DNA from: an uncultured Nitrospirales bacterium | GTDB lineage: Bacteria; Nitrospirota; Nitrospiria; Nitrospirales; UBA8639 | Direction of reading: 5' to 3' | DNA: 64,000 nt | Assembly (NCBI GenBank): GCA_958295805.1 | Contig: OY282373.1 | Span: 1,521,001-1,585,000, forward strand | Part shown: one piece after another, positions 1 to 64,000 of the stretch | Layout of the letters: every line of letters starts with the position of its first letter | Numbering within the stretch: position 1 is the first letter of the stretch | Notes under the pieces: generated by a model | The model's input: the letters and a program-made list of their open reading frames with translations, nothing else | Told to the model about the DNA's origin: nothing | The model's database searches: none | Made by a program: the position numbers and the translations under genes

Positions 1-779
1 CGGGTCGGTGAAGGTGCTCTGCGCCTTGTCTTCGGGTTCCCCGTAAGCGCGCTTGTACGGCTGCCCGCCCTTGGGCTTGCGCTCCCACTCCGGTCGGCGC
101 CCGCGCGCGTCGTCCGCCTCGCGTTGCGCCGCCTTCAACCGCTCCCCCGCTTTCGCGGGGGCCGGCTCTTCGCCGCAACAATCGCCGCCAACCGGTCCTC
201 GCGACGGCGCAACTCCTCGGGTAACTCATCGCCACGCAACGACTCGCCACAGCGCGCGTCTTCCTCCGCCTCGGTGTCGCGAGCCGTGGGCAGCAGCGCT
301 TCGATTCCCCCCTCCAGCCGGCGCTTCTCCTCACCCATCCGCCCGTCGCTCATCGCCTTGCGCTTGCTCGCGTTCGCCCGCACCTTCGTCCCGTCTCTCG
401 ACAGCTTCCCGAAACTTGCCAGTCCCATCTCGCGCGCCACACGCACCACCTTCACGAACATCCCCTTGAAGCTGTGACTCGGAAAGTTCCCCACCCCCAA
501 CACCTGAAACGCCACGTCCTCCTCCAGCTTCCTCGCGGTCCCCTGCGACGAAAATACCCCCGTCGCATACCCGTAGAGCAGCACCTTGACCATCATCCGA
601 GGCTCATACGGGGCGTTGCGACGCCCGTCGCCTTCATACGGCGCGTAAAACGCCGTCAAGTCCAGACCGTCCACCAAGTCGCTGACGTGATGCGCCAAGT
701 GCCCTTCCGCCAGCCAATCGCGCACATTCGGCGCCAGCAGCAGCTGGTCCGGCTCATAGGGGCGAAATGTCGTCGGCAT
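1..779 (-). pseudogene. IS1182-type transposase, frameshifted and cut by the window edge
   Basis: The reading frame from 779 to 135 encodes the N-terminal part of a DUF772-type transposase: an MPTTFRPYEPDQ start, a YEPRMMVKVLLYGYATG core and an RDGTKVRANASKRK region, as in IS1182-family enzymes. It stops at 135. The -1 frame then resumes recognisable family sequence (GERLKAAQREAD, then KGGQPYKRAYGEPEDKAQ) to base 1. The break falls at a perfect hairpin, 144-161 (7-bp CCCCCGC/GCGGGGG stem, 4-base loop). The element end lies close to the stop of the neighbouring oxidoreductase (841), whose C-terminus looks complete. The catalytic C-terminal half is outside the window. It could be a dead copy, a programmed -1 frameshift or a sequencing error at the hairpin. 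Confidence 0.8.
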
Positions 780-840
780 CGGACTCTCTCCCGCGGCTCC
801 TGTCCGCCTATTGTCGCATCGTTTTCTACGGCGCAGACTC

Positions 841-1851
841 CTAGGCGTGGTGAACGTTGACCACGATGCCGTGCAGTCCGGTGGCGCCGTTGGGTTGGGG
901 GCGAGTAATTTCCGAGGTTTGAACGCGGCCCGTTGTATCAGTGGCCTGAACCGTGACCATGTGCTTGCCGGCCGGCGCGTCTTTCCAGAGGTAATTCCAG
1001 ACCACCCAGGACCAGGGCGAGTGAGGGGGAGTGATCTCGGCCGGCACCCAGGTTTTCTCTTGATCGAGGCTCAGTTGGACTTTTGAAATGGAGTGCGGAC
1101 CGCCGAAGGCGATGCCCCGGAAATTCACGTCGGGCCCACGGACGTCCTGATAATGTCCGGGACTGTCGATTCGGGAAAAAATGTGGATCGTCCCTTCATC
1201 AGTCCAGCCCTTGCGTTGCCAATACCCTTGGTAGTCTCCGTTGTACACTTCAATTTCTGTAATCCATTTGACGTTTTTAATCCCGTATAGTCCAGGCACG
1301 ATCAGGCGCAGGGGAAAGCCGTGGGCTTTGGGGAGTTTTTCTCCGTTCATGAGATACGCCAACATCACTTCATCACCCATGGCGCGCTCAAATGGAATGC
1401 TGTCATGATACGCATCGGCCCCACGGAAAATGACGTCGCGAGCCGTTTCCGCGTCAGCGCCGGCTTCGATCAACAGGTCCTTGAGTGAAATGCCGCGCCA
1501 AACGGCGTTGCCGAGACTCGTTCCGCCGGGGAGGGTATCGATGCACATGAGGGTTGAGACCTGATCAAACGGTTTGCGATTCAGGACGTCGCGCCATTTC
1601 AGTACCATCGGCTTGGATACGGCTCCTTTTACCACCATGTGCCACTGCTCTTGGTCAAGATCGCGAGTAAAATTATAGGCAGCGTCCATATAATTGACCG
1701 TATAAAATTTATCATTCGGCGTGAAATACGAGGTCTCCCTCGGCGGCACGGCAAACATGCTCCCCAGGTCACACCCCGTGGTCATGCTGGTGAGGCCTGC
1801 CAAAGTTCCCAGGCCACTGAGTTGAAACAATTTTCGACGGGTGATGTCCAT
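841..1851 (-). CDS. Tat-exported molybdopterin oxidoreductase, sulfite oxidase/MsrP fold
   Basis: 336 aa. The N-terminus has a twin-arginine signal (MDITRRKLFQ, then a hydrophobic stretch) followed by TTGC at residue 27, which could be an imperfect lipoprotein cleavage site. Residues about 65-220 match the oxidoreductase molybdopterin-binding domain. Cys103 in LMCIDTLPGG is in the position of the Mo-coordinating cysteine, and GFPLRLIVPGLYG is the usual cofactor-binding segment. Residues about 235-335 match the Mo-co dimerisation domain, so the architecture is that of sulfite oxidase rather than the shorter MsrP. It probably acts in the periplasm on sulfite or an oxidised sulfur compound; the substrate cannot be read from sequence. 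No heme domain or cytochrome partner is adjacent. The IS fragment starts about 60 bp past its stop. Confidence 0.85.
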   Translation of the reverse strand: MDITRRKLFQLSGLGTLAGLTSMTTGCDLGSMFAVPPRETSYFTPNDKFYTVNYMDAAYNFTRDLDQEQWHMVVKGAVSKPMVLKWRDVLNRKPFDQVSTLMCIDTLPGGTSLGNAVWRGISLKDLLIEAGADAETARDVIFRGADAYHDSIPFERAMGDEVMLAYLMNGEKLPKAHGFPLRLIVPGLYGIKNVKWITEIEVYNGDYQGYWQRKGWTDEGTIHIFSRIDSPGHYQDVRGPDVNFRGIAFGGPHSISKVQLSLDQEKTWVPAEITPPHSPWSWVVWNYLWKDAPAGKHMVTVQATDTTGRVQTSEITRPQPNGATGLHGIVVNVHHA

Positions 1852-1957
1852 GGTTATGGAGTCAGTGGTAAGCGTTGCTTACGGTATCGTGGAGCGTATC
1901 AGCCCACCGACGGTTACTATAGTCCAGCGGTTCACTCCCTGCAAGAGAGCGAACCGT

Positions 1958-2977
1958 TCATGAACGTGGTTGAGCCATAACTAACGGAACGGGTTTCCAT
2001 AACCGTCCTCCGTCTCTTGTTCGGAAAAGACCAGCTCGGTTGGTGCCAACGTACAAAGTCGAAGGATCCGTCTGGCTTATTGCCAGGGCGCGAACGTTGA
2101 GATTGGTCAGTCCCTCATTGATCGCGGTCCACGTTTGACCGTTGTCCCGGCTTTTATGGATTCCTGCTCGACTCGTCACGTACACCACGCCAGGCGTCAC
2201 GGGGTCAAGAACGAGGTCGCTGAAGAATTGGTCGGGCAGGGATTCTCCTATACGTTGCCAGGACTCTCCGCCGTCGGTCGTTTTGTAGAGCCCTTTCAAA
2301 GTAGCGATATACACGGTGTGAGGCACGTGTCGGTCGATTCTGATTTTCACCACGTTGAGGGCACGGGACGATTGTAACACGTCTTGCGGCACGAGGCCGT
2401 TGTTGACCTTTGTCCAGGTAGCCGCGCCGTCCAAAGATCGATACACGCCTCCGCTGGTTCCGGCATACAGGGTTTGCGGTTGGTTGGGGTCAAGGTCGAT
2501 GGTCACGACCATGAGCACTTCTTTGATGCCCTCCATCCGTTTCGTCCAGTTTGATCCGGCGTCTTCGGATTCAAAAACACCCATTGACGTCGCGGCAAAC
2601 AGATGATACCCGGATCCCGGAGCGAACCTGATTTCGTGGACCACGGCGGTAATCGTCACTCCTTCCAACCCTTTGCGTTGTGATGCCCAACGTTGGCCGC
2701 CGCTGAAACTCTTGAATATTGCATCGCCTTTCGTTCCGGCGTAGACGTTGGCAGGGAGCAGAGGATCGATAGCCAGCGAAATGACGCGAGAATGAGTCAT
2801 GCCTTGCGAAACGTTTTCCCACGTGCGGCCGGTATCGCGTGTCTTATAGATGTAATCGTTTGTGGCAACGTAGAGAATATTGGATTTCGTGGGGTGCAGG
2901 GCAATTTCGACCACCGGTTCGCTTCCACCGCAAGCCGTAAAGGTCAGACAACAAACGAGAATGACTGGGAGACGCAT
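1958..2977 (-). CDS. BNR/VPS10-like repeat lipoprotein
   Basis: About 339 aa from the ATG at 2977. A longer open frame begins at 3061, but the internal Met starts a typical lipoprotein signal (MRLPVILVCCLTFTAC, with the lipid-attachment Cys at residue 16). The mature part is built of six or seven short repeats of the type Y-A-T/G-T followed by S-x-D-x-G-x-T-W, for example YKTRDTGRTWENV, YRSLDGAATWTKV and HKSRDNGQTWTAI. These are Asp-box (BNR) repeats of sortilin-like and YCF48-like beta-propellers. It is likely a periplasm- or surface-exposed binding or scaffold protein; no catalytic motif is visible. A second member lies at 55826-56872. Confidence 0.8.
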   Translation of the reverse strand: MRLPVILVCCLTFTACGGSEPVVEIALHPTKSNILYVATNDYIYKTRDTGRTWENVSQGMTHSRVISLAIDPLLPANVYAGTKGDAIFKSFSGGQRWASQRKGLEGVTITAVVHEIRFAPGSGYHLFAATSMGVFESEDAGSNWTKRMEGIKEVLMVVTIDLDPNQPQTLYAGTSGGVYRSLDGAATWTKVNNGLVPQDVLQSSRALNVVKIRIDRHVPHTVYIATLKGLYKTTDGGESWQRIGESLPDQFFSDLVLDPVTPGVVYVTSRAGIHKSRDNGQTWTAINEGLTNLNVRALAISQTDPSTLYVGTNRAGLFRTRDGGRLWKPVPLVMAQPRS

Positions 2978-3143
2978 CAACGTGGATTCGTGATTTGGGA
3001 TGGAACGAGAATCGATCGTGACACTATCACACAAATGGTAAGTCTGAGAAGGGGCTTGCACGCATCCGCGCCTGATGTGCGGCGTCTGTCTTCTCAGTTC
3101 TGGCGTTAGCCCTTCGTAGAGGCCGAATTCGTCATTCCCGATT

Positions 3144-3815
3144 TCAGCAATTCAAGTTCTCCAATTTGGTTACCCATTCGTTGAAGATTGGGCATGACTC
3201 TCGCATTCTCGCGATGCCAATCTCCCGAGCAATGCTGATACCAGTCGTGGTTTTCTTGAATCGGTCAGATAAGGCTTCCAACCGCCTGGATGGGGACGTC
3301 TGAGGATTGTCGTTGATCTTCTCCGGCTCGCCACATTGAGAAAGAATCTTATCGACGTGATGTTTCGGCACATTCAGTTTTCGCGTCAGAATTTCGGCGT
3401 CGCTGAAGAGCAATGCCTCAAACTCAAACATTGAAACATACGGTATGAATCGCCGTTGTGAATCTTGATCTCCGAAGAGTTCGTTTACCTGCTTCTGGGT
3501 CGCTTCGTTCATCACCCGTGCCTTTACCGTGTGCTGCGTTTCGTGTTTTGACGCTTCGTAACCGGGCCAATCACCTTTAATCCCGTAATAATCGACAAGC
3601 AACGTCAGCCAAGTCCATCTTCTTTGCTTGAGGTGATGCTCAATGTCCTTTCTGGCCCGAGAAAAACGAACGTCACCACCATGTTGACCTGGCTTCGTCA
3701 GGATAGTTGGGGTAATGTAAACTTCCCTCAGTGCCAGATACGGACACAAAATTTCTTGGATAAAGATCTTCTCGGTTGGCCCTTCAACCAGCGCCACGAC
3801 TTCAGGCTTGCTCAT
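3144..3815 (-). CDS. DUF4276 TOPRIM-like protein, third gene of an ATPase operon
   Basis: 223 aa. The N-terminus VVALVEGPTEKIFIQ contains the E-G-x-T-E signature (Glu11, Glu15) of TOPRIM-like nuclease/primase domains, and TLLVDYYGIKGDWPG around residue 72 supplies the second acidic motif. Overall it fits DUF4276. Its start overlaps the end of the upstream AAA ATPase by 14 bp, so the two are almost certainly translated together. Family knowledge: ABC-type AAA ATPases paired with TOPRIM proteins occur in phage-defence modules (Gabija, OLD, PARIS). By inference this protein would be the nucleic-acid-cleaving effector and the ATPase its sensor or regulator. No experiment in the sequence proves this. 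Confidence 0.75.
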   Translation of the reverse strand: MSKPEVVALVEGPTEKIFIQEILCPYLALREVYITPTILTKPGQHGGDVRFSRARKDIEHHLKQRRWTWLTLLVDYYGIKGDWPGYEASKHETQHTVKARVMNEATQKQVNELFGDQDSQRRFIPYVSMFEFEALLFSDAEILTRKLNVPKHHVDKILSQCGEPEKINDNPQTSPSRRLEALSDRFKKTTTGISIAREIGIARMRESCPIFNEWVTKLENLNC

Positions 3816-4920
3816 AAACGGGTCCGCCGGAGATGACGTTTTTACTCCAGAGCTCGCCTACGGAATAGCTCTCAAGCCACGTGAGATAATCTTCTTCGTT
3901 CAGACGTTCAAACGTGGATGCACCATTTTTCCGGTTGACGACAACAACGTCCTCAAGCGAGAAGTTATCGATCAATGCCGGTGACTGGGTTGCCACGATG
4001 ATCTGTGTGCGCTTGGAAGCGTTCTGAATCAGCTCCGCCAGAATACTGATTGCCGCGGGATGTAATCCTAGCTCCGGTTCATCAATGATTAAAGAAGAAG
4101 GGGGATTGGGTTGTAGTAAGGCGGTGGTCAGGCAGATAAACCGAAGACTCCCGTCAGAGAAATGATACGGTTGCATCGGGTAGTCCGAACTTTTGATACG
4201 CCACGAAAGAGCAACCTTCTCTTTCGGCCCAAAGTTTTCTACGTTGAGGAGGAAATCATCCAGATAGGGAATCACCAATCTACAGGATTGGAGGATTTCT
4301 TCGTAAATTTCCTCGGCCTCGTTTTTTAGTTTCAGCAAGAACGGGGCAATGTTCGAGGCATCGAAACGGAGAGTGTTGTTGTCTTGTACGATTTCCGCGT
4401 GACGCATGGCTGCCGTTCCGCTCGTATCGTGAAAATGATAGATTTTCCAGGCTGATATGGATTCGTATACAGGCTTGCTGTATTGGGCGTCGTGGGAGTT
4501 TCCAGTAGCCTCTTGAACCAGTAAGGATTGCCCATCCGGGCTGTCTCCCAAATCCCACCAGTTCGTCCTTCTCTTTCCGTACTCATAGTAACGAGCTTCG
4601 TCTGTCAAATCATAACCTTCCGATGGCCTGGGTTGAATATTGAAACGGTACCCACGTGGTCCAAAGCGGGTTTCAAACTCAAGACGTTGCGTGACTTTTC
4701 GTCCATTGAACAGCAGGTCACTGATACCGCCATTGTTTCGAACGTAGTCATTCAGATTTCCATTGATGAGCGCGTGCAGCAGTCGAAAAAAAGAAATGAA
4801 GTTGCTTTTGCCCGCACCATTGGCGCCGATTAAAACGTTCAGGTTCCTCATGTCAAAATTTTCCAGATTGCGGATGGATTTGAATCCTCGTATCGTCAGA
4901 TTGTCTAAAGGGTCTCCCAC
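3802..4920 (-). CDS. AAA (ABC/RecF-like) ATPase paired with the DUF4276 protein
   Basis: 372 aa from the GTG at 4920. I prefer this start over the in-frame ATG at 4974. GTG is preceded by GGAGGA with 7-base spacing, sits one base after the upstream stop, and gives a standard N-terminus (NLTIRGFKSIRNLENF). Walker A is GANGAGKS at residues 32-39. LIIDEPELGLHP carries Walker B, and IIVATQSPALID is the H-loop-like segment. This layout (AAA_21/AAA15 type) is shared by OLD, RecF and PARIS AriA ATPases. It probably hydrolyses ATP as a DNA- or phage-responsive SMC-like dimer controlling the overlapping DUF4276 protein. A role in DNA repair instead of defence is possible. Confidence 0.8.
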   Translation of the reverse strand: MGDPLDNLTIRGFKSIRNLENFDMRNLNVLIGANGAGKSNFISFFRLLHALINGNLNDYVRNNGGISDLLFNGRKVTQRLEFETRFGPRGYRFNIQPRPSEGYDLTDEARYYEYGKRRTNWWDLGDSPDGQSLLVQEATGNSHDAQYSKPVYESISAWKIYHFHDTSGTAAMRHAEIVQDNNTLRFDASNIAPFLLKLKNEAEEIYEEILQSCRLVIPYLDDFLLNVENFGPKEKVALSWRIKSSDYPMQPYHFSDGSLRFICLTTALLQPNPPSSLIIDEPELGLHPAAISILAELIQNASKRTQIIVATQSPALIDNFSLEDVVVVNRKNGASTFERLNEEDYLTWLESYSVGELWSKNVISGGPVYEQA

Positions 4921-4921
4921 G

Positions 4922-6115
4922 TCAATGTCCTCCGTATCGCGTGTCAGACATGGCGCGCTGCATGAAGGCGTCAAACAAAGGAACGGTAAAAGCCAGATAG
5001 CCGTGAGCAGGGCTGTAGATCATACCCTTGTTAATGAGTTTCGCACGCGTTGGTCCGATACGTTGGATCTTTACCGACAAGGTTTCTGCTAATTCGCTGC
5101 TGCGTTGCGCTCCCTGCCCAAGTTCCGCCATGGCGCGGAGAAATCGCTTTTCCCCAAGAGTCAGTCGGTCAAAACGAACCCTGAAGAAGTTTTCATCGAG
5201 ACGCTTGGTGACGGTTTCGGAAGCATTGTGCACGACAGTCAGGCTGATCGGCGAGACTTCGGCCAAGTTCCATGCTTGATACCCCCACTCTTGGAGGAAG
5301 TACGGATAGCCTTGGGTGAGGCGGCATATTTCCCGAAGTGCTGAGTCGGTAAATGCAACTTCGTATGGTTTGACCGGACGTTGCAAAGCCTTGCTCGCGT
5401 CCGACTCGGAAAGCGGGCCGATGTCGGGAAAATGGAATAACCGTTCAGCGTATGATTTGGACTCTCCCGCTAAACCCGGCAGAATGGGGAGACCGGCGCC
5501 CATCAACACCAAGGGCAGTTGACGCTGCTGCATCTTGTGCATGGACATGATGAGCGCACCGAGTTCCTTTTTGTCAAGATACTGGATCTCGTCGATCATG
5601 ATGGCCATGCACGTTCCGCGTTCCCCAGCCGTTTCTGCTACCACGGTGAAGAGATTCGGCAGGTCAATTTCGATGTCGCCACTGTCCGCGGTCCCCGTTT
5701 CCGCGTTCATGTCCAGACCCAATTCCACGCCTTCCATTTTGACCTTGATCGTCCCTACAAAGCCTTTGAGAACGGCAAGTGCTTGACGTGCTTTGTGTCC
5801 CGCGCCCGCCAGTCGGTCCAGCTTGTACAACAGTTGGCGCAAAGGTGGCGCCAACAGAGCACCTAATGGCTTCTGTTCGTGGGCCTCGACAAGGATCGTG
5901 TGATACCCGTTCTCCTGGGCAATTCGCTCCATTTCGTTGAGCAAGACGGTTTTGCCCACGCCGCGAAGCCCCGTAAGCAGGATGCTCTTTTCAGTTCTGC
6001 GTTGCTTGACCCGGCCTAGCAGGATACGAGCGTGCTCAAGCACGTTGTCTCTGCCGACGAGTTCGGGAGGAGGCGCTCCGGCGCCAGGTGAAAAGGGGTT
6101 TCGTATTGGGTCCAT
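4922..6115 (-). CDS. ORC/Cdc6-like AAA ATPase, first gene of the defence-like operon
   Basis: 397 aa. MDPIRNPFSPGAG followed by PPELVGRD is a recognisable N-terminus of a widespread bacterial ATP-binding family. Walker A is GLRGVGKT (about residues 49-56) and Walker B is MAIMIDEIQYL. Residues about 310-397 look like a winged-helix C-terminal domain (SVKIQRIGPTRAKLINKGMIY). This matches AAA_16/Orc1-Cdc6-type STAND-like ATPases. No Shine-Dalgarno precedes the ATG, and the nearest plausible promoter would leave a very short leader. The downstream AAA ATPase begins one base after its stop, so the genes are co-transcribed. Relatives are also found alone, so this may be a chance neighbour of the ATPase/DUF4276 pair. 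Confidence 0.75.
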   Translation of the reverse strand: MDPIRNPFSPGAGAPPPELVGRDNVLEHARILLGRVKQRRTEKSILLTGLRGVGKTVLLNEMERIAQENGYHTILVEAHEQKPLGALLAPPLRQLLYKLDRLAGAGHKARQALAVLKGFVGTIKVKMEGVELGLDMNAETGTADSGDIEIDLPNLFTVVAETAGERGTCMAIMIDEIQYLDKKELGALIMSMHKMQQRQLPLVLMGAGLPILPGLAGESKSYAERLFHFPDIGPLSESDASKALQRPVKPYEVAFTDSALREICRLTQGYPYFLQEWGYQAWNLAEVSPISLTVVHNASETVTKRLDENFFRVRFDRLTLGEKRFLRAMAELGQGAQRSSELAETLSVKIQRIGPTRAKLINKGMIYSPAHGYLAFTVPLFDAFMQRAMSDTRYGGH

Positions 6116-6132
6116 TGACAGATTTCTATCAT

Positions 6133-6162
6133 TTTATGCAGTCGTATATCAACGTCTATCAA
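6133..6162 (-). promoter_or_regulatory. Candidate sigma70-type promoter for the ATPase operon
   Basis: On the minus strand TTGATA (6162-6157) is followed after 18 bases by CATAAA (6138-6133), ending 17 bases before the ATG at 6115. The 130-base spacer is distinctly AT-rich compared with its surroundings and has repeated TATCAA and ATATAC words. Called by eye only. If correct, the transcript would have a leader of about 10 bases. Confidence 0.3.
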
Positions 6163-6247
6163 CAAACAGGTAGACTCATGTATATTTGTGTATATTTTCG
6201 TAAAAACAATCCGATTGTCTGGCAATACTGGCACAACCGCGGCATGG

Positions 6248-7069
6248 TTATTCAATGGCGGGAAGGGGAGAGACAGATGCTTTGGGAGCTTGTTTATAGA
6301 TAGCCAGGGCTTCGGGCATCCATTTCTGGAGGTCTTGAATGCGGGTTGTATGTGAAGGATGGGTTGAAAGAAATTCAGGAGGGGCTCCCTTCGAGGCTTC
6401 TGCCATGCGTTGCCAGAGAAGTACGGCTTCCTGAGGGTCGTATCCGGCCTCAGCGGCCAGGAGTAAGCCGATATAGTCCGCCTCTGATTCATGACTTCGA
6501 CTGAAGGGGAGTAAGACGCCGACGCCTAAGGCTTGCATCGCCAGCGAACTGCCCACGCGGCCCAAATTGAAGGCATGGGAAGTTATTTGCATGCCCAGAT
6601 TGGCTGCGAGATGCTGACTGGTTCGTTCGGCGCCGTGCCGGGCCAAGGCGTGAACCACTTCATGTCCCATGATGGCCGCCAGTCCATTTTCATTTTTCGC
6701 TTCTGGAAAAATGCCCGTGTACACGGCGATTTTGCCGCCTGGCAAAGCCCAGGCATTTTTTGTTTTGTCGTCTTTGATGACGTTGACTTCCCAGTTAAAT
6801 GACTTTGCGCGTTCGGCGTATTTTGACTGTTGTGCCGCGGAAATAATTCGTTTGGCCACGCGCTTGACGGGGTCCACTTCCGCTGAGTTTGTGGAGACGG
6901 CAACGTCGGGATCATCCAGAACTTGAGCGTAGAGTTTGTTGCCCATTTGGACTTCCTGGCCTTCTGAGATGAGCAACAGTTGTGACCGGTTGGTGTAGGG
7001 GTTGCTCCCACACCCCACCAGATATATGAGCAACGTCAACGGGACGAGCGTTCGGATGAGATGGTTCAT
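6248..7069 (-). CDS. M48 family zinc metalloprotease lipoprotein
   Basis: 273 aa. A lipoprotein signal ends in LIYLVGC (Cys20). The catalytic motif HEVVH is at 136-140 and the third zinc ligand lies in HESEAD at about residue 194, as in LoiP/BepA-type M48 proteases. The segment LSTHPSHTTRI near the end is also characteristic. It is expected to be anchored in the periplasm, probably to the outer membrane, and to degrade misfolded envelope proteins. Length is typical for a stand-alone M48 lipoprotein without TPRs. The M16 protease pair lies just upstream in the same orientation, which makes this a local block of envelope proteases. Confidence 0.9.
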   Translation of the reverse strand: MNHLIRTLVPLTLLIYLVGCGSNPYTNRSQLLLISEGQEVQMGNKLYAQVLDDPDVAVSTNSAEVDPVKRVAKRIISAAQQSKYAERAKSFNWEVNVIKDDKTKNAWALPGGKIAVYTGIFPEAKNENGLAAIMGHEVVHALARHGAERTSQHLAANLGMQITSHAFNLGRVGSSLAMQALGVGVLLPFSRSHESEADYIGLLLAAEAGYDPQEAVLLWQRMAEASKGAPPEFLSTHPSHTTRIQDLQKWMPEALAIYKQAPKASVSPLPAIE

Positions 7070-7120
7070 CGCGGGCCTTCTGTCAGGAACAACGGCTTCT
7101 CTGATTGACGACGTATCGGA

Positions 7121-8608
7121 CTACGATGATTCGGGTATGGAGATGTCGAGTTCCGTCACGGTTTCATACCGGGCCAACGCCGGAGCCGTGCCTTCTCGAG
7201 GTCCCACGACCAGGATCACAAACTGCTCCGGTTTAATCCGCGTGTGCGCGGCTTTCCGAACCTGTTCCAGCGTCACCCGTTCAATGCCGTTTCGAAATCG
7301 TATCAGCCAATCAGACGGATAGCCGAAATACTCATACGTGAGAAATTTCCCAAGGACTTTGCTCGGAGAATCCACGGAAAAGACAAACGAATTCAGCAGA
7401 CTGGCCTTGGCCTTCAGGATCTCGTCTTCAGTCGGAGGTTCCGTGTTCATGATTTTATGCACTTCATCCAGCAAAGCGTCGATTCCTGCCTGCGTGGTTT
7501 TCGTTTTGGTCGACATGGAAAAATTGGCGGTGGCCGGGTAGTCCCACCCGAACCCGATCCCGCCATGCACGTCATACGCCAGCCCTTTCTTCGACCGAAT
7601 GGTGGAGAAAAGCCGGGCTCCGTAAGACCCTGATAATATCTGGTTGATAATGACCACCGGATAGTAATCGGGATGTTTTCGCGTCAGCCCCAAATGGCCG
7701 ATCAGGATTTTGGCCTGAGTCATGTCGTTTTTTTTAACGTAATACACGCCGTGGCTCGTGGCGGTGTTGTACGGGACAACCGGCTCGGTCCATTCGTTTC
7801 CGTTGGGCCACGTCCCGAATACCTCTTTCACCAGGCGTAAGGCCTCTTCCGTTTGAAAATCTCCGACCAGACCAAGGATCATTCGATTCGGATGATAATA
7901 TTTGGCATGCCAGTCGATCAGGTCTTGCCGGGAAATATTGTTGATAGTGGCATAGGTCTCAACGCGGGCATAGGGTGAATCCTGGCCGTAGACCAGCTTT
8001 GTGAATTCCCGCGACGCAATCTCGTTGGGGTCGTCGTTTTGTCTGACAATCCCGGCGATGACCTGGTGTTTGGCGATGGTCAATTTGTCCTGAGCAAACC
8101 GTGGACGTCGGACCACCTCGCCGAAGACCGGCAAAACCTTGTGAAAGTCCTCGCTCAAACAGGTCATTGAAGCCGAACCCGACGCGACGCCAATGCCTGT
8201 TTCAATAGAGGCGGCTTTGCTCTCCAGGTAATCGTCAAGCTGGTCTCCGGTAAGGGCCGTCGTGCCGCCGCTTCGCATGACGGTTCCGGTTAACGCGGCT
8301 ACCCCGACCTTGTCGGCGGGTTCCAGTCGCGAGCCGGTTCGGATGCGCAACGACGCCTGCATGATCGGGAGTTCGTGGTCTTCCAGGAGGAACACCACGA
8401 GTCCATTGTCCAGGACGATGCGCTGCGGTTGAGGAATCTGAACGTCGGCAAGAGGCGGGTAGGTCAGTTGATCAACCGTGTCAACCTGACCGGACGCCTC
8501 CGTCGTCGGCAAAAGACAGGCGGAGACGAACACCCACGCGAACAGGAGTGCGTTGTGACGTGGGAACCAGTGGAGAGCACGATGACGTGGCAGACGGGTT
8601 TCGTTCAT
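7121..8608 (-). CDS. M16-family peptidase-like protein lacking the zinc motif
   Basis: 495 aa with an N-terminal signal peptide ending near ASGQ. The fold is M16 (insulinase-like): the N-terminal strand IVLDNGLVVFLLEDHELP, a second-domain start YHPNRMILGLVGDF, and SGSYGARLFSTIRSKKGLAYDV. Where active enzymes have HxxEH it reads VGVAALTGTVMRSGG, so it has no zinc site and should be catalytically inert. Its start lies 17 bp after the stop of the active M16 gene upstream. Active/inactive M16 pairs that form a heterodimer are known, so this is likely the non-catalytic partner. Confidence 0.88.
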   Translation of the reverse strand: MNETRLPRHRALHWFPRHNALLFAWVFVSACLLPTTEASGQVDTVDQLTYPPLADVQIPQPQRIVLDNGLVVFLLEDHELPIMQASLRIRTGSRLEPADKVGVAALTGTVMRSGGTTALTGDQLDDYLESKAASIETGIGVASGSASMTCLSEDFHKVLPVFGEVVRRPRFAQDKLTIAKHQVIAGIVRQNDDPNEIASREFTKLVYGQDSPYARVETYATINNISRQDLIDWHAKYYHPNRMILGLVGDFQTEEALRLVKEVFGTWPNGNEWTEPVVPYNTATSHGVYYVKKNDMTQAKILIGHLGLTRKHPDYYPVVIINQILSGSYGARLFSTIRSKKGLAYDVHGGIGFGWDYPATANFSMSTKTKTTQAGIDALLDEVHKIMNTEPPTEDEILKAKASLLNSFVFSVDSPSKVLGKFLTYEYFGYPSDWLIRFRNGIERVTLEQVRKAAHTRIKPEQFVILVVGPREGTAPALARYETVTELDISIPESS

Positions 8609-8625
8609 GCGGAATCCTGTGCCTC

Positions 8626-10170
8626 TTACGGGGCCGTCGGTTCGGAAGCGAGAGTCGGCGCCGTGGTTTCAATTTGTGCCACGATGCGATTGGAAGCGGT
8701 AAACGTCTGGTTTGCGACGCGTCGAATGTCTGCCGCGGTCACGTGGTCAAAGCGTTCGATGTAGCGAAACAGTTCTCGCCAATCACCGAAGAGGGCGTGG
8801 TAGTCCGTGAGGCTCATGGCCAATCCGAGGTTGCTTTTCAATGAAAAAACCAGCCCGGCCTTGGCCCTTGTCCGAAACTTGGCTAATTCCTCGTCCGTAA
8901 CGTCTTCGGTTTTCAGGCGCTGGAATTCTTCACGAAGAGCCTGCTGAACGGTTTCATTGGCGACTCCACGCGCGGGAACTGCATACGCCACCCACAGATG
9001 AGGATATTTTTCACCCGGGTAGGCTCCGTAGGCTCCGGTGGAGACGGCAAGGCGTTTGTCCCGAATAAGGGCTCGATACAATCGGGACGTTCGCCCATTC
9101 GTCAAAACGTCGTCAATGGCGTCGAACACCGGTTGGTCTTCATGCGTGACGGCTGGTTTATGATATCCTTCCAGATAAAACGGTTGGGATGGATCGTTCA
9201 GCGTCACGATTTTTTCCGCGGTTGACGGCGGTTCGACGGTTCTCAAGGGTGGGGGAGGCGACCCACGAGGGATTCGGCCGAAATATTTTTCCAACAAAGG
9301 AATGAGCGTCTGTGGATCAACGTCTCCGACGATGGCCGTGACCATGTTGGACGGCACGTAATAGGTTTCATAAAATCGTCGGGCGTCGGTCATGGTATAG
9401 GATTGAACGTCACTGGCGTAGCCGATCACCGGATGGTGATAGGGGTGTGACGTGAAGGCGGTGGCCACGAATTGTTCAAGAAGTCGGCCGATGGGCCGGC
9501 TTTCCGTGCGCAAGCGGCGTTCTTCCATCACCACGTCTCGTTCTTCGTAAAACTCTCGAAACACCGGGTGTAAAAATCTCTCCGATTCCAGATAACAAAA
9601 GAGCTCCACTTTATTGGCGGGGAGTGCATAAAAATATCCAGTCACGTCGGTGCCGGTAAACGCATTGACGGCAACCCCGCCTTCTCGCTCAACGATATCG
9701 CCGAATTCGTTCTTTTTCACGAACTGCGCCGCGGCGCGCTGTTTGAGTTTGAAGGCGGCGTACAAACGTTCCACCTCTTGCGCGTCAGACGTGGAACGGA
9801 GTCTGGCGTCCTGGTAGGCGAGATACGCCCGTTCTACTTCTTCCAACGCGCGCCGTTCTTCCGTGTAGTTCGTGGTGCCGAGACGAGGCGTGCCTTTGAA
9901 GGCCATGTGTTCGAACATGTGCGCCAGCCCCGTGACGCCGGCTCCTTCCTGGGCTGATCCCACGTTCACTCTGGTCATAAAGGCAAAGACCGGCGCGATC
10001 GGACGTTCAACCAGGATAAACGTCCATCCGTTGGGTAACGTATGTTCCGTGACGCGCTGCTCGAATGAGGCAAGGTCTACGCCGAAAACAAGGGAAGGAA
10101 ACCAGAGAAAGGAGAAAGCGAGAAGCGTCTGCAGATGCTTGTGTCTGAATTGTGGGGAAATGAATGACAT
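8626..10170 (-). CDS. M16-family zinc peptidase, active subunit
   Basis: 514 aa with a signal peptide (LAFSFLWFPSLVFG). The inverted zinc motif HMFEH is at residues 84-88 in GLAHMFEHMAFKG, and downstream Glu residues in the ERDVVMEERRLRTES helix supply the third ligand region. A second M16 domain follows (YYVPSNMVTAIVGDVDP; GRTSRLYRALIRDKRLA). It is predicted to be a periplasmic oligopeptidase. It is the first gene of a two-gene unit with the inactive homologue that follows after 17 bp. The 226-bp spacer before it (10171-10396) holds no gene I recognise. Confidence 0.9.
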   Translation of the reverse strand: MSFISPQFRHKHLQTLLAFSFLWFPSLVFGVDLASFEQRVTEHTLPNGWTFILVERPIAPVFAFMTRVNVGSAQEGAGVTGLAHMFEHMAFKGTPRLGTTNYTEERRALEEVERAYLAYQDARLRSTSDAQEVERLYAAFKLKQRAAAQFVKKNEFGDIVEREGGVAVNAFTGTDVTGYFYALPANKVELFCYLESERFLHPVFREFYEERDVVMEERRLRTESRPIGRLLEQFVATAFTSHPYHHPVIGYASDVQSYTMTDARRFYETYYVPSNMVTAIVGDVDPQTLIPLLEKYFGRIPRGSPPPPLRTVEPPSTAEKIVTLNDPSQPFYLEGYHKPAVTHEDQPVFDAIDDVLTNGRTSRLYRALIRDKRLAVSTGAYGAYPGEKYPHLWVAYAVPARGVANETVQQALREEFQRLKTEDVTDEELAKFRTRAKAGLVFSLKSNLGLAMSLTDYHALFGDWRELFRYIERFDHVTAADIRRVANQTFTASNRIVAQIETTAPTLASEPTAP

Positions 10171-10396
10171 GACTACGCCCGACCTCTGTATCCTAACCAG
10201 TCAACAAGAGTCTTGCAACCAGATGGATCCCGTGGCACTTGGAGAAGCCTTGAGGAAGGCATGGCCTCGGAGATTGCCCTCAACGACGGGCGGACGGCCC
10301 GCCTCAGAATGCCGGTCATAGGCGGGAAGCACCGGTCCCTACCCGCAAGCAGTGATGGCGCTGCTCCGGCATAGAAAAAAAAGAGATGAAAAGAGA

Positions 10397-13300
10397 TCAG
10401 AACGAGTAGGTGAGTCCGAGGTAGCCCGTGGCCCGCCAAGCGTGTTCCGTGGTCAGAGCCCCGTCGAAGTTGCCCACCAGGTTCGTCGCGTCCGCCACGG
10501 GCAGGACCATGCCGAGTCCCACGCTCCCCGTGCCCACGTTCGTATGTCCCCCGGCCGCGATGCGAAAGGCACTGCCCGGCACCGTCGGCACCGTCGCTTC
10601 GACCATCTCGCCCGCCAGCAGCCAGCGGCCTTCCAGCCCTACGCGCGGCTCCAGCCGACCCCCGCCCTCCAACGCGATCGGGAGGCCCACTTCGCCCCGG
10701 ACTTCCAGCACGTGCACATCTCGCTCCGCGAACTGCAAGTCCCAATTTGTGCCCGCAGCGCGTTCTCGGAAACTCCGGGTGAACAGCCCGGCATACCGCA
10801 CCCGCACCCGCGGCGTTACGTGCCGCTTGTTTGTCAACTGCACGCGCGTGGCAAGGCCCACTTCCGGGGAGAAAAAGACCGACGTGTATTCCGCGTTCGC
10901 GGTACTGCGGCCGACCCACCGGGTGGAGTCGTGCTCCATGTGCCCCAGCAGCAGCCGGGCATCCAGCAGCAGGGTTCCCAGCACCTGCTGTGTGTACACC
11001 CCGCCGAAGACCGTCTGCACATCCACGTCCTGGCGGTTGTCCACGTCCAGCCGCCCCGTTGAGCCGCCGATAAAGCCGCCCACGTGCAAGGCGTTGCCGC
11101 CCCAGCCCGCCCCGAGCAGGCCGCCGCCGAAGGAATGCGTGCCGTCAGCCAGTGTGTCAACGCCGCCCTGGTTCCGAGTGCCGCCGAACGGCGTGGCCCA
11201 GACGTGGCCTCGGGCCGGGGTGCCCTCGCGGGTCCGGGTGGGCAGGCCGATGCCGAGCACCGCGGCGTGAATACTGCCGGTCAGGTCGGACAGCATGTCG
11301 TCGGTCAACGCAAAGGCCGTGGTGTCCAAGGGCACCAGCGCGCCGCCCGCATCAATGAGGCGCCCTATACCCCTCGTCGGCCGCCGGATGTCTGCCGGGG
11401 TGACCGGTGTCCCGTTCTCATCCACAAAGGTGAGGATCCCGACCTCGTTCACGTCTAAGTCCGACAGGTCCACGGTGTCGTCACCGGTCAAGCCCCGAAT
11501 TTTCCCGTCAATCATCATGCCCTGCTTCAGCGTCAGCGTGTTTGCCCCGGCCTCCGGGAAGTCAACGGCAATGCCGTCCGCTCCGTCCGTGCTGCGAATC
11601 GTGCCGAAATTGACCACCGTGCTGCCCGGCCCGGCGCTAATCCCGACCTTGTCCTCAATCGTGCCCCGGTTCTCAATGTGACCGTTGTCGCCGACTTGGA
11701 CGCCGACGCCTCCCTCCGTGCCGCCGGTCACCCGGCCCGTTTGGGCGATCACCACCATGCCACTGTTATCGAGAGTGACGCGCCCGACGGTGCCGCCGAC
11801 CGTGACCGTGCTGCCGGCCAGATGGACGGTGCCTGTGATCGTGCCGCCGAGCGGCACGGTCACCACGTGCTCGCCGCCACCCAATCCTTCAACGTCACCG
11901 TCTACCGTGCCCGTGACCGTTGCGGTCAGGTCGCCGTCGCCCAAGGCACGGATGTCGCCCTGAACCGTGCCCGATATTGTCGCACTCAAGTCGCCGTCGC
12001 CCGTGCTGCGGATATCGCCTTGGACGACCCCGGCCACCGTCGCGTGGAAATCGCCCGGTCCGTCGGCGAGGACGCCGACGCCCGAAGACGCGCCGACGCG
12101 CCCGGTCCTGCCGACGATCAACCGACCGCCGCCGGTCAAGTGGACGCCCGCGCCGGTGCCGCCCATCACCGTACCGGTCACCGTGACCCTCTGGGCGCGG
12201 AGATTGTCGCTGCCTGCTGCCACGCCCGCGCCGCCGACGTAGATGCCGTGGCGCTCGCCTGAGACGCTGGCACCCTCGGCCACGGTCACGGCGATGGCGC
12301 CGTTCTGGTCATGCGTCAGCGCGTAGCGCGCATGCACGCCGTCGCCCTCGGCGGTGATCGTCCCTCCGGTCACGTCCACGCGGATGTCGCCCGCGTTGTA
12401 GCTCTGCGCCAGCCGCCGGACTTCGTTCTTCCAGTCGTCGGTGTAGGTGGCGGGCAGCGCGCCCAGGGCCGTCTCCAGATCGCCGCCCTTCAGCATCACC
12501 TCCAGCACCGTCCGCTCGGCGGCTGAGAGAAGCTGCTGCGCGGCGAGCGTCGCCTTCTGCATTTCCGTTCGAGACGCCTCCTCAATGGCGGTCAGAGCGG
12601 GGTCCACGTCGCCGCTGCGAACGTGGTCGGCGATCGTGACGTGGGAAAGCGCCATGGCGCGGATGCCCGCCCGGGGAATATCCAGAATCTCGACCGCCGC
12701 CTCTTCCGCCAGCCTGGCGGAAGTCGCCGGCGCCTGTCCCGAGACACCATGGCGATCCGTCGGCTTTGCGCCGCGCGCGCTCAGAAAAGCTCTGGCGCGC
12801 GTCTTCCAGTCGTCCGTATAGGAGGTGGGAAGCGCCGCGAGCGCCGTATTCAGCGCGTCCGAATCTCCCGCCGTGATGGCGTCGAGGACGCTCTTCTCCG
12901 CCGCCGAAAGCGTCTCGTCGTCGCCCGCGATCGCGGCGCGGATGTAGGCGTCCATCACGCCCTCGCCCACCGTGATGTCTCCGCTCGATGTGACGTGAAT
13001 GATCGGCGTCGCGCGCTCGTCGTCCGCGGCCTGGGTTCCCGCCCCGAAGGTGGAGCCGCTTTCGGGCTCGGCCCAGGCGAGAATGCCCGTGTCCCGGGCC
13101 TCAATGTCGCCCTCGTGCGTGATGACGATGCGGCCCGCCGCGTTCGCGCTGGCCAGCATCCGGCCATGGACGCCGTTGGCGAAGGGCACCGTTATCCGTG
13201 TCCCCGCGCTGATCGTCGTATCAAGGGAGCCGGTGCCGCTGTGAGCCGCATAGACGCCGACGCCACCCTCGCCTTCCGCCGTAACGATGGTGTTGCCCGA

Positions 13301-14278
13301 TACGTCGACCGCGATGTCGCCCTGGCCCGAGAGGACTCCGGTAATGGCGCGGGTGAATCGTCCCCTGGTCGTCACGGAGGCGTCCGCCACGCTCACATCG
13401 ATCTCTCCGGTCCCGCCAACGCCCCCGCCAAAGACGCCGTGGGCGAGGAAGCCGTTCGTCTCGACGGAGCCGCCTCGAACGTCGACGTCGACGTTCCCCA
13501 TGGCGCCCGTGCGATAGCCGAAGACGGCGAGGGCGTTCGCTCCGTCAGTTTTGATGACGACGTTTTTCGCGTCGATGTCGACGGCGCCCGAGCCTGCCAG
13601 CCAACCGAGAATGCCTTGGCCGACGTCTTTCGTCGTCGTAATGGAGCCGCCTGACACGTCGATCTTGATATCGCCCGCCCCGCTTTGGCGATAGACAAAT
13701 ATGGCTTGGCCCTGAAAGCCGTCCGTCTTGATGTCGACGTCCTTCAACGTGATGGCGACGTCGCCGCTCGGGCCAAGGAGCCAGGTACGGATGCCTTTCG
13801 ACCAAGCGCCTTCGGCCGTCAGGGAGCCGCCCGTCACGTCGATGGTGATGCTCCCCGCGCCCCGGTCATCAGTGGTGATGGGGTCTGTGTTGAAGCTCGT
13901 TGTCGTGATGTCGGGGGTCCGGACGTCGATATGGACGTCAGTCATACTGCCGACGGCACGGTTGCATGTAATTATCGATGTGCGGCCGGTCACGACGTCG
14001 CCTCCGCATAGGTTGGTCTGGGCCGCGGCCTCTCCCGCGCCGAGGACGAGGGCCAATCCAAAGGCGAGCGCGGCAGCCCACCCCCATTCCCATCTCCGGG
14101 GCACTCCGGTGCCCGCTGCCTTAGCCACGATGGGACTCGTACGAGAGGGAGGAGGGGCAGCCGCCTTTATTTGGTGGAATAGAATCGGGCGAAAAGACGT
14201 GGGGGGAGGGTCGAAATAGCAGGATGCGTAGCTTCTCTTCCCGTTCCTACTTGTAACCATACCGATCTCTTTATTCAT
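10397..14278 (-). CDS. Large autotransporter (type V secreted, beta-helix passenger)
   Basis: About 1293 aa from the ATG at 14278; a longer frame opens at 14362. The N-terminus is an unusually long signal: about 60 mostly polar residues, then a hydrophobic core (AAALAFGLALVLGAGEAAAQ), reminiscent of extended autotransporter signals. The passenger is Gly/Asp/Thr/Val-rich with many VDVTGGS/ITxEG-type turns typical of a right-handed beta-helix, including a tandem GD(G)DLxAT(V/I)xGTVxGD block near 11880-12030. The last 280 residues form the beta-barrel domain, ending in the expected aromatic (LGLTYSF). Two copies of a helical LSAAE...YTDDWK module interrupt the passenger. GC content is visibly higher than in flanking genes, suggesting acquisition. 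Likely an adhesin; the ligand is unknown. Confidence 0.88.
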   Translation of the reverse strand: MNKEIGMVTSRNGKRSYASCYFDPPPTSFRPILFHQIKAAAPPPSRTSPIVAKAAGTGVPRRWEWGWAAALAFGLALVLGAGEAAAQTNLCGGDVVTGRTSIITCNRAVGSMTDVHIDVRTPDITTTSFNTDPITTDDRGAGSITIDVTGGSLTAEGAWSKGIRTWLLGPSGDVAITLKDVDIKTDGFQGQAIFVYRQSGAGDIKIDVSGGSITTTKDVGQGILGWLAGSGAVDIDAKNVVIKTDGANALAVFGYRTGAMGNVDVDVRGGSVETNGFLAHGVFGGGVGGTGEIDVSVADASVTTRGRFTRAITGVLSGQGDIAVDVSGNTIVTAEGEGGVGVYAAHSGTGSLDTTISAGTRITVPFANGVHGRMLASANAAGRIVITHEGDIEARDTGILAWAEPESGSTFGAGTQAADDERATPIIHVTSSGDITVGEGVMDAYIRAAIAGDDETLSAAEKSVLDAITAGDSDALNTALAALPTSYTDDWKTRARAFLSARGAKPTDRHGVSGQAPATSARLAEEAAVEILDIPRAGIRAMALSHVTIADHVRSGDVDPALTAIEEASRTEMQKATLAAQQLLSAAERTVLEVMLKGGDLETALGALPATYTDDWKNEVRRLAQSYNAGDIRVDVTGGTITAEGDGVHARYALTHDQNGAIAVTVAEGASVSGERHGIYVGGAGVAAGSDNLRAQRVTVTGTVMGGTGAGVHLTGGGRLIVGRTGRVGASSGVGVLADGPGDFHATVAGVVQGDIRSTGDGDLSATISGTVQGDIRALGDGDLTATVTGTVDGDVEGLGGGEHVVTVPLGGTITGTVHLAGSTVTVGGTVGRVTLDNSGMVVIAQTGRVTGGTEGGVGVQVGDNGHIENRGTIEDKVGISAGPGSTVVNFGTIRSTDGADGIAVDFPEAGANTLTLKQGMMIDGKIRGLTGDDTVDLSDLDVNEVGILTFVDENGTPVTPADIRRPTRGIGRLIDAGGALVPLDTTAFALTDDMLSDLTGSIHAAVLGIGLPTRTREGTPARGHVWATPFGGTRNQGGVDTLADGTHSFGGGLLGAGWGGNALHVGGFIGGSTGRLDVDNRQDVDVQTVFGGVYTQQVLGTLLLDARLLLGHMEHDSTRWVGRSTANAEYTSVFFSPEVGLATRVQLTNKRHVTPRVRVRYAGLFTRSFRERAAGTNWDLQFAERDVHVLEVRGEVGLPIALEGGGRLEPRVGLEGRWLLAGEMVEATVPTVPGSAFRIAAGGHTNVGTGSVGLGMVLPVADATNLVGNFDGALTTEHAWRATGYLGLTYSF

Positions 14279-14440
14279 GATGGGACGTTCTTTCTCCTGA
14301 GCCGTTCGGGTGGTGACGTGCCGCACGAGGCACCGGCCCCATCCGCGACTAAGGAATGCCATCGTAGACGTTGAAAAAATCCGATGTCAATTTTTGGGAC
14401 ATACTCCTGTCGGCATTCGGAGACCCGTTGGAGAAAGCCA

Positions 14441-14863
14441 TCAGGGTCGTTGTGCTTGAGAATCGGTCTTCGGGGACTGTCGTTTGAAAAAATACGGGCC
14501 GCCATGCACGCGAGCGGGAATGTGGGTGAACGCGCCGACCCGAGTATACCACCATCTGCCTTTGGCCGTTGAACCGTCTTCCGAGAGAAGAACTTCAAAT
14601 TCTCCTTCGCGATCGTTTCCCGTTTGCGACCATTTCCCGGACCAGAGGCGTCCTTCCAGTGTCGTCGTGGTGAACGTGCCGTCTTCATGTGTATATGGCC
14701 CATTGCCGTGCGCGTCCAACGTCGCCACGTATGTTTTATCCTCTTCTTGAATTTCCCACGTGCCTTCAAGATCGGATAGGGTTGGTTCGATTTGAGGGTC
14801 GGCACGTGCCGCGTCCCTTTGGCAAAGCCCCAGACTCAGGAAAAGGACGAGCGTGAGACACAT
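14441..14863 (-). CDS. Small secreted protein of unknown function
   Basis: About 140 aa from the ATG at 14863. Upstream in-frame starts exist at 14923 and 14998; the latter would overlap the epimerase gene. The chosen start gives a clean signal peptide (MCLTLVLFLSLGLCQRDAARA). The mature part (LEGTWEIQEEDKTYVATLDAHG, then DGTFTTTTLEGRLWSGKW) looks like a small beta-barrel with a repeated G-x-W pattern. I do not recognise a named family. No Shine-Dalgarno is obvious before any of the starts. It follows the epimerase gene closely and may be expressed with it. Confidence 0.6.
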   Translation of the reverse strand: MCLTLVLFLSLGLCQRDAARADPQIEPTLSDLEGTWEIQEEDKTYVATLDAHGNGPYTHEDGTFTTTTLEGRLWSGKWSQTGNDREGEFEVLLSEDGSTAKGRWWYTRVGAFTHIPARVHGGPYFFKRQSPKTDSQAQRP

Positions 14864-14936
14864 CAATGATGGAACGCCGCCACTTCGCGGGCCAAGAGAA
14901 TTGTGCAGCCACGGTGCAAGCATTGATGATCCCGCG

Positions 14937-16049
14937 TTAATGAGAGAGTGACACCGTGGATTGGAAACAAGGGATATCAAGATCGAGGCCCGGACCATCC
15001 CATGGTTGAAGCGACGCGTCGTTGTACGTGTAGCCGCCCGTCACGGGATCCGTCCCGAGTAACAACGGGGTATCGAGATCAAGCACGTCAACGTGCCCCA
15101 ATCCCATGACGAGGCCGTAGGAACACCCCATGGCCACCCGGGTTTCCACCATGCCGCCAATCATCACGTGCAGACCGGAAGCCTTTGCAAACGCGGCCAT
15201 GGCCATGCCTTCCAGTACCCCGCTTTTCGTGATTTTCACGTTGATATAGTTCGCCGCGCGTTGCTGAATCACGGCTTTCAGGTCGTTAAGCGACCGTGCG
15301 GATTCATCAACGGCGACGTGAACTTGGAAATCGCGTTGGAGTCGGGCGTGCCCTTCAAGATCATCTCGTGCCAGGGGCTGCTCAAGGAGGACCATGTTTG
15401 CACCCGACCGCGTCACGCCTTGGATGAAGCACGCGGCTTCCTCTCTGGTATAGCCCTGGTTGGGATCAATCAGAAACGAGACGTCGGCATACTGGCGATG
15501 AATGGCTTCCAGCCGCCGGATATCGTCATCGACGTCGTGGCCCACTTTCATTTTGAATACGCGAAAACCCCGATCATGCCACGTGCGCGCGAGTTCCAAG
15601 GTTCGCTCCACGGAGGTGATGGGAATGGTCACGTCCGTTTCCCGCGGACGCACGTCTGCTCCGCCCCACAACGCCCAGAGAGGGAGTTTCGTTGCCCGCG
15701 TCAGGGCGTCGAGAATGGCGGTTTCCACCCCGCACCGCGCGGCAGGATGGTCGGGAGCGAGTTCCGCCAGTTCACGCCCGAGACGCTGATAGGTGAGAGC
15801 CGACCGGCCCAACAGATGGTTTCCGAGTACCTGCGCTTGCACTAGGCTGGTCTCGCGATTTTCATCGCTGATCCCTGGAAACGGTGCGATTTCCCCGTAG
15901 CCGATCGTGCCGTCATTCAGTGTCACGCGGACAAAGGCATTTTGCGCGACGTGCAGTTGGCTCGTTGCCACGACAAAGGGATCAACGAGGGGAACGTCTA
16001 CGGGACAGAACTCGATGGTTGTGATGGTGAAGGAGTCAGAGGCGTTCAT
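14937..16049 (-). CDS. L-Ala-D/L-Glu-type dipeptide epimerase (enolase superfamily)
   Basis: About 370 aa from the ATG at 16049; the upstream start at 16100 adds 17 residues that do not look like the family. Catalytic features of the muconate-lactonising/dipeptide epimerase subgroup are all present: the KMK pair at residues 166/168, the metal ligands Asp195 (FLIDPNQGY), Glu223 (LLEQP) and Asp248 (AVDES), and the second catalytic lysine in VKITKSG. It is a cytoplasmic enzyme likely to recycle murein-derived L-Ala-D-Glu, although enolase-superfamily substrates are hard to assign without structure. It lies just downstream of the second sulfite-oxidase-fold gene. Confidence 0.85.
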   Translation of the reverse strand: MNASDSFTITTIEFCPVDVPLVDPFVVATSQLHVAQNAFVRVTLNDGTIGYGEIAPFPGISDENRETSLVQAQVLGNHLLGRSALTYQRLGRELAELAPDHPAARCGVETAILDALTRATKLPLWALWGGADVRPRETDVTIPITSVERTLELARTWHDRGFRVFKMKVGHDVDDDIRRLEAIHRQYADVSFLIDPNQGYTREEAACFIQGVTRSGANMVLLEQPLARDDLEGHARLQRDFQVHVAVDESARSLNDLKAVIQQRAANYINVKITKSGVLEGMAMAAFAKASGLHVMIGGMVETRVAMGCSYGLVMGLGHVDVLDLDTPLLLGTDPVTGGYTYNDASLQPWDGPGLDLDIPCFQSTVSLSH

Positions 16050-16103
16050 GCCGGTCAATGATGAAAATTGGAAACAGGGTGACGAAACGGTCACGACCAT
16101 CGA

Positions 16104-16751
16104 TCATCCATATCGATCATTCTCCCACGGCAAGGCCGTGTTGGAATAGCCACGGACTTCCCAAAATCCTTTTTGATCGTTTTCCGCGAAGGTAATGGTT
16201 CTAATCCATTTCGCCCCCTTCCACGCGTACCGTTTGGGGACGATCATGCGAACCGGTCCGCCGTGATCTTTCGAGAGCGGCTTGTGATTCCAGGAATGGA
16301 CAAGAAACACGTCCTCGTCATCGCAGACGGAAAGCGGCAAGTTGGTGGTGTAGTCGTCATACGATTCAAAGAGCACGTATCTGGCTTCCGGTTTGGGGTT
16401 GACCAGGCTCAACAGATGTCGAAAACTCACCCCGACCCATTCCATGCCAAGCTGACTCCAGGAGGTGACGCAATGAAAATCGGATGTAAACGCTTGCCGT
16501 GGTTGCGCTTGATACTCCTGCCAGGTCCACGTGACGGGACGTTCAACCAGCCCATCTACGACCAACCTCCATTCATCAAGTGATACTTGAGGTTTATATC
16601 CAAGGTCAAGCACGGGCCAGTTATTGACAAGATGCTGTCCGGGTGGCAGCCGATCATCCTGGTACTCTTCATCAACCTCACGTCCTGAAATTTCACGACG
16701 GTGTTGAGCCATTTTCTGTTTGGCATGAATGGTTTTTTCGTTAAATTCCAT
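16104..16751 (-). CDS. Cytoplasmic sulfite-oxidase-fold molybdoenzyme (YuiH type)
   Basis: 215 aa, no signal peptide and no C-terminal dimerisation domain. Cys94 in DFHCVTSWS is the Mo-coordinating cysteine. DHGGPVRMIVPKRYAWKGAKWI and the C-terminal RGYSNTALPWENDRY are highly typical of the short YuiH-like members. It is the second molybdopterin enzyme of this fold in the window (the first is at 841-1851), but lacks export signals, so the two should work in different compartments. The physiological substrate of this subgroup is not established. The gene ends 55 bp before the chosen epimerase start. Confidence 0.88.
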   Translation of the reverse strand: MEFNEKTIHAKQKMAQHRREISGREVDEEYQDDRLPPGQHLVNNWPVLDLGYKPQVSLDEWRLVVDGLVERPVTWTWQEYQAQPRQAFTSDFHCVTSWSQLGMEWVGVSFRHLLSLVNPKPEARYVLFESYDDYTTNLPLSVCDDEDVFLVHSWNHKPLSKDHGGPVRMIVPKRYAWKGAKWIRTITFAENDQKGFWEVRGYSNTALPWENDRYG

Positions 16752-17051
16752 GGGGGGTTCTCCGTTGTTTTTTTCCCGGACGCCATGAGATGGCGTCCCT
16801 ACGTCTCTTGGAAGAGGACAGGTGTCTCCGAGTCAGCCTGTCCCCATGGCCATAATGAGGCACAGGCCATGTCTGATGATCTGTTTCTCTAATAATTCCA
16901 TCGTGGCCATTGAGTACGTTCTTCTTTATTATTTAAGGTCTGATCCGGCTGGAATCATTTTCGACTTTGTCATGTAATCATTCACGCACTAATATGGCTC
17001 CGTCTTGTACAACATTTTACCTCCTGCAACAACAACTGAACGGAGGGGCCG
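16752..17051. other. 300-bp intergenic region with a dispersed palindrome
   Basis: No convincing gene. It holds one copy of the dispersed CGCCATGAGATGGCG element (16778-16802). Most of 16880-17010 is AT-rich with stop codons in all frames, which suits a promoter for the gene at 16751, but no convincing -35/-10 pair was found. Confidence 0.6.
16778..16802 (+). repeat. Dispersed palindromic element, copy 1
   Basis: A 25-bp word centred on CGCCATGAGATGGCG, a near-perfect hairpin (GGACGCCAT/ATGGCGTCC around GAG), followed by CTACG. The same 25 bases recur exactly at 19037-19061, and variants form the tandem array at 49.7 kb. It behaves like a REP-type intergenic repeat. Confidence 0.8.
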
Positions 17052-17939
17052 TTATTCCTTCCAGGTGAAGTGGGAGGCGCCTGCGAGTGTGCGGGGAATC
17101 TGGACGCCGGTGTAGCGTTGGTCGTTGATGATCCATGTGGGGTAGCTGCGGATTTCGTTGACCACGCATGGGGCCGTGAGAGGGCTTCCGCGACCCCCGG
17201 AACTGCACTCGACGTAGGGGAGCCGCTTGGCCGACGCCTTGAACAAGGCCTTTTGTTCTTGGCAGCGGGGACACCAGTAGGCACCGTAGAACTTGGCATC
17301 CGTGTCGCTCAGGTGGATGGCCAGGGCCTTAAGCTGAGGATCCTCCGGGCCTGCGGCTTCATCGAAGACCCCGCTGTAGTGCAAGTGGAGTCCGCCGACG
17401 ATGAGCACGGCGACCACCGCGGCTTCTTTCAGCGACGTTGACCAATCGGGCGGTCGGCGCACGAGGCTGAGCACCATGATCGCGGTGATGATGCCGAACG
17501 AGGCCAGACAGTACGGACAGGTCGCTTCTATTTCCACGACGGAGACTACCGTCAGATAGGCACTGATGCTGAATCCGCAGATGGCGACGAACAACAACGG
17601 CGTCCAGTTTTTGGGTCGGGTTCTGGTCTGCCAGGCGAGGCCTGCCATGACGGCGTAGGTCAGCAATCCCCACAGAGACATGGGCATCCCCAGAAACGTG
17701 GCCCAGCGGCTGCTTTGCACCAGATCGCATCCGGAATCTTCCCCGCAAAAGGCGGGGTGGGTTTCAAACGAGGTCGTGTAGGTGAGATAGGTCGTCAACA
17801 CCATCCCCAAGAGTGCCAGGATAAGGATAATAACGCTGAGCGTAGACGTGAGAGGTGATTCTTCAGCCGCTGCCTGCCGTGAAACGCTTTGGGCACTTCC
17901 GATGTTTTCAGGTTTTTGCCGTTTATGACGTTTGGTCAT
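17052..17939 (-). CDS. VKOR-thioredoxin fusion (disulfide-bond formation)
   Basis: 295 aa. After a basic cytoplasmic tail, four to five membrane segments carry a vitamin K epoxide reductase domain with loop cysteines 65 and 71 (FCGEDSGC) and the quinone-proximal CPYC pair (141/144). A thioredoxin-like domain follows with CPRC at 223-226 and a cis-Pro loop (IRSYPTWIIN). This fusion is a known bacterial replacement for DsbB/DsbA: electrons pass from periplasmic thiols through the Trx domain to quinone. It starts 19 bp after the stop of the HtrA-like protease gene, so both are probably in one envelope-quality operon. Confidence 0.92.
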   Translation of the reverse strand: MTKRHKRQKPENIGSAQSVSRQAAAEESPLTSTLSVIILILALLGMVLTTYLTYTTSFETHPAFCGEDSGCDLVQSSRWATFLGMPMSLWGLLTYAVMAGLAWQTRTRPKNWTPLLFVAICGFSISAYLTVVSVVEIEATCPYCLASFGIITAIMVLSLVRRPPDWSTSLKEAAVVAVLIVGGLHLHYSGVFDEAAGPEDPQLKALAIHLSDTDAKFYGAYWCPRCQEQKALFKASAKRLPYVECSSGGRGSPLTAPCVVNEIRSYPTWIINDQRYTGVQIPRTLAGASHFTWKE

Positions 17940-17958
17940 GGCTCTGCCTTTCGGTTTC

Positions 17959-18966
17959 TTACGCTTTCCCCAACGTCACGCGCAGGAGTTTTTCTTTTTG
18001 ACCCCGGAGAATTCGCACCGTGACTTGTTGGAACGGTTCCGTGTGTTCAATCAAATAGTTTTTCAGTTGGCCGGCCGACTGAATCCGGTGATGATCCACG
18101 GCAAGAAGCACGTCACCTTTTTTGAAGCCGGCGCGTCGAGCCGGGCCCGCGGCTTTCGCCACGGCAACGTGCCATTGGTCGTTGATTTTGACAGTCGTGA
18201 GTTGCAGACCGAGTTTTGAGAAGTGGAACGGCTTGCCGTCTTTCAGCGCCGTTACGATCTTGTGGACGACGGGTCCCGGTACGGCAAAGGCAAAACGGCT
18301 GCATCGCCGTTCTTCTTGTGTGGTTTCGGTTTGAATGATCGCGTGGATCACCCCGACGATCTCTCCTTCTGCGTTAAATAATCCTCCGCCCGAATTGCCG
18401 CTGCAAACGGAAAGATCGACTTGCACGAGGCGTGTCGGAACCGTTTGCAAAAACGTCTGCGGGTTGCCGATGGTGCCGTAACTGACGGCAGGTCCCCAAC
18501 CCAGGGGATAGCCCACCGTGAAGACGCGCTCTCCCGGAAGCGCCTCGGCTTGACCGAAGGTCCTTGCGGAAAGACTCCGGGGAATTGCCGGTTGAGCCAT
18601 GCGGTACACGGCCACGTCCAGAAATTGATTGACGCCGACCAACGAGGCCGTGACCTCTTCCAACTCCCCGGAGATGAGGGAGACGTGAGGGGGATCAACC
18701 GTGTTTCCTCCCTCATGTCGCTGGGTGACGTGGCGGGATGTCAGAATGTACCCATCACCAAGGTACACGCCTGATCCTTTCACGGAAAACCCGTGTTGAC
18801 CCGGGTCCGTGGATGAGGAGGGAGCCCGTTTGAGAATGCCCACGGTGCCTTGACGGGCTTGCGTCACGGCCGTGGCGAAGTCCAAGGCCTGCGCCCAATT
18901 CGTTGACGGAACGAGCAAACACGCGATGAAAGCAAAACAACGTAGGGTTGTAACGTCCGGAGACAT
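17959..18966 (-). CDS. Secreted trypsin-like serine protease with PDZ domain (HtrA-like)
   Basis: 335 aa with a signal peptide (FAFIACLLVPSTNWAQA). The triad is visible: His79 (TSRHV), Asp117 (LDVAVY) and Ser192 (CSGNSGGG). Residues about 245-335 form one PDZ domain (GLQLTTVKIND, then AGPARRAGFKKGDVLLAVDHHRI). It is expected in the periplasm as a stress protease or regulated processing enzyme. Extra cysteines near the active site (Cys188, Cys in ERRCSRF) might form a disulfide, which would fit its linkage to the VKOR-thioredoxin gene downstream. Confidence 0.9.
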   Translation of the reverse strand: MSPDVTTLRCFAFIACLLVPSTNWAQALDFATAVTQARQGTVGILKRAPSSSTDPGQHGFSVKGSGVYLGDGYILTSRHVTQRHEGGNTVDPPHVSLISGELEEVTASLVGVNQFLDVAVYRMAQPAIPRSLSARTFGQAEALPGERVFTVGYPLGWGPAVSYGTIGNPQTFLQTVPTRLVQVDLSVCSGNSGGGLFNAEGEIVGVIHAIIQTETTQEERRCSRFAFAVPGPVVHKIVTALKDGKPFHFSKLGLQLTTVKINDQWHVAVAKAAGPARRAGFKKGDVLLAVDHHRIQSAGQLKNYLIEHTEPFQQVTVRILRGQKEKLLRVTLGKA

Positions 18967-19036
18967 GAGGTGCCTCTTTTTGCCTTCTCATGCTACCCTT
19001 GCTTTTTTTCTGACTCAAGTTTCGGATTCAAGTTTC

Positions 19037-19061
19037 GGACGCCATGAGATGGCGTCCCTAC
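19037..19061 (+). repeat. Dispersed palindromic element, copy 2
   Basis: Identical over 25 bases to the element at 16778-16802, with CGCCATGAGATGGCG at its centre. It sits in the 196-bp spacer between the HtrA-like gene and the divergent CopD-like gene. Confidence 0.8.
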
Positions 19062-19162
19062 GCTACGCTCAGAATGACAGAGGGGGACGGGGAATGGATG
19101 ACCGAAGGCTCACGAGGGTTGATTCTTGAAAACTCACCGGGGTTGATTCCTGATGTCGGCTC

Positions 19163-20782
19163 ATGACGGCACTGTTTGAATTCATCAGCGGATTGCTGGA
19201 CGGCGTGGCTCTTATTGCCTTGGCGCTGTCCCTGGGAGGCGTTGCGTGTACGCTCGTGATTTTGCGTCCCATTCAAGACCGGGATTCCTGTATTCGATTG
19301 GCCGGTCATACGCTGCTGCGGGTGAGTCTGTTGAGCATCTGTGTCGTGGCCGGCGTGCGCGTGGCGCAGTTGGCGTTAAAAGGACTGGCGTTAGCCGACG
19401 GGTTTGGCGGTGCGACCTTTCACGTCTTTTTCCAAACTCAATTGTTTCAATCCGGGCTGTGGGCCGTGCTGCTGGCCTCAGGAGTTGCCGCGTCCATGGC
19501 GTGGCTCCGGCGACGGATGACGAGCATGCCCGCTTGGGGCACGGTGTTGCTGATGCTGTCCTTATTTATGGTGAATGAAGTCGAGCAGAGTCACGCGGCC
19601 GGTCGGTTGCCACGTCAAACGTCCTTAATGGTGGCGACCTTGGTCCACGTGTGTGGGGCCATGATCTGGGCCGGCGGAGTGACTCATCTGATGATCCTGT
19701 GGCGGGTTACGCGAAAAGAAGACGCGCGTCGATGGCCGCAAATGGTCAGACGTTTTTCTCCCCTGGGAATCGGGTGCGTCGGGTTGATCGTTGGGTCGGG
19801 AACGTTTCTCTCATGGCGGTACGTCGGTGGATGGTCGGAATTGATCGGGACGGGGTACGGCAATCTCGTGCTGGTCAAGGTTGCGCTGTTTATCTGTGTG
19901 CTGGTCTTGGCGATTCCCAATTTCCTTTCAGCCAGGCAATGGGCCAAAAACCAGGAACATGATCGTTTCTACCTGCACGTGCCGTCGTCTATTGAGGTCG
20001 AAACGATCCTTGCCGGGACCTTATTGTTTACCGCGGCTTCGCTGACGGGATTGCCCCCGTCGATTGACGTGGCGAAAGAAGCCGTTGATCCCCCTGAACT
20101 GTGGATCATGTATGCTCCTAAAATGCCTCATCTGAGCGGGCCGGAATTCACGCTCATTGATGCTCCTGAATTGACTGACCTCAAGACCGGCGAAATCGGG
20201 AAAAAAGAAGACGTGAGTTGGGATCGTTTTAACCATAACGTTTCCGGCGTGATCGTGCTCGCGATGGTCATCGTGGCCTGTATTGATACATTCGGAAAAT
20301 GGGGCTGGGCACGGCAGTGGCCCCTGATGTTCATTGGATTTGCCATTCTGATCTTCGTATTTGCCAATCCCGATCATTGGCCGCTCGGTCCCATCGGCTT
20401 TCTGGCCAGCGTGCGGAATATCGAGGTAGTCCAGCACTGGTTGGTGGCAGGGGTGGTCTTGAGTATGGGATGGTTCGAATGGAAAACAAGAGGGCAAGCC
20501 GTCGGGTTGACGTCCTTTGTGTTCCCGCTCTTGTGCGTGGTTGGAGGCGTGATGTTACTGACGCATTCTCATAGTGTGACGGAACTGAAACAGGAGTTTC
20601 TAATTCAGAGCACGCACGTCGCCATGGGGGTGTTTGCCGTCTTGTTGGGCTGTACGCGTTGGTTGGAACTACGTTTGCCGCCGCCGTATAACCGTGTCGC
20701 AGGAACGTTGTCATTGACGGCGATGTTGATGGTGGGGTTGGTGTTGCTTTTTTACGTCAACCCGGAGTTATTCACGGGATGA
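19163..20782 (+). CDS. CopD-like multi-pass membrane protein
   Basis: 539 aa with about 13 predicted membrane segments. The segment from about residue 150 to 290 (LVHVCGAMIWAGGVTHL; FSPLGIGCVGLIVGSGTFLSW; YGNLVLVKVALFICVLVLAIPNF) matches the copper resistance D (CopD) domain, including His/Trp positions in the first helices. A hydrophilic loop (about 310-360) precedes three further helices and a C-terminal set. Family knowledge links CopD domains to copper uptake or handling, but no CopC or copper chaperone is adjacent, so the transported metal is inference. The start has no clear Shine-Dalgarno. Confidence 0.8.
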   Translation: MTALFEFISGLLDGVALIALALSLGGVACTLVILRPIQDRDSCIRLAGHTLLRVSLLSICVVAGVRVAQLALKGLALADGFGGATFHVFFQTQLFQSGLWAVLLASGVAASMAWLRRRMTSMPAWGTVLLMLSLFMVNEVEQSHAAGRLPRQTSLMVATLVHVCGAMIWAGGVTHLMILWRVTRKEDARRWPQMVRRFSPLGIGCVGLIVGSGTFLSWRYVGGWSELIGTGYGNLVLVKVALFICVLVLAIPNFLSARQWAKNQEHDRFYLHVPSSIEVETILAGTLLFTAASLTGLPPSIDVAKEAVDPPELWIMYAPKMPHLSGPEFTLIDAPELTDLKTGEIGKKEDVSWDRFNHNVSGVIVLAMVIVACIDTFGKWGWARQWPLMFIGFAILIFVFANPDHWPLGPIGFLASVRNIEVVQHWLVAGVVLSMGWFEWKTRGQAVGLTSFVFPLLCVVGGVMLLTHSHSVTELKQEFLIQSTHVAMGVFAVLLGCTRWLELRLPPPYNRVAGTLSLTAMLMVGLVLLFYVNPELFTG

Positions 20783-21209
20783 GACCTTTGCAAACCCGTC
20801 ATGCCCGTGCCTTTCCCCTGGATTCCCGCTAAAAACTGCGGGAATGGCAGGGTGGAGCGGGCGGGAATGGCAGGGGGGGGGTAAGACGGCGGGAATGACG
20901 TTGAGTGCGTGGGGGAAAGGAAGAAACAAGGGGTCTTCTTCCTCCCTCTCCCCTGGCGGGAGAGGGCTGGGGTGAGGGGGAAAGACCCTCGTCAGCATGA
21001 CCAGGGGGCTGTGCCCTTCCCCTGGATTCCCGCTAAAAACTGCGGGAATGACAGGGTGGGGCGGGCGGGAATGACAGGGGGCAGCCGGCGGGAATGACTT
21101 ACGAGATTCTTTGCTTCCAGAATGACAGACTCGCTTCCTTGTGTCATGCCCGTGTCTCCCCCCTGTCATTCCCGTGCTAACGGGAATGTGAATCCACAAT
21201 CCAGATTCA
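20783..21209. repeat. Repeat-rich spacer with 68-bp direct repeats and ATTCCCGC hairpins
   Basis: No gene supported. Two copies of a roughly 68-bp unit (about 20809-20876 and 21012-21079) each contain ATTCCCGC-8 bases-GCGGGAAT, a perfect 8-bp hairpin, followed by GGGCGGGAATG. Between them lies CTCTCCC-9 bases-GGGAGAGGG-like DNA (20945-20967), another hairpin. Further single GGCGGGAATGAC words follow to 21099. Related units recur near 57.6 and 58.6-59.0 kb. Confidence 0.8.
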
Positions 21210-21788
21210 TCACTGAATCAGGCTACGCAGTTCACAAAAGAGAGCCAACATCTCTTGATACGAGTAATGGGCATTTCTTCCACTGGGATTCGGCAGGACA
21301 AAAATTTTCGACGATCCGATCATTTTGTCCTGGAGACCGACTTGACGAACGCTGGAGTTTCCACGTTGACGAGTTGTTTGAGACGATTCACCGGAGAACA
21401 ACTGATCCCAGACGGTCATGCCCAACAAGGCAACGATCCTGGGTTTGTACCGATTGATTCTTGCCAATAGGGTCGTTCGTCCTTGGTCATACTCACCAGC
21501 GGTGAGGTCTTTCACGCCGGCCGTCGGTCGCTCCACGATGTTCGTCAATCCATATCGCCATTCCAGAAGACGCCAATCATCAGTGCAGGTAACGGGTATC
21601 GGAACCAGACGAGCCTCATTCAGCAACTTCCAGAATCTATTGGAATAGCCCGCAAAATGATGGCCGACTTCGGCGGAACGCAACCCGGGATTGATTCCCA
21701 CGAACAAGATCAGCAGGTCATGAGCAAGATAATCCGGCAGAGTCACACGTGAAGAAGGCTTACGGGATCTGGAACGAGGAAGCGTCAT
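21210..21788 (-). CDS. Mug-type (G:T/U mismatch) uracil-DNA glycosylase
   Basis: About 192 aa from the ATG at 21788; a GTG at 21821 would add 11 residues. Motif 1 is LFVGINPGLRSAEVGHHFAG, followed by SNRFWKLL, and motif 2 is VLPNPSGRNAHYS, both diagnostic of the Mug/TDG subfamily of uracil-DNA glycosylases. GLTNIVERPTAG lies between them as usual. It would remove uracil, or thymine/ethenocytosine opposite guanine, and start base-excision repair in the cytoplasm. It is a single gene with no repair partner nearby. Confidence 0.9.
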   Translation of the reverse strand: MTLPRSRSRKPSSRVTLPDYLAHDLLILFVGINPGLRSAEVGHHFAGYSNRFWKLLNEARLVPIPVTCTDDWRLLEWRYGLTNIVERPTAGVKDLTAGEYDQGRTTLLARINRYKPRIVALLGMTVWDQLFSGESSQTTRQRGNSSVRQVGLQDKMIGSSKIFVLPNPSGRNAHYSYQEMLALFCELRSLIQ

Positions 21789-21958
21789 CGTCGTTCGTGG
21801 AAGAGGAAAATAGGCAACCACACACGCGAAGGGTATAATGACTGGATGTTATCGTAGAAACAAATGAAAATCGTTGAAGGCCGGAGCATGAGAGCCCCAT
21901 GGCCACGTTGATGAGATGAGTTCCAGGCAGAATTCCTAAACGGAAAGGAGAAACCGCA

Positions 21959-22591
21959 ATGAAACTCAGCAAAATTTTTCTCTTGCTCGTGCTGGGTGGA
22001 TGGGGCCTGTTGAGTCTGAGCAGCCCTTCAATGAGTGACGTGCCCAAAGGAAACTCGGCAAAGGCCACGTTTGCCGGAGGGTGCTTCTGGTGCATGGAAG
22101 GGCCGTTTGATGAACTTGACGGCGTGCTGTCCACGACCTCGGGCTATACGGGAGGGCACATGGCGAATCCGACCTATGAACAGGTCTCCGCAGGGGTAAC
22201 GGGACATGCTGAAGCGGTCGAGGTCGCGTATGACCCGCAACGAATCAGTTATCAGGAATTACTCACCGTCTATTGGCGGAACGTTGATCCCACGACTCCC
22301 AACGCGCAGTTTTGCGATCATGGGGATCAATACCGGCCGGCGATCTTTTATCACAACGAAGAACAACGTCGATTGGCAGAAGCCTCGAAGCAGGAAATCG
22401 ACCGGACCAAAACCTTCAGCGCCTCAATTGTGACGGAAATTACCCAAGCCACGGAATTTTATCCGGCAGAGGAGTACCATCAGGATTTCTATCGCAAAAA
22501 CCCGATTCGCTACAAATTCTACCGTTTGACCTGCGGACGGGATGCTCGTTTAACCGAATTATGGGGAAGCGACAGGGAACGGCACGGGTAG
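21959..22591 (+). CDS. msrA: Periplasmic peptide methionine sulfoxide reductase A
   Basis: 210 aa with a signal peptide (KIFLLLVLGGWGLLSLSSPSMS), so an exported form. The catalytic motif GCFWC has its reactive Cys at about residue 42, and GYTGGHMANPTYEQVSAGVTGHAEAV, DQYRPAIFYHNEEQ and EYHQDFYRKNP are all standard MsrA segments. An AAAGGAG Shine-Dalgarno lies 9 bases before the ATG. It repairs methionine-S-sulfoxide in envelope proteins; the periplasmic reductant could be the VKOR/thioredoxin pathway or another thioredoxin-like protein. Stand-alone gene, without fused MsrB. Confidence 0.94.
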   Translation: MKLSKIFLLLVLGGWGLLSLSSPSMSDVPKGNSAKATFAGGCFWCMEGPFDELDGVLSTTSGYTGGHMANPTYEQVSAGVTGHAEAVEVAYDPQRISYQELLTVYWRNVDPTTPNAQFCDHGDQYRPAIFYHNEEQRRLAEASKQEIDRTKTFSASIVTEITQATEFYPAEEYHQDFYRKNPIRYKFYRLTCGRDARLTELWGSDRERHG

Positions 22592-22749
22592 AGCGGGATA
22601 GCAACGGTCAATTGCTTATTCAAGGTGAGACCTTTCGAAGGAATGAACTTCCTTCGTGTCCGCTGACTTCGTTGTGTAAAGTTCAGTTTGTCAAATTTTT
22701 GAATTGAGTTATCCTTGACGTAACGCATAACGTTCACATAGGGTCAGCG

Positions 22750-23034
22750 ATGATCATCAGTTATCGCGATAAGAGAACCAGAGATTTTGTGAATGGAAAA
22801 CGTGTCAGGATATTCTCTCGAATCGAACGTGCTGCCCGGCTGAAGGTTGATCGACTGGAGGCGGCCACCTCACTCAAGGATCTTGCCGCGTTGCCTGGCA
22901 ACCGTTTTGAAGTTTTGAAAGGTGATCGTAAGGATCAGTACAGCATTCGCATCAACGACCAATGGCGAATTTGTTTTGAATGGCCGCAGGGGCATCCAGG
23001 ACCTGCGCGTGTAGAAATTGTAGACTATCATTAG
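22750..23034 (+). CDS. higB: HigB/RelE-family toxin
   Basis: 94 aa. The pattern IISYRDKRTRDFVNG, then AARLKVDRLEAATSLKDLAALPGNRFEVLKGDR and YSIRINDQWRICFEW, is typical of the HigB (plasmid maintenance killer) branch of RelE-like mRNA interferases, with the C-terminal basic/aromatic residues retained. The antitoxin gene follows after 12 bp, in the toxin-first order normal for higBA. A GGTCAGCG leader gives a weak ribosome site. The pair would be autoregulated by the HigA protein binding upstream. Confidence 0.92.
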   Translation: MIISYRDKRTRDFVNGKRVRIFSRIERAARLKVDRLEAATSLKDLAALPGNRFEVLKGDRKDQYSIRINDQWRICFEWPQGHPGPARVEIVDYH

Positions 23035-23046
23035 AGGGAGACTGTT

Positions 23047-23349
23047 ATGGCCGTCCGCGCAATTCACCCGGGAGACCATCTTGCCGAAGAGTTGAAAGAA
23101 CTCAGCATGAGTGCCGCTGCACTTGCACGACAGATCAACGTGCCTACTAACCGTATCACCGAAATTCTCAATGGGCGACGTGCAGTCACCGGTGATACGG
23201 CCCTTCGCTTGGCTCATTTCTTCGGTACCAGTCCAGAGTTTTGGCTGAATCTCCAGAAATTCTATGAGTTGCGGCTTGCAGAGAAGAAAGCAGGTAAAGG
23301 CATTAGAACTCTGCCAACGCTCAAGAGTCCCGAGGTCGTGCGCACCTGA
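23047..23349 (+). CDS. higA: HigA-family antitoxin (XRE-type)
   Basis: 100 aa. IHPGDHLAEELKELSMSAAALARQINVPTNRITEILNGRRAVTGDTALRLAHFFGTSPEFWLNLQ is a complete HigA helix-turn-helix domain; only short pieces are quoted elsewhere. A strong AGAGGGAGA ribosome site precedes the ATG at 23047. It neutralises HigB and represses the operon. The last 20 residues (AGKGIRTLPTLKSPEVVRT) are a short tail slightly longer than in many relatives. Confidence 0.93.
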   Translation: MAVRAIHPGDHLAEELKELSMSAAALARQINVPTNRITEILNGRRAVTGDTALRLAHFFGTSPEFWLNLQKFYELRLAEKKAGKGIRTLPTLKSPEVVRT

Positions 23350-23512
23350 AGAGGAGATACTTGGAACGGGTGGTTCACATTGCTGATGGAAGGTCGATAG
23401 AGAAGTCCATCTCGTTGGCGTTGAGGTATTCTCGATTGAGAATTTCACTCATTGGAACGCTCCACACGGGATTGATGAAGATGAGAATGGAACCGTACAG
23501 ATGGAGATTTGA

Positions 23513-23695
23513 GTGGACGTGAAAGAGGCCGTGCGAACGGCGAGAGCATACGTCACCGAAATGTTTGCCGATGAAGCTATCAGGTACGTAGGTCTTGAAG
23601 AGGCTACATTTGACGACGCTGCCGGTGCATGGAACGTGACCAGTGGCTTTTTTCGGCCATGGAATCAAATCGGCGGCCGGCACACCGATCGATAA
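23513..23695 (+). CDS. Short hypothetical protein, probably C-terminally truncated
   Basis: 60 aa starting with GTG at 23513 after GGAGATTTGA. DVKEAVRTARAYVTEMFADE, then RYVGLEEATFDDAAGAWNVTSGFFRPW, has the look of a small conserved alpha/beta protein whose relatives, as far as I recall, run to about 100 residues. Here the frame changes character after RPW and ends at once (NQIGGRHTDR). That suggests a truncation or frameshift close to 23670. Function unknown. It lies between HigBA and a DUF433 gene on the other strand, in a toxin-antitoxin-rich stretch. Confidence 0.5.
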   Translation: MDVKEAVRTARAYVTEMFADEAIRYVGLEEATFDDAAGAWNVTSGFFRPWNQIGGRHTDR

Positions 23696-23701
23696 GAAAT
23701 T

Positions 23702-23950
23702 TCACGATTCCGTCACGGATACGGCGGACAGTGTATCTTTAGCGATAACCGCGTGAGCGTAAGCGGTACACGCGCGAATGTCGTCCGGTTCCAGCTCAGG
23801 GTAATCCGCCAAAATGCCCTCAGGAGTCACTCCCTGTGTCAACAGGCTCAGGACGAGTTCCACTGAAATTCGCATATCGCGAACAATGGGTTTGCCTCCG
23901 AAGATGTCGGGGCGCGCGGTGATGCGTGACAACAGTTCGGAATGCGTCAT
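23702..23950 (-). CDS. DUF433 protein (antitoxin-like)
   Basis: 82 aa from the ATG at 23950, which follows GAGAGGAAA at good spacing; the open frame continues upstream but without family similarity. ITARPDIFGGKPIVRDMRISVELVLSLL, then GVTPEGILADYPELEPDDIRACTAYA, is a textbook DUF433 helix-turn-helix-like domain (quoted in parts). Such genes often sit beside a DUF5615/PIN_5-type toxin. None is present here within 400 bp on either side, so it appears to be an orphan. Confidence 0.85.
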   Translation of the reverse strand: MTHSELLSRITARPDIFGGKPIVRDMRISVELVLSLLTQGVTPEGILADYPELEPDDIRACTAYAHAVIAKDTLSAVSVTES

Positions 23951-24301
23951 GCGTTTCCTCTCCGATGAGTAGTTCGTGTGTGGTTTTTCACAAAGACCGT
24001 AGAAGTTTCTCAGTGTTATCGGATGCCTGTTCATTCGGGTGCTGCCGGTAGCACGTTGTTCAGCAGGCGTTTTTCTTCGCTGGGTGAAGAGTACAGAGTT
24101 GGACGGGGTATGTACAAGGCGGAGGAAGAACAGAGGAGGAAGGGTGCGGGACAACGGGAGAAGAAACAGGAGGTTGGGGGAAGAAGGTTCAACCTGTCTG
24201 ATGACGTCAAAGATGAGCCGTCAGGTCAGCCTCTTGCCGATTTCATGGAGGTGGGGTAAGGTGAAACGTCCTCCTTCCGCTGAAGTGCCGTGCCGACTCC
24301 C
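23951..24301. other. 350-bp region without a supported gene
   Basis: Purine-rich, low-complexity plus-strand sequence (many GAAGAAC/GAGGAAGG words around 24110-24190). Short open frames cross it on both strands, but none has a ribosome site or recognisable family. It probably contains the DUF433 promoter on the minus strand. Confidence 0.4.
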
Positions 24302-24694
24302 ATGCGTCTCTCCGGTCGACAAATAGGATTGCTCAAAGAGTACATGCACGATCTGGTTGAACAGGCGAGACAGGAAGAAGCCACGACGAAGGCCTTCGGG
24401 TATCGTTCGCAGCCGTATCGAGTCGATCAAGCCATTTCAGATTTGCTCGCGATTCTGGATGATCGCATCGAATCAGAAGGGGTCCAAGTTGGATTGCCCG
24501 AAGGTTTTCTTCATCAGATGTGGACCCTTTGTAATGACGCCGGGTCCCACGTTCAGGAAACAGTCTGGCTCAGACGCCACCTGGATGAGGAACCCGCCAC
24601 CAAAGTCCGAGTACGCGAACTCACGTATCGCGCGTTGATTCAATACTTGGAAAGCCTTCCTGAAAATCCTTCCGCGCCGTTGTCGCCCGGATAG
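24302..24694 (+). CDS. Hypothetical helical protein
   Basis: About 130 aa from the ATG at 24302; a GTG at 24290 adds four residues. The sequence (LSGRQIGLLKEYMHDLVEQARQ; VDQAISDLLAILDDRIESEGVQ; FLHQMWTLCNDAGSHVQETVWLRRHL) is amphipathic and almost entirely helical, with one Cys. No family recognised. Codon usage resembles the neighbours and there is no in-frame break. It stands alone, 162 bp before the MutS-like gene, and may share its transcript. Confidence 0.55.
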   Translation: MRLSGRQIGLLKEYMHDLVEQARQEEATTKAFGYRSQPYRVDQAISDLLAILDDRIESEGVQVGLPEGFLHQMWTLCNDAGSHVQETVWLRRHLDEEPATKVRVRELTYRALIQYLESLPENPSAPLSPG

Positions 24695-24856
24695 GCGCCG
24701 ACGTGCATCATTTCCCATGCGTTCGTCTGCCTTCACGCACCGTCCCGTCCTGCGTGACGTGAAGGACGTTTTGTTTGCGTGGATCATGGACGGACGTCAA
24801 TGATGAATGCACGTCAAACGCGTTGACGAGTGAGCCGGTAGAACGTATCGTCCGCG

Positions 24857-26734
24857 ATGGTCAGTGTGATGGATGAACAACGTCGACAACTCAACCGGAG
24901 GATTATTCGGAGCCTTGAACGTGGCCTCCGTCTTCTCACCAAGGGTCAACGCGCCAGTTTGACGCTCAGTCGTACCCGCATGGGGCTTGTGCTCGGCTGC
25001 GTCACAGTCTGCGCGGTGCTGTACAACAAGGAATGGTTCGTCACGGGCAATTGGGTGCTTGCGGGATGTCTTGCCGGTTTTCTCGTCCTGGTACACGTTC
25101 ATAACCGATTAAAGGACCGATTGCACCGTCTTCGAGTCTGGTTGCACATTCAGACGAGAAATCTGTCTTGCCTGAATTTGGAGTGGATGGTTATCCCGGA
25201 AACGGAAATCACCCTGGCATCCGAGCATCCCTATGGAGCCGATCTTGACGTTGTCGGACCACGGTCTCTTCTTCGCTTGCTTGACGTCACCGTCTCACAA
25301 GAAGGTCGGAACAGGTTGATCGACTGGATGGTGAATCAAAATACGACCCCCCTGTCTTATGATGAATGGCAACGCCGTCAGACGCTCGTGCAGACGCTCA
25401 CCCCATTGCAGGGGTTGAGAACTCGGCTGCAACTTGCAGCAGCGTGCGTCAGTCAGAAACCGATCAACGGTGATCGCGTGACCTCGTTGTTGCAGGAATC
25501 GCTACCGGTTTCACGCGTCGTGCCCTTGTTGGTGACGACCGGCGGCTTGGCTGCTCTCAATCTCTTCCTGTTTCTTTTCTGGGCCGTTGGAGGCGGACCG
25601 GCCTATTGGATCATTTCGTTCTTGGTCTACGCGTTGGTGACGTTGCTTGCCGGAGGGCGATTGAGTCACGTGTTCGAGCGAACGCTCGACTTACACGTGG
25701 AGTTGAAGAAACTTGGGGTCGTCATCGGAATCCTGGAAACGCGGTCGTTTTCACGTCTGCCCGCGATTCAGACGCTTACTGAACCGTTGAGGAAGGGGAA
25801 GGGGCAACCGTCCGTTGCGATCGCGCAGCTTGCCAGAGTCTGTAGCGGCCTCAGTGTCAAAGGTCATCCGATTATCCACGTTGCGCTCAATTTCGTGGTG
25901 CCTTGGGATCTCGCCTGGACCTGGTCGTTACAACGCGTGCGCAGCCGACTTCGGCCCCTGTTGCCGGATTGGATGGACCGATTGGCGACCATCGACGCAG
26001 CCGCGTCACTTGCCACGTTTGCCTTCCTCAATCCCTCGTACACCTGGCCGACTCGAACGTCGGATGAGAATGCTTCTGAGGTCGGCCTTGTCGGAACGTC
26101 CATCGGGCACCCCTTGCTGGCTCACGCAGAACGGGTCGGGAACGACGTCACACTCAAGGGTCTGGGCCGAATTCTGCTCGTCACCGGCTCGAACATGTCC
26201 GGGAAAAGTACGTTGTTACGAACCATCGGGATCAACGTCTGTCTGGCGCAGGCGGGAGGACCGGTTTGTGCTGAACGTTGGGAATGGTCGTGGATGCGGA
26301 TGTATTCTTGTTTGAGGGTAGGGGATGCCCTTGGAGAAGGCTTGTCCTATTTTTATGCCGAAGTCAAACGGTTGAAAAGCCTGCTGGTGGCCATGGAAGA
26401 TCACGGGCAACCGCCGGTGCTTTTTTTAATCGATGAAATTTTTAAGGGCACGAATAATCGAGAACGGCTGTTGGGAAGTGAGGCCTTTATTCGTGCGTTG
26501 ACGGCCGGCCGAGGACTGGGGCTCGTCACCACGCATGACTTGCAGTTGACCGGACTGGAAAGAGACGCGCATGGAATTACCAACGTCCATTTTCAAGAAA
26601 CCGTCGGTGAGAAAGAATTGACGTTTGATTATCGGCTTCGTCCTGGTCCATGCCCGACGACCAATGCGCTCCGCATTATGGCCATGGAAGGGTTGCCCGT
26701 TCCCAAGGGAACTGACGGACGGGACTCTTGTTGA
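24857..26734 (+). CDS. Membrane-anchored MutS-like ATPase
   Basis: 625 aa; an ATG at 24869 is an alternative start. Two membrane regions, about 40-75 (VLGCVTVCAVLYN, ending in LAGCLAGFLVLVHV) and about 225-275, flank a lever-like helical segment. The C-terminal third is a MutS ATPase domain: Walker A TGSNMSGKSTLLR near residue 443, a Q-loop region, signature-type GLSYFYAEVKRL, and Walker B VLFLIDEIFKGTNNRER followed by GLVTTHD. It lacks the mismatch-recognition domain. Related membrane-bound MutS-family proteins exist in several phyla, with unknown roles. Dimerising ATPase is secure; a DNA-repair function is not. Confidence 0.82.
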   Translation: MVSVMDEQRRQLNRRIIRSLERGLRLLTKGQRASLTLSRTRMGLVLGCVTVCAVLYNKEWFVTGNWVLAGCLAGFLVLVHVHNRLKDRLHRLRVWLHIQTRNLSCLNLEWMVIPETEITLASEHPYGADLDVVGPRSLLRLLDVTVSQEGRNRLIDWMVNQNTTPLSYDEWQRRQTLVQTLTPLQGLRTRLQLAAACVSQKPINGDRVTSLLQESLPVSRVVPLLVTTGGLAALNLFLFLFWAVGGGPAYWIISFLVYALVTLLAGGRLSHVFERTLDLHVELKKLGVVIGILETRSFSRLPAIQTLTEPLRKGKGQPSVAIAQLARVCSGLSVKGHPIIHVALNFVVPWDLAWTWSLQRVRSRLRPLLPDWMDRLATIDAAASLATFAFLNPSYTWPTRTSDENASEVGLVGTSIGHPLLAHAERVGNDVTLKGLGRILLVTGSNMSGKSTLLRTIGINVCLAQAGGPVCAERWEWSWMRMYSCLRVGDALGEGLSYFYAEVKRLKSLLVAMEDHGQPPVLFLIDEIFKGTNNRERLLGSEAFIRALTAGRGLGLVTTHDLQLTGLERDAHGITNVHFQETVGEKELTFDYRLRPGPCPTTNALRIMAMEGLPVPKGTDGRDSC

Positions 26735-26750
26735 CGTTCGGGGTGGTCAA

Positions 26751-27023
26751 TCAGGGGAGAAACAATGGGGTCTTTTGTTCTTCCTGGTCGGTTTTTTCGC
26801 CGGTTGAAGTCCCGCAGTAGGAACATACATATTCGTATTTGTTTCCGGCGGGAAGGACCAGTAAGAGCCGTTCACGAGCAGGGGTGGCCTCTTTGCAGGT
26901 CGGACAGAACAGCAGCGTGGCATTGAGTGAACGAAATTGGGTGGGTGCAGCTTGTCTTGGCGCGGGTTGCATGCCCGGTGGCGTGGACCCGAAGGCACGG
27001 GTATCAAACGGAAATCGCGGCAT
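26751..27023 (-). CDS. Small zinc-ribbon protein
   Basis: 90 aa from the ATG at 27023. Two Cys pairs, CPTC (LLFCPTCKEATPARERLLL) and CSYC (KYEYVCSYCGTSTG), are separated by about 27 residues and form a likely zinc ribbon. The N-terminal 30 residues are Pro/Arg-rich and disordered. No catalytic domain. Its upstream region (27015-27181) is one copy of a diverged repeat whose other copy lies at 29724-29885, so the start codon itself sits at the edge of a duplicated segment. Confidence 0.65.
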   Translation of the reverse strand: MPRFPFDTRAFGSTPPGMQPAPRQAAPTQFRSLNATLLFCPTCKEATPARERLLLVLPAGNKYEYVCSYCGTSTGEKTDQEEQKTPLFLP

Positions 27024-27181
27024 GAAGCGATCTTACCCAGAGGTAGCCCATGGGTCAAGGTTTCTCCTTGCCGTCACACGCCGTCATTCCTGTAAACGTT
27101 CAGTCATTCGCTGATGGAATCCGAGGATTCCACCCTTTCTTCTGAAGTCAAAAGCTTGAGAGCCAATCCCTAAAACGTCAC
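27015..27181 (+). repeat. Diverged direct repeat flanking module A, right copy
   Basis: Aligns with 29724-29885 over its whole length, at very roughly three-quarters identity by eye. Shared words are TCGCGGCATGAAG, CCATGGGTCAAGGTTTC, TCAGTCATTCG followed by GATGGAAT, and CACCCTTTCT. The two copies bracket the unit formed by the oxygenase remnant, an acyltransferase and a sulfotransferase. Confidence 0.75.
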
Positions 27182-27262
27182 CTAGGGGGGAAGACCGTAC
27201 CAGACGCGGAGAGTTTCGGAGCGTCGTAACTTTTGCGCTCGCCGCGTTAAGAATTCCCGGCG

Positions 27263-28312
27263 TTAGAGCGGGTAGCCAAGACGTTCCAGCCCGGGGCGAC
27301 ATCCTTCGGTCAGCACCGCCTGTTCTTCAGCCCCTAGCTGTTCGAAACGGGACGGCGTGGGCAGCGGAAGACGGGCCACTTCGCGCAGCCAACCCTCGTC
27401 TTCCAGGCTGGGGTCTATGAACCGGATGAGACGCCTTATCTGGGCTTCCGGCTCGGTCTGCACTTCTTCAAAGCGGACGTTCAGCAGACGGTCGGGTGGA
27501 AAGTGGCCGAACAGCCGGTGCCCCCGCTCAATCATTGAGCTCCAGAACACGCCGAAATCGGCCAGTGTCAACTTGTCGTAAGGCAGCCGGTCCGGGTTGG
27601 AGAACTTGGTCAGCAGGTCCAGCCACGGGCTGATTCGGTCCCAGTGGTTGCTCCCGGCCATCAGGTGGTTGACGTCAAGGCCAACGCGCCGGAAGGCCAG
27701 GACGGCCGCGACGAAGGTGCGGAAGATGTAATGACGGCTCATGGAAAGGGCCGTCTCCCGCCCGTCGCGGTAGATGTGAATGATCCGGGCGTCGGGGAAC
27801 TGGCTCAGCAACCGGTAGGCGAACACCAGCGACCCACCGGAACGTTCAGCCCAGACGTTCCGTCCCAACCGTTGGCACAACCACTTGAAAAGATGCCGGA
27901 AATGCACCGCGGGCGGCTGTTTGGGCTGCCCGTTCACGACCGGCTCCAGTTCGTCGAATAACGCTTCGTGCTGGTCCGTCAGGTGGGGCAGCGTGGCACC
28001 CATAATGGGCGGCATATCGCGCCGACTGAAGCGGGCGTTGGGGTCATCCACCGGGTAGAGCAGTTCATCGTAATTCCCCCGCAGCATAAGCCGGGTGCGG
28101 GTCTGCTGCCGGGTGTACAACTCCCACATCCGGCTGCCGGTCACGCGGCGGCGACGGAATACCCCCATCCCGACCGCGCTGAAAAACTCGGACAGGCTGA
28201 GGACGCTCGGGTGCCGGTTCAGAATGTCCGACACCATCGTCGAACCACACCGCCCGGTGCTCAGCACGAACACCGGCGGGATGGACACAGACGGGGCCGC
28301 TGGCTTTACCAT
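27263..28312 (-). CDS. PAPS-dependent sulfotransferase, module A
   Basis: 349 aa from the ATG at 28312; a TTG at 28354 is possible. The 5'-phosphosulfate-binding loop VLSTGRCGSTMVS is near the N-terminus, and the 3'-phosphate-binding segment HIYRDGRETALSMSRHY lies near residue 190, both standard for Sulfotransfer_3-type enzymes. It would transfer sulfate from PAPS to a small molecule, lipid or glycan hydroxyl. It closely resembles the sulfotransferase at 46259-47287, with long identical blocks such as the RSGGSLVF and LTDxxExLFDELEP regions. It lies 86 bp after the acyltransferase at 28398-29534, in the same orientation. No PAPS-synthesis genes are in the window. Confidence 0.88.
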   Translation of the reverse strand: MVKPAAPSVSIPPVFVLSTGRCGSTMVSDILNRHPSVLSLSEFFSAVGMGVFRRRRVTGSRMWELYTRQQTRTRLMLRGNYDELLYPVDDPNARFSRRDMPPIMGATLPHLTDQHEALFDELEPVVNGQPKQPPAVHFRHLFKWLCQRLGRNVWAERSGGSLVFAYRLLSQFPDARIIHIYRDGRETALSMSRHYIFRTFVAAVLAFRRVGLDVNHLMAGSNHWDRISPWLDLLTKFSNPDRLPYDKLTLADFGVFWSSMIERGHRLFGHFPPDRLLNVRFEEVQTEPEAQIRRLIRFIDPSLEDEGWLREVARLPLPTPSRFEQLGAEEQAVLTEGCRPGLERLGYPL

Positions 28313-28397
28313 GGCGTTGCCCGGTCCGCCCGCAAACGGTACGGCTGGCGGCAACTGAGGTCGGTTATCATGAAAGCATCCAGCAGAAACACGACAT

Positions 28398-29534
28398 TCA
28401 ATGTACCGGGCGCGGGCCGTTCAGCATTCTCCCGATGACGGTATAGCGGACGCTGTATTGATACATCACCAGAAGGATACAGGGAACGCCCAGGCAGATC
28501 AAAAGAAATTTCAGATGAACGCTGATGGGCCAATCCGCGATCAGCAAATGCCCGGCGATGATCAGGGGCAAGTGCCCCAGATAGACCCAGTAGGAGGCAT
28601 CGGACATGTAACGCATCCAGAACTGGTCCCTCGACGCAATCCAGTGGAACAGCCCCATCAACCCGAAGCACATCAGCCAGGAATACGCGGCTTGCAACAC
28701 TGCCGCAGTGCTCTTCACCCACGTCGCCGCCGCATCCAAGCCGAAGGTTTCGGGATAGGAGAAGGCCAAGCCCGGCGGAAAAATCAACAATCCCGGCAGC
28801 ACGGCAGCGGCCCACCACCGGCGTATAGGGACCGTGCGCTGGTAGAAGAACGCTCCGAACAGGAAGAAGGTACAGTAATAGCCAGCGATAACGGGGTCGG
28901 GCATCACGGTCAAGGGGGTATCGGCGCCGAAGGTGTTCCGCATGAAATACTGAGGCACGAGAGTCAGCGGAATGACCAGCCACCAAAGGGCATGGCGGAA
29001 TTGCCCGCCCAGCCTGACAATAATGATGAAGACCGAGGCCATCAGCAACAGATACTGGAGAAACCAGAGATGATAAAAACCGCCCATCCAGGCTAATGGC
29101 GGCCAGGTAATCGCAGCGCAATAGCCGGCGATTTTCTCTCCGGTATGATTGGCAGCAAAGGTGCTCATCCAGTGGGTGGCCGGAATGATGGTGAGCATAC
29201 TGACCAGCAAGGGCAGGCCAATGCGCTTGAGGCGGTGCTTGCCCAATGCTTGCAGCCCCCGCCGCTGCCACAACATTGCGGTGAATAATCCACTGAGCAT
29301 GAAGAACACCGGCATCCGAAACCCATGAATGGCCGTAAAGAGGTAAGCGTAAGGATTGGCGTCTATGGCGGTGGCGTCTGCATATTCAAGCTGCACGGGC
29401 CAACAGTCGTAGGGTAACAGAAAAATGGTCGCGTGCAGCAATATGCCCAGAAACATGACAAACGCTCGCAGCACGTCCAGGTCATGGAATCTGGTCGGGG
29501 CGCGTACATTCTGTTCTTGGGAAATCGTTGCCAC
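28398..29534 (-). CDS. Acyltransferase-3 family membrane protein, module A copy 2
   Basis: 378 aa with about ten membrane segments. The N-terminus RFHDLDVLRAFVMFLGILLHA contains the conserved Arg and His of acyltransferase-3 enzymes, and MPVFFMLSGLFTAMLWQRRG is the second conserved region. The family O-acylates sugars, lipids or natural products at the cytoplasmic membrane (OafA, OpgC and relatives). GTG start, as in its paralogue at 29906-31066; the two are clearly homologous end to end (the first 20 residues are identical). It lies 31 bp after the stop of the oxygenase remnant, reproducing the order oxygenase-acyltransferase of the intact pair. Confidence 0.87.
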   Translation of the reverse strand: MATISQEQNVRAPTRFHDLDVLRAFVMFLGILLHATIFLLPYDCWPVQLEYADATAIDANPYAYLFTAIHGFRMPVFFMLSGLFTAMLWQRRGLQALGKHRLKRIGLPLLVSMLTIIPATHWMSTFAANHTGEKIAGYCAAITWPPLAWMGGFYHLWFLQYLLLMASVFIIIVRLGGQFRHALWWLVIPLTLVPQYFMRNTFGADTPLTVMPDPVIAGYYCTFFLFGAFFYQRTVPIRRWWAAAVLPGLLIFPPGLAFSYPETFGLDAAATWVKSTAAVLQAAYSWLMCFGLMGLFHWIASRDQFWMRYMSDASYWVYLGHLPLIIAGHLLIADWPISVHLKFLLICLGVPCILLVMYQYSVRYTVIGRMLNGPRPVH

Positions 29535-29564
29535 GTGGATTTGGCTACCCCCCCTCCACCCCCC

Positions 29565-29724
29565 CTACCATGGGCTTGTCCTGTCTGCAGCAATGTGATC
29601 GGGCAAGCGGTAGCTGATGTCCATGTGATCCATCAGGGAGCGTTCCAGTAGTATGTTTGACGTAGTTGGCCGCCACGCCTGCATTATCGATCCGAGCCTT
29701 TTCGTATCCAGCTTGATAGACGGT
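29565..29724 (-). pseudogene. Deletion remnant of a DUF2236 (MpaB-like) oxygenase gene
   Basis: The 5' part (TVYQAGYEKAR, then DNAGVAANYVKHT) and the 3' part (MDH-like, SYRLPDHI-like, ending in a TAG) match the first and last segments of the intact gene at 31084-32268 almost base for base, but are joined directly near 29650. About 1.0 kb of the 1158-bp homologous stretch is missing, and the 3' part is now out of frame. It has no start of its own; the 5' side is fused to the duplicated leader segment. It cannot encode a functional protein. Confidence 0.85.
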
Positions 29725-29885
29725 CGCGGCATGAAGTGATCCTAGTGACGGGTACTCCATGGGTCAAGGTTTCCCATGCCACCACCATTTGTCATTCTTA
29801 TAAAGTCAGTCATTCGCCGATGGAATCAGAGGATGCTCACCCTTTCTGCCGGATCCCAAAAGCCTGAGAGCTTCTTAACCACGTC
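29724..29885 (+). repeat. Diverged direct repeat flanking module A, left copy
   Basis: Homologous to 27015-27181 in the same orientation. It separates the acyltransferase ending at 29906 from the oxygenase remnant, and the remnant's 5' end begins exactly where the repeat ends. Confidence 0.75.
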
Positions 29886-29905
29886 AGATCACGCGGTTGA
29901 CGTGG

Positions 29906-31066
29906 TTAGTTGCCGGCCGTTCCCGGGTGGATACGATAGCGCGGGCCGTTCAGCATTCTCCCGATGACGGTATAGCGGACGCCGTATTGGTACATCATCA
30001 GCAGAAAGGCGAAAACGCTCAGGCAGATCAGCAGATACTTCAGATGAGCGCTGATGGGCCAGTCCGCGGTCAGCAACTGCCCGGCGATGATCAGAGGGAC
30101 GTGTAACAGATAGATCCAGTAGGAGGCATCGGATATGTAACGCATCCAGAACCGTTCCCGCGCCGCAACCCAGCGGAACAGCCCCATCAGACCGAAGCAC
30201 ATCAGCCAGGCATACGCGGTCTGCAACATTGCCGCTACGCCGTTCACCCATATCGCCGCCGCATCCAGGCCTAAGGCTTCTTCGGGGTAGGCGAAGGCCA
30301 TGCCCGGCGGTGCAATCAACAGCCCCGGCAGCACGGCAACGGTCCACCACCGGCGTACCTGAATATTGCGCTGGTAGAAGAAGACTCCGAACAGGAAGAA
30401 GAGACTGTAATACGCGAACACGAATGGGTCGGGCAGCACCTCGGTGGGCACGTCGGCGCCGAAGGTGCCCCGCATGAAATAGTGGGGCACCAGAGTCAGC
30501 GGAATGACCAGCCACCACAGGGAATGGCGGAACTGCAGGCCCAGCTTGGCGATGATGGTGAACGCGGCCGCTATCAGCAGCAGGTACCAGAGAAACCAGA
30601 GGTGAAAGAAGCCACCTATCCAGGCCAATGGTGGCCAAGTAATGGCAATGCACGAGTCGGCGACTTCCTTCCCGGTATGGCGGGCAGCGAACGTATAAAT
30701 CCAGTTGGTGGCCGGTATGATGGTGAATAGGCTCACCAGCAGGGGCAGGCCGATCCGCTTGAGGCGGTGCATACCCAATTCTTGCAACCCCCGCCGCTGC
30801 CACAGTCTTGCGGCGAAAAAGCCACTGATGATGAAGAACACCGGCATCTGAAATCCATGAACGAACATGAGAATGTAGCCGTAAGGATTGACGGCAATGG
30901 CGGTCACGTCCGCATATTCAATCTGCACCGGCCAGCACCTGGAGGGTATCAGAGACAGAGTGGCATGCAGCAGGACGCCCAGAAACATGACAAAAACTCG
31001 CAGCCCGTCCAGGTCATGGAATCGGGTCGGGGCGCGTACATTCTGTTCTTGGGAAATCGTTGCCAC
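29906..31066 (-). CDS. Acyltransferase-3 family membrane protein, module A copy 1
   Basis: 386 aa, about ten membrane segments, GTG start at 31066. RFHDLDGLRVFVMFLGVLLHA and MPVFFIISGFFAARLWQRRG are the conserved acyltransferase-3 motifs. About three-quarters of residues appear identical to the copy at 28398-29534, including the first 20. It lies 17 bp after the stop of the intact oxygenase gene, so the pair is probably one operon. The acyl acceptor is unknown; linkage to an oxygenase and a sulfotransferase suggests a shared lipid or small-molecule substrate. Confidence 0.87.
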   Translation of the reverse strand: MATISQEQNVRAPTRFHDLDGLRVFVMFLGVLLHATLSLIPSRCWPVQIEYADVTAIAVNPYGYILMFVHGFQMPVFFIISGFFAARLWQRRGLQELGMHRLKRIGLPLLVSLFTIIPATNWIYTFAARHTGKEVADSCIAITWPPLAWIGGFFHLWFLWYLLLIAAAFTIIAKLGLQFRHSLWWLVIPLTLVPHYFMRGTFGADVPTEVLPDPFVFAYYSLFFLFGVFFYQRNIQVRRWWTVAVLPGLLIAPPGMAFAYPEEALGLDAAAIWVNGVAAMLQTAYAWLMCFGLMGLFRWVAARERFWMRYISDASYWIYLLHVPLIIAGQLLTADWPISAHLKYLLICLSVFAFLLMMYQYGVRYTVIGRMLNGPRYRIHPGTAGN

Positions 31067-31083
31067 GTGGGTTTGGCTCGACC

Positions 31084-32268
31084 CTACCAGGGGCTTGCCT
31101 TGTCTGCAGAAATGTGATCGGGCAAGCGGTAGCTGATGCCCATGTGATCCATCAGGGAGCGTTCCAGCAGCGTGGTGAAATTTTTGGCGTGGCGGCTATG
31201 AGCCAAGCCGGGGACCAGCCGTTCCTGGAGTTTCTGGAACCGGCGCTGCCACTGCATGAGAAGCAGAATGCCGGTGGTCCGCTGCCGGGGAAACCTGAGT
31301 TGGTCGGCCAGTTCGTCGCCGATGAGTGCGCGGGAGATGCGGTACACAAATTTCACGAAGCGCCGTCGCGCCGGACCCGACGCGCCGACAATCAGGGGCG
31401 CAGAGTTAATCAGACCGTTCGCCATGAGGATCGATTCCACGTCGGGCGGTGGCTCGCACGTAAATCCCACCCGACAGAGTTCCATTGCCTCGTCATAATT
31501 GTGAAACAGGATCTCCTCCGGGACGCCGAAGAGCCATGCCGTATAGCGCCAGATATCCATGAAACCGTCCCGGGCTGCTTTGTCCAGACGCACCCCCAGC
31601 ATCTCGCATTTTTTCAACAGCAGAGCAGAAAAGGCCGATGAAGCGAAGGCCATTTGCGCGGCGCTGATCGGCATTCCCCAGGCATCCGCGTCCCAATCCT
31701 CCGAGTTGCGAAGGAGGTGACGTAGCTGAGCGTGTATCAGGCGGATGCGGACCGACAGCTTCCAGCCGTCTCCGTGTCGTTCCAAGCCGCCGGGCATACA
31801 AATCTCGATGAGGTGCCGGTTGTTTTGCTGAAGCCGTCGGATCCCATAATCGGTCAGCCTTCCCGTCATGAAAAAAGGCTTGCTGATGGTCGTCGCAAAA
31901 CCCTCGACGAGCACCCCGGCGACGTGGGCGGCGATAAACAGGTCGGAATTCTGGTGATAAGCCACCATGCCGGGAAGGAGTTTCGTCGGGTCGAACCAGG
32001 AAGGTGGAACGGAGACCCGCTCAAAGAAATCAACCAGGGCCGGGGGAGCGTCTCGCAGAACGTCTTCTTGTTGCTCCATTCCGGCGTGGATAAACCGATG
32101 CACCTGCGTCTGGTCAAACGGGGTTAACGCCTTGACTACGGCGTCGGCAGCCGGGTCGCCAACGAGGGTATGTTTGACGTAGTTGGCCGCCACGCCTGCA
32201 TTATCGGTCCGAGCCTTTTCGTATCCGGCTTGATAGACGGTCGGTATTATGCTGCTTTCTTTATTCAT
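31084..32268 (-). CDS. DUF2236 / MpaB-like (rubber-oxygenase fold) protein, module A
   Basis: 394 aa, no signal peptide. The motif VRIRLIHAQLRHLL around residues 178-191 is the hallmark of the family that includes latex-clearing protein Lcp and fungal MpaB, whose characterised members bind heme and oxidatively cleave or modify isoprenoid chains. ISAAQMAFASSAFSALLL and WRYTAWLFGVPEEILF are further family segments. The C-terminus ends LPDHISADKASPW, a tail shared with all three paralogues in the window. It heads the minus-strand module with the acyltransferase 17 bp downstream. The substrate is unknown. Confidence 0.82.
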   Translation of the reverse strand: MNKESSIIPTVYQAGYEKARTDNAGVAANYVKHTLVGDPAADAVVKALTPFDQTQVHRFIHAGMEQQEDVLRDAPPALVDFFERVSVPPSWFDPTKLLPGMVAYHQNSDLFIAAHVAGVLVEGFATTISKPFFMTGRLTDYGIRRLQQNNRHLIEICMPGGLERHGDGWKLSVRIRLIHAQLRHLLRNSEDWDADAWGMPISAAQMAFASSAFSALLLKKCEMLGVRLDKAARDGFMDIWRYTAWLFGVPEEILFHNYDEAMELCRVGFTCEPPPDVESILMANGLINSAPLIVGASGPARRRFVKFVYRISRALIGDELADQLRFPRQRTTGILLLMQWQRRFQKLQERLVPGLAHSRHAKNFTTLLERSLMDHMGISYRLPDHISADKASPW

Positions 32269-32546
32269 GGAGAAACCCTTGTCAAGTCATCTAGCCAAAA
32301 ATTATAACATTTTTGTTGCCGTGATTCTAATCATTTTGGCGGACGCTGATCGTGCGTATACGTTCAGTTTCAGTCGCTGGTCATTGACTCTACGGTTGAA
32401 GGTCCAGAGCCGGGTTCTACTTCAGGATGCCCGAGATCGGACACGGTCATCATGTCATCAAGTGTGGCCGTGCCCCATGTATTGACAATCTTTATGCAGC
32501 TCTCCATACTGGTTTGATAAACCAGTCTGAGGGGGAGACGCACACC

Positions 32547-32786
32547 ATGATTGAGGTCGGTGCATTTGAAGCGAAAACGTATCTCTCTTCCTTGCTCGAA
32601 AAAGTGAATCGGGGGGAAGAAGTGCTCATTACCAGGCGAGGCAAGGCCGTGGCGCGACTGGTGCCTGCTAAACAGGCTCAACAATCAGAGTTACGCGCGA
32701 CAATCAGTCAACTCCTTGCATTTCGTAAAGAAGTGAAACTTCACGAATTCGACTGGAAAACCCTGCGCGATCAAGGGCGTCGGTGA
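32547..32786 (+). CDS. Phd/YefM-type antitoxin
   Basis: 79 aa from the ATG at 32547, preceded by GAGGGGGAGACG; the open frame extends upstream to 32427 without similarity. IEVGAFEAKTYLSSLLEKV, then GEEVLITRRGKAVARLVP, is a typical Phd N-terminal DNA-binding domain. The C-terminal tail (QLLAFRKEVKLHEFDWKTLRDQGRR) would wrap the toxin. The stop codon overlaps the GTG of the PIN toxin gene, so the two are translationally coupled. Confidence 0.9.
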   Translation: MIEVGAFEAKTYLSSLLEKVNRGEEVLITRRGKAVARLVPAKQAQQSELRATISQLLAFRKEVKLHEFDWKTLRDQGRR

Positions 32787-33199
32787 GTGCGTTTGTCCTT
32801 GATTGCTCCGTGGCCGTGGCTTGGCTCATTGAGAGTGAAGCCCGTCCTGAAACGGATAAATTACTCGAACGACACCTGGGGAAGGGCGGCGCACTCGTTC
32901 CTGATGTCTGGGGTCTGGAACTTGGCAACGTCCTGGTCCAAGCTGAAAAACGTGGTCGGATAACCCACGCACAAATGACAATCATGCTGGAGTTCGTCGG
33001 CAGATTGCCAATCACCATGGATGGAGACGGCACCCGCGCCTTGAAGGAGGTGCTGACCCTCGCCCGCGTTGCATCCTTGACAACCTACGATGCTGCTTAT
33101 CTGGAACTCGCCATGCGACGCGGAATTCCGTTAGCGACGCTGGATAAGACGCTTCTCAGAGCAGCCCAAAAAGTCCAAGTCAAGACGTTACCGGCCTGA
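32783..33199 (+). CDS. VapC-type PIN-domain toxin
   Basis: 138 aa, GTG start overlapping the antitoxin stop (GTGA). The PIN acidic residues are present: Asp7 (FVLDCSVAVAW), Glu46 region (WGLELGNVL), Asp in TYDAAYLELA and Asp in LATLDKTL. It is a predicted Mg-dependent RNase cleaving tRNA or rRNA when free of the Phd-type antitoxin. Downstream spacer (33200-33400) holds two hairpins but no gene. Confidence 0.92.
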   Translation: MSAFVLDCSVAVAWLIESEARPETDKLLERHLGKGGALVPDVWGLELGNVLVQAEKRGRITHAQMTIMLEFVGRLPITMDGDGTRALKEVLTLARVASLTTYDAAYLELAMRRGIPLATLDKTLLRAAQKVQVKTLPA

Positions 33200-33292
33200 C
33201 GTGGGCGCTTCGCCCAACACACGTGAAAACCACGTTCAACGCGCCCGCTGCACTCATCACACGCCGCATAGCTAATTCCGCCAGTCCAAACG

Positions 33293-33322
33293 GCGACGCC
33301 CAACTTTCGTTTGGGACGTCGC
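33293..33322 (+). repeat. Imperfect hairpin in spacer
   Basis: GCGACG (33293-33298) pairs with CGTCGC (33317-33322), and CCCAA pairs with TTGGG inside it, leaving a small loop. A shorter hairpin, TGGGCG-CTT-CGCCCA, lies at 33202-33216. No T-tract follows either on the plus strand, so they are weak terminator candidates for vapC. Confidence 0.4.
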
Positions 33323-33400
33323 GCTCATTCAACGTGCGCCGTTGTCGTAGAGAAAAAACAGGTCGGGGGCGTTGACCGGCACGCCCTTTGTTCTCCGACT

Positions 33401-33985
33401 TCAGAAGAGCGGGTCTTGATAGACGGATTCGTCGTTGACGAGGATTCGCTTGATGACCGCGCGACCGGTGGACGGCGAAACGGACACTTCTACTTGTAGT
33501 TCTCCCTTGGCGAGTTTTTTCTCCATCGCTTTGGCGTCTCGTTCGGGGAGATAGTATTGCTCTATGCCGTAGCGGACTTCGTAGTCCATGCTTTGGCCGT
33601 CGAGTTCCGAGGGAGGATCGACTCGACCTCCGAAGATGCGCCCGCGAATGGCCGGGTATTCGGGAGAGAATGGTGGCATTGTGGTATGAAGTCCGGCGAT
33701 TTGCCACGTCTCGTTCTCGGCCTTGTCCAAAGCGACGTAGACGACTCGACCGAACGCTGCACCTGTTTCGTGGATCACCTTCTCGCTTATTCTGGAGATG
33801 GGAAATCGTAACGCGAGGTAATGGCCGAGGAAGGGGTGTCGGGGATCGACGGGTTCGGCGTTGAGAATCAGGGTTTCGCCGGAGCGGAGGGCGTACACGT
33901 GTCGGGCGATCATGCCGCCAAGCATGACGGTCTGGAGAAGGAACGCGATGATCGTCCCGATGAGGATTCGGCGCGGCGCGTTCAC
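33401..33985 (-). CDS. GDYXXLXY-domain membrane-anchored protein
   Basis: About 194 aa from the GTG at 33985, which overlaps the upstream stop (GTGA) and follows GGAG by 10 bases; an ATG at 34018 is the alternative. One N-terminal membrane segment (LIGTIIAFLLQTVMLGGMIA) is followed by LGHYLALRFPIS, a variant of the G-D-Y-x-x-L-x-Y motif, and GIEQYYLPERDAKAMEK, both diagnostic of this family. It always travels with DUF2157 proteins as a two-gene unit, as here. Function unknown. Confidence 0.82.
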   Translation of the reverse strand: MNAPRRILIGTIIAFLLQTVMLGGMIARHVYALRSGETLILNAEPVDPRHPFLGHYLALRFPISRISEKVIHETGAAFGRVVYVALDKAENETWQIAGLHTTMPPFSPEYPAIRGRIFGGRVDPPSELDGQSMDYEVRYGIEQYYLPERDAKAMEKKLAKGELQVEVSVSPSTGRAVIKRILVNDESVYQDPLF

Positions 33986-35340
33986 GTTGCTCGGTCTCCG
34001 ATTCTGGTAACGGCCCACAGGTTGAAGCGGTGCATGGCGAAGGCGGTGGCCAGCAGGATCATTCCTCCCAGGATGAGAAACAAGCTGGTTTCCAGCAGCG
34101 ACCCGAAGGCTCGGTCGTAGAGATGCAGCAGTTGTGCGGCGAAGAGCAGGTAGCCGAGCAGTCGCCAGTAGTGGTCGCCGCGGAGCCCGAAATCTATGAG
34201 CCAGAGAATAAGGATGAGGGCATACGCGGCGTGAAGCCAGAAGAAGAGGGCGTCTTGGTCTATGGCGGTGACGTAAGGTTGAAAGAGTATTCCGATGAGA
34301 AGCGCGACGATGGCGAGCGCGTCGCGGATGGCGAGATTTTGCTTGACTCGCAGGGAAAGGACGCTCAGCACGACGATGGCTCCGCCGGCCAGGAGCGTGA
34401 CGCGCGCGGGATTGGTGAAATCGCCGGTCGTTTCTCCGGCGCTGGCTGCGGCGTAGAGAATCGTGAAGCCGAAAACGGCGAAGGTCAAGGTGTATCGCTC
34501 AATGACGTAGATTTTTTGCGCGAGCCATTCGTTACGTGTGGCGTTTGACGGGTATGCCGTCGTTATCGTTCGTCCCACAGTGAAGAGAACGAGAAAGATG
34601 ATGGTGAAGAGGGCGGTCTGTTCCGCCGGTGAAAGGTTTGTCATGGAGGTGACGAGCGTCAGGATGAAAAAGATGAACGTGACCGTGGCGAGGTGAAGGA
34701 CGGGTTTCCAGTTCCACCGGGCTGCGGTGATAACGGCGGCACCCCACGGGAGAAGGAAGAGGAGCAGGGACGCATCGAACGCGGTGGGTCCTGCGTCGAA
34801 TCCGAGAGAGAAAATTCCGGGTACTTTGACGGCAGTCCAGACAAAGAGCAACGCGAAGACGAGGTGGAGCGTGGCGACGGATCTTGTGCCCCATACAGTG
34901 ACGAGGCAGCCGACGCACCAGAGCATGACGGCGGCGGAGATATCGTCTGAGGCGATATTGTACATTTGGGCGATGAGAAAGACGTTGGCACCGAAGAGCC
35001 CCGCGGCGAGCAAGAAGAGATTTTCCGGGATCCATTGACGAGTTTGGACGTGGATGGCGGTGACGCCGGCGACGTACAAGGCTGCCATCGTACCGAACAG
35101 GATGAGGAGGCGGAAGGCATGGGATAATTCATCCCAGTTGGACGAGACAAAGGCGAGGATGCCGATGAGAATCAGAACGACGCCCGCACCGAAGGCAATG
35201 GATGAGGGTTGATCGCGTTCTTGCCGTCCTTGACCGAGTTCGTTGAGAATGACGTCGCGGCTGGTTTCGGAAACCCATCCACGCTCGACCCATCGTCTGA
35301 GATCGCGTTGCAGACGGTTTTTGTACAAGAACGGGCTCAT
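33982..35340 (-). CDS. DUF2157 multi-pass membrane protein
   Basis: About 452 aa from the ATG at 35340. A cytoplasmic N-terminal segment (NRLQRDLRRWVERGWVSETSRDVILNEL) is the DUF2157 signature, followed by about 12 to 14 membrane helices starting GAGVVLILIGILAFVSSNWDEL. The gene overlaps the GDYXXLXY gene by four bases. No enzymatic residues are evident. The pair is widely conserved among Gram-negatives without a known role; an envelope function is inference from topology. Confidence 0.85.
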   Translation of the reverse strand: MSPFLYKNRLQRDLRRWVERGWVSETSRDVILNELGQGRQERDQPSSIAFGAGVVLILIGILAFVSSNWDELSHAFRLLILFGTMAALYVAGVTAIHVQTRQWIPENLFLLAAGLFGANVFLIAQMYNIASDDISAAVMLWCVGCLVTVWGTRSVATLHLVFALLFVWTAVKVPGIFSLGFDAGPTAFDASLLLFLLPWGAAVITAARWNWKPVLHLATVTFIFFILTLVTSMTNLSPAEQTALFTIIFLVLFTVGRTITTAYPSNATRNEWLAQKIYVIERYTLTFAVFGFTILYAAASAGETTGDFTNPARVTLLAGGAIVVLSVLSLRVKQNLAIRDALAIVALLIGILFQPYVTAIDQDALFFWLHAAYALILILWLIDFGLRGDHYWRLLGYLLFAAQLLHLYDRAFGSLLETSLFLILGGMILLATAFAMHRFNLWAVTRIGDRAT

Positions 35341-35446
35341 GCAATGATGCCGGCACAATGGGCAGGGTTGGAAGGGTTCATGCTCTACGATTCAACGGAC
35401 AAGATTGCGGGCGAGGGTCAGTGTGCGCTCCGTCTCCTTCATGCGT

Positions 35447-36193
35447 TTATTGACTGGGCGTGGCAGGTGGATGTGTCGCTCGAATGGCTTCAACGTGGCG
35501 ATCGACCACGTCCGCTTCGTCTTCGCGGTGAGTGTGGCGGAGCAGGGTTGCATACCGCTCGTACAGGGGAATCAGACGAAGATGGTCGGCTCCCATTGAA
35601 TGCTCCGTAATACGAATGGCACGAATGTAGTAGGTTTCCGCCTGATCAAACTTTTTTTGTGCTTGGCTCGTGCGACCCAGGATCACGAGAATTCGGATGA
35701 GATGTGGATGGTTGGTTCCTAAAAGGTTTTCGCTGATGGACAGACCTCTTTGCCAAAGAGGCTCTGCTTTGGCAAAGGCGTGTTGCGAGAAATACAACGA
35801 GGCTAAATTATTTAATCCTATCGCCACGTCGGGATGCTCAGGGCCTTGGATGGTCTCAATCATCGTGAGAGCGTGTTGATAACGGAGTTCCGCTTGTTCA
35901 TATTCACCCAAGGCCTCATGGATGGCACCCAGATTATTCAAGGTCGTGGCGATTCGCGGATCCGGCTCGGTCGCGTCACCGATGGCCTCAATGGCTTGAT
36001 GAAACAGTGCCTTGGCCATGAGAAGATTTCGTTCTTTATAGGCCAACATGCCGGCGGTGTTCAGTGTTTCCCATGATTCGATTTCCCCCTCTGCGTGAGC
36101 GGATGACGCAGCCACGCCCAACACTAGAATCAGGGCACCCCACACGTTTGCCCATGGGTGGTCATGAGGGAGAGCTGGGCGGGAAGGGGTCAT
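35447..36193 (-). CDS. Secreted TPR-repeat protein
   Basis: About 248 aa from the ATG at 36193 (36205 is alternative). A signal peptide (WGALILVLGVAASSAHA) is followed by four TPR units of the kinesin-light-chain type, for example ATTLNNLGAIHEALGEYEQAELRYQHAL (given here only as a motif location, about residues 80-110) and GLNNLASLYFSQHAFAKAEPL. It is a periplasmic protein-protein interaction module. The C-terminal 20 residues are charged and probably disordered. No operon partner in the same direction. Confidence 0.82.
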   Translation of the reverse strand: MTPSRPALPHDHPWANVWGALILVLGVAASSAHAEGEIESWETLNTAGMLAYKERNLLMAKALFHQAIEAIGDATEPDPRIATTLNNLGAIHEALGEYEQAELRYQHALTMIETIQGPEHPDVAIGLNNLASLYFSQHAFAKAEPLWQRGLSISENLLGTNHPHLIRILVILGRTSQAQKKFDQAETYYIRAIRITEHSMGADHLRLIPLYERYATLLRHTHREDEADVVDRHVEAIRATHPPATPSQ

Positions 36194-36319
36194 TCTTTTG
36201 CCCAAGGCTAACTCAAACGGGTGTTTTCACTGGAAAACCGTCTGAAATCTCGGACAGTGTAACAGATCGTCACGTTGGTCTCCAACGACGTTGATTTCAT
36301 TGTGAACGGGGAGGACGTT

Positions 36320-36871
36320 ATGAATGAACGATTTCAGTTGCGACATCGACGGATTGACCTGATGCTTTTGGGCTTGATGCTCTGCGGGTGGTTCATTGGC
36401 ATGCCCGTCTCATTTGCGGGAGCGGCGGCAGTGAACGTCCAAGATCCCTTGGCACGCGCCAAAGTGTACCTTGCTGCAGGGGACTATCGCCGAGCGGTGG
36501 AAGCCTGCCAAATGAACATCGATCAATCGCCCGCCGTGGAAAGTTACGTGTATCTCATTTACGTCTATCATGCCCTTGACGGATATTTGGAGTGGTTGGC
36601 CCAACGCGATGAGTGGGTCAAGGTAGGGCAGTTGTCACTTTCCATGGTCCATCGTGGAACGCTGGATCTTGCTGATCCTCCGAATCTGTTGGCACGAATG
36701 GCCAAAGAACTGCTGCACGAAGGAATCCGACAGCAATACGACGTCGTCGCCGGCATGGCGAACCGGCTCGATAAGGCGCGCGCCGATCAACTGTGGTTGG
36801 AGAAACAAGCCTGGCAGCGGACCCATCCCGACAATTGGTGGGCCGGCGTCCCCGAGCAATGGCACTGGTAA
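36320..36871 (+). CDS. Small secreted TPR-like protein of unknown function
   Basis: 183 aa from the ATG at 36320, preceded by GGGGAGGACG. A signal segment (LMLLGLMLCGWFIGMPVSFAGA) leads to ARAKVYLAAGDYRRAVEACQMNIDQSPAVESYVYLIYVYHAL (a TPR-like helical pair at about residues 45-85), then further helices and the unusual Trp/His-rich end HPDNWWAGVPEQWHW. It lies between the divergent TPR gene and thioredoxin. I do not recognise the family. Confidence 0.65.
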   Translation: MNERFQLRHRRIDLMLLGLMLCGWFIGMPVSFAGAAAVNVQDPLARAKVYLAAGDYRRAVEACQMNIDQSPAVESYVYLIYVYHALDGYLEWLAQRDEWVKVGQLSLSMVHRGTLDLADPPNLLARMAKELLHEGIRQQYDVVAGMANRLDKARADQLWLEKQAWQRTHPDNWWAGVPEQWHW

Positions 36872-36899
36872 GGCGCCGTTCGGGTTTGGTCTGATGAAG

Positions 36900-36928
36900 T
36901 TGACAGTTTAGTCAGTTGCGGTTTAGGA
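36900..36928 (+). promoter_or_regulatory. Candidate promoter for the thioredoxin gene
   Basis: A perfect TTGACA (36900-36905) is followed after 17 bases by the poor -10 match TTAGGA. TTCGTC...GACGAA (36933-36952) then forms a small inverted repeat in the leader. By eye only. Confidence 0.25.
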
Positions 36929-36973
36929 TTTTTTCGTCTACCGACGGACGAACCATCAAAAAGGGAGGATCTT

Positions 36974-37321
36974 GTGGCTGGACTCGTGGCTGAAGCAACG
37001 ACGACAAATTGGGAAACGGAAGTAGAGCAAACCGACGAACTCGTGATGGTTGACTTTTGGGCGGTGTGGTGTGGACCGTGTCAAATGGTTGCCCCGATCG
37101 TTGAAGAATTGTCTAAAGAATACGAAGGCAAATTGAAAGTCATGAAACTCAATACCGACGACTGCCCGGAAATTGCAGGCAAGTTTCAGATCATGAGCAT
37201 TCCGACGATCCTGTTCTTCAAAAACGGCCAACCCGTGGAAAAATTAATAGGAGCGAGACCCAAACCCCAATTTAAGCAAATCATTGACTCCCTCCTCGCC
37301 CAACACTCGGCCCCTGCCTAG
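36974..37321 (+). CDS. trxA: Thioredoxin
   Basis: 115 aa, GTG start after AAGGGAGG. The active site WCGPC lies in MVDFWAVWCGPCQMVAPIVEEL, and the cis-Pro loop MSIPTILFFKNG is intact, with the central KLNTDDCPEIAGKF strand. It is a standard cytoplasmic class I thioredoxin, reduced by thioredoxin reductase (not in the window). RecN follows 23 bp later in the same direction. An extra Cys (TDDCPEIA) is present near the active face, as in several environmental thioredoxins. Confidence 0.95.
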   Translation: MAGLVAEATTTNWETEVEQTDELVMVDFWAVWCGPCQMVAPIVEELSKEYEGKLKVMKLNTDDCPEIAGKFQIMSIPTILFFKNGQPVEKLIGARPKPQFKQIIDSLLAQHSAPA

Positions 37322-37344
37322 GGTGGTCGGTATGCGCTCTGCTT

Positions 37345-39021
37345 ATGCTCACCGAGCTGCGCATTTCACATTTTGCGTTGATTGACCACCTCACCCTTGA
37401 GTTCTCATCCGGCTTTCAAGTCTTGACTGGAGAAACCGGAGCAGGAAAATCGCTCCTGGTTGATGCCTTGCTTTTATTGTTGGGCGGACGAGCCTCCGGC
37501 GAACATATCCGCACCGGGGCACGGGAAGCCGTCCTGGAAGCCGCGTTCACCTTCGTTGACCACCACCCGACGTTGTCTAAACTCCAAGCCCGTGACTTGC
37601 TGGTTGATGAGTCGAAGGACCTTATCCTGCGACGAATCCTCTCCCGGGAAGGCCGAAGTCGCATGTACGTGAACGGGACGCTCGTTCCATTGCATCAAAT
37701 GGCGGAATTGGGCGAAGGGTTGGTGGATATTCATGGGCAGCATGAACAGCAATCGCTGCTTTCTTCAAAAGTGCAATTGGACGTCCTTGATGCGTTCGGA
37801 GGGTTGCTCGCGTTACGTGAGCAGTACAGAAACCAGTATCGAACGTGGCAGGAACTTGTTCAGTCCGTTAAAGAACTCAGAAGTCGAGCCGCGAGACAAC
37901 AAGAACGGGAAGAGTTTTTGCAATTTCAAGTGGAAGAATTGCGCAAGGCCCATTTGACGCCCGGAGAAGATGAAACGCTGACCCACGAACACCGCAAATT
38001 GCAGAACAGCGGACGGGTGCTGGAAATCGCCCGTCAGGTGTATGCGTCGGTGTACGACGATCAACGGTCGGTTCTGGCTCAATTAACGGAAGTCAAGAAA
38101 TTGGTCCATGAACTGGAGACCATCGATCCGACGATTCATCCATGGCGTGAATTCGTCGAAAGCAGTCAGGCCCAGGTTGAAGAGCTGGCTTTGGCCACGC
38201 GGCGGTATACGGATGGGTTTGATCATGATCCGCAACGACTGGCCCAGATTGATGAACGCCTTGCGCTTCTGCAACGGTTGAAAAAGAAATATCGCCTGTC
38301 GTTGGAGGAGTTAATCGCGCGTCAGGCACAGATTCAATCCGAGTTGGACGAATTGGCCAATCTCGACGAACACGTCAAGAACGTACAGCAGAACGTCACG
38401 CGGGCTCACGAGGAGGCACGGGCCTTGGGTCAGAAGCTGTCTGAGTCTCGGCAAGTCGTGGCCAGACGGCTTGAAAAACAGATTCTCACCGAATTGGCTC
38501 AATTAAAGATGGAACACTCCATTTTTCGCATTCAACTGGCGACGGCCGCGTCACCTGACAACCTTGGCCCATACGGCATGGATCAGATTGAGTTTGCTTT
38601 TTGCGCCAATCCGGGAGAAAGCGTGCAGCCGTTGGCGCGAGTGGCATCCGGGGGAGAACTCTCTCGGCTGATGTTGGCGATGAAGACCGTGTTGGCCCGC
38701 GTCGATCACGTGCCCGTGTTGATTTTTGATGAAGTGGACGCGGGAATCGGCGGAAACGTGGCCGCGGCCATGGGGCAACGGCTGAACGCATTAGGCCGCA
38801 CGCACCAGGTTTTATGTATTACCCATCTTCCGCAGATTGCCGCCCAAGCCCACGCTCATTATCGGGTGGCGAAAGAGCGCGTCCAGAAACGAACGATCAC
38901 AACGGTTGCGTCCCTGCACGGCAAAGAACGAGAAGAAGAAATTGCCCGAATGTTGGGAGGCGCCACGATTACGCCGACGGTCAGGAAGGCGGCGGGAGAA
39001 ATGCTGAATGCGGCCAGGTAA
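37345..39021 (+). CDS. recN: DNA repair protein RecN
   Basis: 558 aa. The N-terminus LTELRISHFALIDHLTLEF, then LTGETGAGKSLLVDAL, gives the Walker A. QHEQQSLLSSKVQLDVLDAF is the Q-loop region; a long central coiled coil (residues about 150-370) is SMC-like. The C-terminal VASGGELSRLMLAMK signature, VLIFDEVDAGIGGNVAAAMG Walker B and VLCITHLPQIAA close the ATPase head. It bridges broken DNA ends in recombinational repair. Length is normal. Possibly co-transcribed with trxA. Confidence 0.96.
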   Translation: MLTELRISHFALIDHLTLEFSSGFQVLTGETGAGKSLLVDALLLLLGGRASGEHIRTGAREAVLEAAFTFVDHHPTLSKLQARDLLVDESKDLILRRILSREGRSRMYVNGTLVPLHQMAELGEGLVDIHGQHEQQSLLSSKVQLDVLDAFGGLLALREQYRNQYRTWQELVQSVKELRSRAARQQEREEFLQFQVEELRKAHLTPGEDETLTHEHRKLQNSGRVLEIARQVYASVYDDQRSVLAQLTEVKKLVHELETIDPTIHPWREFVESSQAQVEELALATRRYTDGFDHDPQRLAQIDERLALLQRLKKKYRLSLEELIARQAQIQSELDELANLDEHVKNVQQNVTRAHEEARALGQKLSESRQVVARRLEKQILTELAQLKMEHSIFRIQLATAASPDNLGPYGMDQIEFAFCANPGESVQPLARVASGGELSRLMLAMKTVLARVDHVPVLIFDEVDAGIGGNVAAAMGQRLNALGRTHQVLCITHLPQIAAQAHAHYRVAKERVQKRTITTVASLHGKEREEEIARMLGGATITPTVRKAAGEMLNAAR

Positions 39022-39072
39022 CGTGAAAGAAGACGATTTGGACGTCCACGGTGCGTCACGGTTTGTTGCGTT

Positions 39073-39747
39073 TCACGTGACTTTCCAGAAAAACACCACG
39101 GCCATCCGCTTTGACGCTAATTCGGTTCCCCAGCCAAAATAGGAAGTCGCAGAATGAATCAGATCGGATTTATAGGCGACGAGTCGATTAAACACGTAGG
39201 GGACTTCTAGAATTTCTTCAAACAGGGTTGGATCCATTTCCTGGGGCATCCCGGGAACGTCTCGCAAACTTTCATATTCCCGTGGACAGACGTTGCCCCC
39301 GGGTTCTTCGCCGGACAAATGAAGCCGATAAAACGACGTGCCGGCATGAGGAGTCGGAGGAGTCGGGTGGATGTACAGAACGGCGGCATAGTCACAAATG
39401 GACGCCGAATCCACGTGAGGTCGGGCGACGCCTTCCGCGCCTCCGCAGATTTGTATGTGGTTATGGCCTGAAATTCCCATTTCGGAGTCGGTTTGCGGTC
39501 GAAGGGCTGAAACGTTGAGTCGCTGTTTCACGCAACCTTCGACATGGCGCAACTCCTCGGGCGTGAGGGCATGGGGAGCCCTCATGCCCGGCCATGGTTC
39601 CGGACGCCAGGGTGAGCCCAACGTCCAGGTACCGTTGGAGATGCACCGGTGTGCCACTTCGAGGGCATTGGGAAGAATATTGTCTTCGACCCAATAATCT
39701 TGTCCCCATTGGGGTTCCCGAAAAGGAAGGTCAATCGCCATCGGCAC
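39073..39747 (-). CDS. DUF6445-like putative 2-oxoglutarate/Fe(II) oxygenase
   Basis: 224 aa (ATG at 39741 also possible). Putative iron ligands are His111 and Asp113 (ARPHVDSASICDY) and His198 (YKSDLIHSATSYFG), with Arg214 (KRMAVVFFW) in the 2-oxoglutarate position. AGTSFYRLH and NRLVAYKSDLIHSA are typical of the DUF6445 family, a set of prolyl-hydroxylase-like proteins often found near natural-product or glycan genes. Substrate unknown. It stands between recN (opposite strand) and the signalling operon. Confidence 0.72.
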   Translation of the reverse strand: MPMAIDLPFREPQWGQDYWVEDNILPNALEVAHRCISNGTWTLGSPWRPEPWPGMRAPHALTPEELRHVEGCVKQRLNVSALRPQTDSEMGISGHNHIQICGGAEGVARPHVDSASICDYAAVLYIHPTPPTPHAGTSFYRLHLSGEEPGGNVCPREYESLRDVPGMPQEMDPTLFEEILEVPYVFNRLVAYKSDLIHSATSYFGWGTELASKRMAVVFFWKVT

Positions 39748-39813
39748 GTTCTCTGATTAGACGCCTTCTGCCAAGGGTGAAACCGGGAGAATAGTGATGG
39801 GAATGATCACCGG

Positions 39814-40611
39814 TCAAGGGAAACCGTTTTGCGCAGCGGCATCATCAAGGCGGTCGTGAATCAAGACCACGGTCGTATTGTCTTGTCCTCCCAGCTTGTT
39901 GACGCAATCGACCAACGCCGTACATTTTTTTGCGGGAGGGTGCCCGTCCATTCTCATGAGGGCGTCCAGAACGTGAGCATCATTCAACGTTTTATTCAGG
40001 CCGTCGCTGCACAAAAGCAATTCATCACCGGGTTGAAGCTCGACGTTCGACACGTCAGCCTCGACGACGGGTTCCACGCCGACCGCTCGGGCAAGCACGT
40101 GGCCGAGTCGATGACTGGACGGGGTTGAGCTTGGTAACAGTCCCGCCTGGATGCGTTCTTCGAGCACGGTGTGATCTCTGGTCAACGCGGACAGATGACG
40201 TGCTCGAATGAGGTAGGCTCGGCTGTCGCCCACGTGGGCGACCCAGGCGACGTTGGAAGACGGTGGGGGAATGAAGATCAAGACCACGGTCGTGCCCATC
40301 CCGATCAATGCCGGATGGGTCTTGGCATGGTCCCTGATGGTGCCGTTGGCATGATTCATGGCCGAGTGCAACAATTCCTGGATCTCTTTCGCCTCGTATG
40401 CACGGGATTGGCCCCGGTGCATCCTGATGTCGTCGTCAATGGTTTTTACGGCTATTTGACTGGCGACATCCCCGCCGGCGTGCCCTCCCATGCCGTCGGC
40501 AACAATCCAGAGTCCCAGTTCATTTGACACGCGGAAGGCGTCTTGATTCGTGAGGCGCACGCGGCCGACGTCCGTGACGCCGGTTCCATGCCATGGTGCC
40601 GTGCGGCTCAT
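39814..40611 (-). CDS. PP2C-family protein phosphatase
   Basis: 265 aa. Motifs VRLTNQDAF, LWIVADGMGGHAGGDVAS, MGTTVVLIF, WVAHVGDSRAYLI, LTRDHTV, DELLLCSDGLNKTL and GGQDNTTVVLI cover the PP2C core with all metal-binding aspartates. It resembles Stp1/PrpC enzymes that reverse Ser/Thr phosphorylation. It begins two bases after the stop of the histidine kinase gene, as the last gene of the five-gene partner-switching operon. No Hanks-type kinase is in the window. Confidence 0.93.
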   Translation of the reverse strand: MSRTAPWHGTGVTDVGRVRLTNQDAFRVSNELGLWIVADGMGGHAGGDVASQIAVKTIDDDIRMHRGQSRAYEAKEIQELLHSAMNHANGTIRDHAKTHPALIGMGTTVVLIFIPPPSSNVAWVAHVGDSRAYLIRARHLSALTRDHTVLEERIQAGLLPSSTPSSHRLGHVLARAVGVEPVVEADVSNVELQPGDELLLCSDGLNKTLNDAHVLDALMRMDGHPPAKKCTALVDCVNKLGGQDNTTVVLIHDRLDDAAAQNGFP

Positions 40612-40613
40612 GC

Positions 40614-41639
40614 TTATGAAGCATCCGGCGTGGGGGCATTCGGCTCATCGGCGACGGGTTCCATCGTTGGCTGAGGAGGGTTGACGGGGAGTTCGATAAT
40701 CATTTCGGTGAACTGGCCGGGTTCGGACTCGACTCGAATGGTTCCTCCGTGATTGCGCACGATTTCGCTGGACATCGCCAAACCGAGCCCGGTCCCGCGG
40801 TCGGTGGGTTTGGTCGTGAAGAACGGCTTGAATATTTTCTCGATCACGTGGTCGGGAATCCCGTTTCCATTGTCCCTGATGCGGACCTCGACGCGATCTT
40901 CTCTGCGCCGGGTGGTGAGCCACAGGTTCGGGACATAGGGGTTGGAATCCGCTTCGGCTTCGCTTCCTTCACGCGGAGTCGATTTCGGCGCGGGAGGAGC
41001 GGCAGACCGTTTTTCGTCGATGGCCTCGCAAGCGTTGCTGACCATGTTCAGGAAGACGCGGCCCATGTCCTGCGGAACGACTTCAACCGCGCCCATCTCC
41101 GGGTCAAAGTCCTGCTTCAACTCGATCTGAAAATTCGGATCGCTTACCCACGCGCTGTGGCAGGCGAGTTTGGCGTAGTCCTCAAGCAGATCGTTGATGT
41201 CGGTGGGCTCCCGCTCAGGTGAGCCTCGACCCATCCTGAGCATGCTGTAGATGATCCGATTGGCGCGTTCGGTGTGTGACTGGATGCGCGTAACGTTGTC
41301 GGTCAGGTCTTGTAATATCCCCTGGATGAGCGTTCGTCGGTCCTCGTTCAACTTCTCTTCGTCCAGGGTTTCTTGCAGTTCCCCGAGAAGTTCTGCGGAC
41401 ACCTCTGAAAAATTCTTGACGAAATTCAGCGGGTTCTTGATTTCATGGACCACGCCAGTGGTGATTTCGCCGACTGCCGCCAGTCTCTCACGCTCGACGA
41501 CCCGTTCTTGCGTGCGGTGCAGATCGTCCCGCGTGCGTTCCAGTTCAGCGTTCTTTTCTTCTAACTCTTTCGTCAGCGTTTCCACCAGATTCAGACGGCA
41601 GAAGCGGCTTTCAATCAGGCGTTTCAGGCGGGTAATCAC
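40614..41639 (-). CDS. Cytoplasmic sensor histidine kinase
   Basis: 341 aa, GTG start at 41639. A coiled-coil N-terminus (residues about 20-55) leads to the H-box GVVHEIKNPLNF (His65), N-box FLNMVSNACEAIDEK, G1 IRDNGNGIP, F-box FKPFFTTKP and G2 GTGLGLAMS. There is no membrane segment or own sensor domain, so input probably comes through partner proteins. It lies between the RsbW-like gene and the PP2C gene. A candidate phosphoacceptor is the receiver domain of the phosphatase at 42129-43298 (inference from linkage). Confidence 0.92.
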   Translation of the reverse strand: MITRLKRLIESRFCRLNLVETLTKELEEKNAELERTRDDLHRTQERVVERERLAAVGEITTGVVHEIKNPLNFVKNFSEVSAELLGELQETLDEEKLNEDRRTLIQGILQDLTDNVTRIQSHTERANRIIYSMLRMGRGSPEREPTDINDLLEDYAKLACHSAWVSDPNFQIELKQDFDPEMGAVEVVPQDMGRVFLNMVSNACEAIDEKRSAAPPAPKSTPREGSEAEADSNPYVPNLWLTTRRREDRVEVRIRDNGNGIPDHVIEKIFKPFFTTKPTDRGTGLGLAMSSEIVRNHGGTIRVESEPGQFTEMIIELPVNPPQPTMEPVADEPNAPTPDAS

Positions 41640-41712
41640 GGGGTCATGCTCCGCAGCACGTTGATGAGATCACAAGGGCCGTTACGACCGATCACGGGTC
41701 AGGAAGAGGGGT

Positions 41713-42132
41713 TCATTGTTTTCTGTACACGGTGAGCGTCGAATGGTTTCTGTCTCCCTCCCGTCGATAACGGATTTCGTCCACCATCGTGCGCACGAGA
41801 TAATGCCCAAGTCCACCCACGTGCCGATCTTCGAGTGCCGACGTCAAATCAGGGGCGGGCGCATCATTCAGTGGGTCGAAGGGCCGGCCATCATCCTTGA
41901 TCTCTATGGTCAGGGCGTCAGATTCCGACGTCAACGTGATGTCAATCTCGTGGATACCCTCATCGTATCCGTAGTGAATGATGTTAATGGCCAACTCTTC
42001 AAGCACGAGGTTGACTCGGAAAATGACGTCCGGACTCCAGTCGTCCTTCTGCCCGAAATCTTCTACGGCGGCAAAGATTCGCTCAAGTTCTTTGATCTTG
42101 GTCTCGACCTTCAGGGACAGGTTGGCACTCAC
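41713..42132 (-). CDS. RsbW/SpoIIAB-like anti-sigma kinase (HATPase_c_2)
   Basis: 139 aa. The ATP-binding N-box is LVLEELAINIIHYGY, with IKDDGRPFDPL and GGLGHYLVRTMVDEI as G-box regions, which places it in the RsbW-type GHKL family. It overlaps the upstream response-regulator phosphatase by four bases. In such systems the kinase binds and phosphorylates the STAS protein (43382-43720) and, when free, inhibits a sigma factor or other target. No sigma gene is in the window, so the output is unknown. Confidence 0.92.
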   Translation of the reverse strand: MSANLSLKVETKIKELERIFAAVEDFGQKDDWSPDVIFRVNLVLEELAINIIHYGYDEGIHEIDITLTSESDALTIEIKDDGRPFDPLNDAPAPDLTSALEDRHVGGLGHYLVRTMVDEIRYRREGDRNHSTLTVYRKQ

Positions 42133-43298
42133 GTTTCAGCCTCCTTGCGGTGGAACGTCAGACAGGTAATGTCATCGGACTGCGGGGTGTCGCCGGCAAA
42201 GGCTTTGACGGCTTCGAACACCATAGTGTTGCATTCCTGAGAATCTTTCGGCGGCGACGCCGCAAAGATTTCGTGTAGACGTTCAATGCCGAACTGCTGA
42301 TCTTCATCGTTCATGGCCTCGGTGACGCCGTCAGTATAAAGCATAAGGATGTCACCGGGTGACAGGGTGACGGTTTCCTGCCCGTACTGTAAGTCGGGCA
42401 TCACTCCGAGGGCAATGCCACCGGTCATCGGGATCAAGGTCGAACGTCCGTCGGCGTGGACGATAAGTGGAGCGTTATGACCACCATTGGCATAGGTGAG
42501 TTCTCCGTTTTTCGGATCGTACACCGCGTACAGGACGGTGACGAACATGGCGACGTCATTGTCATCACAGAGCAGGTTGTTGACCGTACACAGGACGTCA
42601 CCGGGACCCCTGTTGCCGATGGCTGCGCTCTTTATCAGGGTACGACTGCACATCATAAAGAGAGCGGCGGGGACGCCTTTGTCCGAGACGTCTGCGATGA
42701 CGAGGCCAATCCGACCGTTCTGCAGATGCAGCACGTCAAAGAAATCGCCGCCCAGGTTACGCGCGGGATCCATTTGACCAACAATCTGGTAGTCGGAAGT
42801 CTCGTGAAACCTGGTGGGAAGGATGGACTGTTGTATCTTGCCGGCCACGTTGAGTTCGTTCTGCAACGTGAGCAGATTGTCGTGTGACGCGAGCGCCTCT
42901 CGCCATTCCCTCAGATGGGTCAGCGTTCGGTCGATCGTGAGGTGCAGGTCCCCGAAGTCGAGCGGTTTGGTGACGAAGTCGAAAGCCCCTCGGTTCATTG
43001 CCGTGCGGATGTTCTTCATGTCGTCATAAGCCGAAATGACGATGGAAGGGATGTGGGGATTGATCTCGTGTATCCGTCCGAGCAGCGTGAGTCCGTCCAT
43101 CTTGGGCATGTTGATATCCGAGATCACCATGTCGATGTCCTTGTCCTGGTTCAGTCGTTCGAGTGCGTCCAAGCCGTTCTTCGCGAAGAGAAACGTATAA
43201 TGGCCGGCTTGAATGTGGCGTCGCATCCGTTGCAGCATGAGCGGCTCGAGATCCGGCTCGTCGTCAACCACGAGAATTTTGTATGGGTGTTGCATCAA
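42129..43298 (-). CDS. RsbU-like response regulator with PP2C (SpoIIE) phosphatase domain
   Basis: 389 aa. Residues 1-125 are a receiver domain with VVDDEPD, phosphoacceptor Asp61 (VISDINMPKMDG), VISAYDD and FVTKPLD. After a helical linker (VAGKIQQSILP) comes the SpoIIE-type PP2C domain with GGDFFDV, VIADVSDKGVPAALFM, NGGHNAPLIV, LMLYTDGVTEAMN and SDDITCLTF. It should dephosphorylate the STAS protein when its receiver is phosphorylated. It begins 84 bp after the STAS gene and overlaps the RsbW-like gene. Confidence 0.95.
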   Translation of the reverse strand: MMQHPYKILVVDDEPDLEPLMLQRMRRHIQAGHYTFLFAKNGLDALERLNQDKDIDMVISDINMPKMDGLTLLGRIHEINPHIPSIVISAYDDMKNIRTAMNRGAFDFVTKPLDFGDLHLTIDRTLTHLREWREALASHDNLLTLQNELNVAGKIQQSILPTRFHETSDYQIVGQMDPARNLGGDFFDVLHLQNGRIGLVIADVSDKGVPAALFMMCSRTLIKSAAIGNRGPGDVLCTVNNLLCDDNDVAMFVTVLYAVYDPKNGELTYANGGHNAPLIVHADGRSTLIPMTGGIALGVMPDLQYGQETVTLSPGDILMLYTDGVTEAMNDEDQQFGIERLHEIFAASPPKDSQECNTMVFEAVKAFAGDTPQSDDITCLTFHRKEAET

Positions 43299-43381
43299 CC
43301 CTGCTCGCTTCTTTGGGATCCCGGCATGGTGTTCATCCCGACGGTTCAGGTTCCGGACGCTTGTGAAAAGGATGGCCCTGA

Positions 43382-43720
43382 TCAGTTTTTGAGTGCGGCG
43401 ATGGCTTCAGTTTGCGAAGCATGAACGGCGATGATTTTGTCGAAACCACTGATTTCGAAGACTTCGCGGATCTGGGCCGAGAGGGAACAGACCGCAAATT
43501 TGGCGTCCTTCTTCAGGAGTGATTTGGCGGTCAGCAGAATAACCCGAAGCCCCGCGCTGCTGATGTAGGAAACATGCTCAAGGTCCAGGATCATGGCATG
43601 AGTGCTCGTGTCCACCGCGGTTTCTAACTCCCTCTGGAATTCCTGTGCGTTCGTCCCGTCGATACGCCCGTCGGCCTTTGCGATCAGGACTTCGTCTTTC
43701 CACTCGATGTGAATCCCCAT
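43382..43720 (-). CDS. STAS-domain anti-anti-sigma factor
   Basis: 112 aa from the ATG at 43720, preceded by GGAGGGGAAAA; the frame runs on to 43765 without similarity. MILDLEHVSYISSAGLRVILL carries the phosphorylatable Ser (54/55) of the RsbV/SpoIIAA family. First gene of the operon STAS, RR-phosphatase, RsbW-like, histidine kinase, PP2C. Unphosphorylated STAS would titrate the RsbW-like protein. The AT-rich 43766-43890 spacer should contain divergent promoters for this operon and module B. Confidence 0.94.
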   Translation of the reverse strand: MGIHIEWKDEVLIAKADGRIDGTNAQEFQRELETAVDTSTHAMILDLEHVSYISSAGLRVILLTAKSLLKKDAKFAVCSLSAQIREVFEISGFDKIIAVHASQTEAIAALKN

Positions 43721-43867
43721 TGTTTTTCCCCTCCGAGACGGGGACACGGCATGCTCACGTATCATGTCCCCATGAATTTACCGAAAACGTCCAACAATGC
43801 TGGATCATTAGTATATTTTTTTGTCATTTTGTGCAAGAATAAAAATAAGAATTTCGTTCAGGTCGTA

Positions 43868-43896
43868 GATTGAAACAATCAGCAATCAGGAATCTC
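43868..43896 (+). repeat. 29-bp direct repeat, left flank of module B
   Basis: Starts GATTGAAACAATCAGC and ends GGAATCTC. The same 29 bases recur exactly at 47320-47348. The left copy ends two bases before the GTG of the first oxygenase gene; the pair encloses precisely the three-gene module. It contains CAATCAGCAATCAGGAATC, a run of imperfect CAATCAG words. Confidence 0.9.
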
Positions 43897-43898
43897 GC

Positions 43899-45068
43899 GT
43901 GACCATCCCTTCCGTGTATCAACCCGGATACGCCAAGGCGCGTGAAGCGAATCCGGATCTTGCTGCGAAGTACCTGGAACACACGGTCATCGGTGATCCG
44001 GTGGCCGACGACGTCGTCAACGCGTTGGCCTCATTCAATCAAACACAAGTTCATCAGTTCATCAATGCGGGCATGGAGCAGGATGCAAAGACGCTCGCGG
44101 GCGCGCCTCAGCCGTTGCGAGATTTTTTCAGTCGGATTGAGGACCCGCCCCCTTGGTTCGATCAGGCTTCCGTCCACGCCGGGTGCCGAGCCTTTCATGC
44201 GTACTCGGACCTGTTTATCCCTGCGTTTTTTGTCGTCACCCTGGAAAATGCTGCCACCCTGATCAGCAAGGCGTCCTACATGACGGGACGGGTGACGACC
44301 GGGCAAGGTCCGCGGGGAATCCGGCAAAACATCAGACATTTTATCGAAATCATGCTCCCCGGCGCCCTTGATCGTCAGGGAGAGGGTTGGAAACTGTCCG
44401 TTCGTATCCGGCTGGTACACGCGCAGATCAGACGGCTGCTTCGCGTTTCGGACGATTGGGACGAGGCCGTCTATGGCGCGCCGCTGAGTGCCGCGCACAT
44501 GGCGCTCGCGTCGGCCAATTTTTCCGCGATGATGTTGAGGCAGGCGGCGAGACTCGGGGCGCACCTGGACGACGAGGCGCGTGCCAGCTTCATGCAGATC
44601 TGGCGCTATGCGTCGTGGCTGATCGGCACGCCGGAGGCACTGCTGTTCGACGGTGACGAGGCGAAAACCGCCGAGTTCCACCGTATCGCCAGACTCTGCG
44701 AAGCACCGCCCAACCGTGAGTCAGTCGTCATCGCAAACACGTTGGTCAACGCCTTGCCCCTGATACCCGGACTGACGAACCTTGCCGCCCAACGGTCCAT
44801 GCTGACCCACACCTATCGGCTCTCCCGCGCGCTCCTCGGCGACGAATTGGCCGACCAGCTCAAGTTTCCCTGGTATCGGACCGCGGGGCTGTTGACGTGG
44901 TTACAGTGGAAGCGCCGGGCCTATCGGATCGTCCACTGGTTGGCTCCGCGCATGGCCCGCAAGTGGCGAGGGAAAAACTTCGTCTTTCTGCTTGACGCCT
45001 CAATGCTTGATGATCTCAGCTACCGGTTGCCGGATCAGTTGAAGGCGGACAAGGCGAGCCCGTGGTGA
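43899..45068 (+). CDS. DUF2236 / MpaB-like oxygenase-family protein, module B copy 1
   Basis: 389 aa, GTG start. VRIRLVHAQIRRLL (about residues 172-185), PLSAAHMALASANFSAMML and WRYASWLIGTPEALLF identify the MpaB/Lcp (DUF2236) family, whose known members are heme oxygenases acting on isoprenoid chains. It is nearly identical to the next gene, so the pair is a recent tandem duplication. About half the residues match the module A protein at 31084-32268, including the LPDQLKADKASPW end. No signal peptide; a peripheral membrane location is possible. Confidence 0.84.
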   Translation: MTIPSVYQPGYAKAREANPDLAAKYLEHTVIGDPVADDVVNALASFNQTQVHQFINAGMEQDAKTLAGAPQPLRDFFSRIEDPPPWFDQASVHAGCRAFHAYSDLFIPAFFVVTLENAATLISKASYMTGRVTTGQGPRGIRQNIRHFIEIMLPGALDRQGEGWKLSVRIRLVHAQIRRLLRVSDDWDEAVYGAPLSAAHMALASANFSAMMLRQAARLGAHLDDEARASFMQIWRYASWLIGTPEALLFDGDEAKTAEFHRIARLCEAPPNRESVVIANTLVNALPLIPGLTNLAAQRSMLTHTYRLSRALLGDELADQLKFPWYRTAGLLTWLQWKRRAYRIVHWLAPRMARKWRGKNFVFLLDASMLDDLSYRLPDQLKADKASPW

Positions 45069-45078
45069 ACTCTCCGTC

Positions 45079-46248
45079 ATGACCATCCCTTCCGTGTATC
45101 AACCCGGGTACGCCAAGGCGCGTGAAGCGAATCCGGATCTTGCGGCGAAGTACCTGGAACACACGGTCATCGGTGACCCTGTGGCCGACGACGTCATCAA
45201 CGAGTTGGCCTCATTCAATCAAACAAGAGTTCATCAGTTCATCAATGCGGGCATGGAGCAGGATGCGAAGACGCTCGCGGGCGCGCCTCAGCCGTTGCGA
45301 GATTTTTTCAGTCGGATTGAGGACCCGCCCCCTTGGTTCGATCAGGCTTCCGTCCACGCCGGGTGCCGAGCCTTTCATACGTACTCAGACCTGTTTATTC
45401 CCGCGTTCTTCGTTGTCACTCTGCAAAATGCTGCCACCCTGATCAGCAAGGCGTTCTACATGACGGGACGGGTGACGACAGGGCAAGGTCCGCGGCGAAT
45501 CCGGCAGAACACCCGGCATTTTATCGAAATCATGCTCCCCGGCGCCCTTAATCGTCAGGGAGAAGGGTGGAAACTGTCCGTCCGTATCCGGCTGGTACAC
45601 GCGCAGATCAGACGGCTGCTTCGCGTTTCGGACGATTGGGACGAGACCGTCTATGGCGTGCCGATGAGTGCCGCGCACATGGCGCTCGCGTCGGCTAATT
45701 TTTCCGCGATGATGTTGAGGCAGGCGGCGAGACTCGGGGCGCACCTGGACGACGAGGCGCGTGCCAGCTTCATGCAGATCTGGCGCTATGCGTCGTGGCT
45801 GATCGGCACGCCGGAGGCACTGCTGTTCGACGGTGACGAGGCGAAAACCGCCGAGTTATACCGGGTTGCCAGACTCTGCGAAGCGCCGCCCAACCGTGAG
45901 TCGGTCATCATCGCGAACGCGTTGGTCAACGCCTTGCCCCTGATAGCCGGACTGACGAACCCTGCCGCCCAACGGTCCATGGTGACCCACACCTATCGGG
46001 TCTCCCGCGCGCTCCTCGGCGATGATCTTGCCGACCGGCTCCAGTTTCCCCGGCAGCGGACCGCGGGGCTGTTGACGTGGTTACAGTGGAAGCGTCGGGC
46101 CTATCGGATTGCCCACCGGTTGGCTCCGCGCATGGCCCGCAAGTGGCGAGGGAAAAACTTTGTCTTTCTGCTTGACGCCTCAATGCTTGATGATCTCAGC
46201 TACCGGTTGCCGGATCAGTTGAAGGCGGACAAGGCGAGCCCGTGGTGA
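45079..46248 (+). CDS. DUF2236 / MpaB-like oxygenase-family protein, module B copy 2
   Basis: 389 aa, ATG start 10 bases after the previous stop. Same length as copy 1 with no indel visible and only scattered substitutions (for example VVNALASFNQTQ versus VINELASFNQTR, and DQLKFPWYRT versus DRLQFPRQRT). The core motif VRIRLVHAQIRRLL is intact, so both copies should be functional. The junction TGAACTCTCCGTC-A/G-TGACC is repeated before this gene and before the sulfotransferase, which shows where the duplication joined. Alternatively the copies could be diverging toward different substrates. Confidence 0.84.
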   Translation: MTIPSVYQPGYAKAREANPDLAAKYLEHTVIGDPVADDVINELASFNQTRVHQFINAGMEQDAKTLAGAPQPLRDFFSRIEDPPPWFDQASVHAGCRAFHTYSDLFIPAFFVVTLQNAATLISKAFYMTGRVTTGQGPRRIRQNTRHFIEIMLPGALNRQGEGWKLSVRIRLVHAQIRRLLRVSDDWDETVYGVPMSAAHMALASANFSAMMLRQAARLGAHLDDEARASFMQIWRYASWLIGTPEALLFDGDEAKTAELYRVARLCEAPPNRESVIIANALVNALPLIAGLTNPAAQRSMVTHTYRVSRALLGDDLADRLQFPRQRTAGLLTWLQWKRRAYRIAHRLAPRMARKWRGKNFVFLLDASMLDDLSYRLPDQLKADKASPW

Positions 46249-46258
46249 ACTCTCCGTC

Positions 46259-47287
46259 GTGACCATCCCGCCTCTTTTCATTCTGAGCACCGGCCGGTGC
46301 GGTTCGACGATGGTGTCAAACGTTCTGAACCGGCATCCGCGCGTGCTGAGCCTCTCCGAGTTCTTCAGTTTCATCGGGACGGGATCCTTCCGCCGCCGGA
46401 GCCAAACCGCGGATCGAATGTGGGATTTCTACAGCCGTCAGCAGAAGCGGACTCGTCTCATGTTGCGGGAGTCGTTTGAGGAACTGCTCTATCCGATCAA
46501 TGACCCGAGCGCCCGCTTCACGCGGCACGACGTGCCGCCCATTCTGTGTGCCACGCTCCCTCACCTCACCGATCGATATGAGTCCCTGTTTGACGAACTC
46601 GAGCCGATCGTTCGGGGACAACCGAAACAGCCGCCGGCCGACCACTTCCGACATCTCTTCACGTGGCTGTGTGAACGGTTCGGTCGGAACGTCTGGGTCG
46701 AACGTTCAGGTGGATCGCTGGTGTTCGGGGCCCGGTTGCTGCGCAAGTTTCCCGAGGCACGGGTGATCCACGTGTACCGCGACGGGCGGGAGACGGCCAT
46801 CTCAATGAGCCGTCATTACCTTTTCCGGATGATCGTGGCGAACATGAAGGCCCTTCGATCATATGGAATCGACGCCATGACGTTGATGTCCGAGGGGAAA
46901 CATTGGGAAGGGATCAGCCTTTGGTTGGAGCCGTTGGTCAATGCGTTCTTCCACCCCGACCGGATACCATACGAGGACGTGACGCTTTCAGAGCTTGGGA
47001 CGTTTTGGAGCGGAATGATTGAGCGGGGACACCGACTGTTCGGGCGTTTTCCATCCGATCGCCTGCTGAACGTCAGGTTCGAGGACGTGCAGGCGGAACC
47101 GGACGCTCAGATCCGACGGCTCATCCGGTTCATTGACCCGGAACTGGAAGACGAAGCATGGCTGCACGAGGTCTCGACGATTCCACGGCCGACGCCGTCG
47201 AAGTTCAAGCAACTTGAGTCGGGCGAGCAGGCCGCGCTCACCGAGGCGTGCCGCCCGGGACTCGAACGTCTCGGCTATCCGATCTGA
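46259..47287 (+). CDS. PAPS-dependent sulfotransferase, module B
   Basis: 342 aa, GTG start. ILSTGRCGSTMVSNVLNRHP is the 5'-phosphosulfate loop and VIHVYRDGRETAISMSRHY the 3'-phosphate loop. It is a close paralogue of the module A enzyme (27263-28312), with most of the sequence alignable without gaps. It lies 10 bp after the second oxygenase gene; the start region GTGACCATCCC matches the start of the oxygenase genes at DNA level, so the leader was carried along in the duplication. Sulfation of the oxygenase product is the simplest joint role (inference). Confidence 0.88.
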   Translation: MTIPPLFILSTGRCGSTMVSNVLNRHPRVLSLSEFFSFIGTGSFRRRSQTADRMWDFYSRQQKRTRLMLRESFEELLYPINDPSARFTRHDVPPILCATLPHLTDRYESLFDELEPIVRGQPKQPPADHFRHLFTWLCERFGRNVWVERSGGSLVFGARLLRKFPEARVIHVYRDGRETAISMSRHYLFRMIVANMKALRSYGIDAMTLMSEGKHWEGISLWLEPLVNAFFHPDRIPYEDVTLSELGTFWSGMIERGHRLFGRFPSDRLLNVRFEDVQAEPDAQIRRLIRFIDPELEDEAWLHEVSTIPRPTPSKFKQLESGEQAALTEACRPGLERLGYPI

Positions 47288-47319
47288 AACCGGTCATGGA
47301 TTTCAGATTGAGGATTGTG

Positions 47320-47348
47320 GATTGAAACAATCAGCAATCAGGAATCTC
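47320..47348 (+). repeat. 29-bp direct repeat, right flank of module B
   Basis: Exact copy of 43868-43896, 33 bp after the sulfotransferase stop. Preceding GATTGTGGATTG pairs with CAATCAGCAATC inside the repeat, so this copy could also fold as an AT-rich hairpin. Confidence 0.9.
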
Positions 47349-47404
47349 TCTTCTTCGACCCTGGCTCCGTCTCGGCGGCATCGTTTTCGCGGGCAAGACG
47401 TCGG

Positions 47405-48445
47405 TCAGGAATAGCGATAGGGCCGCCCGGCCTTTTCCATCGTTGCGTGGTACTCCTTCAATATCTCGATAACCCGGGCCGCCCGCGGGCTGGTTTGGGC
47501 GATCTCGTCCCAGAACTTGAGTGCTTCGTCTTCTACCAGTTTCCATTCTTCGTCGGGGATGGACGTGAGCGTCAGTTTCGTGCCCGTGGTGCGCAGGTGC
47601 GCTTCGCCGCCCCAGTACCAGTACTGGCGGTAATAGTGCGAACTCTCCACGCAGACGCGAAACAGCTCCCGCAACCGTCCGGGCAGAGCGTTCCACGAAT
47701 CGGTATTGGCAAAGAACGAACCGCACCACGCACCGGAGATGTTGTTGGTCAGGAAATAATTGGTCACGTCCGCCCAACCGACGGTGTAATCCTCGGTGAT
47801 GCCCGACCAGGCGAGGCCGTCCAATTTGCCGGTCCGGACCGCGTCCTTGACGTCTGCCCACGGCAGGGTGACCGGCACCACGCCGAAACGGGACAGGAAT
47901 TTGCCCGCGGTCGGAAAGGTGAACACGCGCTTGCCCTTGAGATCGTCGAGGCTGCGGATGGGATCAACCGTGTTGAAGTGACAAGGATCCCACGCGCCCG
48001 CGCTCAGCCACGTCACGCCGTCGATTTCACGATAGGCTTCTTCCCAGATTTCCTTCAGGCCGTACTGGTTGAACAGCACCGGCACGTCGAGACTATAACG
48101 CGTGGCGAACGGGAAGTAGCCGCCGAAGACCGAAACGTCGGCGGGCGACGCCATCGAGTCATCGTCGCTCTGGATTGCGTCGACCACGCCCTTCTGCATC
48201 GCACGGAACAGCTCGGACGTTGGCACAAGCTGGTCCGCCGTGTACAGATCGATAATCATTTCGCCGTTGGCGATCTTGTTGAACGAGTCAACCGCCGGCT
48301 TCACCACGTGCTCCGCCAGCGTGCCGCCGGCATAGGTTTGCAATCGCCACCGGATGGGGGACTTGGATTGTACGATCACCGCCGGTGGGGTAACTACGGC
48401 CGCGGCGGCGATGCCGGCTTTTTTCAGAAAATCGCGTCTGTTCAT
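47405..48445 (-). CDS. TRAP-transporter solute-binding protein (DctP type), orphan
   Basis: 346 aa from the ATG at 48445 (AAGGAG 7 bases upstream). A Tat signal NRRDFLKKAGIAAAAVV precedes a DctP-family binding protein: GGTLAEHVVKPAVDSFNKIANGEMIIDLY, the conserved Arg in LKGKRVFTFPTAGKFLSRFG, and LDGLAWSGITEDYTVGWADVTNYFL. Tat-exported DctP proteins that act as dimers and bind 2-oxo acids or polyols are known (TakP/UehA-like). The DctQ and DctM membrane subunits are not adjacent, so it is an orphan or uses a remote permease. Confidence 0.9.
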   Translation of the reverse strand: MNRRDFLKKAGIAAAAVVTPPAVIVQSKSPIRWRLQTYAGGTLAEHVVKPAVDSFNKIANGEMIIDLYTADQLVPTSELFRAMQKGVVDAIQSDDDSMASPADVSVFGGYFPFATRYSLDVPVLFNQYGLKEIWEEAYREIDGVTWLSAGAWDPCHFNTVDPIRSLDDLKGKRVFTFPTAGKFLSRFGVVPVTLPWADVKDAVRTGKLDGLAWSGITEDYTVGWADVTNYFLTNNISGAWCGSFFANTDSWNALPGRLRELFRVCVESSHYYRQYWYWGGEAHLRTTGTKLTLTSIPDEEWKLVEDEALKFWDEIAQTSPRAARVIEILKEYHATMEKAGRPYRYS

Positions 48446-48649
48446 GGTACTCTCCTTTTCCCGTGAGGGATTTTTCCGCAATCATGCCAAGTTGAGATCG
48501 CAGAGTCGAGCCGCCGTCACTCTTGACGAGACCTTTGCGAAATCGTCATTCTCAAAAGTTGCATCGATCTGGATCGGTTCCATCGGTTGAACGTTTCGTT
48601 GATGGAACATTTATGGGCACGTCATAAGAATAAGGGGATTGACGCGAGC

Positions 48650-49036
48650 ATGGAAGGTACACTCAAGCGCATTACAATCACGATTGGCGGCGTGGTCGTC
48701 GAAGCCGAATTGAAGCCTACGCGCACGGCGCACGGTCTCTACGAAGCTTTGCCGGTTGAAGTCAAGGTTCATCAGTGGGGGGAGGAGTTTTATGGCAACG
48801 TCCCCGGCGTGAAAGACTACCGTGAAACCGCCACGACGAACGTCAAAATAGGGGACGTGGCGTTTTGGGGGCTTGGCGGCATGTTGGCGGTATTTTTTGG
48901 CCCGACCCCCATGAGCATTGGAGACGACCCCGTTCCGGCCGACCGGGTGAACGTGATCGGACGTGTGATTGGAGACCCCAAGGTGCTCCATCAGGCCGTG
49001 GGTGCCGCCAAAATGAAAGTGGAAAAGGCTTCGTGA
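48650..49036 (+). CDS. Cyclophilin-like fold protein (TM1367 family)
   Basis: 128 aa from the ATG at 48650 (AAGGGG upstream); the open frame extends to 48587. VHQWGEEFYGNVPG, KIGDVAFWGLGGMLAVFFGPTPMS and DRVNVIGRVIGDPKVL match the TM1367-like cyclophilin-fold family, which has no proven isomerase activity. It is followed after 4 bp by two DUF507 genes, an arrangement I associate with Nitrospira-like genomes. Cytoplasmic. Confidence 0.8.
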   Translation: MEGTLKRITITIGGVVVEAELKPTRTAHGLYEALPVEVKVHQWGEEFYGNVPGVKDYRETATTNVKIGDVAFWGLGGMLAVFFGPTPMSIGDDPVPADRVNVIGRVIGDPKVLHQAVGAAKMKVEKAS

Positions 49037-49040
49037 CGCG

Positions 49041-49322
49041 ATGCGCGTGACCAAACGACGCATTCGATTTCTGGCCACGGCCGTGGTGGATCGATTGCAG
49101 GGGCAACACCTTCTGGATATTTCCGGCTCGAAAGACCGGTTGGTCGAGACCTTGGAGAGAGCGATCACCAACGAACTTTCCGTGGAAGACAGGCTCCACG
49201 AGGAAATTCGTCGCTTATTAAAACAGTATGACGCCGAGTTTCAAAATGGCCGCGCCGATTATGATCGGATGTTTACGATGGTGAAAAATAGACTGGTCAA
49301 AGAGCGCGGATTGATTCTGTAA
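49041..49322 (+). CDS. DUF507 protein, first of a pair
   Basis: 93 aa. MRVTKRRIRFLATAVVDRL, then DRLVETLERAITNELSVEDRLHEEIRRLLKQYDAEF, is the DUF507 helical domain, with the conserved basic N-terminus. These small proteins occur, usually in adjacent pairs, in Nitrospirota, Aquificota and Deltaproteobacteria; function unknown. Start is 4 bp after the cyclophilin-like gene. Confidence 0.87.
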   Translation: MRVTKRRIRFLATAVVDRLQGQHLLDISGSKDRLVETLERAITNELSVEDRLHEEIRRLLKQYDAEFQNGRADYDRMFTMVKNRLVKERGLIL

Positions 49323-49339
49323 CCGGCCTGTTTCATCTT

Positions 49340-49624
49340 ATGGGTCCACTTCTTTCCGACGATAAACGGAACCATCTCTCCCACGTGATCGTGCAAACGC
49401 TTGAAACGACGACGGACGCCAAGCTGTGCAGCGATTCCGTCCAAGCGTTGAAAGAAATCAAACGCATCATTGCGGACCAGATGAAACTGGAGCAGTCCAT
49501 TGACCAATTCGTGCGATCTCGCCTTGCCTCCTACTCTCGCCAAATTGTCGAAGGCTCTTCGGAATGGGAAGTGCTGTATCAGAAGACGTACACCCAAGAA
49601 CTTCAGAACCGAAAACTGGGCTAG
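49340..49624 (+). CDS. DUF507 protein, second of a pair
   Basis: 94 aa. LLSDDKRNHLSHVIVQTLE, then CSDSVQALKEIKRIIADQMKLEQSIDQFVRSRL, parallels the first DUF507 protein with a shorter loop. It is 17 bp downstream of its partner, suggesting heteromer formation. The tandem 71-bp repeat array begins 77 bp past its stop. Confidence 0.82.
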   Translation: MGPLLSDDKRNHLSHVIVQTLETTTDAKLCSDSVQALKEIKRIIADQMKLEQSIDQFVRSRLASYSRQIVEGSSEWEVLYQKTYTQELQNRKLG

Positions 49625-49700
49625 GGCCAGTTCGCACTTCTCCCCTCTCTTTTTCCAACCATATAGATAAGGGCTGAGTTTGCCGAGCATCCCAATACCG

Positions 49701-49986
49701 GGCGCCATGAGATGGCGCAGCTACGAAGGAAGGGATGGTATTGGCGGGGTGTCAGCAACGGCGAGTCCCGGGGCGCCATGAGATGGCGCGGCTACAAGGA
49801 AGGGATGGCATTGGCGGAGGTGTCAGCAACGGCGAGTCCCATGGCGTCATGAGATGGCGTAGCTACGAAGGAAGGGACGGTATCGGCGGGAGGGTCAGCA
49901 ACGGCGAGTCCCATGGCGCCATGAGATGGCGCGGCTACGAAGGAAGGGATGGCATCGGCGGGGGTGTCAGCAACGGCGAATCCCGG
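49701..49986 (+). repeat. Tandem array of four 71-72 bp units
   Basis: Units start at 49701, 49772, 49843 and 49915, with a fifth partial start at 49987. Each begins with GGCG(C/T)CATGAGATGGCG, the dispersed palindrome of 16778 and 19037, then CTAC(G/A)AAGGAAGGGA, then GTCAGCAACGGCGA(G/A)TCCC. The last units have a 72-bp period, the first ones 71. It overlaps the hicB-like remnant on the minus strand. There are no unique spacers, so it is not a CRISPR. Confidence 0.9.
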
Positions 49987-50022
49987 GGCGTCGTCGCCAT
50001 GAATAAACGCGATGTAACGCAT
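49792..50022 (-). pseudogene. hicB-like antitoxin start running into the tandem array
   Basis: The ATG at 50022 follows AGGAGG at ideal spacing and 12 bases after the hicA-like stop. The first residues MRYIAFIHGDDAPGF have the look of a HicB N-terminus, but the reading frame then consists only of array units (GFAVADTPADAIPSF, GLAVADPPADTVPSF and so on) and stops. The HicB core and DNA-binding C-terminus are missing. Confidence 0.6.
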
Positions 50023-50034
50023 GTCATCCTCCTG

Positions 50035-50220
50035 TCACGTCCAGCCCGCCTGCCTGTAGATGGAGGCCACGGTGCCGCGTTTGAGTTCCTTGTCCGAGTA
50101 GGGGATCGTGACGAGCCTTTTTTGGCGCGCGGCTTTTGCCGCTTGTTTCGGTGAATGAGCGAAGAGAAGGATATAAGGGATACGTCGTGAGACAGTCTTG
50201 CCCTGGAGTTCTGGATTTTC
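50035..50220 (-). pseudogene. hicA-like toxin remnant
   Basis: The last 30 codons (QKRLVTIPYSDKELKRGT, VASIYRQAGWT) are a normal HicA C-terminus. Upstream, the codons for the catalytic G-S-H segment and N-terminus are replaced by unrelated sequence (IPYILLFAHSPKQAAKAA), and the frame is closed by a TGA without a start codon. The toxin is therefore not expected to work. Confidence 0.6.
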
Positions 50221-50300
50221 TCAAGGTTGACGTGCTAATTTATCGAGACGAAACGGGTTCGGTGTGGCCCACGGGTTTTTGACATGTGCGGGGAAATTTC

Positions 50301-51179
50301 ATGAATGCTTTGGTTCTTGCCCGTCCGGTGTGGTGGGCGGTTATCATTGTCCCCATCGGGGTTCTCTTTTCTCTTGTGCCGGCCACGGTTGCAGCGGAGG
50401 AGAAAATCAAGGGGCGTCTGATCGTGGAAGACGTCATGGCTCGACCCGGGACGCCGGTCACGTTGAAGGCTCGGCTCATGGAAGAAGGGATACTCGGGAC
50501 GAAGGGATTGGGAGGAGAAATCATTGCGTTTACGGTTCAGGGTCAACGCGTCGGGACGGCGCTCACCGGCGGCGACGGCCGCGCCTTTTTGGAATTTCGG
50601 ACCCATATGCGGGGTAATCACAACATTGTGGCCAACGTGGAAACCAGTCCACGGGTTGAATCAGCGGAGGGAATCGGCAACCTGGCTTCCTGGGAAAGAC
50701 GACGCCCCATTCTGTTGGTTGACGTGGCGACCCTCATTCAAGAAAAAGATTCGATCGTGAATTCCTTGCCCACGCTTCCGTTCAACGTCAATCTCACGGC
50801 CTTTGGCGAACCTCAAGAAGATGCCCCGCAGGCGTTGTCCAAACTGGCTGAGTTTTATTTCAACGTCATTTATCTCCATGATTATTCAGAGACGGTGGTC
50901 CAGGAAACTCGTGAATGGTTGCGGCAACATAAATTTCCCGTTGGGATTGCCAAACGGGTTCCTCCAAAATCCAAGGCGTTGCTAGCCTTTATGGAAACGT
51001 TGAAAGAAAGCGGTTGGGATCATCTTGAAGCCGGTATTGGGAGGACGTGGGAATTTGCCCGCACCCTGGTCAAGCAGCGAATCAAGACGGTCATTTTTCC
51101 CGACCCGAACGAAAAAAGACACTATCCACGACGTGCAAAGATCGTGAAGTCGTGGAAGGAAGTCCGGAAGCAGTTGTAA
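50301..51179 (+). CDS. Exported protein with Ig-like and degenerate HAD-like regions
   Basis: About 292 aa from the ATG at 50301 (CGGGGAAA upstream; 50286 also possible). A signal peptide (VWWAVIIVPIGVLFSLVPATVAA) precedes an Ig-like beta-sandwich (about 30-130: GRLIVEDVMARPGTPVTLKA; GGDGRAFLEFRT). The C-terminal half, starting PILLVDVATLI and including VIYLHDYSETVV, ITKR-like helices and IGRTWEFARTLV, resembles an LNS2/HAD-type alpha/beta fold, but lacks the DxD nucleophile. No family name is secure. It may bind rather than hydrolyse a phosphorylated ligand. Confidence 0.6.
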   Translation: MNALVLARPVWWAVIIVPIGVLFSLVPATVAAEEKIKGRLIVEDVMARPGTPVTLKARLMEEGILGTKGLGGEIIAFTVQGQRVGTALTGGDGRAFLEFRTHMRGNHNIVANVETSPRVESAEGIGNLASWERRRPILLVDVATLIQEKDSIVNSLPTLPFNVNLTAFGEPQEDAPQALSKLAEFYFNVIYLHDYSETVVQETREWLRQHKFPVGIAKRVPPKSKALLAFMETLKESGWDHLEAGIGRTWEFARTLVKQRIKTVIFPDPNEKRHYPRRAKIVKSWKEVRKQL

Positions 51180-51212
51180 GCCTGGTCCATTCACTGGGCG
51201 CACGCCGTTCGC

Positions 51213-52589
51213 ATGAAAATCACCAAATCCCGTACGATCTTCATCTGTCAGGCCTGTGGGTTCCAAACCCCGCGGTGGGCGGGACGGTGTCCGGATTGCG
51301 GACAATGGAATGCTCTCAAAGAAGAAGTACGGCACGGGACCGACGCCCATGAAAAGAGGCAGATCGGAGAGCAGGAGTCGGCGACTCCCATCAAGGACGT
51401 TGCCGTCACCAACGAGATTCGATTGACAACGGGCCTGAACGAGTTTGATCGGGTCCTGGGTGGGGGAGTCGTCTCCGGTTCCATCATCCTGGTGGGCGGT
51501 GATCCCGGCATTGGGAAAACCACCTTGTTACTTCAGGCGTTGCGTGGGCTGGAACGGCGGCATCCGCCCGTGCTGTACGTATCGGGCGAAGAATCCGCCC
51601 AACAAATCAAAATGCGTGGAGAACGACTGGGGGTTCTGAGTTCCTCATTGTACGTCTTGGCGGAAACCTCTCTTGAAGCATTGCTCAAGGCCGCGACGGC
51701 CCTGCGAGCGAATGCCCTGGTCGTGGATTCGATTCAGACGGTCTACACCGACCGCGTGCCGTCGGCTCCCGGCACCGTGAGCCAACTTCAGGAAGTGGCA
51801 TGTGAACTCATGTGGTACGCGAAACGCACGGGGACGACGGTCTTTGTCATTGGCCACGTGACCAAGGAGGGTATGATTGCCGGGCCCAAACTGCTTGAGC
51901 ACATCGTCGATACGGTGTTGTATTTTGAGGGCGATGAACACCACGCGTATCGTATTCTGCGCGCCGTGAAGAACCGGTTCGGGGCAAGCAATGAGATCGG
52001 CGTGTTTGAAATGGCTGATACGGGATTGCACGAGGTGGATAATCCTTCCGAACTGTTTTTATCGGGACGGCCGGCTTGCAGCACGGGCTCGGTCGTGGTG
52101 TCGAGTCTGGAAGGCAGTCGCCCGATTCTGGTTGAATTGCAAGCCTTGGTGACCCCGACGTGTTACGCCATGCCCAAACGCATGGCGAACGGAATGGAAT
52201 TGAATCGCGTCGCCCTGTTGCTTGCCGTGCTGGAGAAACGATTAGGGTTGCATCTGTCGGGACAGGACGTCTGCCTCAACGTGGTGAGTGGTCTTCGCAT
52301 TGATGAACCCGCTATTGACGTAGGTATCGTCGCGGCGCTCGTCTCTAGTTTTCGGGACCACGCGCTCGATGGCCGGACGTGCTGTATTGGGGAAGTCGGC
52401 TTGGGAGGTGAGATTCGGCCCGTGAGTCAAGTGGAGTTACGCGTTCGTGAAGCCGTGAAGTTGGGATTTCGCCGGTGTCTCTTGCCTCAAGGCAACGTGA
52501 CCAAGCAGATCAAAACCGTGGGGATTGAACTCCATGGAATGAACGACGTAGGGGAAGTACTGGATTGCGTGATGGCGTCGGCTTCCTGA
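51213..52589 (+). CDS. radA: DNA repair protein RadA
   Basis: 458 aa. A zinc finger CQACGFQTPRWAGRCPDC at the N-terminus, Walker A GGDPGIGKTTLLLQ, YVSGEESAQQIKMR, Walker B-type ALVVDSIQTVY, the RadA-specific KNRFG motif and a C-terminal Lon-protease-like domain (RIDEPAIDVGIVAALVSS) cover the full protein. It is a DnaB-like helicase that drives branch migration in recombination. The lipoprotein gene begins about 30 bp later. Confidence 0.97.
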   Translation: MKITKSRTIFICQACGFQTPRWAGRCPDCGQWNALKEEVRHGTDAHEKRQIGEQESATPIKDVAVTNEIRLTTGLNEFDRVLGGGVVSGSIILVGGDPGIGKTTLLLQALRGLERRHPPVLYVSGEESAQQIKMRGERLGVLSSSLYVLAETSLEALLKAATALRANALVVDSIQTVYTDRVPSAPGTVSQLQEVACELMWYAKRTGTTVFVIGHVTKEGMIAGPKLLEHIVDTVLYFEGDEHHAYRILRAVKNRFGASNEIGVFEMADTGLHEVDNPSELFLSGRPACSTGSVVVSSLEGSRPILVELQALVTPTCYAMPKRMANGMELNRVALLLAVLEKRLGLHLSGQDVCLNVVSGLRIDEPAIDVGIVAALVSSFRDHALDGRTCCIGEVGLGGEIRPVSQVELRVREAVKLGFRRCLLPQGNVTKQIKTVGIELHGMNDVGEVLDCVMASAS

Positions 52590-52620
52590 CGCCGAGCGGG
52601 ATGAACGCTTGAATTGTTCC

Positions 52621-53439
52621 ATGCCTCACCGCAGTCTCCTGTTTTTGGCGTGGTCCGTTGTAGGATTGCTCCTGTTCGGTTTGGCCGCCTGTACTCGTCT
52701 TGCCCCCGTCCGGTCGCCACTACCGGACGTCGCGCTTACCCCGGAGGCGATCCTTTCAACTCTTCGAGAGCGTGAAGCAAATCTTGAAAGTCTTAAAGGG
52801 TTGTTTCAGGTCGACGTTCAAACCTCTGCCCTTTCTTTTCTCTCTCGCGTTCGAGGGACGTTGGTCTACCAACGTCCACAATCGATTCGTATTACCGGGA
52901 TCACGTTCTTAGGGGGACCGGTTTTTGATTTCGTGGCACGCGGTGGAACGTACGTACTCCGCGTACCCTGGCAGCCGAACGTCATCGTCGGCCGCGTGGA
53001 CGATTTGACGGGTCTGGGGGAGTTACGCTCGCCGATTCAACTGAGTTTGGGAGCACTGCAGGTCCTTCTTGGAAACGTTCCGATGACCGCCGACTCCGAG
53101 GTTCGGCTTGAGGACGAATCGTATCGATATACGATTCACCTTTCGCCTGGGAAGTCTCTCCTTGATTTTGCCGATGGCGTTCAGCACGTGTGGGTAGATC
53201 GATATTCGGCGCAAATCCGAGCCATCGACTATCTGACGGCAGACGAACGGACGCAATTCGCCTTCACCGCGTCGGATTTTCGAGCCGTCCGTGATGAATC
53301 GTCTGCACGCGGAAATTCCATTGTGCTGCCTTTTCACGTTCAGGCAAGGGACTCTGCGACGTCGGGATCAGTGACCTTGACGTTCTTGGAACTTGTGGCG
53401 AACGTTCGACCGTCTGAGAAGGCGTTTGATTTCAGGTGA
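52621..53439 (+). CDS. LolB/DUF4292-like outer-membrane lipoprotein
   Basis: About 272 aa from the ATG at 52621 (a TTG at 52609 is possible). The lipoprotein signal ends GLLLFGLAAC. The mature part (LREREANLESLKGLFQVDV, SFLSRVRGTLVYQRPQSIRI, GPVFDFVARGGTYVLRVPW, HVWVDRYSAQIRAIDY) has the antiparallel beta-barrel pattern of LolA/LolB and DUF4292 proteins. It probably binds lipid or lipoprotein in the periplasm. It lies between radA and tsaB, with tsaB starting one base after its stop. Confidence 0.75.
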   Translation: MPHRSLLFLAWSVVGLLLFGLAACTRLAPVRSPLPDVALTPEAILSTLREREANLESLKGLFQVDVQTSALSFLSRVRGTLVYQRPQSIRITGITFLGGPVFDFVARGGTYVLRVPWQPNVIVGRVDDLTGLGELRSPIQLSLGALQVLLGNVPMTADSEVRLEDESYRYTIHLSPGKSLLDFADGVQHVWVDRYSAQIRAIDYLTADERTQFAFTASDFRAVRDESSARGNSIVLPFHVQARDSATSGSVTLTFLELVANVRPSEKAFDFR

Positions 53440-53440
53440 C

Positions 53441-54133
53441 ATGAAAATTCTGGCCATTGATACGTCCACTCGATGCCGGAGCGTGGCGGTGCTGGAGCAG
53501 ACGGCTTTGTTGGCTCAGGACGTTCAGGAGAATTGCTCCTCTCACGCCGGCTTGCTGATTCCTGCGATTCAACGATTGCTTGCATCCACGTCGTGTTCGT
53601 TGTCGTCGATTGAGGGCTTGGCCGTGTCTGCCGGCCCAGGGTCTTTTACCGGTTTGCGCGTTGGCCTTTCGACTATGATAGGATTCCGAATGGTGACCGG
53701 TCTGCCCCTCGTGACCGTCCCGACGTTGGAAGCAATGGCCTGGAGCCATCAAACGTGCTCCCACGTCTTGTGTCCCATGTTGGTGTCCCGAGCGCAGGAA
53801 GTGTATTGGGCGCGATTTCAATGGAGGAACGGACGGTTGGTTCGATTATCGGAAGATCGAGCTGGTTCAATTCAGGAGGTCATTGATTCGATCTCACACC
53901 CGACGGTCTTTTGGGGAGAAGGTTGGCTCAGGCACCAAAGTTTGCTGACGGAGACATTGGGAGATTCAGCCGTTTGCGGCTCATCGGCCTTCACCAATCC
54001 GTCCGCCTATCACGTGGGGTTGGCAAGTTTGTCGTATTTTCAGACGGGGAAACTGGCCGGGCATCGCCTTGCGCCTCATTACGTTCAACGTGCCGAAGCG
54101 GAAATCCGATGGGACTCCGCGCGCAACCCGTAA
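53441..54133 (+). CDS. tsaB: tRNA threonylcarbamoyladenosine protein TsaB
   Basis: 230 aa from the ATG at 53441, one base after the previous stop. ILAIDTSTRCRSVAV, HAGLLIPAIQRLL and the signature VSAGPGSFTGLRVGLSTM match TsaB, the non-catalytic ASKHA-fold partner of TsaD in t6A modification of ANN-decoding tRNAs. The start is set by synteny; the open frame reaches back into the lipoprotein gene. rimI follows, as in many bacteria. Confidence 0.94.
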   Translation: MKILAIDTSTRCRSVAVLEQTALLAQDVQENCSSHAGLLIPAIQRLLASTSCSLSSIEGLAVSAGPGSFTGLRVGLSTMIGFRMVTGLPLVTVPTLEAMAWSHQTCSHVLCPMLVSRAQEVYWARFQWRNGRLVRLSEDRAGSIQEVIDSISHPTVFWGEGWLRHQSLLTETLGDSAVCGSSAFTNPSAYHVGLASLSYFQTGKLAGHRLAPHYVQRAEAEIRWDSARNP

Positions 54134-54161
54134 CGGCAGCATCTCATGCTGCCCTGGCTTG

Positions 54162-54668
54162 ATGATGAAAATCCAAACCACGTCTGACGTTGACGTTCGC
54201 GTGCAACCTCTGGAGACACGCGATCTGGACGACGTCCTGGCCATTGAACGGGCATCGTTTGCCGCGCCGTGGAATCGGGTCATGTTCGATTCCGAGTTGC
54301 TGCGGAATCCTTTCGGTCGGCTGTACGGAGCCTTGTTCGACCATCCGACTGGGCCGGGAAGCAGGCTGCTGGGGTACGTCTGCTATTGGGTCGTCTTTGA
54401 CGAATTGCGACTGATGAATCTGGCCGTGCATCCGGATCATCGACGGCAAGGCATTGCCCGGCGTCTGATTCGGTATGCCTTAGGGGATGGGCTCGATCAA
54501 GGAACCACTCGGGCGCTTTTGGAAGTACGGGCAAGCAATACCGCAGCCCGAAGGTTCTATCATGCGTTGGGTTTTCAGCAGTACGGCCGACGGACTGCCT
54601 ACTATACGAACCCCAATGAAGATGCTATTCTCATGCAATTAACGGACTGGAATTCGGAGGATTTCTAA
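54162..54668 (+). CDS. rimI: Ribosomal-protein-alanine N-acetyltransferase RimI
   Basis: 168 aa from the ATG at 54162 (54165 also fits). GNAT-fold motifs: IERASFAAPWNRVMFDSEL, LRLMNLAVHPDHRRQGIARRLI (acetyl-CoA loop) and LEVRASNTAARRFYHALGFQQ. The family acetylates the N-terminal Ala of ribosomal protein S18; the tsaB-rimI linkage is classical. A longer insertion (FDHPTGPGSRL) precedes the beta-4 strand. Confidence 0.92.
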   Translation: MMKIQTTSDVDVRVQPLETRDLDDVLAIERASFAAPWNRVMFDSELLRNPFGRLYGALFDHPTGPGSRLLGYVCYWVVFDELRLMNLAVHPDHRRQGIARRLIRYALGDGLDQGTTRALLEVRASNTAARRFYHALGFQQYGRRTAYYTNPNEDAILMQLTDWNSEDF

Positions 54669-54706
54669 ATACGGGCGGTCATCTGTTGAGAAAGGAGGGT
54701 GCCTTC

Positions 54707-54949
54707 ATGCTCACTGACGATCAAATTGCCGAACAACTTCGTCGGACCAATCCCGAGTTTCGGGAACTTCAGGAGACGCATCATCGATTGGATGCCGAAC
54801 TTCAAGAACTACTCAAAAATCATATTCTGACGCCTCAAGAAGAAGTACTCAAAAAACAAATTCAAAAGGAAAAGTTGAACAAGAAGGATCGAATGGCGGG
54901 ACTCATCCGGGAATATCGGCATGAGCAAGAAAAGACTCCGACGCCGTAA
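54707..54949 (+). CDS. YdcH-like (DUF465) small helical protein
   Basis: 80 aa from the ATG at 54707, which follows AAAGGAGG by 8 bases. NPEFRELQETHHRLDAELQEL, then KKQIQKEKLNKKDRMAGLI, is the helical hairpin of the DUF465/YdcH family, with the K-x-x-K-L-x-x-K-D core. Function unknown. It sits between rimI and tatC. Confidence 0.85.
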   Translation: MLTDDQIAEQLRRTNPEFRELQETHHRLDAELQELLKNHILTPQEEVLKKQIQKEKLNKKDRMAGLIREYRHEQEKTPTP

Positions 54950-54993
54950 CCGGTCATTGACGCATTCGTGTTTCAACCGTTCCTTGAAAAACC

Positions 54994-55785
54994 ATGACGG
55001 CCATCGTTCATCCCTTTAATCGTCACGTCCGTGACGTCAAGCGTCGGCTCCTGATTGTCGGCGCGACGATTATGGTGACGTTTATCGTGATGTTTTCGGT
55101 GTCTGCCGAACTGATCGACTGGTTCAAGCGGCCCTTCGACGATGATCTCTTATTTTATGGACCGGCTGAAGCCTTGTTTGCGTCCATCAAGATTTCATTT
55201 CTGGCCGCGATTGTGGCCAGCCTGCCCGTCATGCTCCATCAGTTTTGGAAGTTCGTTCAACCGGCCTTGTTGCAGGGTGAACAAAAATGGGCCATTCCAT
55301 TGTTTCTCCTGGCCACCGGATGTTTCGTGTTGGGCCTGGTCTTTTGCAATCTGGTGATTCTCCCGCTGGTGATTAACTTTTTCGTGTCCTTTGGATTAGA
55401 GCGGGAACTGAAACCGGAATTGGCCGTCGGGACGTACGTGGATTTCAACGTGAAGTTCTTGCTGGCTTTCGGGTTTGCGTTTGAGATTCCATTAGCCCTT
55501 TCCTTGTTGGCGCGGGCCGGGTTGGTGTCATTCGATCATCTCGTGAAATATCGACGGCACGCGGCCATGGTCGCGCTCATCGTCTCCGCGGTGCTGACGC
55601 CTGACGCCACCCTTTTTACGATGCTCCTGATGGCCATCCCGCTCATAGTGTTATATGAAATCGGCATTTGGGGCGCCAAAATATTCGGACGGACAAAGGC
55701 AGTTCCTGCTGAAGAAGAGGAAGGAGAGCAACACGATGATGATACGCCCGTGCCAACCGGGACGGCAGGCCGTCACGTGTCGTAA
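54994..55785 (+). CDS. tatC: Sec-independent protein translocase TatC
   Basis: 263 aa with six membrane helices. HVRDVKRRLLIVG, FYGPAEALFASIKISF, LPVMLHQFWKFVQPAL and FGFAFEIPLALSLLARAGL are conserved TatC positions, including the signal-peptide-contacting Glu of the first loop region and the Phe-Glu-Ile-Pro segment of helix 4. The C-terminal tail is very acidic (AEEEEGEQHDDD). TatA/B are not in the window. It would export the Tat substrates at 841-1851 and 47405-48445. Confidence 0.95.
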   Translation: MTAIVHPFNRHVRDVKRRLLIVGATIMVTFIVMFSVSAELIDWFKRPFDDDLLFYGPAEALFASIKISFLAAIVASLPVMLHQFWKFVQPALLQGEQKWAIPLFLLATGCFVLGLVFCNLVILPLVINFFVSFGLERELKPELAVGTYVDFNVKFLLAFGFAFEIPLALSLLARAGLVSFDHLVKYRRHAAMVALIVSAVLTPDATLFTMLLMAIPLIVLYEIGIWGAKIFGRTKAVPAEEEEGEQHDDDTPVPTGTAGRHVS

Positions 55786-55825
55786 TCCGCCGTCGCGTCT
55801 TCTGTTCCATGCGGGACACCGTTCC

Positions 55826-56872
55826 ATGGTAGACACGCGTCGCCGGGTTTTGGGCGTCACCCTCATGCTGTGTTTGTGGGGCGGGACTTGCTTCGGTCAA
55901 TCGACGGGGCACGGCAATCCCCTTGATCGTGCGGCCGGGTTTCACCCGAGCATTCAAGCCCTGGTCTCCACCGATAATGGAACACTCTATGCCGGGTCAT
56001 TCGGCTTCGGCATGTTTTTCAGTTCCGATGACGGAGCGACGTGGGAGTCGATCAATACCGGCTTGGATGCTCGATTCATTTTATGTTTGAGCGCGGATGC
56101 GAAAGGCACGGTCTACGCCGGAAGCGTCAGACGCGGCGTCTTCCGGACAAAAGAAGATGGAAAGACGTGGGAAGCGATCAGTGCCGGATTACGACCCGTG
56201 GAGATCAAGTCCCTCCTTGCGCGTCATGGGAACGTGTACGCGGGAACCGGAAAAGGGGTCTACCACTGGACTGAAGCCACGGAGCAGTGGACCGCGGTGG
56301 CCTCCGGGTTGGAACAGACGTTAATCGCGAGCCTGGTCATGACCGACGACTTTCGATTATTTGCCGGAACCGCCGGCAGAGGATTACTTCAGATCGACAC
56401 CACGAGACCAGGCGCGGCCACATGGCGGACGGTGGGCGATCCGTTCGTCGATCCCAAGGAACGTCTCATTCACACCCACGTTCGCGTGACCGTCGTGAGC
56501 CCCGACCAACGTTTATACGTAGGCACCCAGGACGGGGGCATTTATCAAAGTAAAGATTTCGGGAAAACCTGGCGCTCAATCGGACGGTCGTTGCCGAACG
56601 ATTCAATCCGCGGCATCGTGTCCACGCAATCGGCCTTATACGTCGCCACGGGCCGAGGGATGTACAAAAAGAATGTTCAAGATTCCAAATGGGTGCCGAT
56701 CAACGCGGGGTTGACCGAATTGTCGATTCAGGTCCTGATGGGAACGCCCCAGGGTGCATTGTACGTCGGCACCAGCGCAGGGGCCTTTCGCAGCCAGGAC
56801 GCCGGAGCACATTGGGTAAACATCAGCGAAGGATTAGGCCTTTATTATTCGATGCCTCGGCCGTATTTTTGA
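55826..56872 (+). CDS. YCF48/BNR-type repeat secreted protein
   Basis: 348 aa from the ATG at 55826, which gives a normal signal peptide (VLGVTLMLCLWGGTCFGQS). An in-frame ATG at 55736, inside tatC, has an AAGGAG before it, but that purine run also encodes the TatC acidic tail. Seven Asp-box repeats (FFSSDDGATWESI, FRTKEDGKTWEAI, YQSKDFGKTWRSI, FRSQDAGAHWVNI) form a beta-propeller. Related in design to the lipoprotein at 1958-2977. Periplasmic assembly or binding role, unspecified. Confidence 0.82.
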   Translation: MVDTRRRVLGVTLMLCLWGGTCFGQSTGHGNPLDRAAGFHPSIQALVSTDNGTLYAGSFGFGMFFSSDDGATWESINTGLDARFILCLSADAKGTVYAGSVRRGVFRTKEDGKTWEAISAGLRPVEIKSLLARHGNVYAGTGKGVYHWTEATEQWTAVASGLEQTLIASLVMTDDFRLFAGTAGRGLLQIDTTRPGAATWRTVGDPFVDPKERLIHTHVRVTVVSPDQRLYVGTQDGGIYQSKDFGKTWRSIGRSLPNDSIRGIVSTQSALYVATGRGMYKKNVQDSKWVPINAGLTELSIQVLMGTPQGALYVGTSAGAFRSQDAGAHWVNISEGLGLYYSMPRPYF

Positions 56873-56902
56873 TCTGCCGATTCATTGAGGGAAGGAGACA
56901 GT

Positions 56903-57421
56903 ATGGCGGAAAGTCTGGAAGCAACCACTGACACGCAAGCCACTATTTCAGTGACCTCTCAAGGCGAAGCCTGGGGAAACATTGTGTTGAAATTTTATCC
57001 GGAGGTGGCCCCCGGACACGTCAGGAATTTTTGCAAACTGGCGTCGGAGCAGTTTTACAACGGAACCACCTTTCACCGCGTCATCCCGGGTTTCATGATT
57101 CAAGGCGGCGACCCGAACAGCAAAAATGCCGACCGCTCAACGCATGGCATGGGTGGCCCCGGATATCGAGTCAAAGCCGAATTCAACGACACACCACACA
57201 AGCGCGGCGTGCTCTCGATGGCTCGCGCCCAGGATCCCGATAGTGCCGGCTCACAATTTTTTATCTGCGTGGCCGATGCGTCGTTTCTCAACGGTCAATA
57301 TACGGCGTTTGGAGAAGTGGTCAGCGGGCTGGAGGTCGTGGACCGCGTGGTGAACGCACGGCGAGACGATCGCGACAATCCGTTCGACCGGATTGAAATG
57401 GCCGTCACACTGACGTCATAA
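56903..57421 (+). CDS. Cyclophilin-type peptidyl-prolyl isomerase
   Basis: 172 aa from the ATG at 56903 after GGAAGGAGAC. WGNIVLKFYPEVAPGHVRNFCKL, FHRVIPGFMIQGGDP, AGSQFFICVADASFLNGQYTAFGEV cover the active site (Arg of FHRV, Phe/Gln of FMIQ, and the Phe of SQFFI). No signal peptide, so cytoplasmic. It catalyses cis-trans isomerisation of proline peptide bonds. Ends 60 bp before tRNA-Thr on the other strand. Confidence 0.94.
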   Translation: MAESLEATTDTQATISVTSQGEAWGNIVLKFYPEVAPGHVRNFCKLASEQFYNGTTFHRVIPGFMIQGGDPNSKNADRSTHGMGGPGYRVKAEFNDTPHKRGVLSMARAQDPDSAGSQFFICVADASFLNGQYTAFGEVVSGLEVVDRVVNARRDDRDNPFDRIEMAVTLTS

Positions 57422-57480
57422 AACGACGACCGGTGGGGCAAATTGTGTTCGATGCTTCGGAAGTCACAGGGAGTGAAACA

Positions 57481-57555
57481 TGGAGCTGGCGAGAGGAATC
57501 GAACCTCCAACCAGCGGTTTACAAAACCGCTGCTCTGCCATTGAGCTACGCCAGC
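57481..57555 (-). tRNA. tRNA-Thr (anticodon TGT)
   Basis: 75 bases on the minus strand, ending in an encoded CCA (57481-57483). The acceptor stem GCTGGCG pairs with the 3' CGCCAGC, the anticodon stem GCGGT/ACCGC holds loop TTTGTAA with anticodon TGT (plus-strand ACA at 57521-57523), and the T arm has GGTTCGATTCC. It reads ACA threonine codons. Confidence 0.95.
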
Positions 57556-57740
57556 ACGTGGGTTCCTCATGCGTTCGTTCGTGCGTCATGCCCACCCTCG
57601 TCATTCCCGCGCACAGCCGCCCCGTCCTTGATACGGGACGGGAATCCCGTCCATGCCGTTATCGGTTCCGCAAGGCAGGATGCAGTTTCCGCGTGATTCA
57701 TTCCTCATGGTGACGAGTGTCAAGCAGGCAGGATGCCGGT

Positions 57741-58412
57741 TCAGTCAAGCAGCTTTATCAGTGCGACCGTCAGGCCGACAATGCTGACGGCCATGATCCA
57801 TAAGTGGCGGTACAACCGGGCTTCCAGGTCGGCAAGGTTAGCTTGGCTTTCGGCACGACCCGCCTTCAACTCCGCCCTGAACTCAGCACGATCCGCCTTC
57901 AACTCCGCCCTGAACTCAGCACGATCCGCCTTCAACTCCGCCCAGATATCAGCACGATCCGCCTTCAACTCAGCCCCGACCCCAGCAATATCGGCCTTCA
58001 CCTCGGCCAATTCCGTCCGTACTTCGGTAATATCGGCCTTCACCTCGTTCAGTTCCGTCCGCACTTCGGCAATATCGGCTTTCAACTCGGCCTTCACCTC
58101 GGCCAATTCCGTCCGTACTTCGGCAATGTCGGCTTTCAACTCGGCCTTCACCTCGGCCAATTCCGTCCGCACTTCGGCAATGTCGGCTTTCAACTCGGCC
58201 TTCACTCCGGCCAATTCCGTCCGCACTTCAGTAACGTCGGCCTTCACTCCGGCCAGTTCCGTCCGCACTTCGGTCATGTCGGCCTTTGTTGCCATGTTCT
58301 CACCCATGGCCGCGCCAACGGTCTCAACCACGGCTTCAGCCAAGTGTTCGTTTGCCCCGGCTTCTTGGAGAGCCTTGACGGCTTTGTGCGTATCAAAGGC
58401 AAGCATAGTCAT
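57741..58412 (-). CDS. DUF1640-like coiled-coil protein with expanded repeats
   Basis: 223 aa from the ATG at 58412. The start MLAFDTHKAVKALQEAGANEHLAEA matches the DUF1640 (CCDC90-like) N-terminus. The middle is a tandem coiled-coil made of near-identical 18-residue units (AEVRTELAEVKAELKADI, 54 bp each) grading into 7- to 11-residue units (KADRAEFRAEL). A C-terminal membrane anchor (HLWIMAVSIVGLTVALIKLL) ends it. The repeats mean the length probably varies between strains. Family function in bacteria is unknown; long reverse-strand frames here are repeat shadows. Confidence 0.82.
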   Translation of the reverse strand: MTMLAFDTHKAVKALQEAGANEHLAEAVVETVGAAMGENMATKADMTEVRTELAGVKADVTEVRTELAGVKAELKADIAEVRTELAEVKAELKADIAEVRTELAEVKAELKADIAEVRTELNEVKADITEVRTELAEVKADIAGVGAELKADRADIWAELKADRAEFRAELKADRAEFRAELKAGRAESQANLADLEARLYRHLWIMAVSIVGLTVALIKLLD

Positions 58413-58424
58413 GACGCCTACCAT

Positions 58425-59311
58425 ACTGCTGACCGGCCCGACCAGTCAATGACAGAATACTCCAGGCCGCTCTCTTTCTCCCCCCACCGTTCCCACCCCC
58501 TCTCCCTGGCCTTCCGCCCTCCCTGGCCTTCCGCCCTCCCTGACCTTCCCGCCTCTCGCTGCCCCCCCCCACCCCCCCCTGTCATTCCCGCCCCCTCTGT
58601 CATTCCCGCGAAGCCTGTCCCCGACATTTGTTATCGGGGAGCGGGAATCCAGGAAAGCCCTCACAGTGCGCAGACCTGCCGGAGGCGCCTAGGCCTTCCC
58701 CTGGATTCCCGCTAAAGACTGCGGGAATGACAATAGGGGAGGCTGGAATGTCAATGGGGAGGCCGGAATGCCAAGGGGGGCCGGAATGCCAGTAGCATCC
58801 CGCCCTCTCTGTCCTTCCCTACCCCCTCTCTATCATTCCTGCCCTTCTGTCCTTCCCTTTCCCCCTATTGTCATTCCCGCGAAGCCTGTCCCCGACATTT
58901 GTTATCGGGGAGCGGGAATCCAGGAAAGCCTTCACGGTGCGCAGACCTCCCTGCGGCCTCTAAGCCTTCCCCCGGCTTCCCGTTGATACGGGAATGACAA
59001 CGGGGGAATGCCAGTGACCGAGAGAAGCGGGTTGCCTGCCCGTCTGCGTCGCGGGCGCAGGCATACTCCGGGACCATGCCTTCTCCAATGGCAACCTGAG
59101 TGCCAAAGGTCGTGGACCCATACAATTCTTGACCTGTTTGCAGGCTGCTAATCAGGTATAAAATGTCTTCCTTTTCACACGGGTACGCCCCATTCAGGCT
59201 CGGCTTCCGGACGGCCGCCTGCCGTCTTCAGCTTCCTCGGGCGTGCGCGCATTGATCCGACGGATCGAAGAAACCGACTTCATGAACTCATCAACTAACA
59301 GGAGGAAAACT
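58425..59311. repeat. Hairpin-rich spacer with duplicated ATTCCCGC modules
   Basis: No gene supported across about 890 bp. Two copies of a 130-bp module lie at 58599-58731 and 58870-58999. Each holds ATTCCCGC...TCCCCGA...TCGGGGA...GCGGGAAT, a hairpin nested inside another. Copy 1 ends with ATTCCCGC-8 bases-GCGGGAAT (58705-58728), the unit seen at 20.8-21.1 kb. C- and G-runs at 58561-58578 are low-complexity. The last 150 bp should include a promoter for 59312, but none was convincing. Confidence 0.8.
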
Positions 59312-59989
59312 ATGAAACGACAAATGGCTCTGCTCACCTGCTTTTTTGTTCTCGGAGTATCCATGGCCCATGCCGGCTCCGCCGACGCGGACAAAGACGG
59401 GAAGACCGTCGAGTTGACGAAGACAGGTGCCTCCGCTCAGAAGCTAGGAAGGTCGGAGACAACGTGGAAGGGCATATATGTATCCGATCAAAACGACAAC
59501 CGTAGATCCGACCCTTCACCGAGGGGTTTCTTCGGCGGCAAATTCATAGAGGACTACTACTCCAACGCTTCACCGACGGATGCAGGGAAGGATGGCGGTC
59601 ATGGCTCCGGCTCCGGCCCAAACGACGCGGACGAAGATGGATGCTGGTTCCCGAAGGACTATGAATATAGGTGCCTCTCCGGGGTCAACAAAGACCTCGG
59701 TTGGGCGCACGTACTGTGGTTGACGAATAACTGCGGCGGACGGATCTATGCCAAATTCTGCAGCGAACAGGTGAAAGGGATAGAGTACAGTCAGAGTTGC
59801 GGTGCGGCTCCTATCGGGGATGGAAAAAAACATGATTGGGTCGAATCAAAAGGAACGGACACGACGCCGTGGCCGAAGCCGACGGGGGAGCATAAATGGA
59901 CGTTCGTGGGATCAAACATTCCGAGCAGGGATTGGGTCTGTGCCGGAAAATCCGAGGCTTTGGATAAACTGGAGGGCATTCCCTACTGA
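59312..59989 (+). CDS. Secreted protein with conserved cysteines, unknown family
   Basis: 225 aa from the ATG at 59312, preceded by AGGAGGAAAA. A signal peptide (MALLTCFFVLGVSMAHA) is followed by a polar, Asp/Gly/Ser-rich stretch (about 20-120) and a compact C-terminal domain with about six Cys, Trp-rich (DGCWFPKDYEYRCLSG, NNCGGRIYAKFC, KKHDWVESKGTDTTPW, HKWTFVGSNIPSRDWVCAGK). The C-terminal segment recurs in the fragment at 60490-60676. Not recognised; the Cys pattern suggests disulfides in the periplasm or outside. Confidence 0.7.
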   Translation: MKRQMALLTCFFVLGVSMAHAGSADADKDGKTVELTKTGASAQKLGRSETTWKGIYVSDQNDNRRSDPSPRGFFGGKFIEDYYSNASPTDAGKDGGHGSGSGPNDADEDGCWFPKDYEYRCLSGVNKDLGWAHVLWLTNNCGGRIYAKFCSEQVKGIEYSQSCGAAPIGDGKKHDWVESKGTDTTPWPKPTGEHKWTFVGSNIPSRDWVCAGKSEALDKLEGIPY

Positions 59990-60085
59990 GGGGGCGTTTA
60001 CATGAACGTAACGCCTTGAAGGGGGTGAAAGGCCGTGAGGGCCTTATTGATACGTTATTCAAAACCACAAAGGAGGGAAGATCCC

Positions 60086-60388
60086 ATGAGAAAACCAACG
60101 AGAGTGACCAACGCGGGCATGGCCCTGGCTGTGCTCTTCTTCTTGACGCTGGGCGGAGCGCCGCTGGTGGAAGCAAAGACGAAGGTTGCGACAGGCACAG
60201 GTCACCACTTCGAAAGTCGAGCGAGAGCTTGTTCATTTGCCAAATCAGATGCCGAAATAGAGTTGGGTAAGAATGACGACTATAGGTGGCGAGTCGTAGG
60301 GTATAGTGCTTGCGATTGTTCCCAGACTAAGAGTGATGGGGATTGGGTATGCACGGTGGAAGTACGCGGGGAAAAAGACGACGATTAA
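60086..60388 (+). CDS. Small secreted cysteine-containing protein
   Basis: 100 aa from the ATG at 60086 (AAGGAGGG upstream). A signal peptide (MALAVLFFLTLGGAPLVEA) precedes an 80-residue domain with a HHFESRARACSFAKSDAEIE helix and YSACDCSQTKSDGDWVCTVEV, four Cys in all, and an acidic end. No family recognised. It follows the 59312 gene by about 95 bp and may be co-expressed; both belong to the accessory cluster that continues to the window end. Confidence 0.68.
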   Translation: MRKPTRVTNAGMALAVLFFLTLGGAPLVEAKTKVATGTGHHFESRARACSFAKSDAEIELGKNDDYRWRVVGYSACDCSQTKSDGDWVCTVEVRGEKDDD

Positions 60389-60453
60389 ATGACAGCCCTG
60401 CGTGATGGGCATTGTCGCGGTGACGTCAAGGGAGCGTCACCATTTTCGAGAAC

Positions 60454-60480
60454 CAGGCCCGCCTGTTCATGGCGGGCCTG
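60454..60480 (+). terminator. Strong GC hairpin, possible terminator
   Basis: CAGGCCCGCC (60454-60463) pairs perfectly with GGCGGGCCTG (60471-60480) around a 7-base loop. No T-run follows, so factor-independent termination is uncertain; it may instead be the 5' border of the duplicated fragment that starts 10 bases later. Confidence 0.4.
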
Positions 60481-60489
60481 TCATACCGG

Positions 60490-60676
60490 CGGCGCAAGTT
60501 GTATCGGGGCTGGGAAACGACGTGAGTGGATAGAACCAAAAGGGGCGGACCTGCCGTGGCCGAACCCGACGGAGAACCATAAATGGACATTCGTGGGAGC
60601 AAACATTTGGGCCAAAGATTGGGTCTGTGCCGGGAAGGCTGAGTATTGGGATGAACCGGAGGACGCTCCGTATTGA
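60490..60676 (+). pseudogene. Duplicated C-terminal fragment of the 59312 gene
   Basis: The frame reads SCIGAGKRREWIEPKGADLPW, then NHKWTFVGANIWAKDWVCAGK and DAPY, matching the last 60 residues of the 59312-59989 protein at about two-thirds identity, including the stop position. There is no signal peptide, and the upstream in-frame sequence (from 60389) is unrelated. It is a partial gene duplication, probably non-functional as such. Confidence 0.75.
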
Positions 60677-60778
60677 GAGGCTGAGGCCGCGCATCGGAGA
60701 GACGCGCGCAGAAATGGATCGGAGCGTCATGTTGCCCGCCCCGCAAACGAGCGTGGGGTGTGGCGGAAAGGCAAAGCG

Positions 60779-62851
60779 ATGTCTCACAACGTGACAGTGA
60801 ACACCCTGGTCGCCCTGGCCTGTGCCTTGACCCTGGCAGGATGCAGCATCCCAGGGAAGATTTTAGAAACCTTCGATATCGAAAGAGACATCATCGTCAA
60901 GAGGGATGCGAGTCAGAGCGTCATCATCAATCACAAACCGAACTGGATGACTCGGCCGGGAACGGTAACGCCGGAACGCGTCGTCTGTACCGAGCCAAGC
61001 CCGGACGTGGCAACCGTTCTTGCAAGGTCCATTACTGCTAAAGTTGCTGCAGGCGAGGACAGTGCAGAGTATGCTGCCTCGTCGTCGCAGGGGCTGGTGC
61101 AACTGGCGGAACGCACGGTGGCCGTGCAGGTGCTGCGCGAACGCATGTTCCGCGCCTGCGAGTCCTATGCCAACGGGGCCATCACGGGCACCACCTATAC
61201 GCTTCTCATGAACCGGTTCGACCGGGCCATGGTGACGGTCCTGTTCGGCGAAGTGATGGGCGGTGCCTTTGGCCGCAGCCTGGCCGCAATCGGCACCACC
61301 ACCCAAGCGGCCGAAAGACTGGTGGAATTGGACAAAGAACTCAAGGACGCCAAGAAGGCGCTTAAGGAGGCAAGGAGGAAGCCTGAGCCCGATCAGACGA
61401 TCAAGGAGTTGGAGGATGCGGTTACCGAAGCCAAGGCCAAACGAGACTTCGCGGATGAATCCTTCCACACCCACGTAGCCGCCGCTGCCGGCCCCATCGA
61501 GACCAAGGCTGGTCCAGAAACACACGGCTACATGAAAGACGTCTTCAAGGACTTCGTGGAAAGCAATCCAGTGGACGACTACATCGCCGCCTGTGTGGTT
61601 GAAATGGAGCGGGGTCTGGCCGGCAACGACCGCCCCTTCGGTCGCTACAGGGAACAGGTAATCAGCAAGTTAATAGAGCCCCCTTCTAACCGGTTTTCTC
61701 GCTGGGTTTTGGGAACCCTTGAATTATTTAACATTTATACGGACGTTTTGACCACGGAAAGAGAACGAACCCTTGCAGCAATTGAGGGGCTTGATCGGCG
61801 GTCCGCCTTGTTTGAGCATTGTAAGGAGAATCTCACTACTCTGTTGGAACAGCGGGAGTGGACATTCGTGTCCCTCAAGAGGGACGAGATGGAGCTCAAG
61901 AGGGCCGAGTTGAGGGTCCGCGAACAGGAGATACTTACCGCGGCGATGACACAGTGCAACAAGATCAAGGAGCCGTGCAACATCTGTAGTCCACCGTGCA
62001 ACGAGTGCCAGGAGCCGTGCGACCCCTGTAGTCCACCGTGCAACAAGTGCCAGGGGCCGTGCGACCCCTGTAGTCCACCGTGCAACGAGTGCCAGGGGCC
62101 GTGCGACCCCTGTAGTCCACCGTGCAACGAGTGCCAGGAGCCGTGCGACCCCTGTAGTCCACCGTGCAACGAGTGCCAGGGGCCGTGCGACCCCTGTAGT
62201 CCACCGTGCAACAAGTGCAAGGAGACATTGGCCGAAACCTGTATGAAGAAGGTTATCAAGAAGTTTAATGGGCCGTATGAACCTGACACGAATTACCAAT
62301 GGCGGCCCTTTCTCGGCTGCGGCAGCAAAGAGACTCTCCCTACGTTCGCGTTTGATCGGTTCAAACCCAAGATCGAAGAAGCGATCAAAAAACAGGAGAA
62401 AGCCAGGAGGGAATTGAATGCTCTCGTCTTGCAGGAAATCACAGAGGATTGTAACTGTGAAAAAGAAAAGAAAAACCAAAATATCCGTGCGCTAAATGAA
62501 AAAAAGAAAACCTTGATCAGCAAATCCAATGACCTAATTGAACAGGCAGAAAACAAGATGAACGAGGAGACGCGCAATGAACTCGAAACCCTTGAGACTG
62601 ACAGCACGCGCTTCCAGGATAAACTGCAAACGGCGAAGGCTGATCATGAGAGAGAATTTTACCAACTGGAATTGCGGCGCCAGTGTATTAAGGCGAAAAA
62701 AGAATCCAAAGAGTACGAAGCACTCTTAACGAAAATTAAAACCGAGACCGAGAAGTTGAAGCTCCACAGCAAGAAAATGGAGAAGGAGGGTGCCACAGTG
62801 GAGGAGGCAGGTGCCACCAAAATAGAACACGCAGGAGTGAGCAATGGCTGA
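60779..62851 (+). CDS. Large lipoprotein with coiled coils and a Cys/Pro repeat domain
   Basis: 690 aa from the ATG at 60779. A lipoprotein signal ends [12 protein letters not shown]. The N-terminal 300 residues are helical (with [19 protein letters not shown]-type coiled coil near 190-230). At about residues 398-481 lies a domain of six 14-residue units, (E/G)PC(D/N)xCSPPCN(E/K)C(Q/K), with four Cys each. A lysine/glutamate-rich coiled coil fills 530-690. No family recognised. It may be a surface-tethered rod with a rigid, disulfide- or metal-rich hinge; function unknown. Confidence 0.72.
61970..62221 (+). repeat. Six in-frame 42-bp tandem units (Cys/Pro-rich)
   Basis: Units begin at 61970, 62012, 62054, 62096, 62138 and 62180, each starting G(A/G)GCCGTGC and containing TGTAGTCCACCGTGCAAC. 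Units 2-6 are almost identical; unit 1 is the most diverged. All keep the reading frame of the surrounding lipoprotein. Confidence 0.93.
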
Positions 62852-63089
62852 TACGCGACGAAAGACCGCTTACCCGATCTGTAAGAGTTGACCAATTCGC
62901 GGACAGAATCACCGACTCTCGTCATGCCCGCGCACAGGCTGTTCCGTGGTTGAGACGGGGCGGGAATGCAGGGGAAGGGACAGGGCCACCGGCTGACGCA
63001 GGAAGAAGCACAGAGAAAAGGCGTGGGCCAACCGGCTTTCACCCTGGCGAGGGAGGGTGATGGTTATGAACGACGGGAGGACGTTGACG

Positions 63090-64000
63090 ATGAGCACAGT
63101 GATGACCTTGGTGTGCGTGCTTCTGAGTCTGGGGTGGGGCGGGACGGGGATGGCCCAGGACCGGCTGCCGGAGATTGTGATGGATCAATATTCCTTGGAA
63201 GGGACAAAGGCTTTGGACAAAGGGCAGGCGTACCTGGCGAGACGGGCGTTTGAGAAGATCGAAGCCCTGCCGATCGAGCCGACGCCGGCGTTCTTGTTTA
63301 CGGACGGCCAACGGCTGGTGGAACACGGCACCATGGAGGCGAAGGTGCGCAAAGGCGCAGGCTTGCTCAAACAATTTATTGTCAAGGAGACAGAAGAGTC
63401 CGAACGGTACGCCGCGACGTTGACCCTGCTGTCGCGGGCCGATTGCCTGGGCTGTCAGTCGGCCGCGGGCTGTCAGTCGGCCGCGGGTTGTCCGGCGGAG
63501 GCGGAACAGGCAAAGGCGAAATGTCGGGCGGAGCGACAAAAGCAGAACCTAGAATGCCTCCTCCGGCCAGTCTCCATCCCGGGCGCCCGTTTCCCGATGG
63601 TCTCCATCCCGGGCGGCAGCTTCAAGATGGGCTGCACCCGTGAGCAGCGTGAGTGTGATGACGACGAATACCCGGTACATGAGGTGCGGGTGCGGGCCTT
63701 TGAGATCGGGCAGTATGAGGTGACGAAGGAGCTGTGGGATGCCGTCATGTTCGAGATCCCGAGTCATTTCAGGGACTGTGAACAGTGTCCCATGGAGTCT
63801 GTCAGCTTTGTTGAAATCCAGCGGTTTCTCAAGAAACTGAGCTTGCAAACGGAACACCAGTATCGGTTGCCGACGGAGGCAGAGTGGGAGTATGCGGCCC
63901 GCGGGGGTCAGCAGAGTCGTGGCTACCAGTATGCCGGGAGTGACATCCCGGGTGAGGTGGCGTGGTATGACGGGAATAGCGGGAAGGAGACCACTCCGGT
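63090..64000 (+). CDS. Secreted formylglycine-generating-enzyme-like protein (partial)
   Basis: Open from the ATG at 63090 to the window end (303 codons, incomplete), with GGGAGG 9 bases before the start. A signal peptide (LVCVLLSLGWGGTGMAQ) is followed by a helical region to about residue 130, duplicated CQSAAG units and VSIPGARFPM/VSIPGGSFKMG. From there it is an FGE-sulfatase (SUMF1-like) domain: HEVRVRAFEIGQYEVTKELWDAV, PMESVSFVEIQRFL, YRLPTEAEWEYAARGG and VAWYDGNSG. Bacterial relatives include FGE, EgtB and PvdO; an activity cannot be assigned from the part seen. The duplicated strands are unusual. Confidence 0.85.
   Translation, partial: MSTVMTLVCVLLSLGWGGTGMAQDRLPEIVMDQYSLEGTKALDKGQAYLARRAFEKIEALPIEPTPAFLFTDGQRLVEHGTMEAKVRKGAGLLKQFIVKETEESERYAATLTLLSRADCLGCQSAAGCQSAAGCPAEAEQAKAKCRAERQKQNLECLLRPVSIPGARFPMVSIPGGSFKMGCTREQRECDDDEYPVHEVRVRAFEIGQYEVTKELWDAVMFEIPSHFRDCEQCPMESVSFVEIQRFLKKLSLQTEHQYRLPTEAEWEYAARGGQQSRGYQYAGSDIPGEVAWYDGNSGKETTP

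Follow-up and report, generated by a model that had tools for sequence, protein, structure and literature searches.

Identical 29-nt repeats around an oxygenase-sulfotransferase block in a Nitrospirales genome belong to a genus-wide family of heptamer arrays

Two identical 29-nt sequences enclose a block of three genes (module B) in the window, the 64,000-nt stretch of DNA from an uncultured Nitrospirales bacterium that was analysed here. They are members of a dispersed, genus-wide family of intergenic heptamer arrays, and the paired 29-mers alone do not show that the block between them has moved. As members of this family, the 29-mers probably came to their places by spread or copying of arrays between gene spacers, rather than by movement of the enclosed genes.

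The copies lie on the forward strand at 43868-43896 and 47320-47348, and are identical at 29 of 29 bases, exactly as an earlier note on this DNA had reported. The match between them lengthens to 32 nt with one mismatch (starts at 43865 and 47317). A window of such composition is expected to hold about 1e-8 exact direct pairs of 29 nt, and the observed pair is thus far above chance. The earlier note also proposed a search for further copies, a large number of which would have marked the 29-mer as a common dispersed repeat. When up to three mismatches are allowed, the 29-mer occurs at only two places in its own genome (2,904,372 bases in one contig), both at this locus, and the same search of the other 47 of the 48 family genomes gave no match. 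Copy 1 stands just outside the first oxygenase gene, as described before, ending 2 nt ahead of its GTG start codon (43899). It carries an AGGA 7 nt before the GTG, which might, as a guess, be a Shine-Dalgarno-like element. The gap between the sulfotransferase stop codon and copy 2 measures 32 nt, rather than the 33 bp given previously.

The three enclosed genes are those that had been recognised earlier, and all are on the forward strand: two oxygenases of the MPAB_Lcp_cat family (PF09995) at 43899-45068 and 45079-46248, with 94.7% nucleotide and 93% amino acid identity, and a Sulfotransfer_3 protein (PF13469) at 46259-47287. Both neighbours are encoded on the reverse strand, a STAS-domain protein on the left (43382-43765) and a TRAP-type solute-binding protein, DctP, on the right (47405-48481). 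Among the other 13 genomes of the genus, none has a relative of the latter. None of the three genes encodes a transposase, the flanks of module B contain no inverted pair above background (score 12) that could serve as terminal inverted repeats, and the only tRNA gene in the window, a tRNA-Thr at 57481, is not near the block. A STAS gene (40% identity) also lies beside a related oxygenase on a Gemmatimonadetes contig (L124, 410-2351; compare 43382-45068 here). Elsewhere in the window, at 57817-58290 and 61908-62243, reading frames contain in-phase runs of 33-, 42- and 54-nt repeats.

The earlier note considered amplification of the block by recombination at the 29-mers. This does not apply to the oxygenase pair; the 29-mer was rejected as the cause of the duplication because none lies between the two oxygenase genes and because a shorter microhomology accounts for the junction. 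The start of oxygenase 1 (43899-43909, forward strand) reads GTGACCATCCC, and the identical 11 nt, GTGACCATCCC, are found at the start of the sulfotransferase gene (46259-46269, forward strand), while oxygenase 2 begins with ATGACCATCCC (45079-45089). The same spacer precedes oxygenase 2 and the sulfotransferase. Judging from the sequence, oxygenase 2 is best explained as a tandem duplication that would have arisen between the copies of GTGACCATCCC at an 11-nt microhomology.

The 29-mer is not a free-standing element; within a heptamer-array hairpin of the form (GATTGNN)n...(NNCAATC)n, it makes up the right arm together with the loop. The array that contains copy 2 is 48 nt long (47299-47346, forward strand) and occupies the spacer in which the sulfotransferase and TRAP genes converge. 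Its seven-base period is evident from the units GATTTCA, GATTGAG, GATTGTG and GATTG, the loop AAA, and then CAATCAG, CAATCAG and GAATC. The predicted RNA fold of this array (-20.3 kcal/mol, z -2.92) indicates a hairpin, which might be guessed to act in transcript ends. Copy 1 has kept the loop and the right arm, but its left side is degenerate or unrelated, and its fold is no better than that of shuffled sequences (z -0.52). A scan against RNA families gave two matches, both far under the gathering scores and neither at the 29-mers.

The family is dispersed across the genus. With one mismatch allowed, the pattern GATTGNNGATTGNNGATTG has 42 matches in the own genome, as against none for its backward control, and matches are found in 12 of the 14 genus genomes, with none for the controls. 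The 22 arrays collected in the own genome are clustered: 13 have another array within 5 kb, a number that averaged 1.5 and never exceeded 9 in 5000 random placements. The observed count is somewhat biased, since the stretches read around known clusters were longer. Ordinary genes are often bracketed by arrays, among them those for argininosuccinate synthase, a nickel-insertion protein (which we take to be larC), PdxA, an FAD-binding protein (presumably sdhA) and a thioredoxin-like protein (presumably ccmG).

Similarity between arrays is not restricted to the 29-mer locus. In the own genome (G000) the array pair at argG scores 37, as against 29 for both the 29-mer pair and a pair 956 kb apart; 29 is also the top score among non-neighbouring pairs in this genome, with 35 and 34 being the corresponding values in two relatives, G001 and G003. 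Neighbouring arrays resemble each other more than distant arrays do in G000 (p 3e-5) and in G003 (p 0.01), but G001 shows no such difference (p 0.45); the pairs in these tests are not independent. Given the result for G001, local copying of arrays is not general.

The argG locus provides the most direct comparison. Its two arrays align over 46 columns with three mismatches (one mismatch in the first 40 nt), and are therefore more alike than the 29-mer pair. The gene order around them is conserved: argF adjoins argG at all 14 loci of the genus and argH does so at 12 of them (at the remaining two the contig ends first), and yet arrays are present at this locus in only one of the 14 genomes, the own genome. 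Near-identical bracketing arrays can thus arise without the gene between them moving. Since such bracketing is demonstrated at argG, the spread of arrays can explain the 29-mer pair as well. We infer that array copying or conversion, rather than gene movement, gave rise to the pair. Heptamer arrays would have spread in the genus, seemingly by local copying between gene spacers, and one would have settled just before the oxygenase start and another just after the sulfotransferase, as around argG. Separately, an oxygenase-sulfotransferase pair was probably gained horizontally, after which the oxygenase would have been duplicated in tandem at the 11-nt microhomology. One point against array copying is the absence of any third copy of the exact 29-mer from the genomes searched. 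More generally, paired repeats should be treated with caution and are not necessarily insertion scars, given that hairpin arrays in this genus settle around genes that never moved.

The enclosed genes have a distribution of their own. A scan of genome contigs identified 23 loci with oxygenases of 46-76% identity, in most of which a sulfotransferase gene lies directly downstream. The titles of the records name Alpha- and Gammaproteobacteria, Pseudomonadales, Chloroflexota, Dehalococcoidia, Entotheonella, Binatia, Bryobacterales, Latescibacteria, Gemmatimonadetes, Longimicrobiales and Nitrospirales; the MAGs carrying such cassettes presumably come from sponge microbiomes. DNA similarity to the other loci begins at or after the oxygenase start and ends within about 5 nt of the sulfotransferase stop codon. 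Because this cross-phylum similarity covers one oxygenase and the sulfotransferase, the three genes are not one unit; what recurs across phyla is the compact gene pair. In a tree of 41 rows, a cross-phylum clade (support 100/100) contains oxygenases 1 and 2, and 11 rows of genus oxygenases form a separate clade; L039, a row from the genus, groups with Binatia (99/97). The finer branching order within the cross-phylum clade is mostly unresolved. The cassette thus appears to have spread horizontally, and the oxygenase-sulfotransferase pair at module B was probably acquired in this way. Arrays were considered as a component of the cassette and rejected, as none is present in 29 other oxygenase loci (L083-L088 and L109-L131, of which L118 and L083 are the same place). 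A survey of the literature, mostly of titles and the openings of abstracts, met no published description of the array family or the oxygenase-sulfotransferase cassette.

The direct repeats that flank the cassette differ from one locus to the next; they are present at module B and at four loci from other phyla: L111 (9629-9715 and 12299-12385), L117 (9557-9791 and 12230-12464), L122 (9659-9857 and 12265-12405) and L123 (9809-9846 and 12276-12313). The downstream copies at L111 and L123 overlap the adjacent gene at its 3' end. The genome of L122 contains no match besides the two flanking copies, and the genome of L117 no other strong match. A translated comparison of flanks gave low-complexity noise and was set aside. 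Flanking repeats were present at 5 of 19 cassettes, module B included, as against 13 of 730 control segments (one-sided Fisher p 4e-5), where the score threshold of 28 was chosen after the data had been seen and the control segments overlap and are not independent. Ten of the 13 positive control segments fall in the repeat-rich L114. The count of 19 omits L112 (a near copy of L111), L118 (the same place as L083) and module A, another cassette of the window, the boundary of which was set after its repeat had been seen; L124, L125 and L127-L130 were unscored, being short or having no adjacent same-strand sulfotransferase match of the module B type. An earlier count had given 6 of 21 cassettes and 6 of 315 controls. 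These repeats raise the prior that cassette entry leaves repeats behind, and movement of the cassette in general is a reasonable supposition. It is conceivable, but unlikely, that the gene pair is an unrecognised mobile cassette with no mobility gene of its own, which crosses phyla and leaves on either side long, locus-specific direct duplications of recipient DNA (about 30-235 nt), its landing site here being the heptamer-array hairpin.

At module A, a direct repeat of 151 columns (77% identity; 27015-27163 and 29724-29871) surrounds the distal part of the module. It includes the oxygenase leader and start region, and occurs upstream of a decayed oxygenase and again after the sulfotransferase; it resembles the leader of a cassette copy that has been lost. 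The oxygenase remnant at 29563-29726 consists of about 34 N-terminal codons fused to the last codons, the middle being gone. An in-frame 80-aa oxygenase with both ends but no middle, followed by a sulfotransferase, is also found in a relative (G006, L058, 1450-1692), and this parallel internal deletion is odd. Between its oxygenase and its sulfotransferase, module A further contains (28398-31066) a pair of related acyltransferase genes (PF01757), apparently the product of a tandem duplication.

Other origins of the 29-mer pair involve movement or loss of the genes. The left arm of the hairpin is situated next to copy 2, in the spacer that follows the sulfotransferase, and no such arm adjoins copy 1 on its outer side. 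In a simple target duplication the left arm should lie outside copy 1, with the target continuing outward from both copies, and such a duplication was therefore rejected. Insertion with a target duplication, one of the mechanisms put forward in the earlier note, thus does not fit the geometry. A transposon-like insertion of all three genes with a target-site duplication of 29-32 nt is accordingly very improbable: it would account for direct repeats near both edges of the conserved unit, but it would take a coincidence for the left arm beside copy 2 to be part of the insert, the block has no transposase, and 29-32 nt exceeds the usual length of a target duplication. The repeat at module A, which precedes a decayed oxygenase and recurs after a sulfotransferase, with the adjoining oxygenase reduced to its two ends, offers a parallel for another origin, namely a tandem duplication of a unit starting with the 29-mer and subsequent loss of the second unit except for its leader. 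This too is highly unlikely at module B, since copy 2 is more complete than copy 1 and so is not its remnant, and no trace of an oxygenase start follows copy 2.

The main rival to array spread is insertion at an array, which is possible, if doubtful. Here, a circle or fragment carrying an oxygenase, a sulfotransferase and an array would have entered by a Campbell-type crossover at a resident array, leaving a hybrid copy on each side. Such a crossover would produce the arrangement seen here, in which copy 2 alone has the left arm, and it agrees with the conserved unit ending near both 29-mer copies, as well as with the direct repeats around the cassettes at L111, L117, L122 and L123, including those at L122 and L117 that have no other matches, or no other strong ones, in their genomes. 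However, arrays bracket unmoved genes, neither the other two cassettes of the own genome nor those of relatives have arrays, and no circle or empty site is known. The earlier note had suggested comparing strains at an empty site; none was found, the 29-mer being absent from the other 47 family genomes and the TRAP gene from the 13 genus relatives. The proposal that the block moved or was inserted therefore stands only in part: the exact 29-mer is specific to the locus, the cassette is apparently horizontally spread and other loci have flanking repeats of their own, but arrays are dispersed genus-wide and also bracket housekeeping genes, and argG has not moved. Array spread is still the favoured account of the pair. 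A two-gene cassette that is present in several phyla and sometimes bracketed by repeats nonetheless offers a case for studying how metabolic gene pairs without a transposase spread.

Target-site duplication and single-crossover insertion-duplication both place direct repeats on either side of an acquired block. The strict form of the former fails on geometry at the 29-mer locus, while the latter is a possible, unproven match. The arrays themselves are comparable to two kinds of dispersed repeat. Direct repeats of the heptamer TAACTGA are intergenic and occur in Beggiatoaceae, Cyanobacteria and others (PMC4679880). They resemble the present arrays in having seven-base units, in being intergenic and often a few nucleotides upstream of start codons, and in being scattered among lineages; they differ in that the present unit, GATTGNN, has two free positions and in that forward units run into reverse-complement units to give a hairpin. 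REP and REPIN sequences (PMC3116915) are likewise dispersed extragenic inverted repeats with predicted hairpins and intragenomic spread. An inverted doublet of the REPIN kind that folds into a hairpin is present at copy 2 (z -2.92) but not at copy 1 (z -0.52). REPINs are doublets of REP sequences tied to RAYT transposases, whereas the units of the present arrays are heptamers.

Follow-up and report, generated by a model that had tools for sequence, protein, structure and literature searches.

What do 24 cysteines set at regular intervals do in a bacterial lipoprotein, and where did they come from? The question is raised by a gene in the 64,000-nucleotide stretch of DNA analyzed here (the window; positions 1,521,001 to 1,585,000 of contig OY282373.1), which has a GC content of 56.7% and belongs to a host genome assembled as a single 2.9-Mb contig. 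The host is probably a marine nitrite-oxidising bacterium living as a sponge symbiont. In size, GC, and relatives the host genome fits Candidatus Nitrosymbion, the GTDB genus bin75, which comprises sponge-associated nitrite oxidisers with a mean of 2.36 Mb and 56.9% GC (PMC11812461). The gene and the main parts of its product, which we call P0001, are as follows:

60758-62851, forward strand: lipoprotein gene, with an ATG start at 60779 (690 aa) or an upstream GTG start at 60758 (697 aa)
60833-60844, forward strand: lipobox LAGC, recognized by sequence, with the lipidated Cys22 and a Ser at +2
60845-61273, forward strand: conserved N-terminal domain of an unnamed family (VC70-x-EPSPD, R112, QxLR, RxC127E, NGA, E158)
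61592-61822, forward strand: second conserved cysteine pair, Cys272 (61592-61594) and Cys348 (61820-61822)
61805-61963, forward strand: predicted long helix of residues 343-395, the first arm of a hairpin (AlphaFold2, pLDDT mostly 76-83)
61950-62224, forward strand: 42-bp tandem array of 6.5 copies, also with a 21-bp period, placing 24 Cys in residues 400-480 (Tandem Repeats Finder)

The in-frame GTG may be the true start, because the MWRKGKA that it adds would supply the positive n-region otherwise missing from the signal peptide. A lipid anchor had been claimed in the earlier note, and it is borne out by the lipobox and by the retention of C22 in 60 of 61 aligned members of the family described below. 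Since a serine follows Cys22, the lipidated protein would probably be located at the outer membrane. P0001 has 36 cysteines in total; excluding the lipidated one leaves 34 in the mature chain, an even number.

The array itself proved much as the earlier note had described it, with 24 cysteines in about 85 residues and six nearly identical 42-bp (14-residue) units. Tandem Repeats Finder scores it at 452 with 93% matches over its 6.5 copies, a copy number taken from one assembly. Five complete units, CN[EK]CQ[EG]PCDPCSPP, are followed and preceded by partial ones, and the 21-bp sub-period divides the whole into thirteen in-frame heptads, mostly CN[EK]CQ[EG]P and CDPCSPP in alternation. Twelve of these heptads carry a CxxC motif, two cysteines apiece, so that residues 400-480 hold exactly 24 cysteines at a strictly alternating spacing of 3,4,3,4; the slightly wider segment 393-488 holds 26. 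Proline is present in every heptad save the last partial one. The five full units differ at two nucleotide positions only; each of these changes the amino acid (E/K and E/G), and silent differences are absent.

Whether P0001 belongs to any family was addressed by several searches. Scans with Pfam, NCBIfam, PHROGs, and PADLOC returned coiled-coil noise only and matched no family, a PDB sequence search gave no match, and Foldseek found nothing at E <= 0.001 for the model of P0001 or of its long homologue L081; structural matches from VIA-align reached a Z of at most 11, the level of generic long helices. A scan of genome contigs with the single P0001 sequence likewise found no relatives. The first relatives, recognized by a common N-terminal domain, came from searching genomes related to the host, and an alignment profile searched against GTDB species genomes later gave 99 relatives, mostly in Proteobacteria with some in Nitrospirota, Nitrospinota, and others. 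The resulting family of lipoproteins has more than 80 members, some of them plasmid-borne (15 plasmid records in the profile search), and the profile found no member in 50,697 phage records. Of 395 genomes sampled across the phylum, 22 encode a member, and within the genus it is present in 1 of 14 genomes, that of the host alone; the family is thus accessory.

Nearly all of the approximately 87 members examined have a lipobox. Across the 61 aligned members, C70 and C127 are invariant (61/61 each), while C272 and C348 are found in 59 and 57, respectively. Members such as WP_007091716.1 of Thalassospira and WP_025767479.1 of a Vibrio plasmid have in common with P0001 the lipobox, C70-x-EPSPD, R112, C127-E, C272, C348, and predicted helices after the N-terminal domain. 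Unlike P0001, most are 350-500 aa long and lack the C-terminal helices, and the cysteine array occurs in none of the approximately 87, which have at most 4 Cys in any 40 residues versus 12 in P0001. A SPOR domain of the peptidoglycan type (PF05036), scoring 22.6 bits where the cutoff is 21, is present in one relative and is consistent with a periplasmic setting. Judged by these sequence features, the family appears to be an exported, lipidated one that makes use of cysteine pairs. The view that P0001 belongs to no known bacterial family therefore stands insofar as the libraries searched contain no match, but not for the protein as a whole: the roughly 390 residues before the array and 170 after it belong to an undescribed, widespread lipoprotein family. 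The Vibrio plasmid protein WP_025767479.1 (L010:4965-6089) is annotated 'ATP:cob(I)alamin adenosyltransferase'; its sequence is that of a family lipoprotein, and the enzyme name looks wrong.

The origin of the array is best approached through a long subfamily of 624-689 aa, sampled from partial genome sets, with members in an alphaproteobacterium (L081), Marinicaulis (L078), Ca. Thiodiazotropha (L070), Polaromonas (L069), and Pseudomonadales (L073). P0001 is homologous to these proteins over its whole length, C-terminal helices included. The five are 29-34% identical to its residues 10-404 over 420-450 aligned columns, and a profile of their C-terminus scores 35.1 bits against that of P0001, where 1000 shuffles reach at most 15.7. 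Three further features bear on the comparison:

62246-62848, forward strand: C-terminal region with homology to that of the long subfamily, beginning with LPTxAFD and continuing as helices 521-669 (pLDDT mostly 86-94)
61955-61975, forward strand: heptad CNKIKEP (residues 393-399), a probable remnant of the ancestral cysteine loop, resembling KCNGIQNE and VCNKVSDE of the long homologues
62240-62242, forward strand: Cys488, candidate second cysteine of the ancestral loop by its position relative to the homologues' C-x(10-14)-C loops, with Cys480 as the alternative

All five long homologues have, at the site of the array, a Cys-x(10-14)-Cys loop of 12-16 residues (CEALSGDERSGC, CQKFDSATEKNEKKTC, CNKVSDEKVKAAC, CNGIQNETVKADC, and CGKLEGAERKVC), where P0001 has instead 96 residues and 26 Cys in place of 2. 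The AlphaFold2 models have a pTM of about 0.45, and we used only their local helices and the turn. In L081, helix 361-419, a turn at 420-423, and helix 424-438 (pLDDT about 75-90) place both loop cysteines at the tip. In P0001, helix 343-395 ends and helix 478-497 starts at either side of the array, which itself has a pLDDT of about 43, so that neither disulfides nor tip geometry can be seen there. Helices 560-593, 596-618, and 622-669 follow, and together with helix 343-395 they agree with the flanking coiled coils that had been claimed from the sequence.

At each end the array looks like the ancestral loop. The CNKIKEP heptad is identical to the CN-C-type heptads at 16-17 of 21 nucleotides (except the heptad at 400, at 11/21), and its best match elsewhere in the gene is 14 of 21. 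This nucleotide identity, together with the likeness of CNKIKEP to CNKVSDE and CNGIQNE in the homologues' loops, suggests that 21/42-bp duplication of the loop native to the family is the most likely source of the array, which would have expanded where it now stands. We infer this growth from similarity. Among the relatives sampled, only the P0001 genome carries an array, and this absence, with the near identity of the units, upholds the earlier proposal of recent expansion. We regard the anatomy and the origin described here as highly secure.

Searches for the array elsewhere yielded no counterpart. Matches in Mycetohabitans and Mycobacteroides plasmids are low-complexity sequences without cysteine arrays, phage LR745206 encodes a protein that is rich in Cys and looks helical but lacks the proline repeat, and a match in another genome of the same genus (G002, L007) seems to be a coincidental one, to a different short repeat. 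A scan of IMG/VR for array peptides found none, and a literature search for such a repeat in bacterial lipoproteins found no paper. Animal cornifin and keratin-associated proteins contain short Pro/Cys tandem repeats; these are similar in kind to that of P0001, but there is no sequence match and P0001 is a bacterial lipoprotein.

Among several functions that may be considered, an envelope stalk with an enlarged, disulfide-closed tip appears the most likely, although we would put it at somewhat short of an even chance. The earlier suggestion of a stalk agrees with it to the extent that a stalk-like lipoprotein with an unusual cysteine tip fits the predicted structure. The window also encodes a protein that bears on the fate of the cysteines:

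17055-17939: VKOR-family protein (PF07884, E 3.9e-25)

With an exported family that uses cysteine pairs and a VKOR in the window, disulfides would be the default fate of paired cysteines, and a disulfide-knotted tip is favored for this reason. The ancestral loop would have been duplicated in frame, first by 21 bp and then by 42 bp, and P0001 would be exported, lipidated, probably at the outer membrane, and oxidized by the periplasmic disulfide machinery of the host. Cysteines added always in pairs would then be joined by disulfides inside one molecule and perhaps also from one molecule to the next. The outcome would be a helical stalk ending in a compact tip, stiffened by proline and knotted by disulfides, which could cross-link neighboring stalks or resist proteolysis, and whose unit number slippage would alter.

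CxxC pairs are the commonest metal ligands too, and the array could instead be a thiolate segment binding Cu(I), Zn, or an Fe-S cluster, in the manner of a metallothionein, a copper-storage-like protein, or a series of Rad50-type zinc hooks that link two hairpins tip to tip. In the Rad50 zinc hook, a CxxC caps a hairpin of two antiparallel helices, and P0001 would place twelve at the apex of its predicted hairpin, a position deduced from the P0001 and L081 models around an array of low pLDDT. Rad50, however, is a cytoplasmic ABC ATPase with one CxxC, whereas P0001 is a lipoprotein in which no Pfam ATPase domain, and so no split head of the Rad50 kind, was found. The alternating 3/4 spacing is shared with the copper-storage DUF326/Csp-like proteins, to whose Cys-rich helices the array query gives weak matches (3lmf, E 0.31; phage LR745206), but such spacing arises from any CxxC heptad. 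Those proteins are helical bundles without regular prolines; P0001 has neither a DUF326/Csp match in Pfam nor proline-free Cys helices, and the prolines of its heptads speak against a Csp-type helix. A Pfam search of the array with E allowed up to 10 gives MSSP only (E 2.3) and no family of metal-binding proteins, export leads to an oxidizing compartment with a VKOR-type enzyme, and the two cysteines of the homologues' loops are too few for a metal store. A metal-binding role is rather unlikely.

Slightly less probable again is that slippage expanded the array neutrally, in which case a loop tolerant of insertions would have carried along the cysteines of a seed that happened to begin with one, with no function added. 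The array occurs in one genome only among those searched, further tandem repeats lie nearby (57.8-58.9 kb and 63.45 kb), which suggests that slippage may simply be common in the region, and the units are too alike for selection to show: because the array is so young, is limited to one genome, and lacks the synonymous changes needed for dN/dS, selection cannot be demonstrated. Against this, the frame has been kept over 6.5 copies with all 24 cysteines intact, and 24 reactive thiols that served no purpose should be a burden on an exported protein.

The genomic setting raises a further possibility. About 20 kb of strain-specific DNA surrounds the gene, an insertion that extends from window position 57555 to about 77918 (past the window end; genome position is window position plus 1521000), where a dehydrogenase gene forms the other edge. 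Two of its features fall in the window:

57481-57555, reverse strand: tRNA-Thr(TGT), at the left edge of the insertion
63057-64000, forward strand: exported protein with an FGE-sulfatase (C-lectin-like) domain, the first of a DGR-type target array, running past the window end

The same interval measures about 1.2, 1.0, and 0.1 kb in three congeners, where the insertion is absent; the interval beside tRNA-Thr is an insertion hot spot. Inside the insertion are a reverse transcriptase ORF (L124:8390-9682, PF00078; L124 is genome 1583500-1603000) and a template repeat (about L124:9541-9669), to which at least nine variable regions correspond, all in exported proteins with FGE-sulfatase domains. 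In nine variable regions, 65% of the template's A sites differ versus 20% of its other sites, and this bias, with the reverse transcriptase and the repeat, marks a diversity-generating retroelement (DGR), a system of known kind. Domains of the FGE type have been described as targets of DGRs (PMC10907252).

Several smaller observations belong to this region. An 18-bp tandem repeat at 63449-63504 adds cysteines (LGCQSAAGCQSAAGC) to the first FGE-sulfatase protein. An exported 248-aa protein (59243-59989) shares the tail KWTFVGxNI...DWVCAGKxE with a downstream fragment (60389-60676), which may be its partial duplicate or a gene remnant. On the reverse strand, 57741-58424 encodes a coiled-coil protein with a CCDC90-like profile built of 33-, 42-, and 54-bp tandem repeats, similar to repeats at L167:3243-3331. 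Window positions 49700-49990 contain 4.1 copies of a 72-bp tandem repeat. Elsewhere in the family, a papain-family (PF00112) peptidase gene lies directly 3' of the lipoprotein gene on the same strand in L057, L069, L078, and L081, and near it in L087; it is thus directly downstream in three of the five long members, where P0001 instead has the FGE-sulfatase gene.

It is improbable that the lipoprotein functions within the DGR cassette, as a protein that displays the variable FGE-sulfatase proteins at the envelope or cross-links them there. It does lie in the same insertion, on the same strand and 205 bp upstream of the first target, which also has a short tandem cysteine repeat, but many genomes and plasmids encode family members without such neighbors. 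A closely related DGR in the congener G005 (contig C6, L167:8852-12200), with a reverse transcriptase 79% identical and an FGE-type target, sits in another genomic place with no copy of the lipoprotein nearby. Nor does P0001 itself qualify as a target, since its best similarity to the template repeat (53/129) is at background level and it has no variable region. Lastly, the idea that the cysteine frame is untranslated, through a frameshift or use of another frame, can be set aside as very improbable: a looser PCxxCxx DNA pattern on viral contigs does give 41 stretches, many apparently out-of-frame readings of collagen-like or other repeats, but here ORF 60779-62851 runs 690 codons without a stop and the cysteine frame is the one that matches homologues on both flanks.

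P0001 has its lipoprotein framework in common with the long homologues, and what sets it apart is the probable expansion of a seed cysteine loop into a 24-Cys chain. The family to which they belong, widespread, marked by cysteine pairs that do not vary, and unnamed in the libraries searched, is now visible, and its Vibrio plasmid members are seen to bear a misleading enzyme name. Within it, a cysteine-rich repeat is apparently being born inside an existing protein, where repeat-free relatives, seed loop, and expanded form can all be compared. It is possible, if doubtful, that such loop expansion yields a length-variable cysteine polymer on an envelope lipoprotein, cross-linking stalks or storing metal outside the cytoplasm; if so, it would represent a loop-expansion route to new cysteine-rich material in bacteria.
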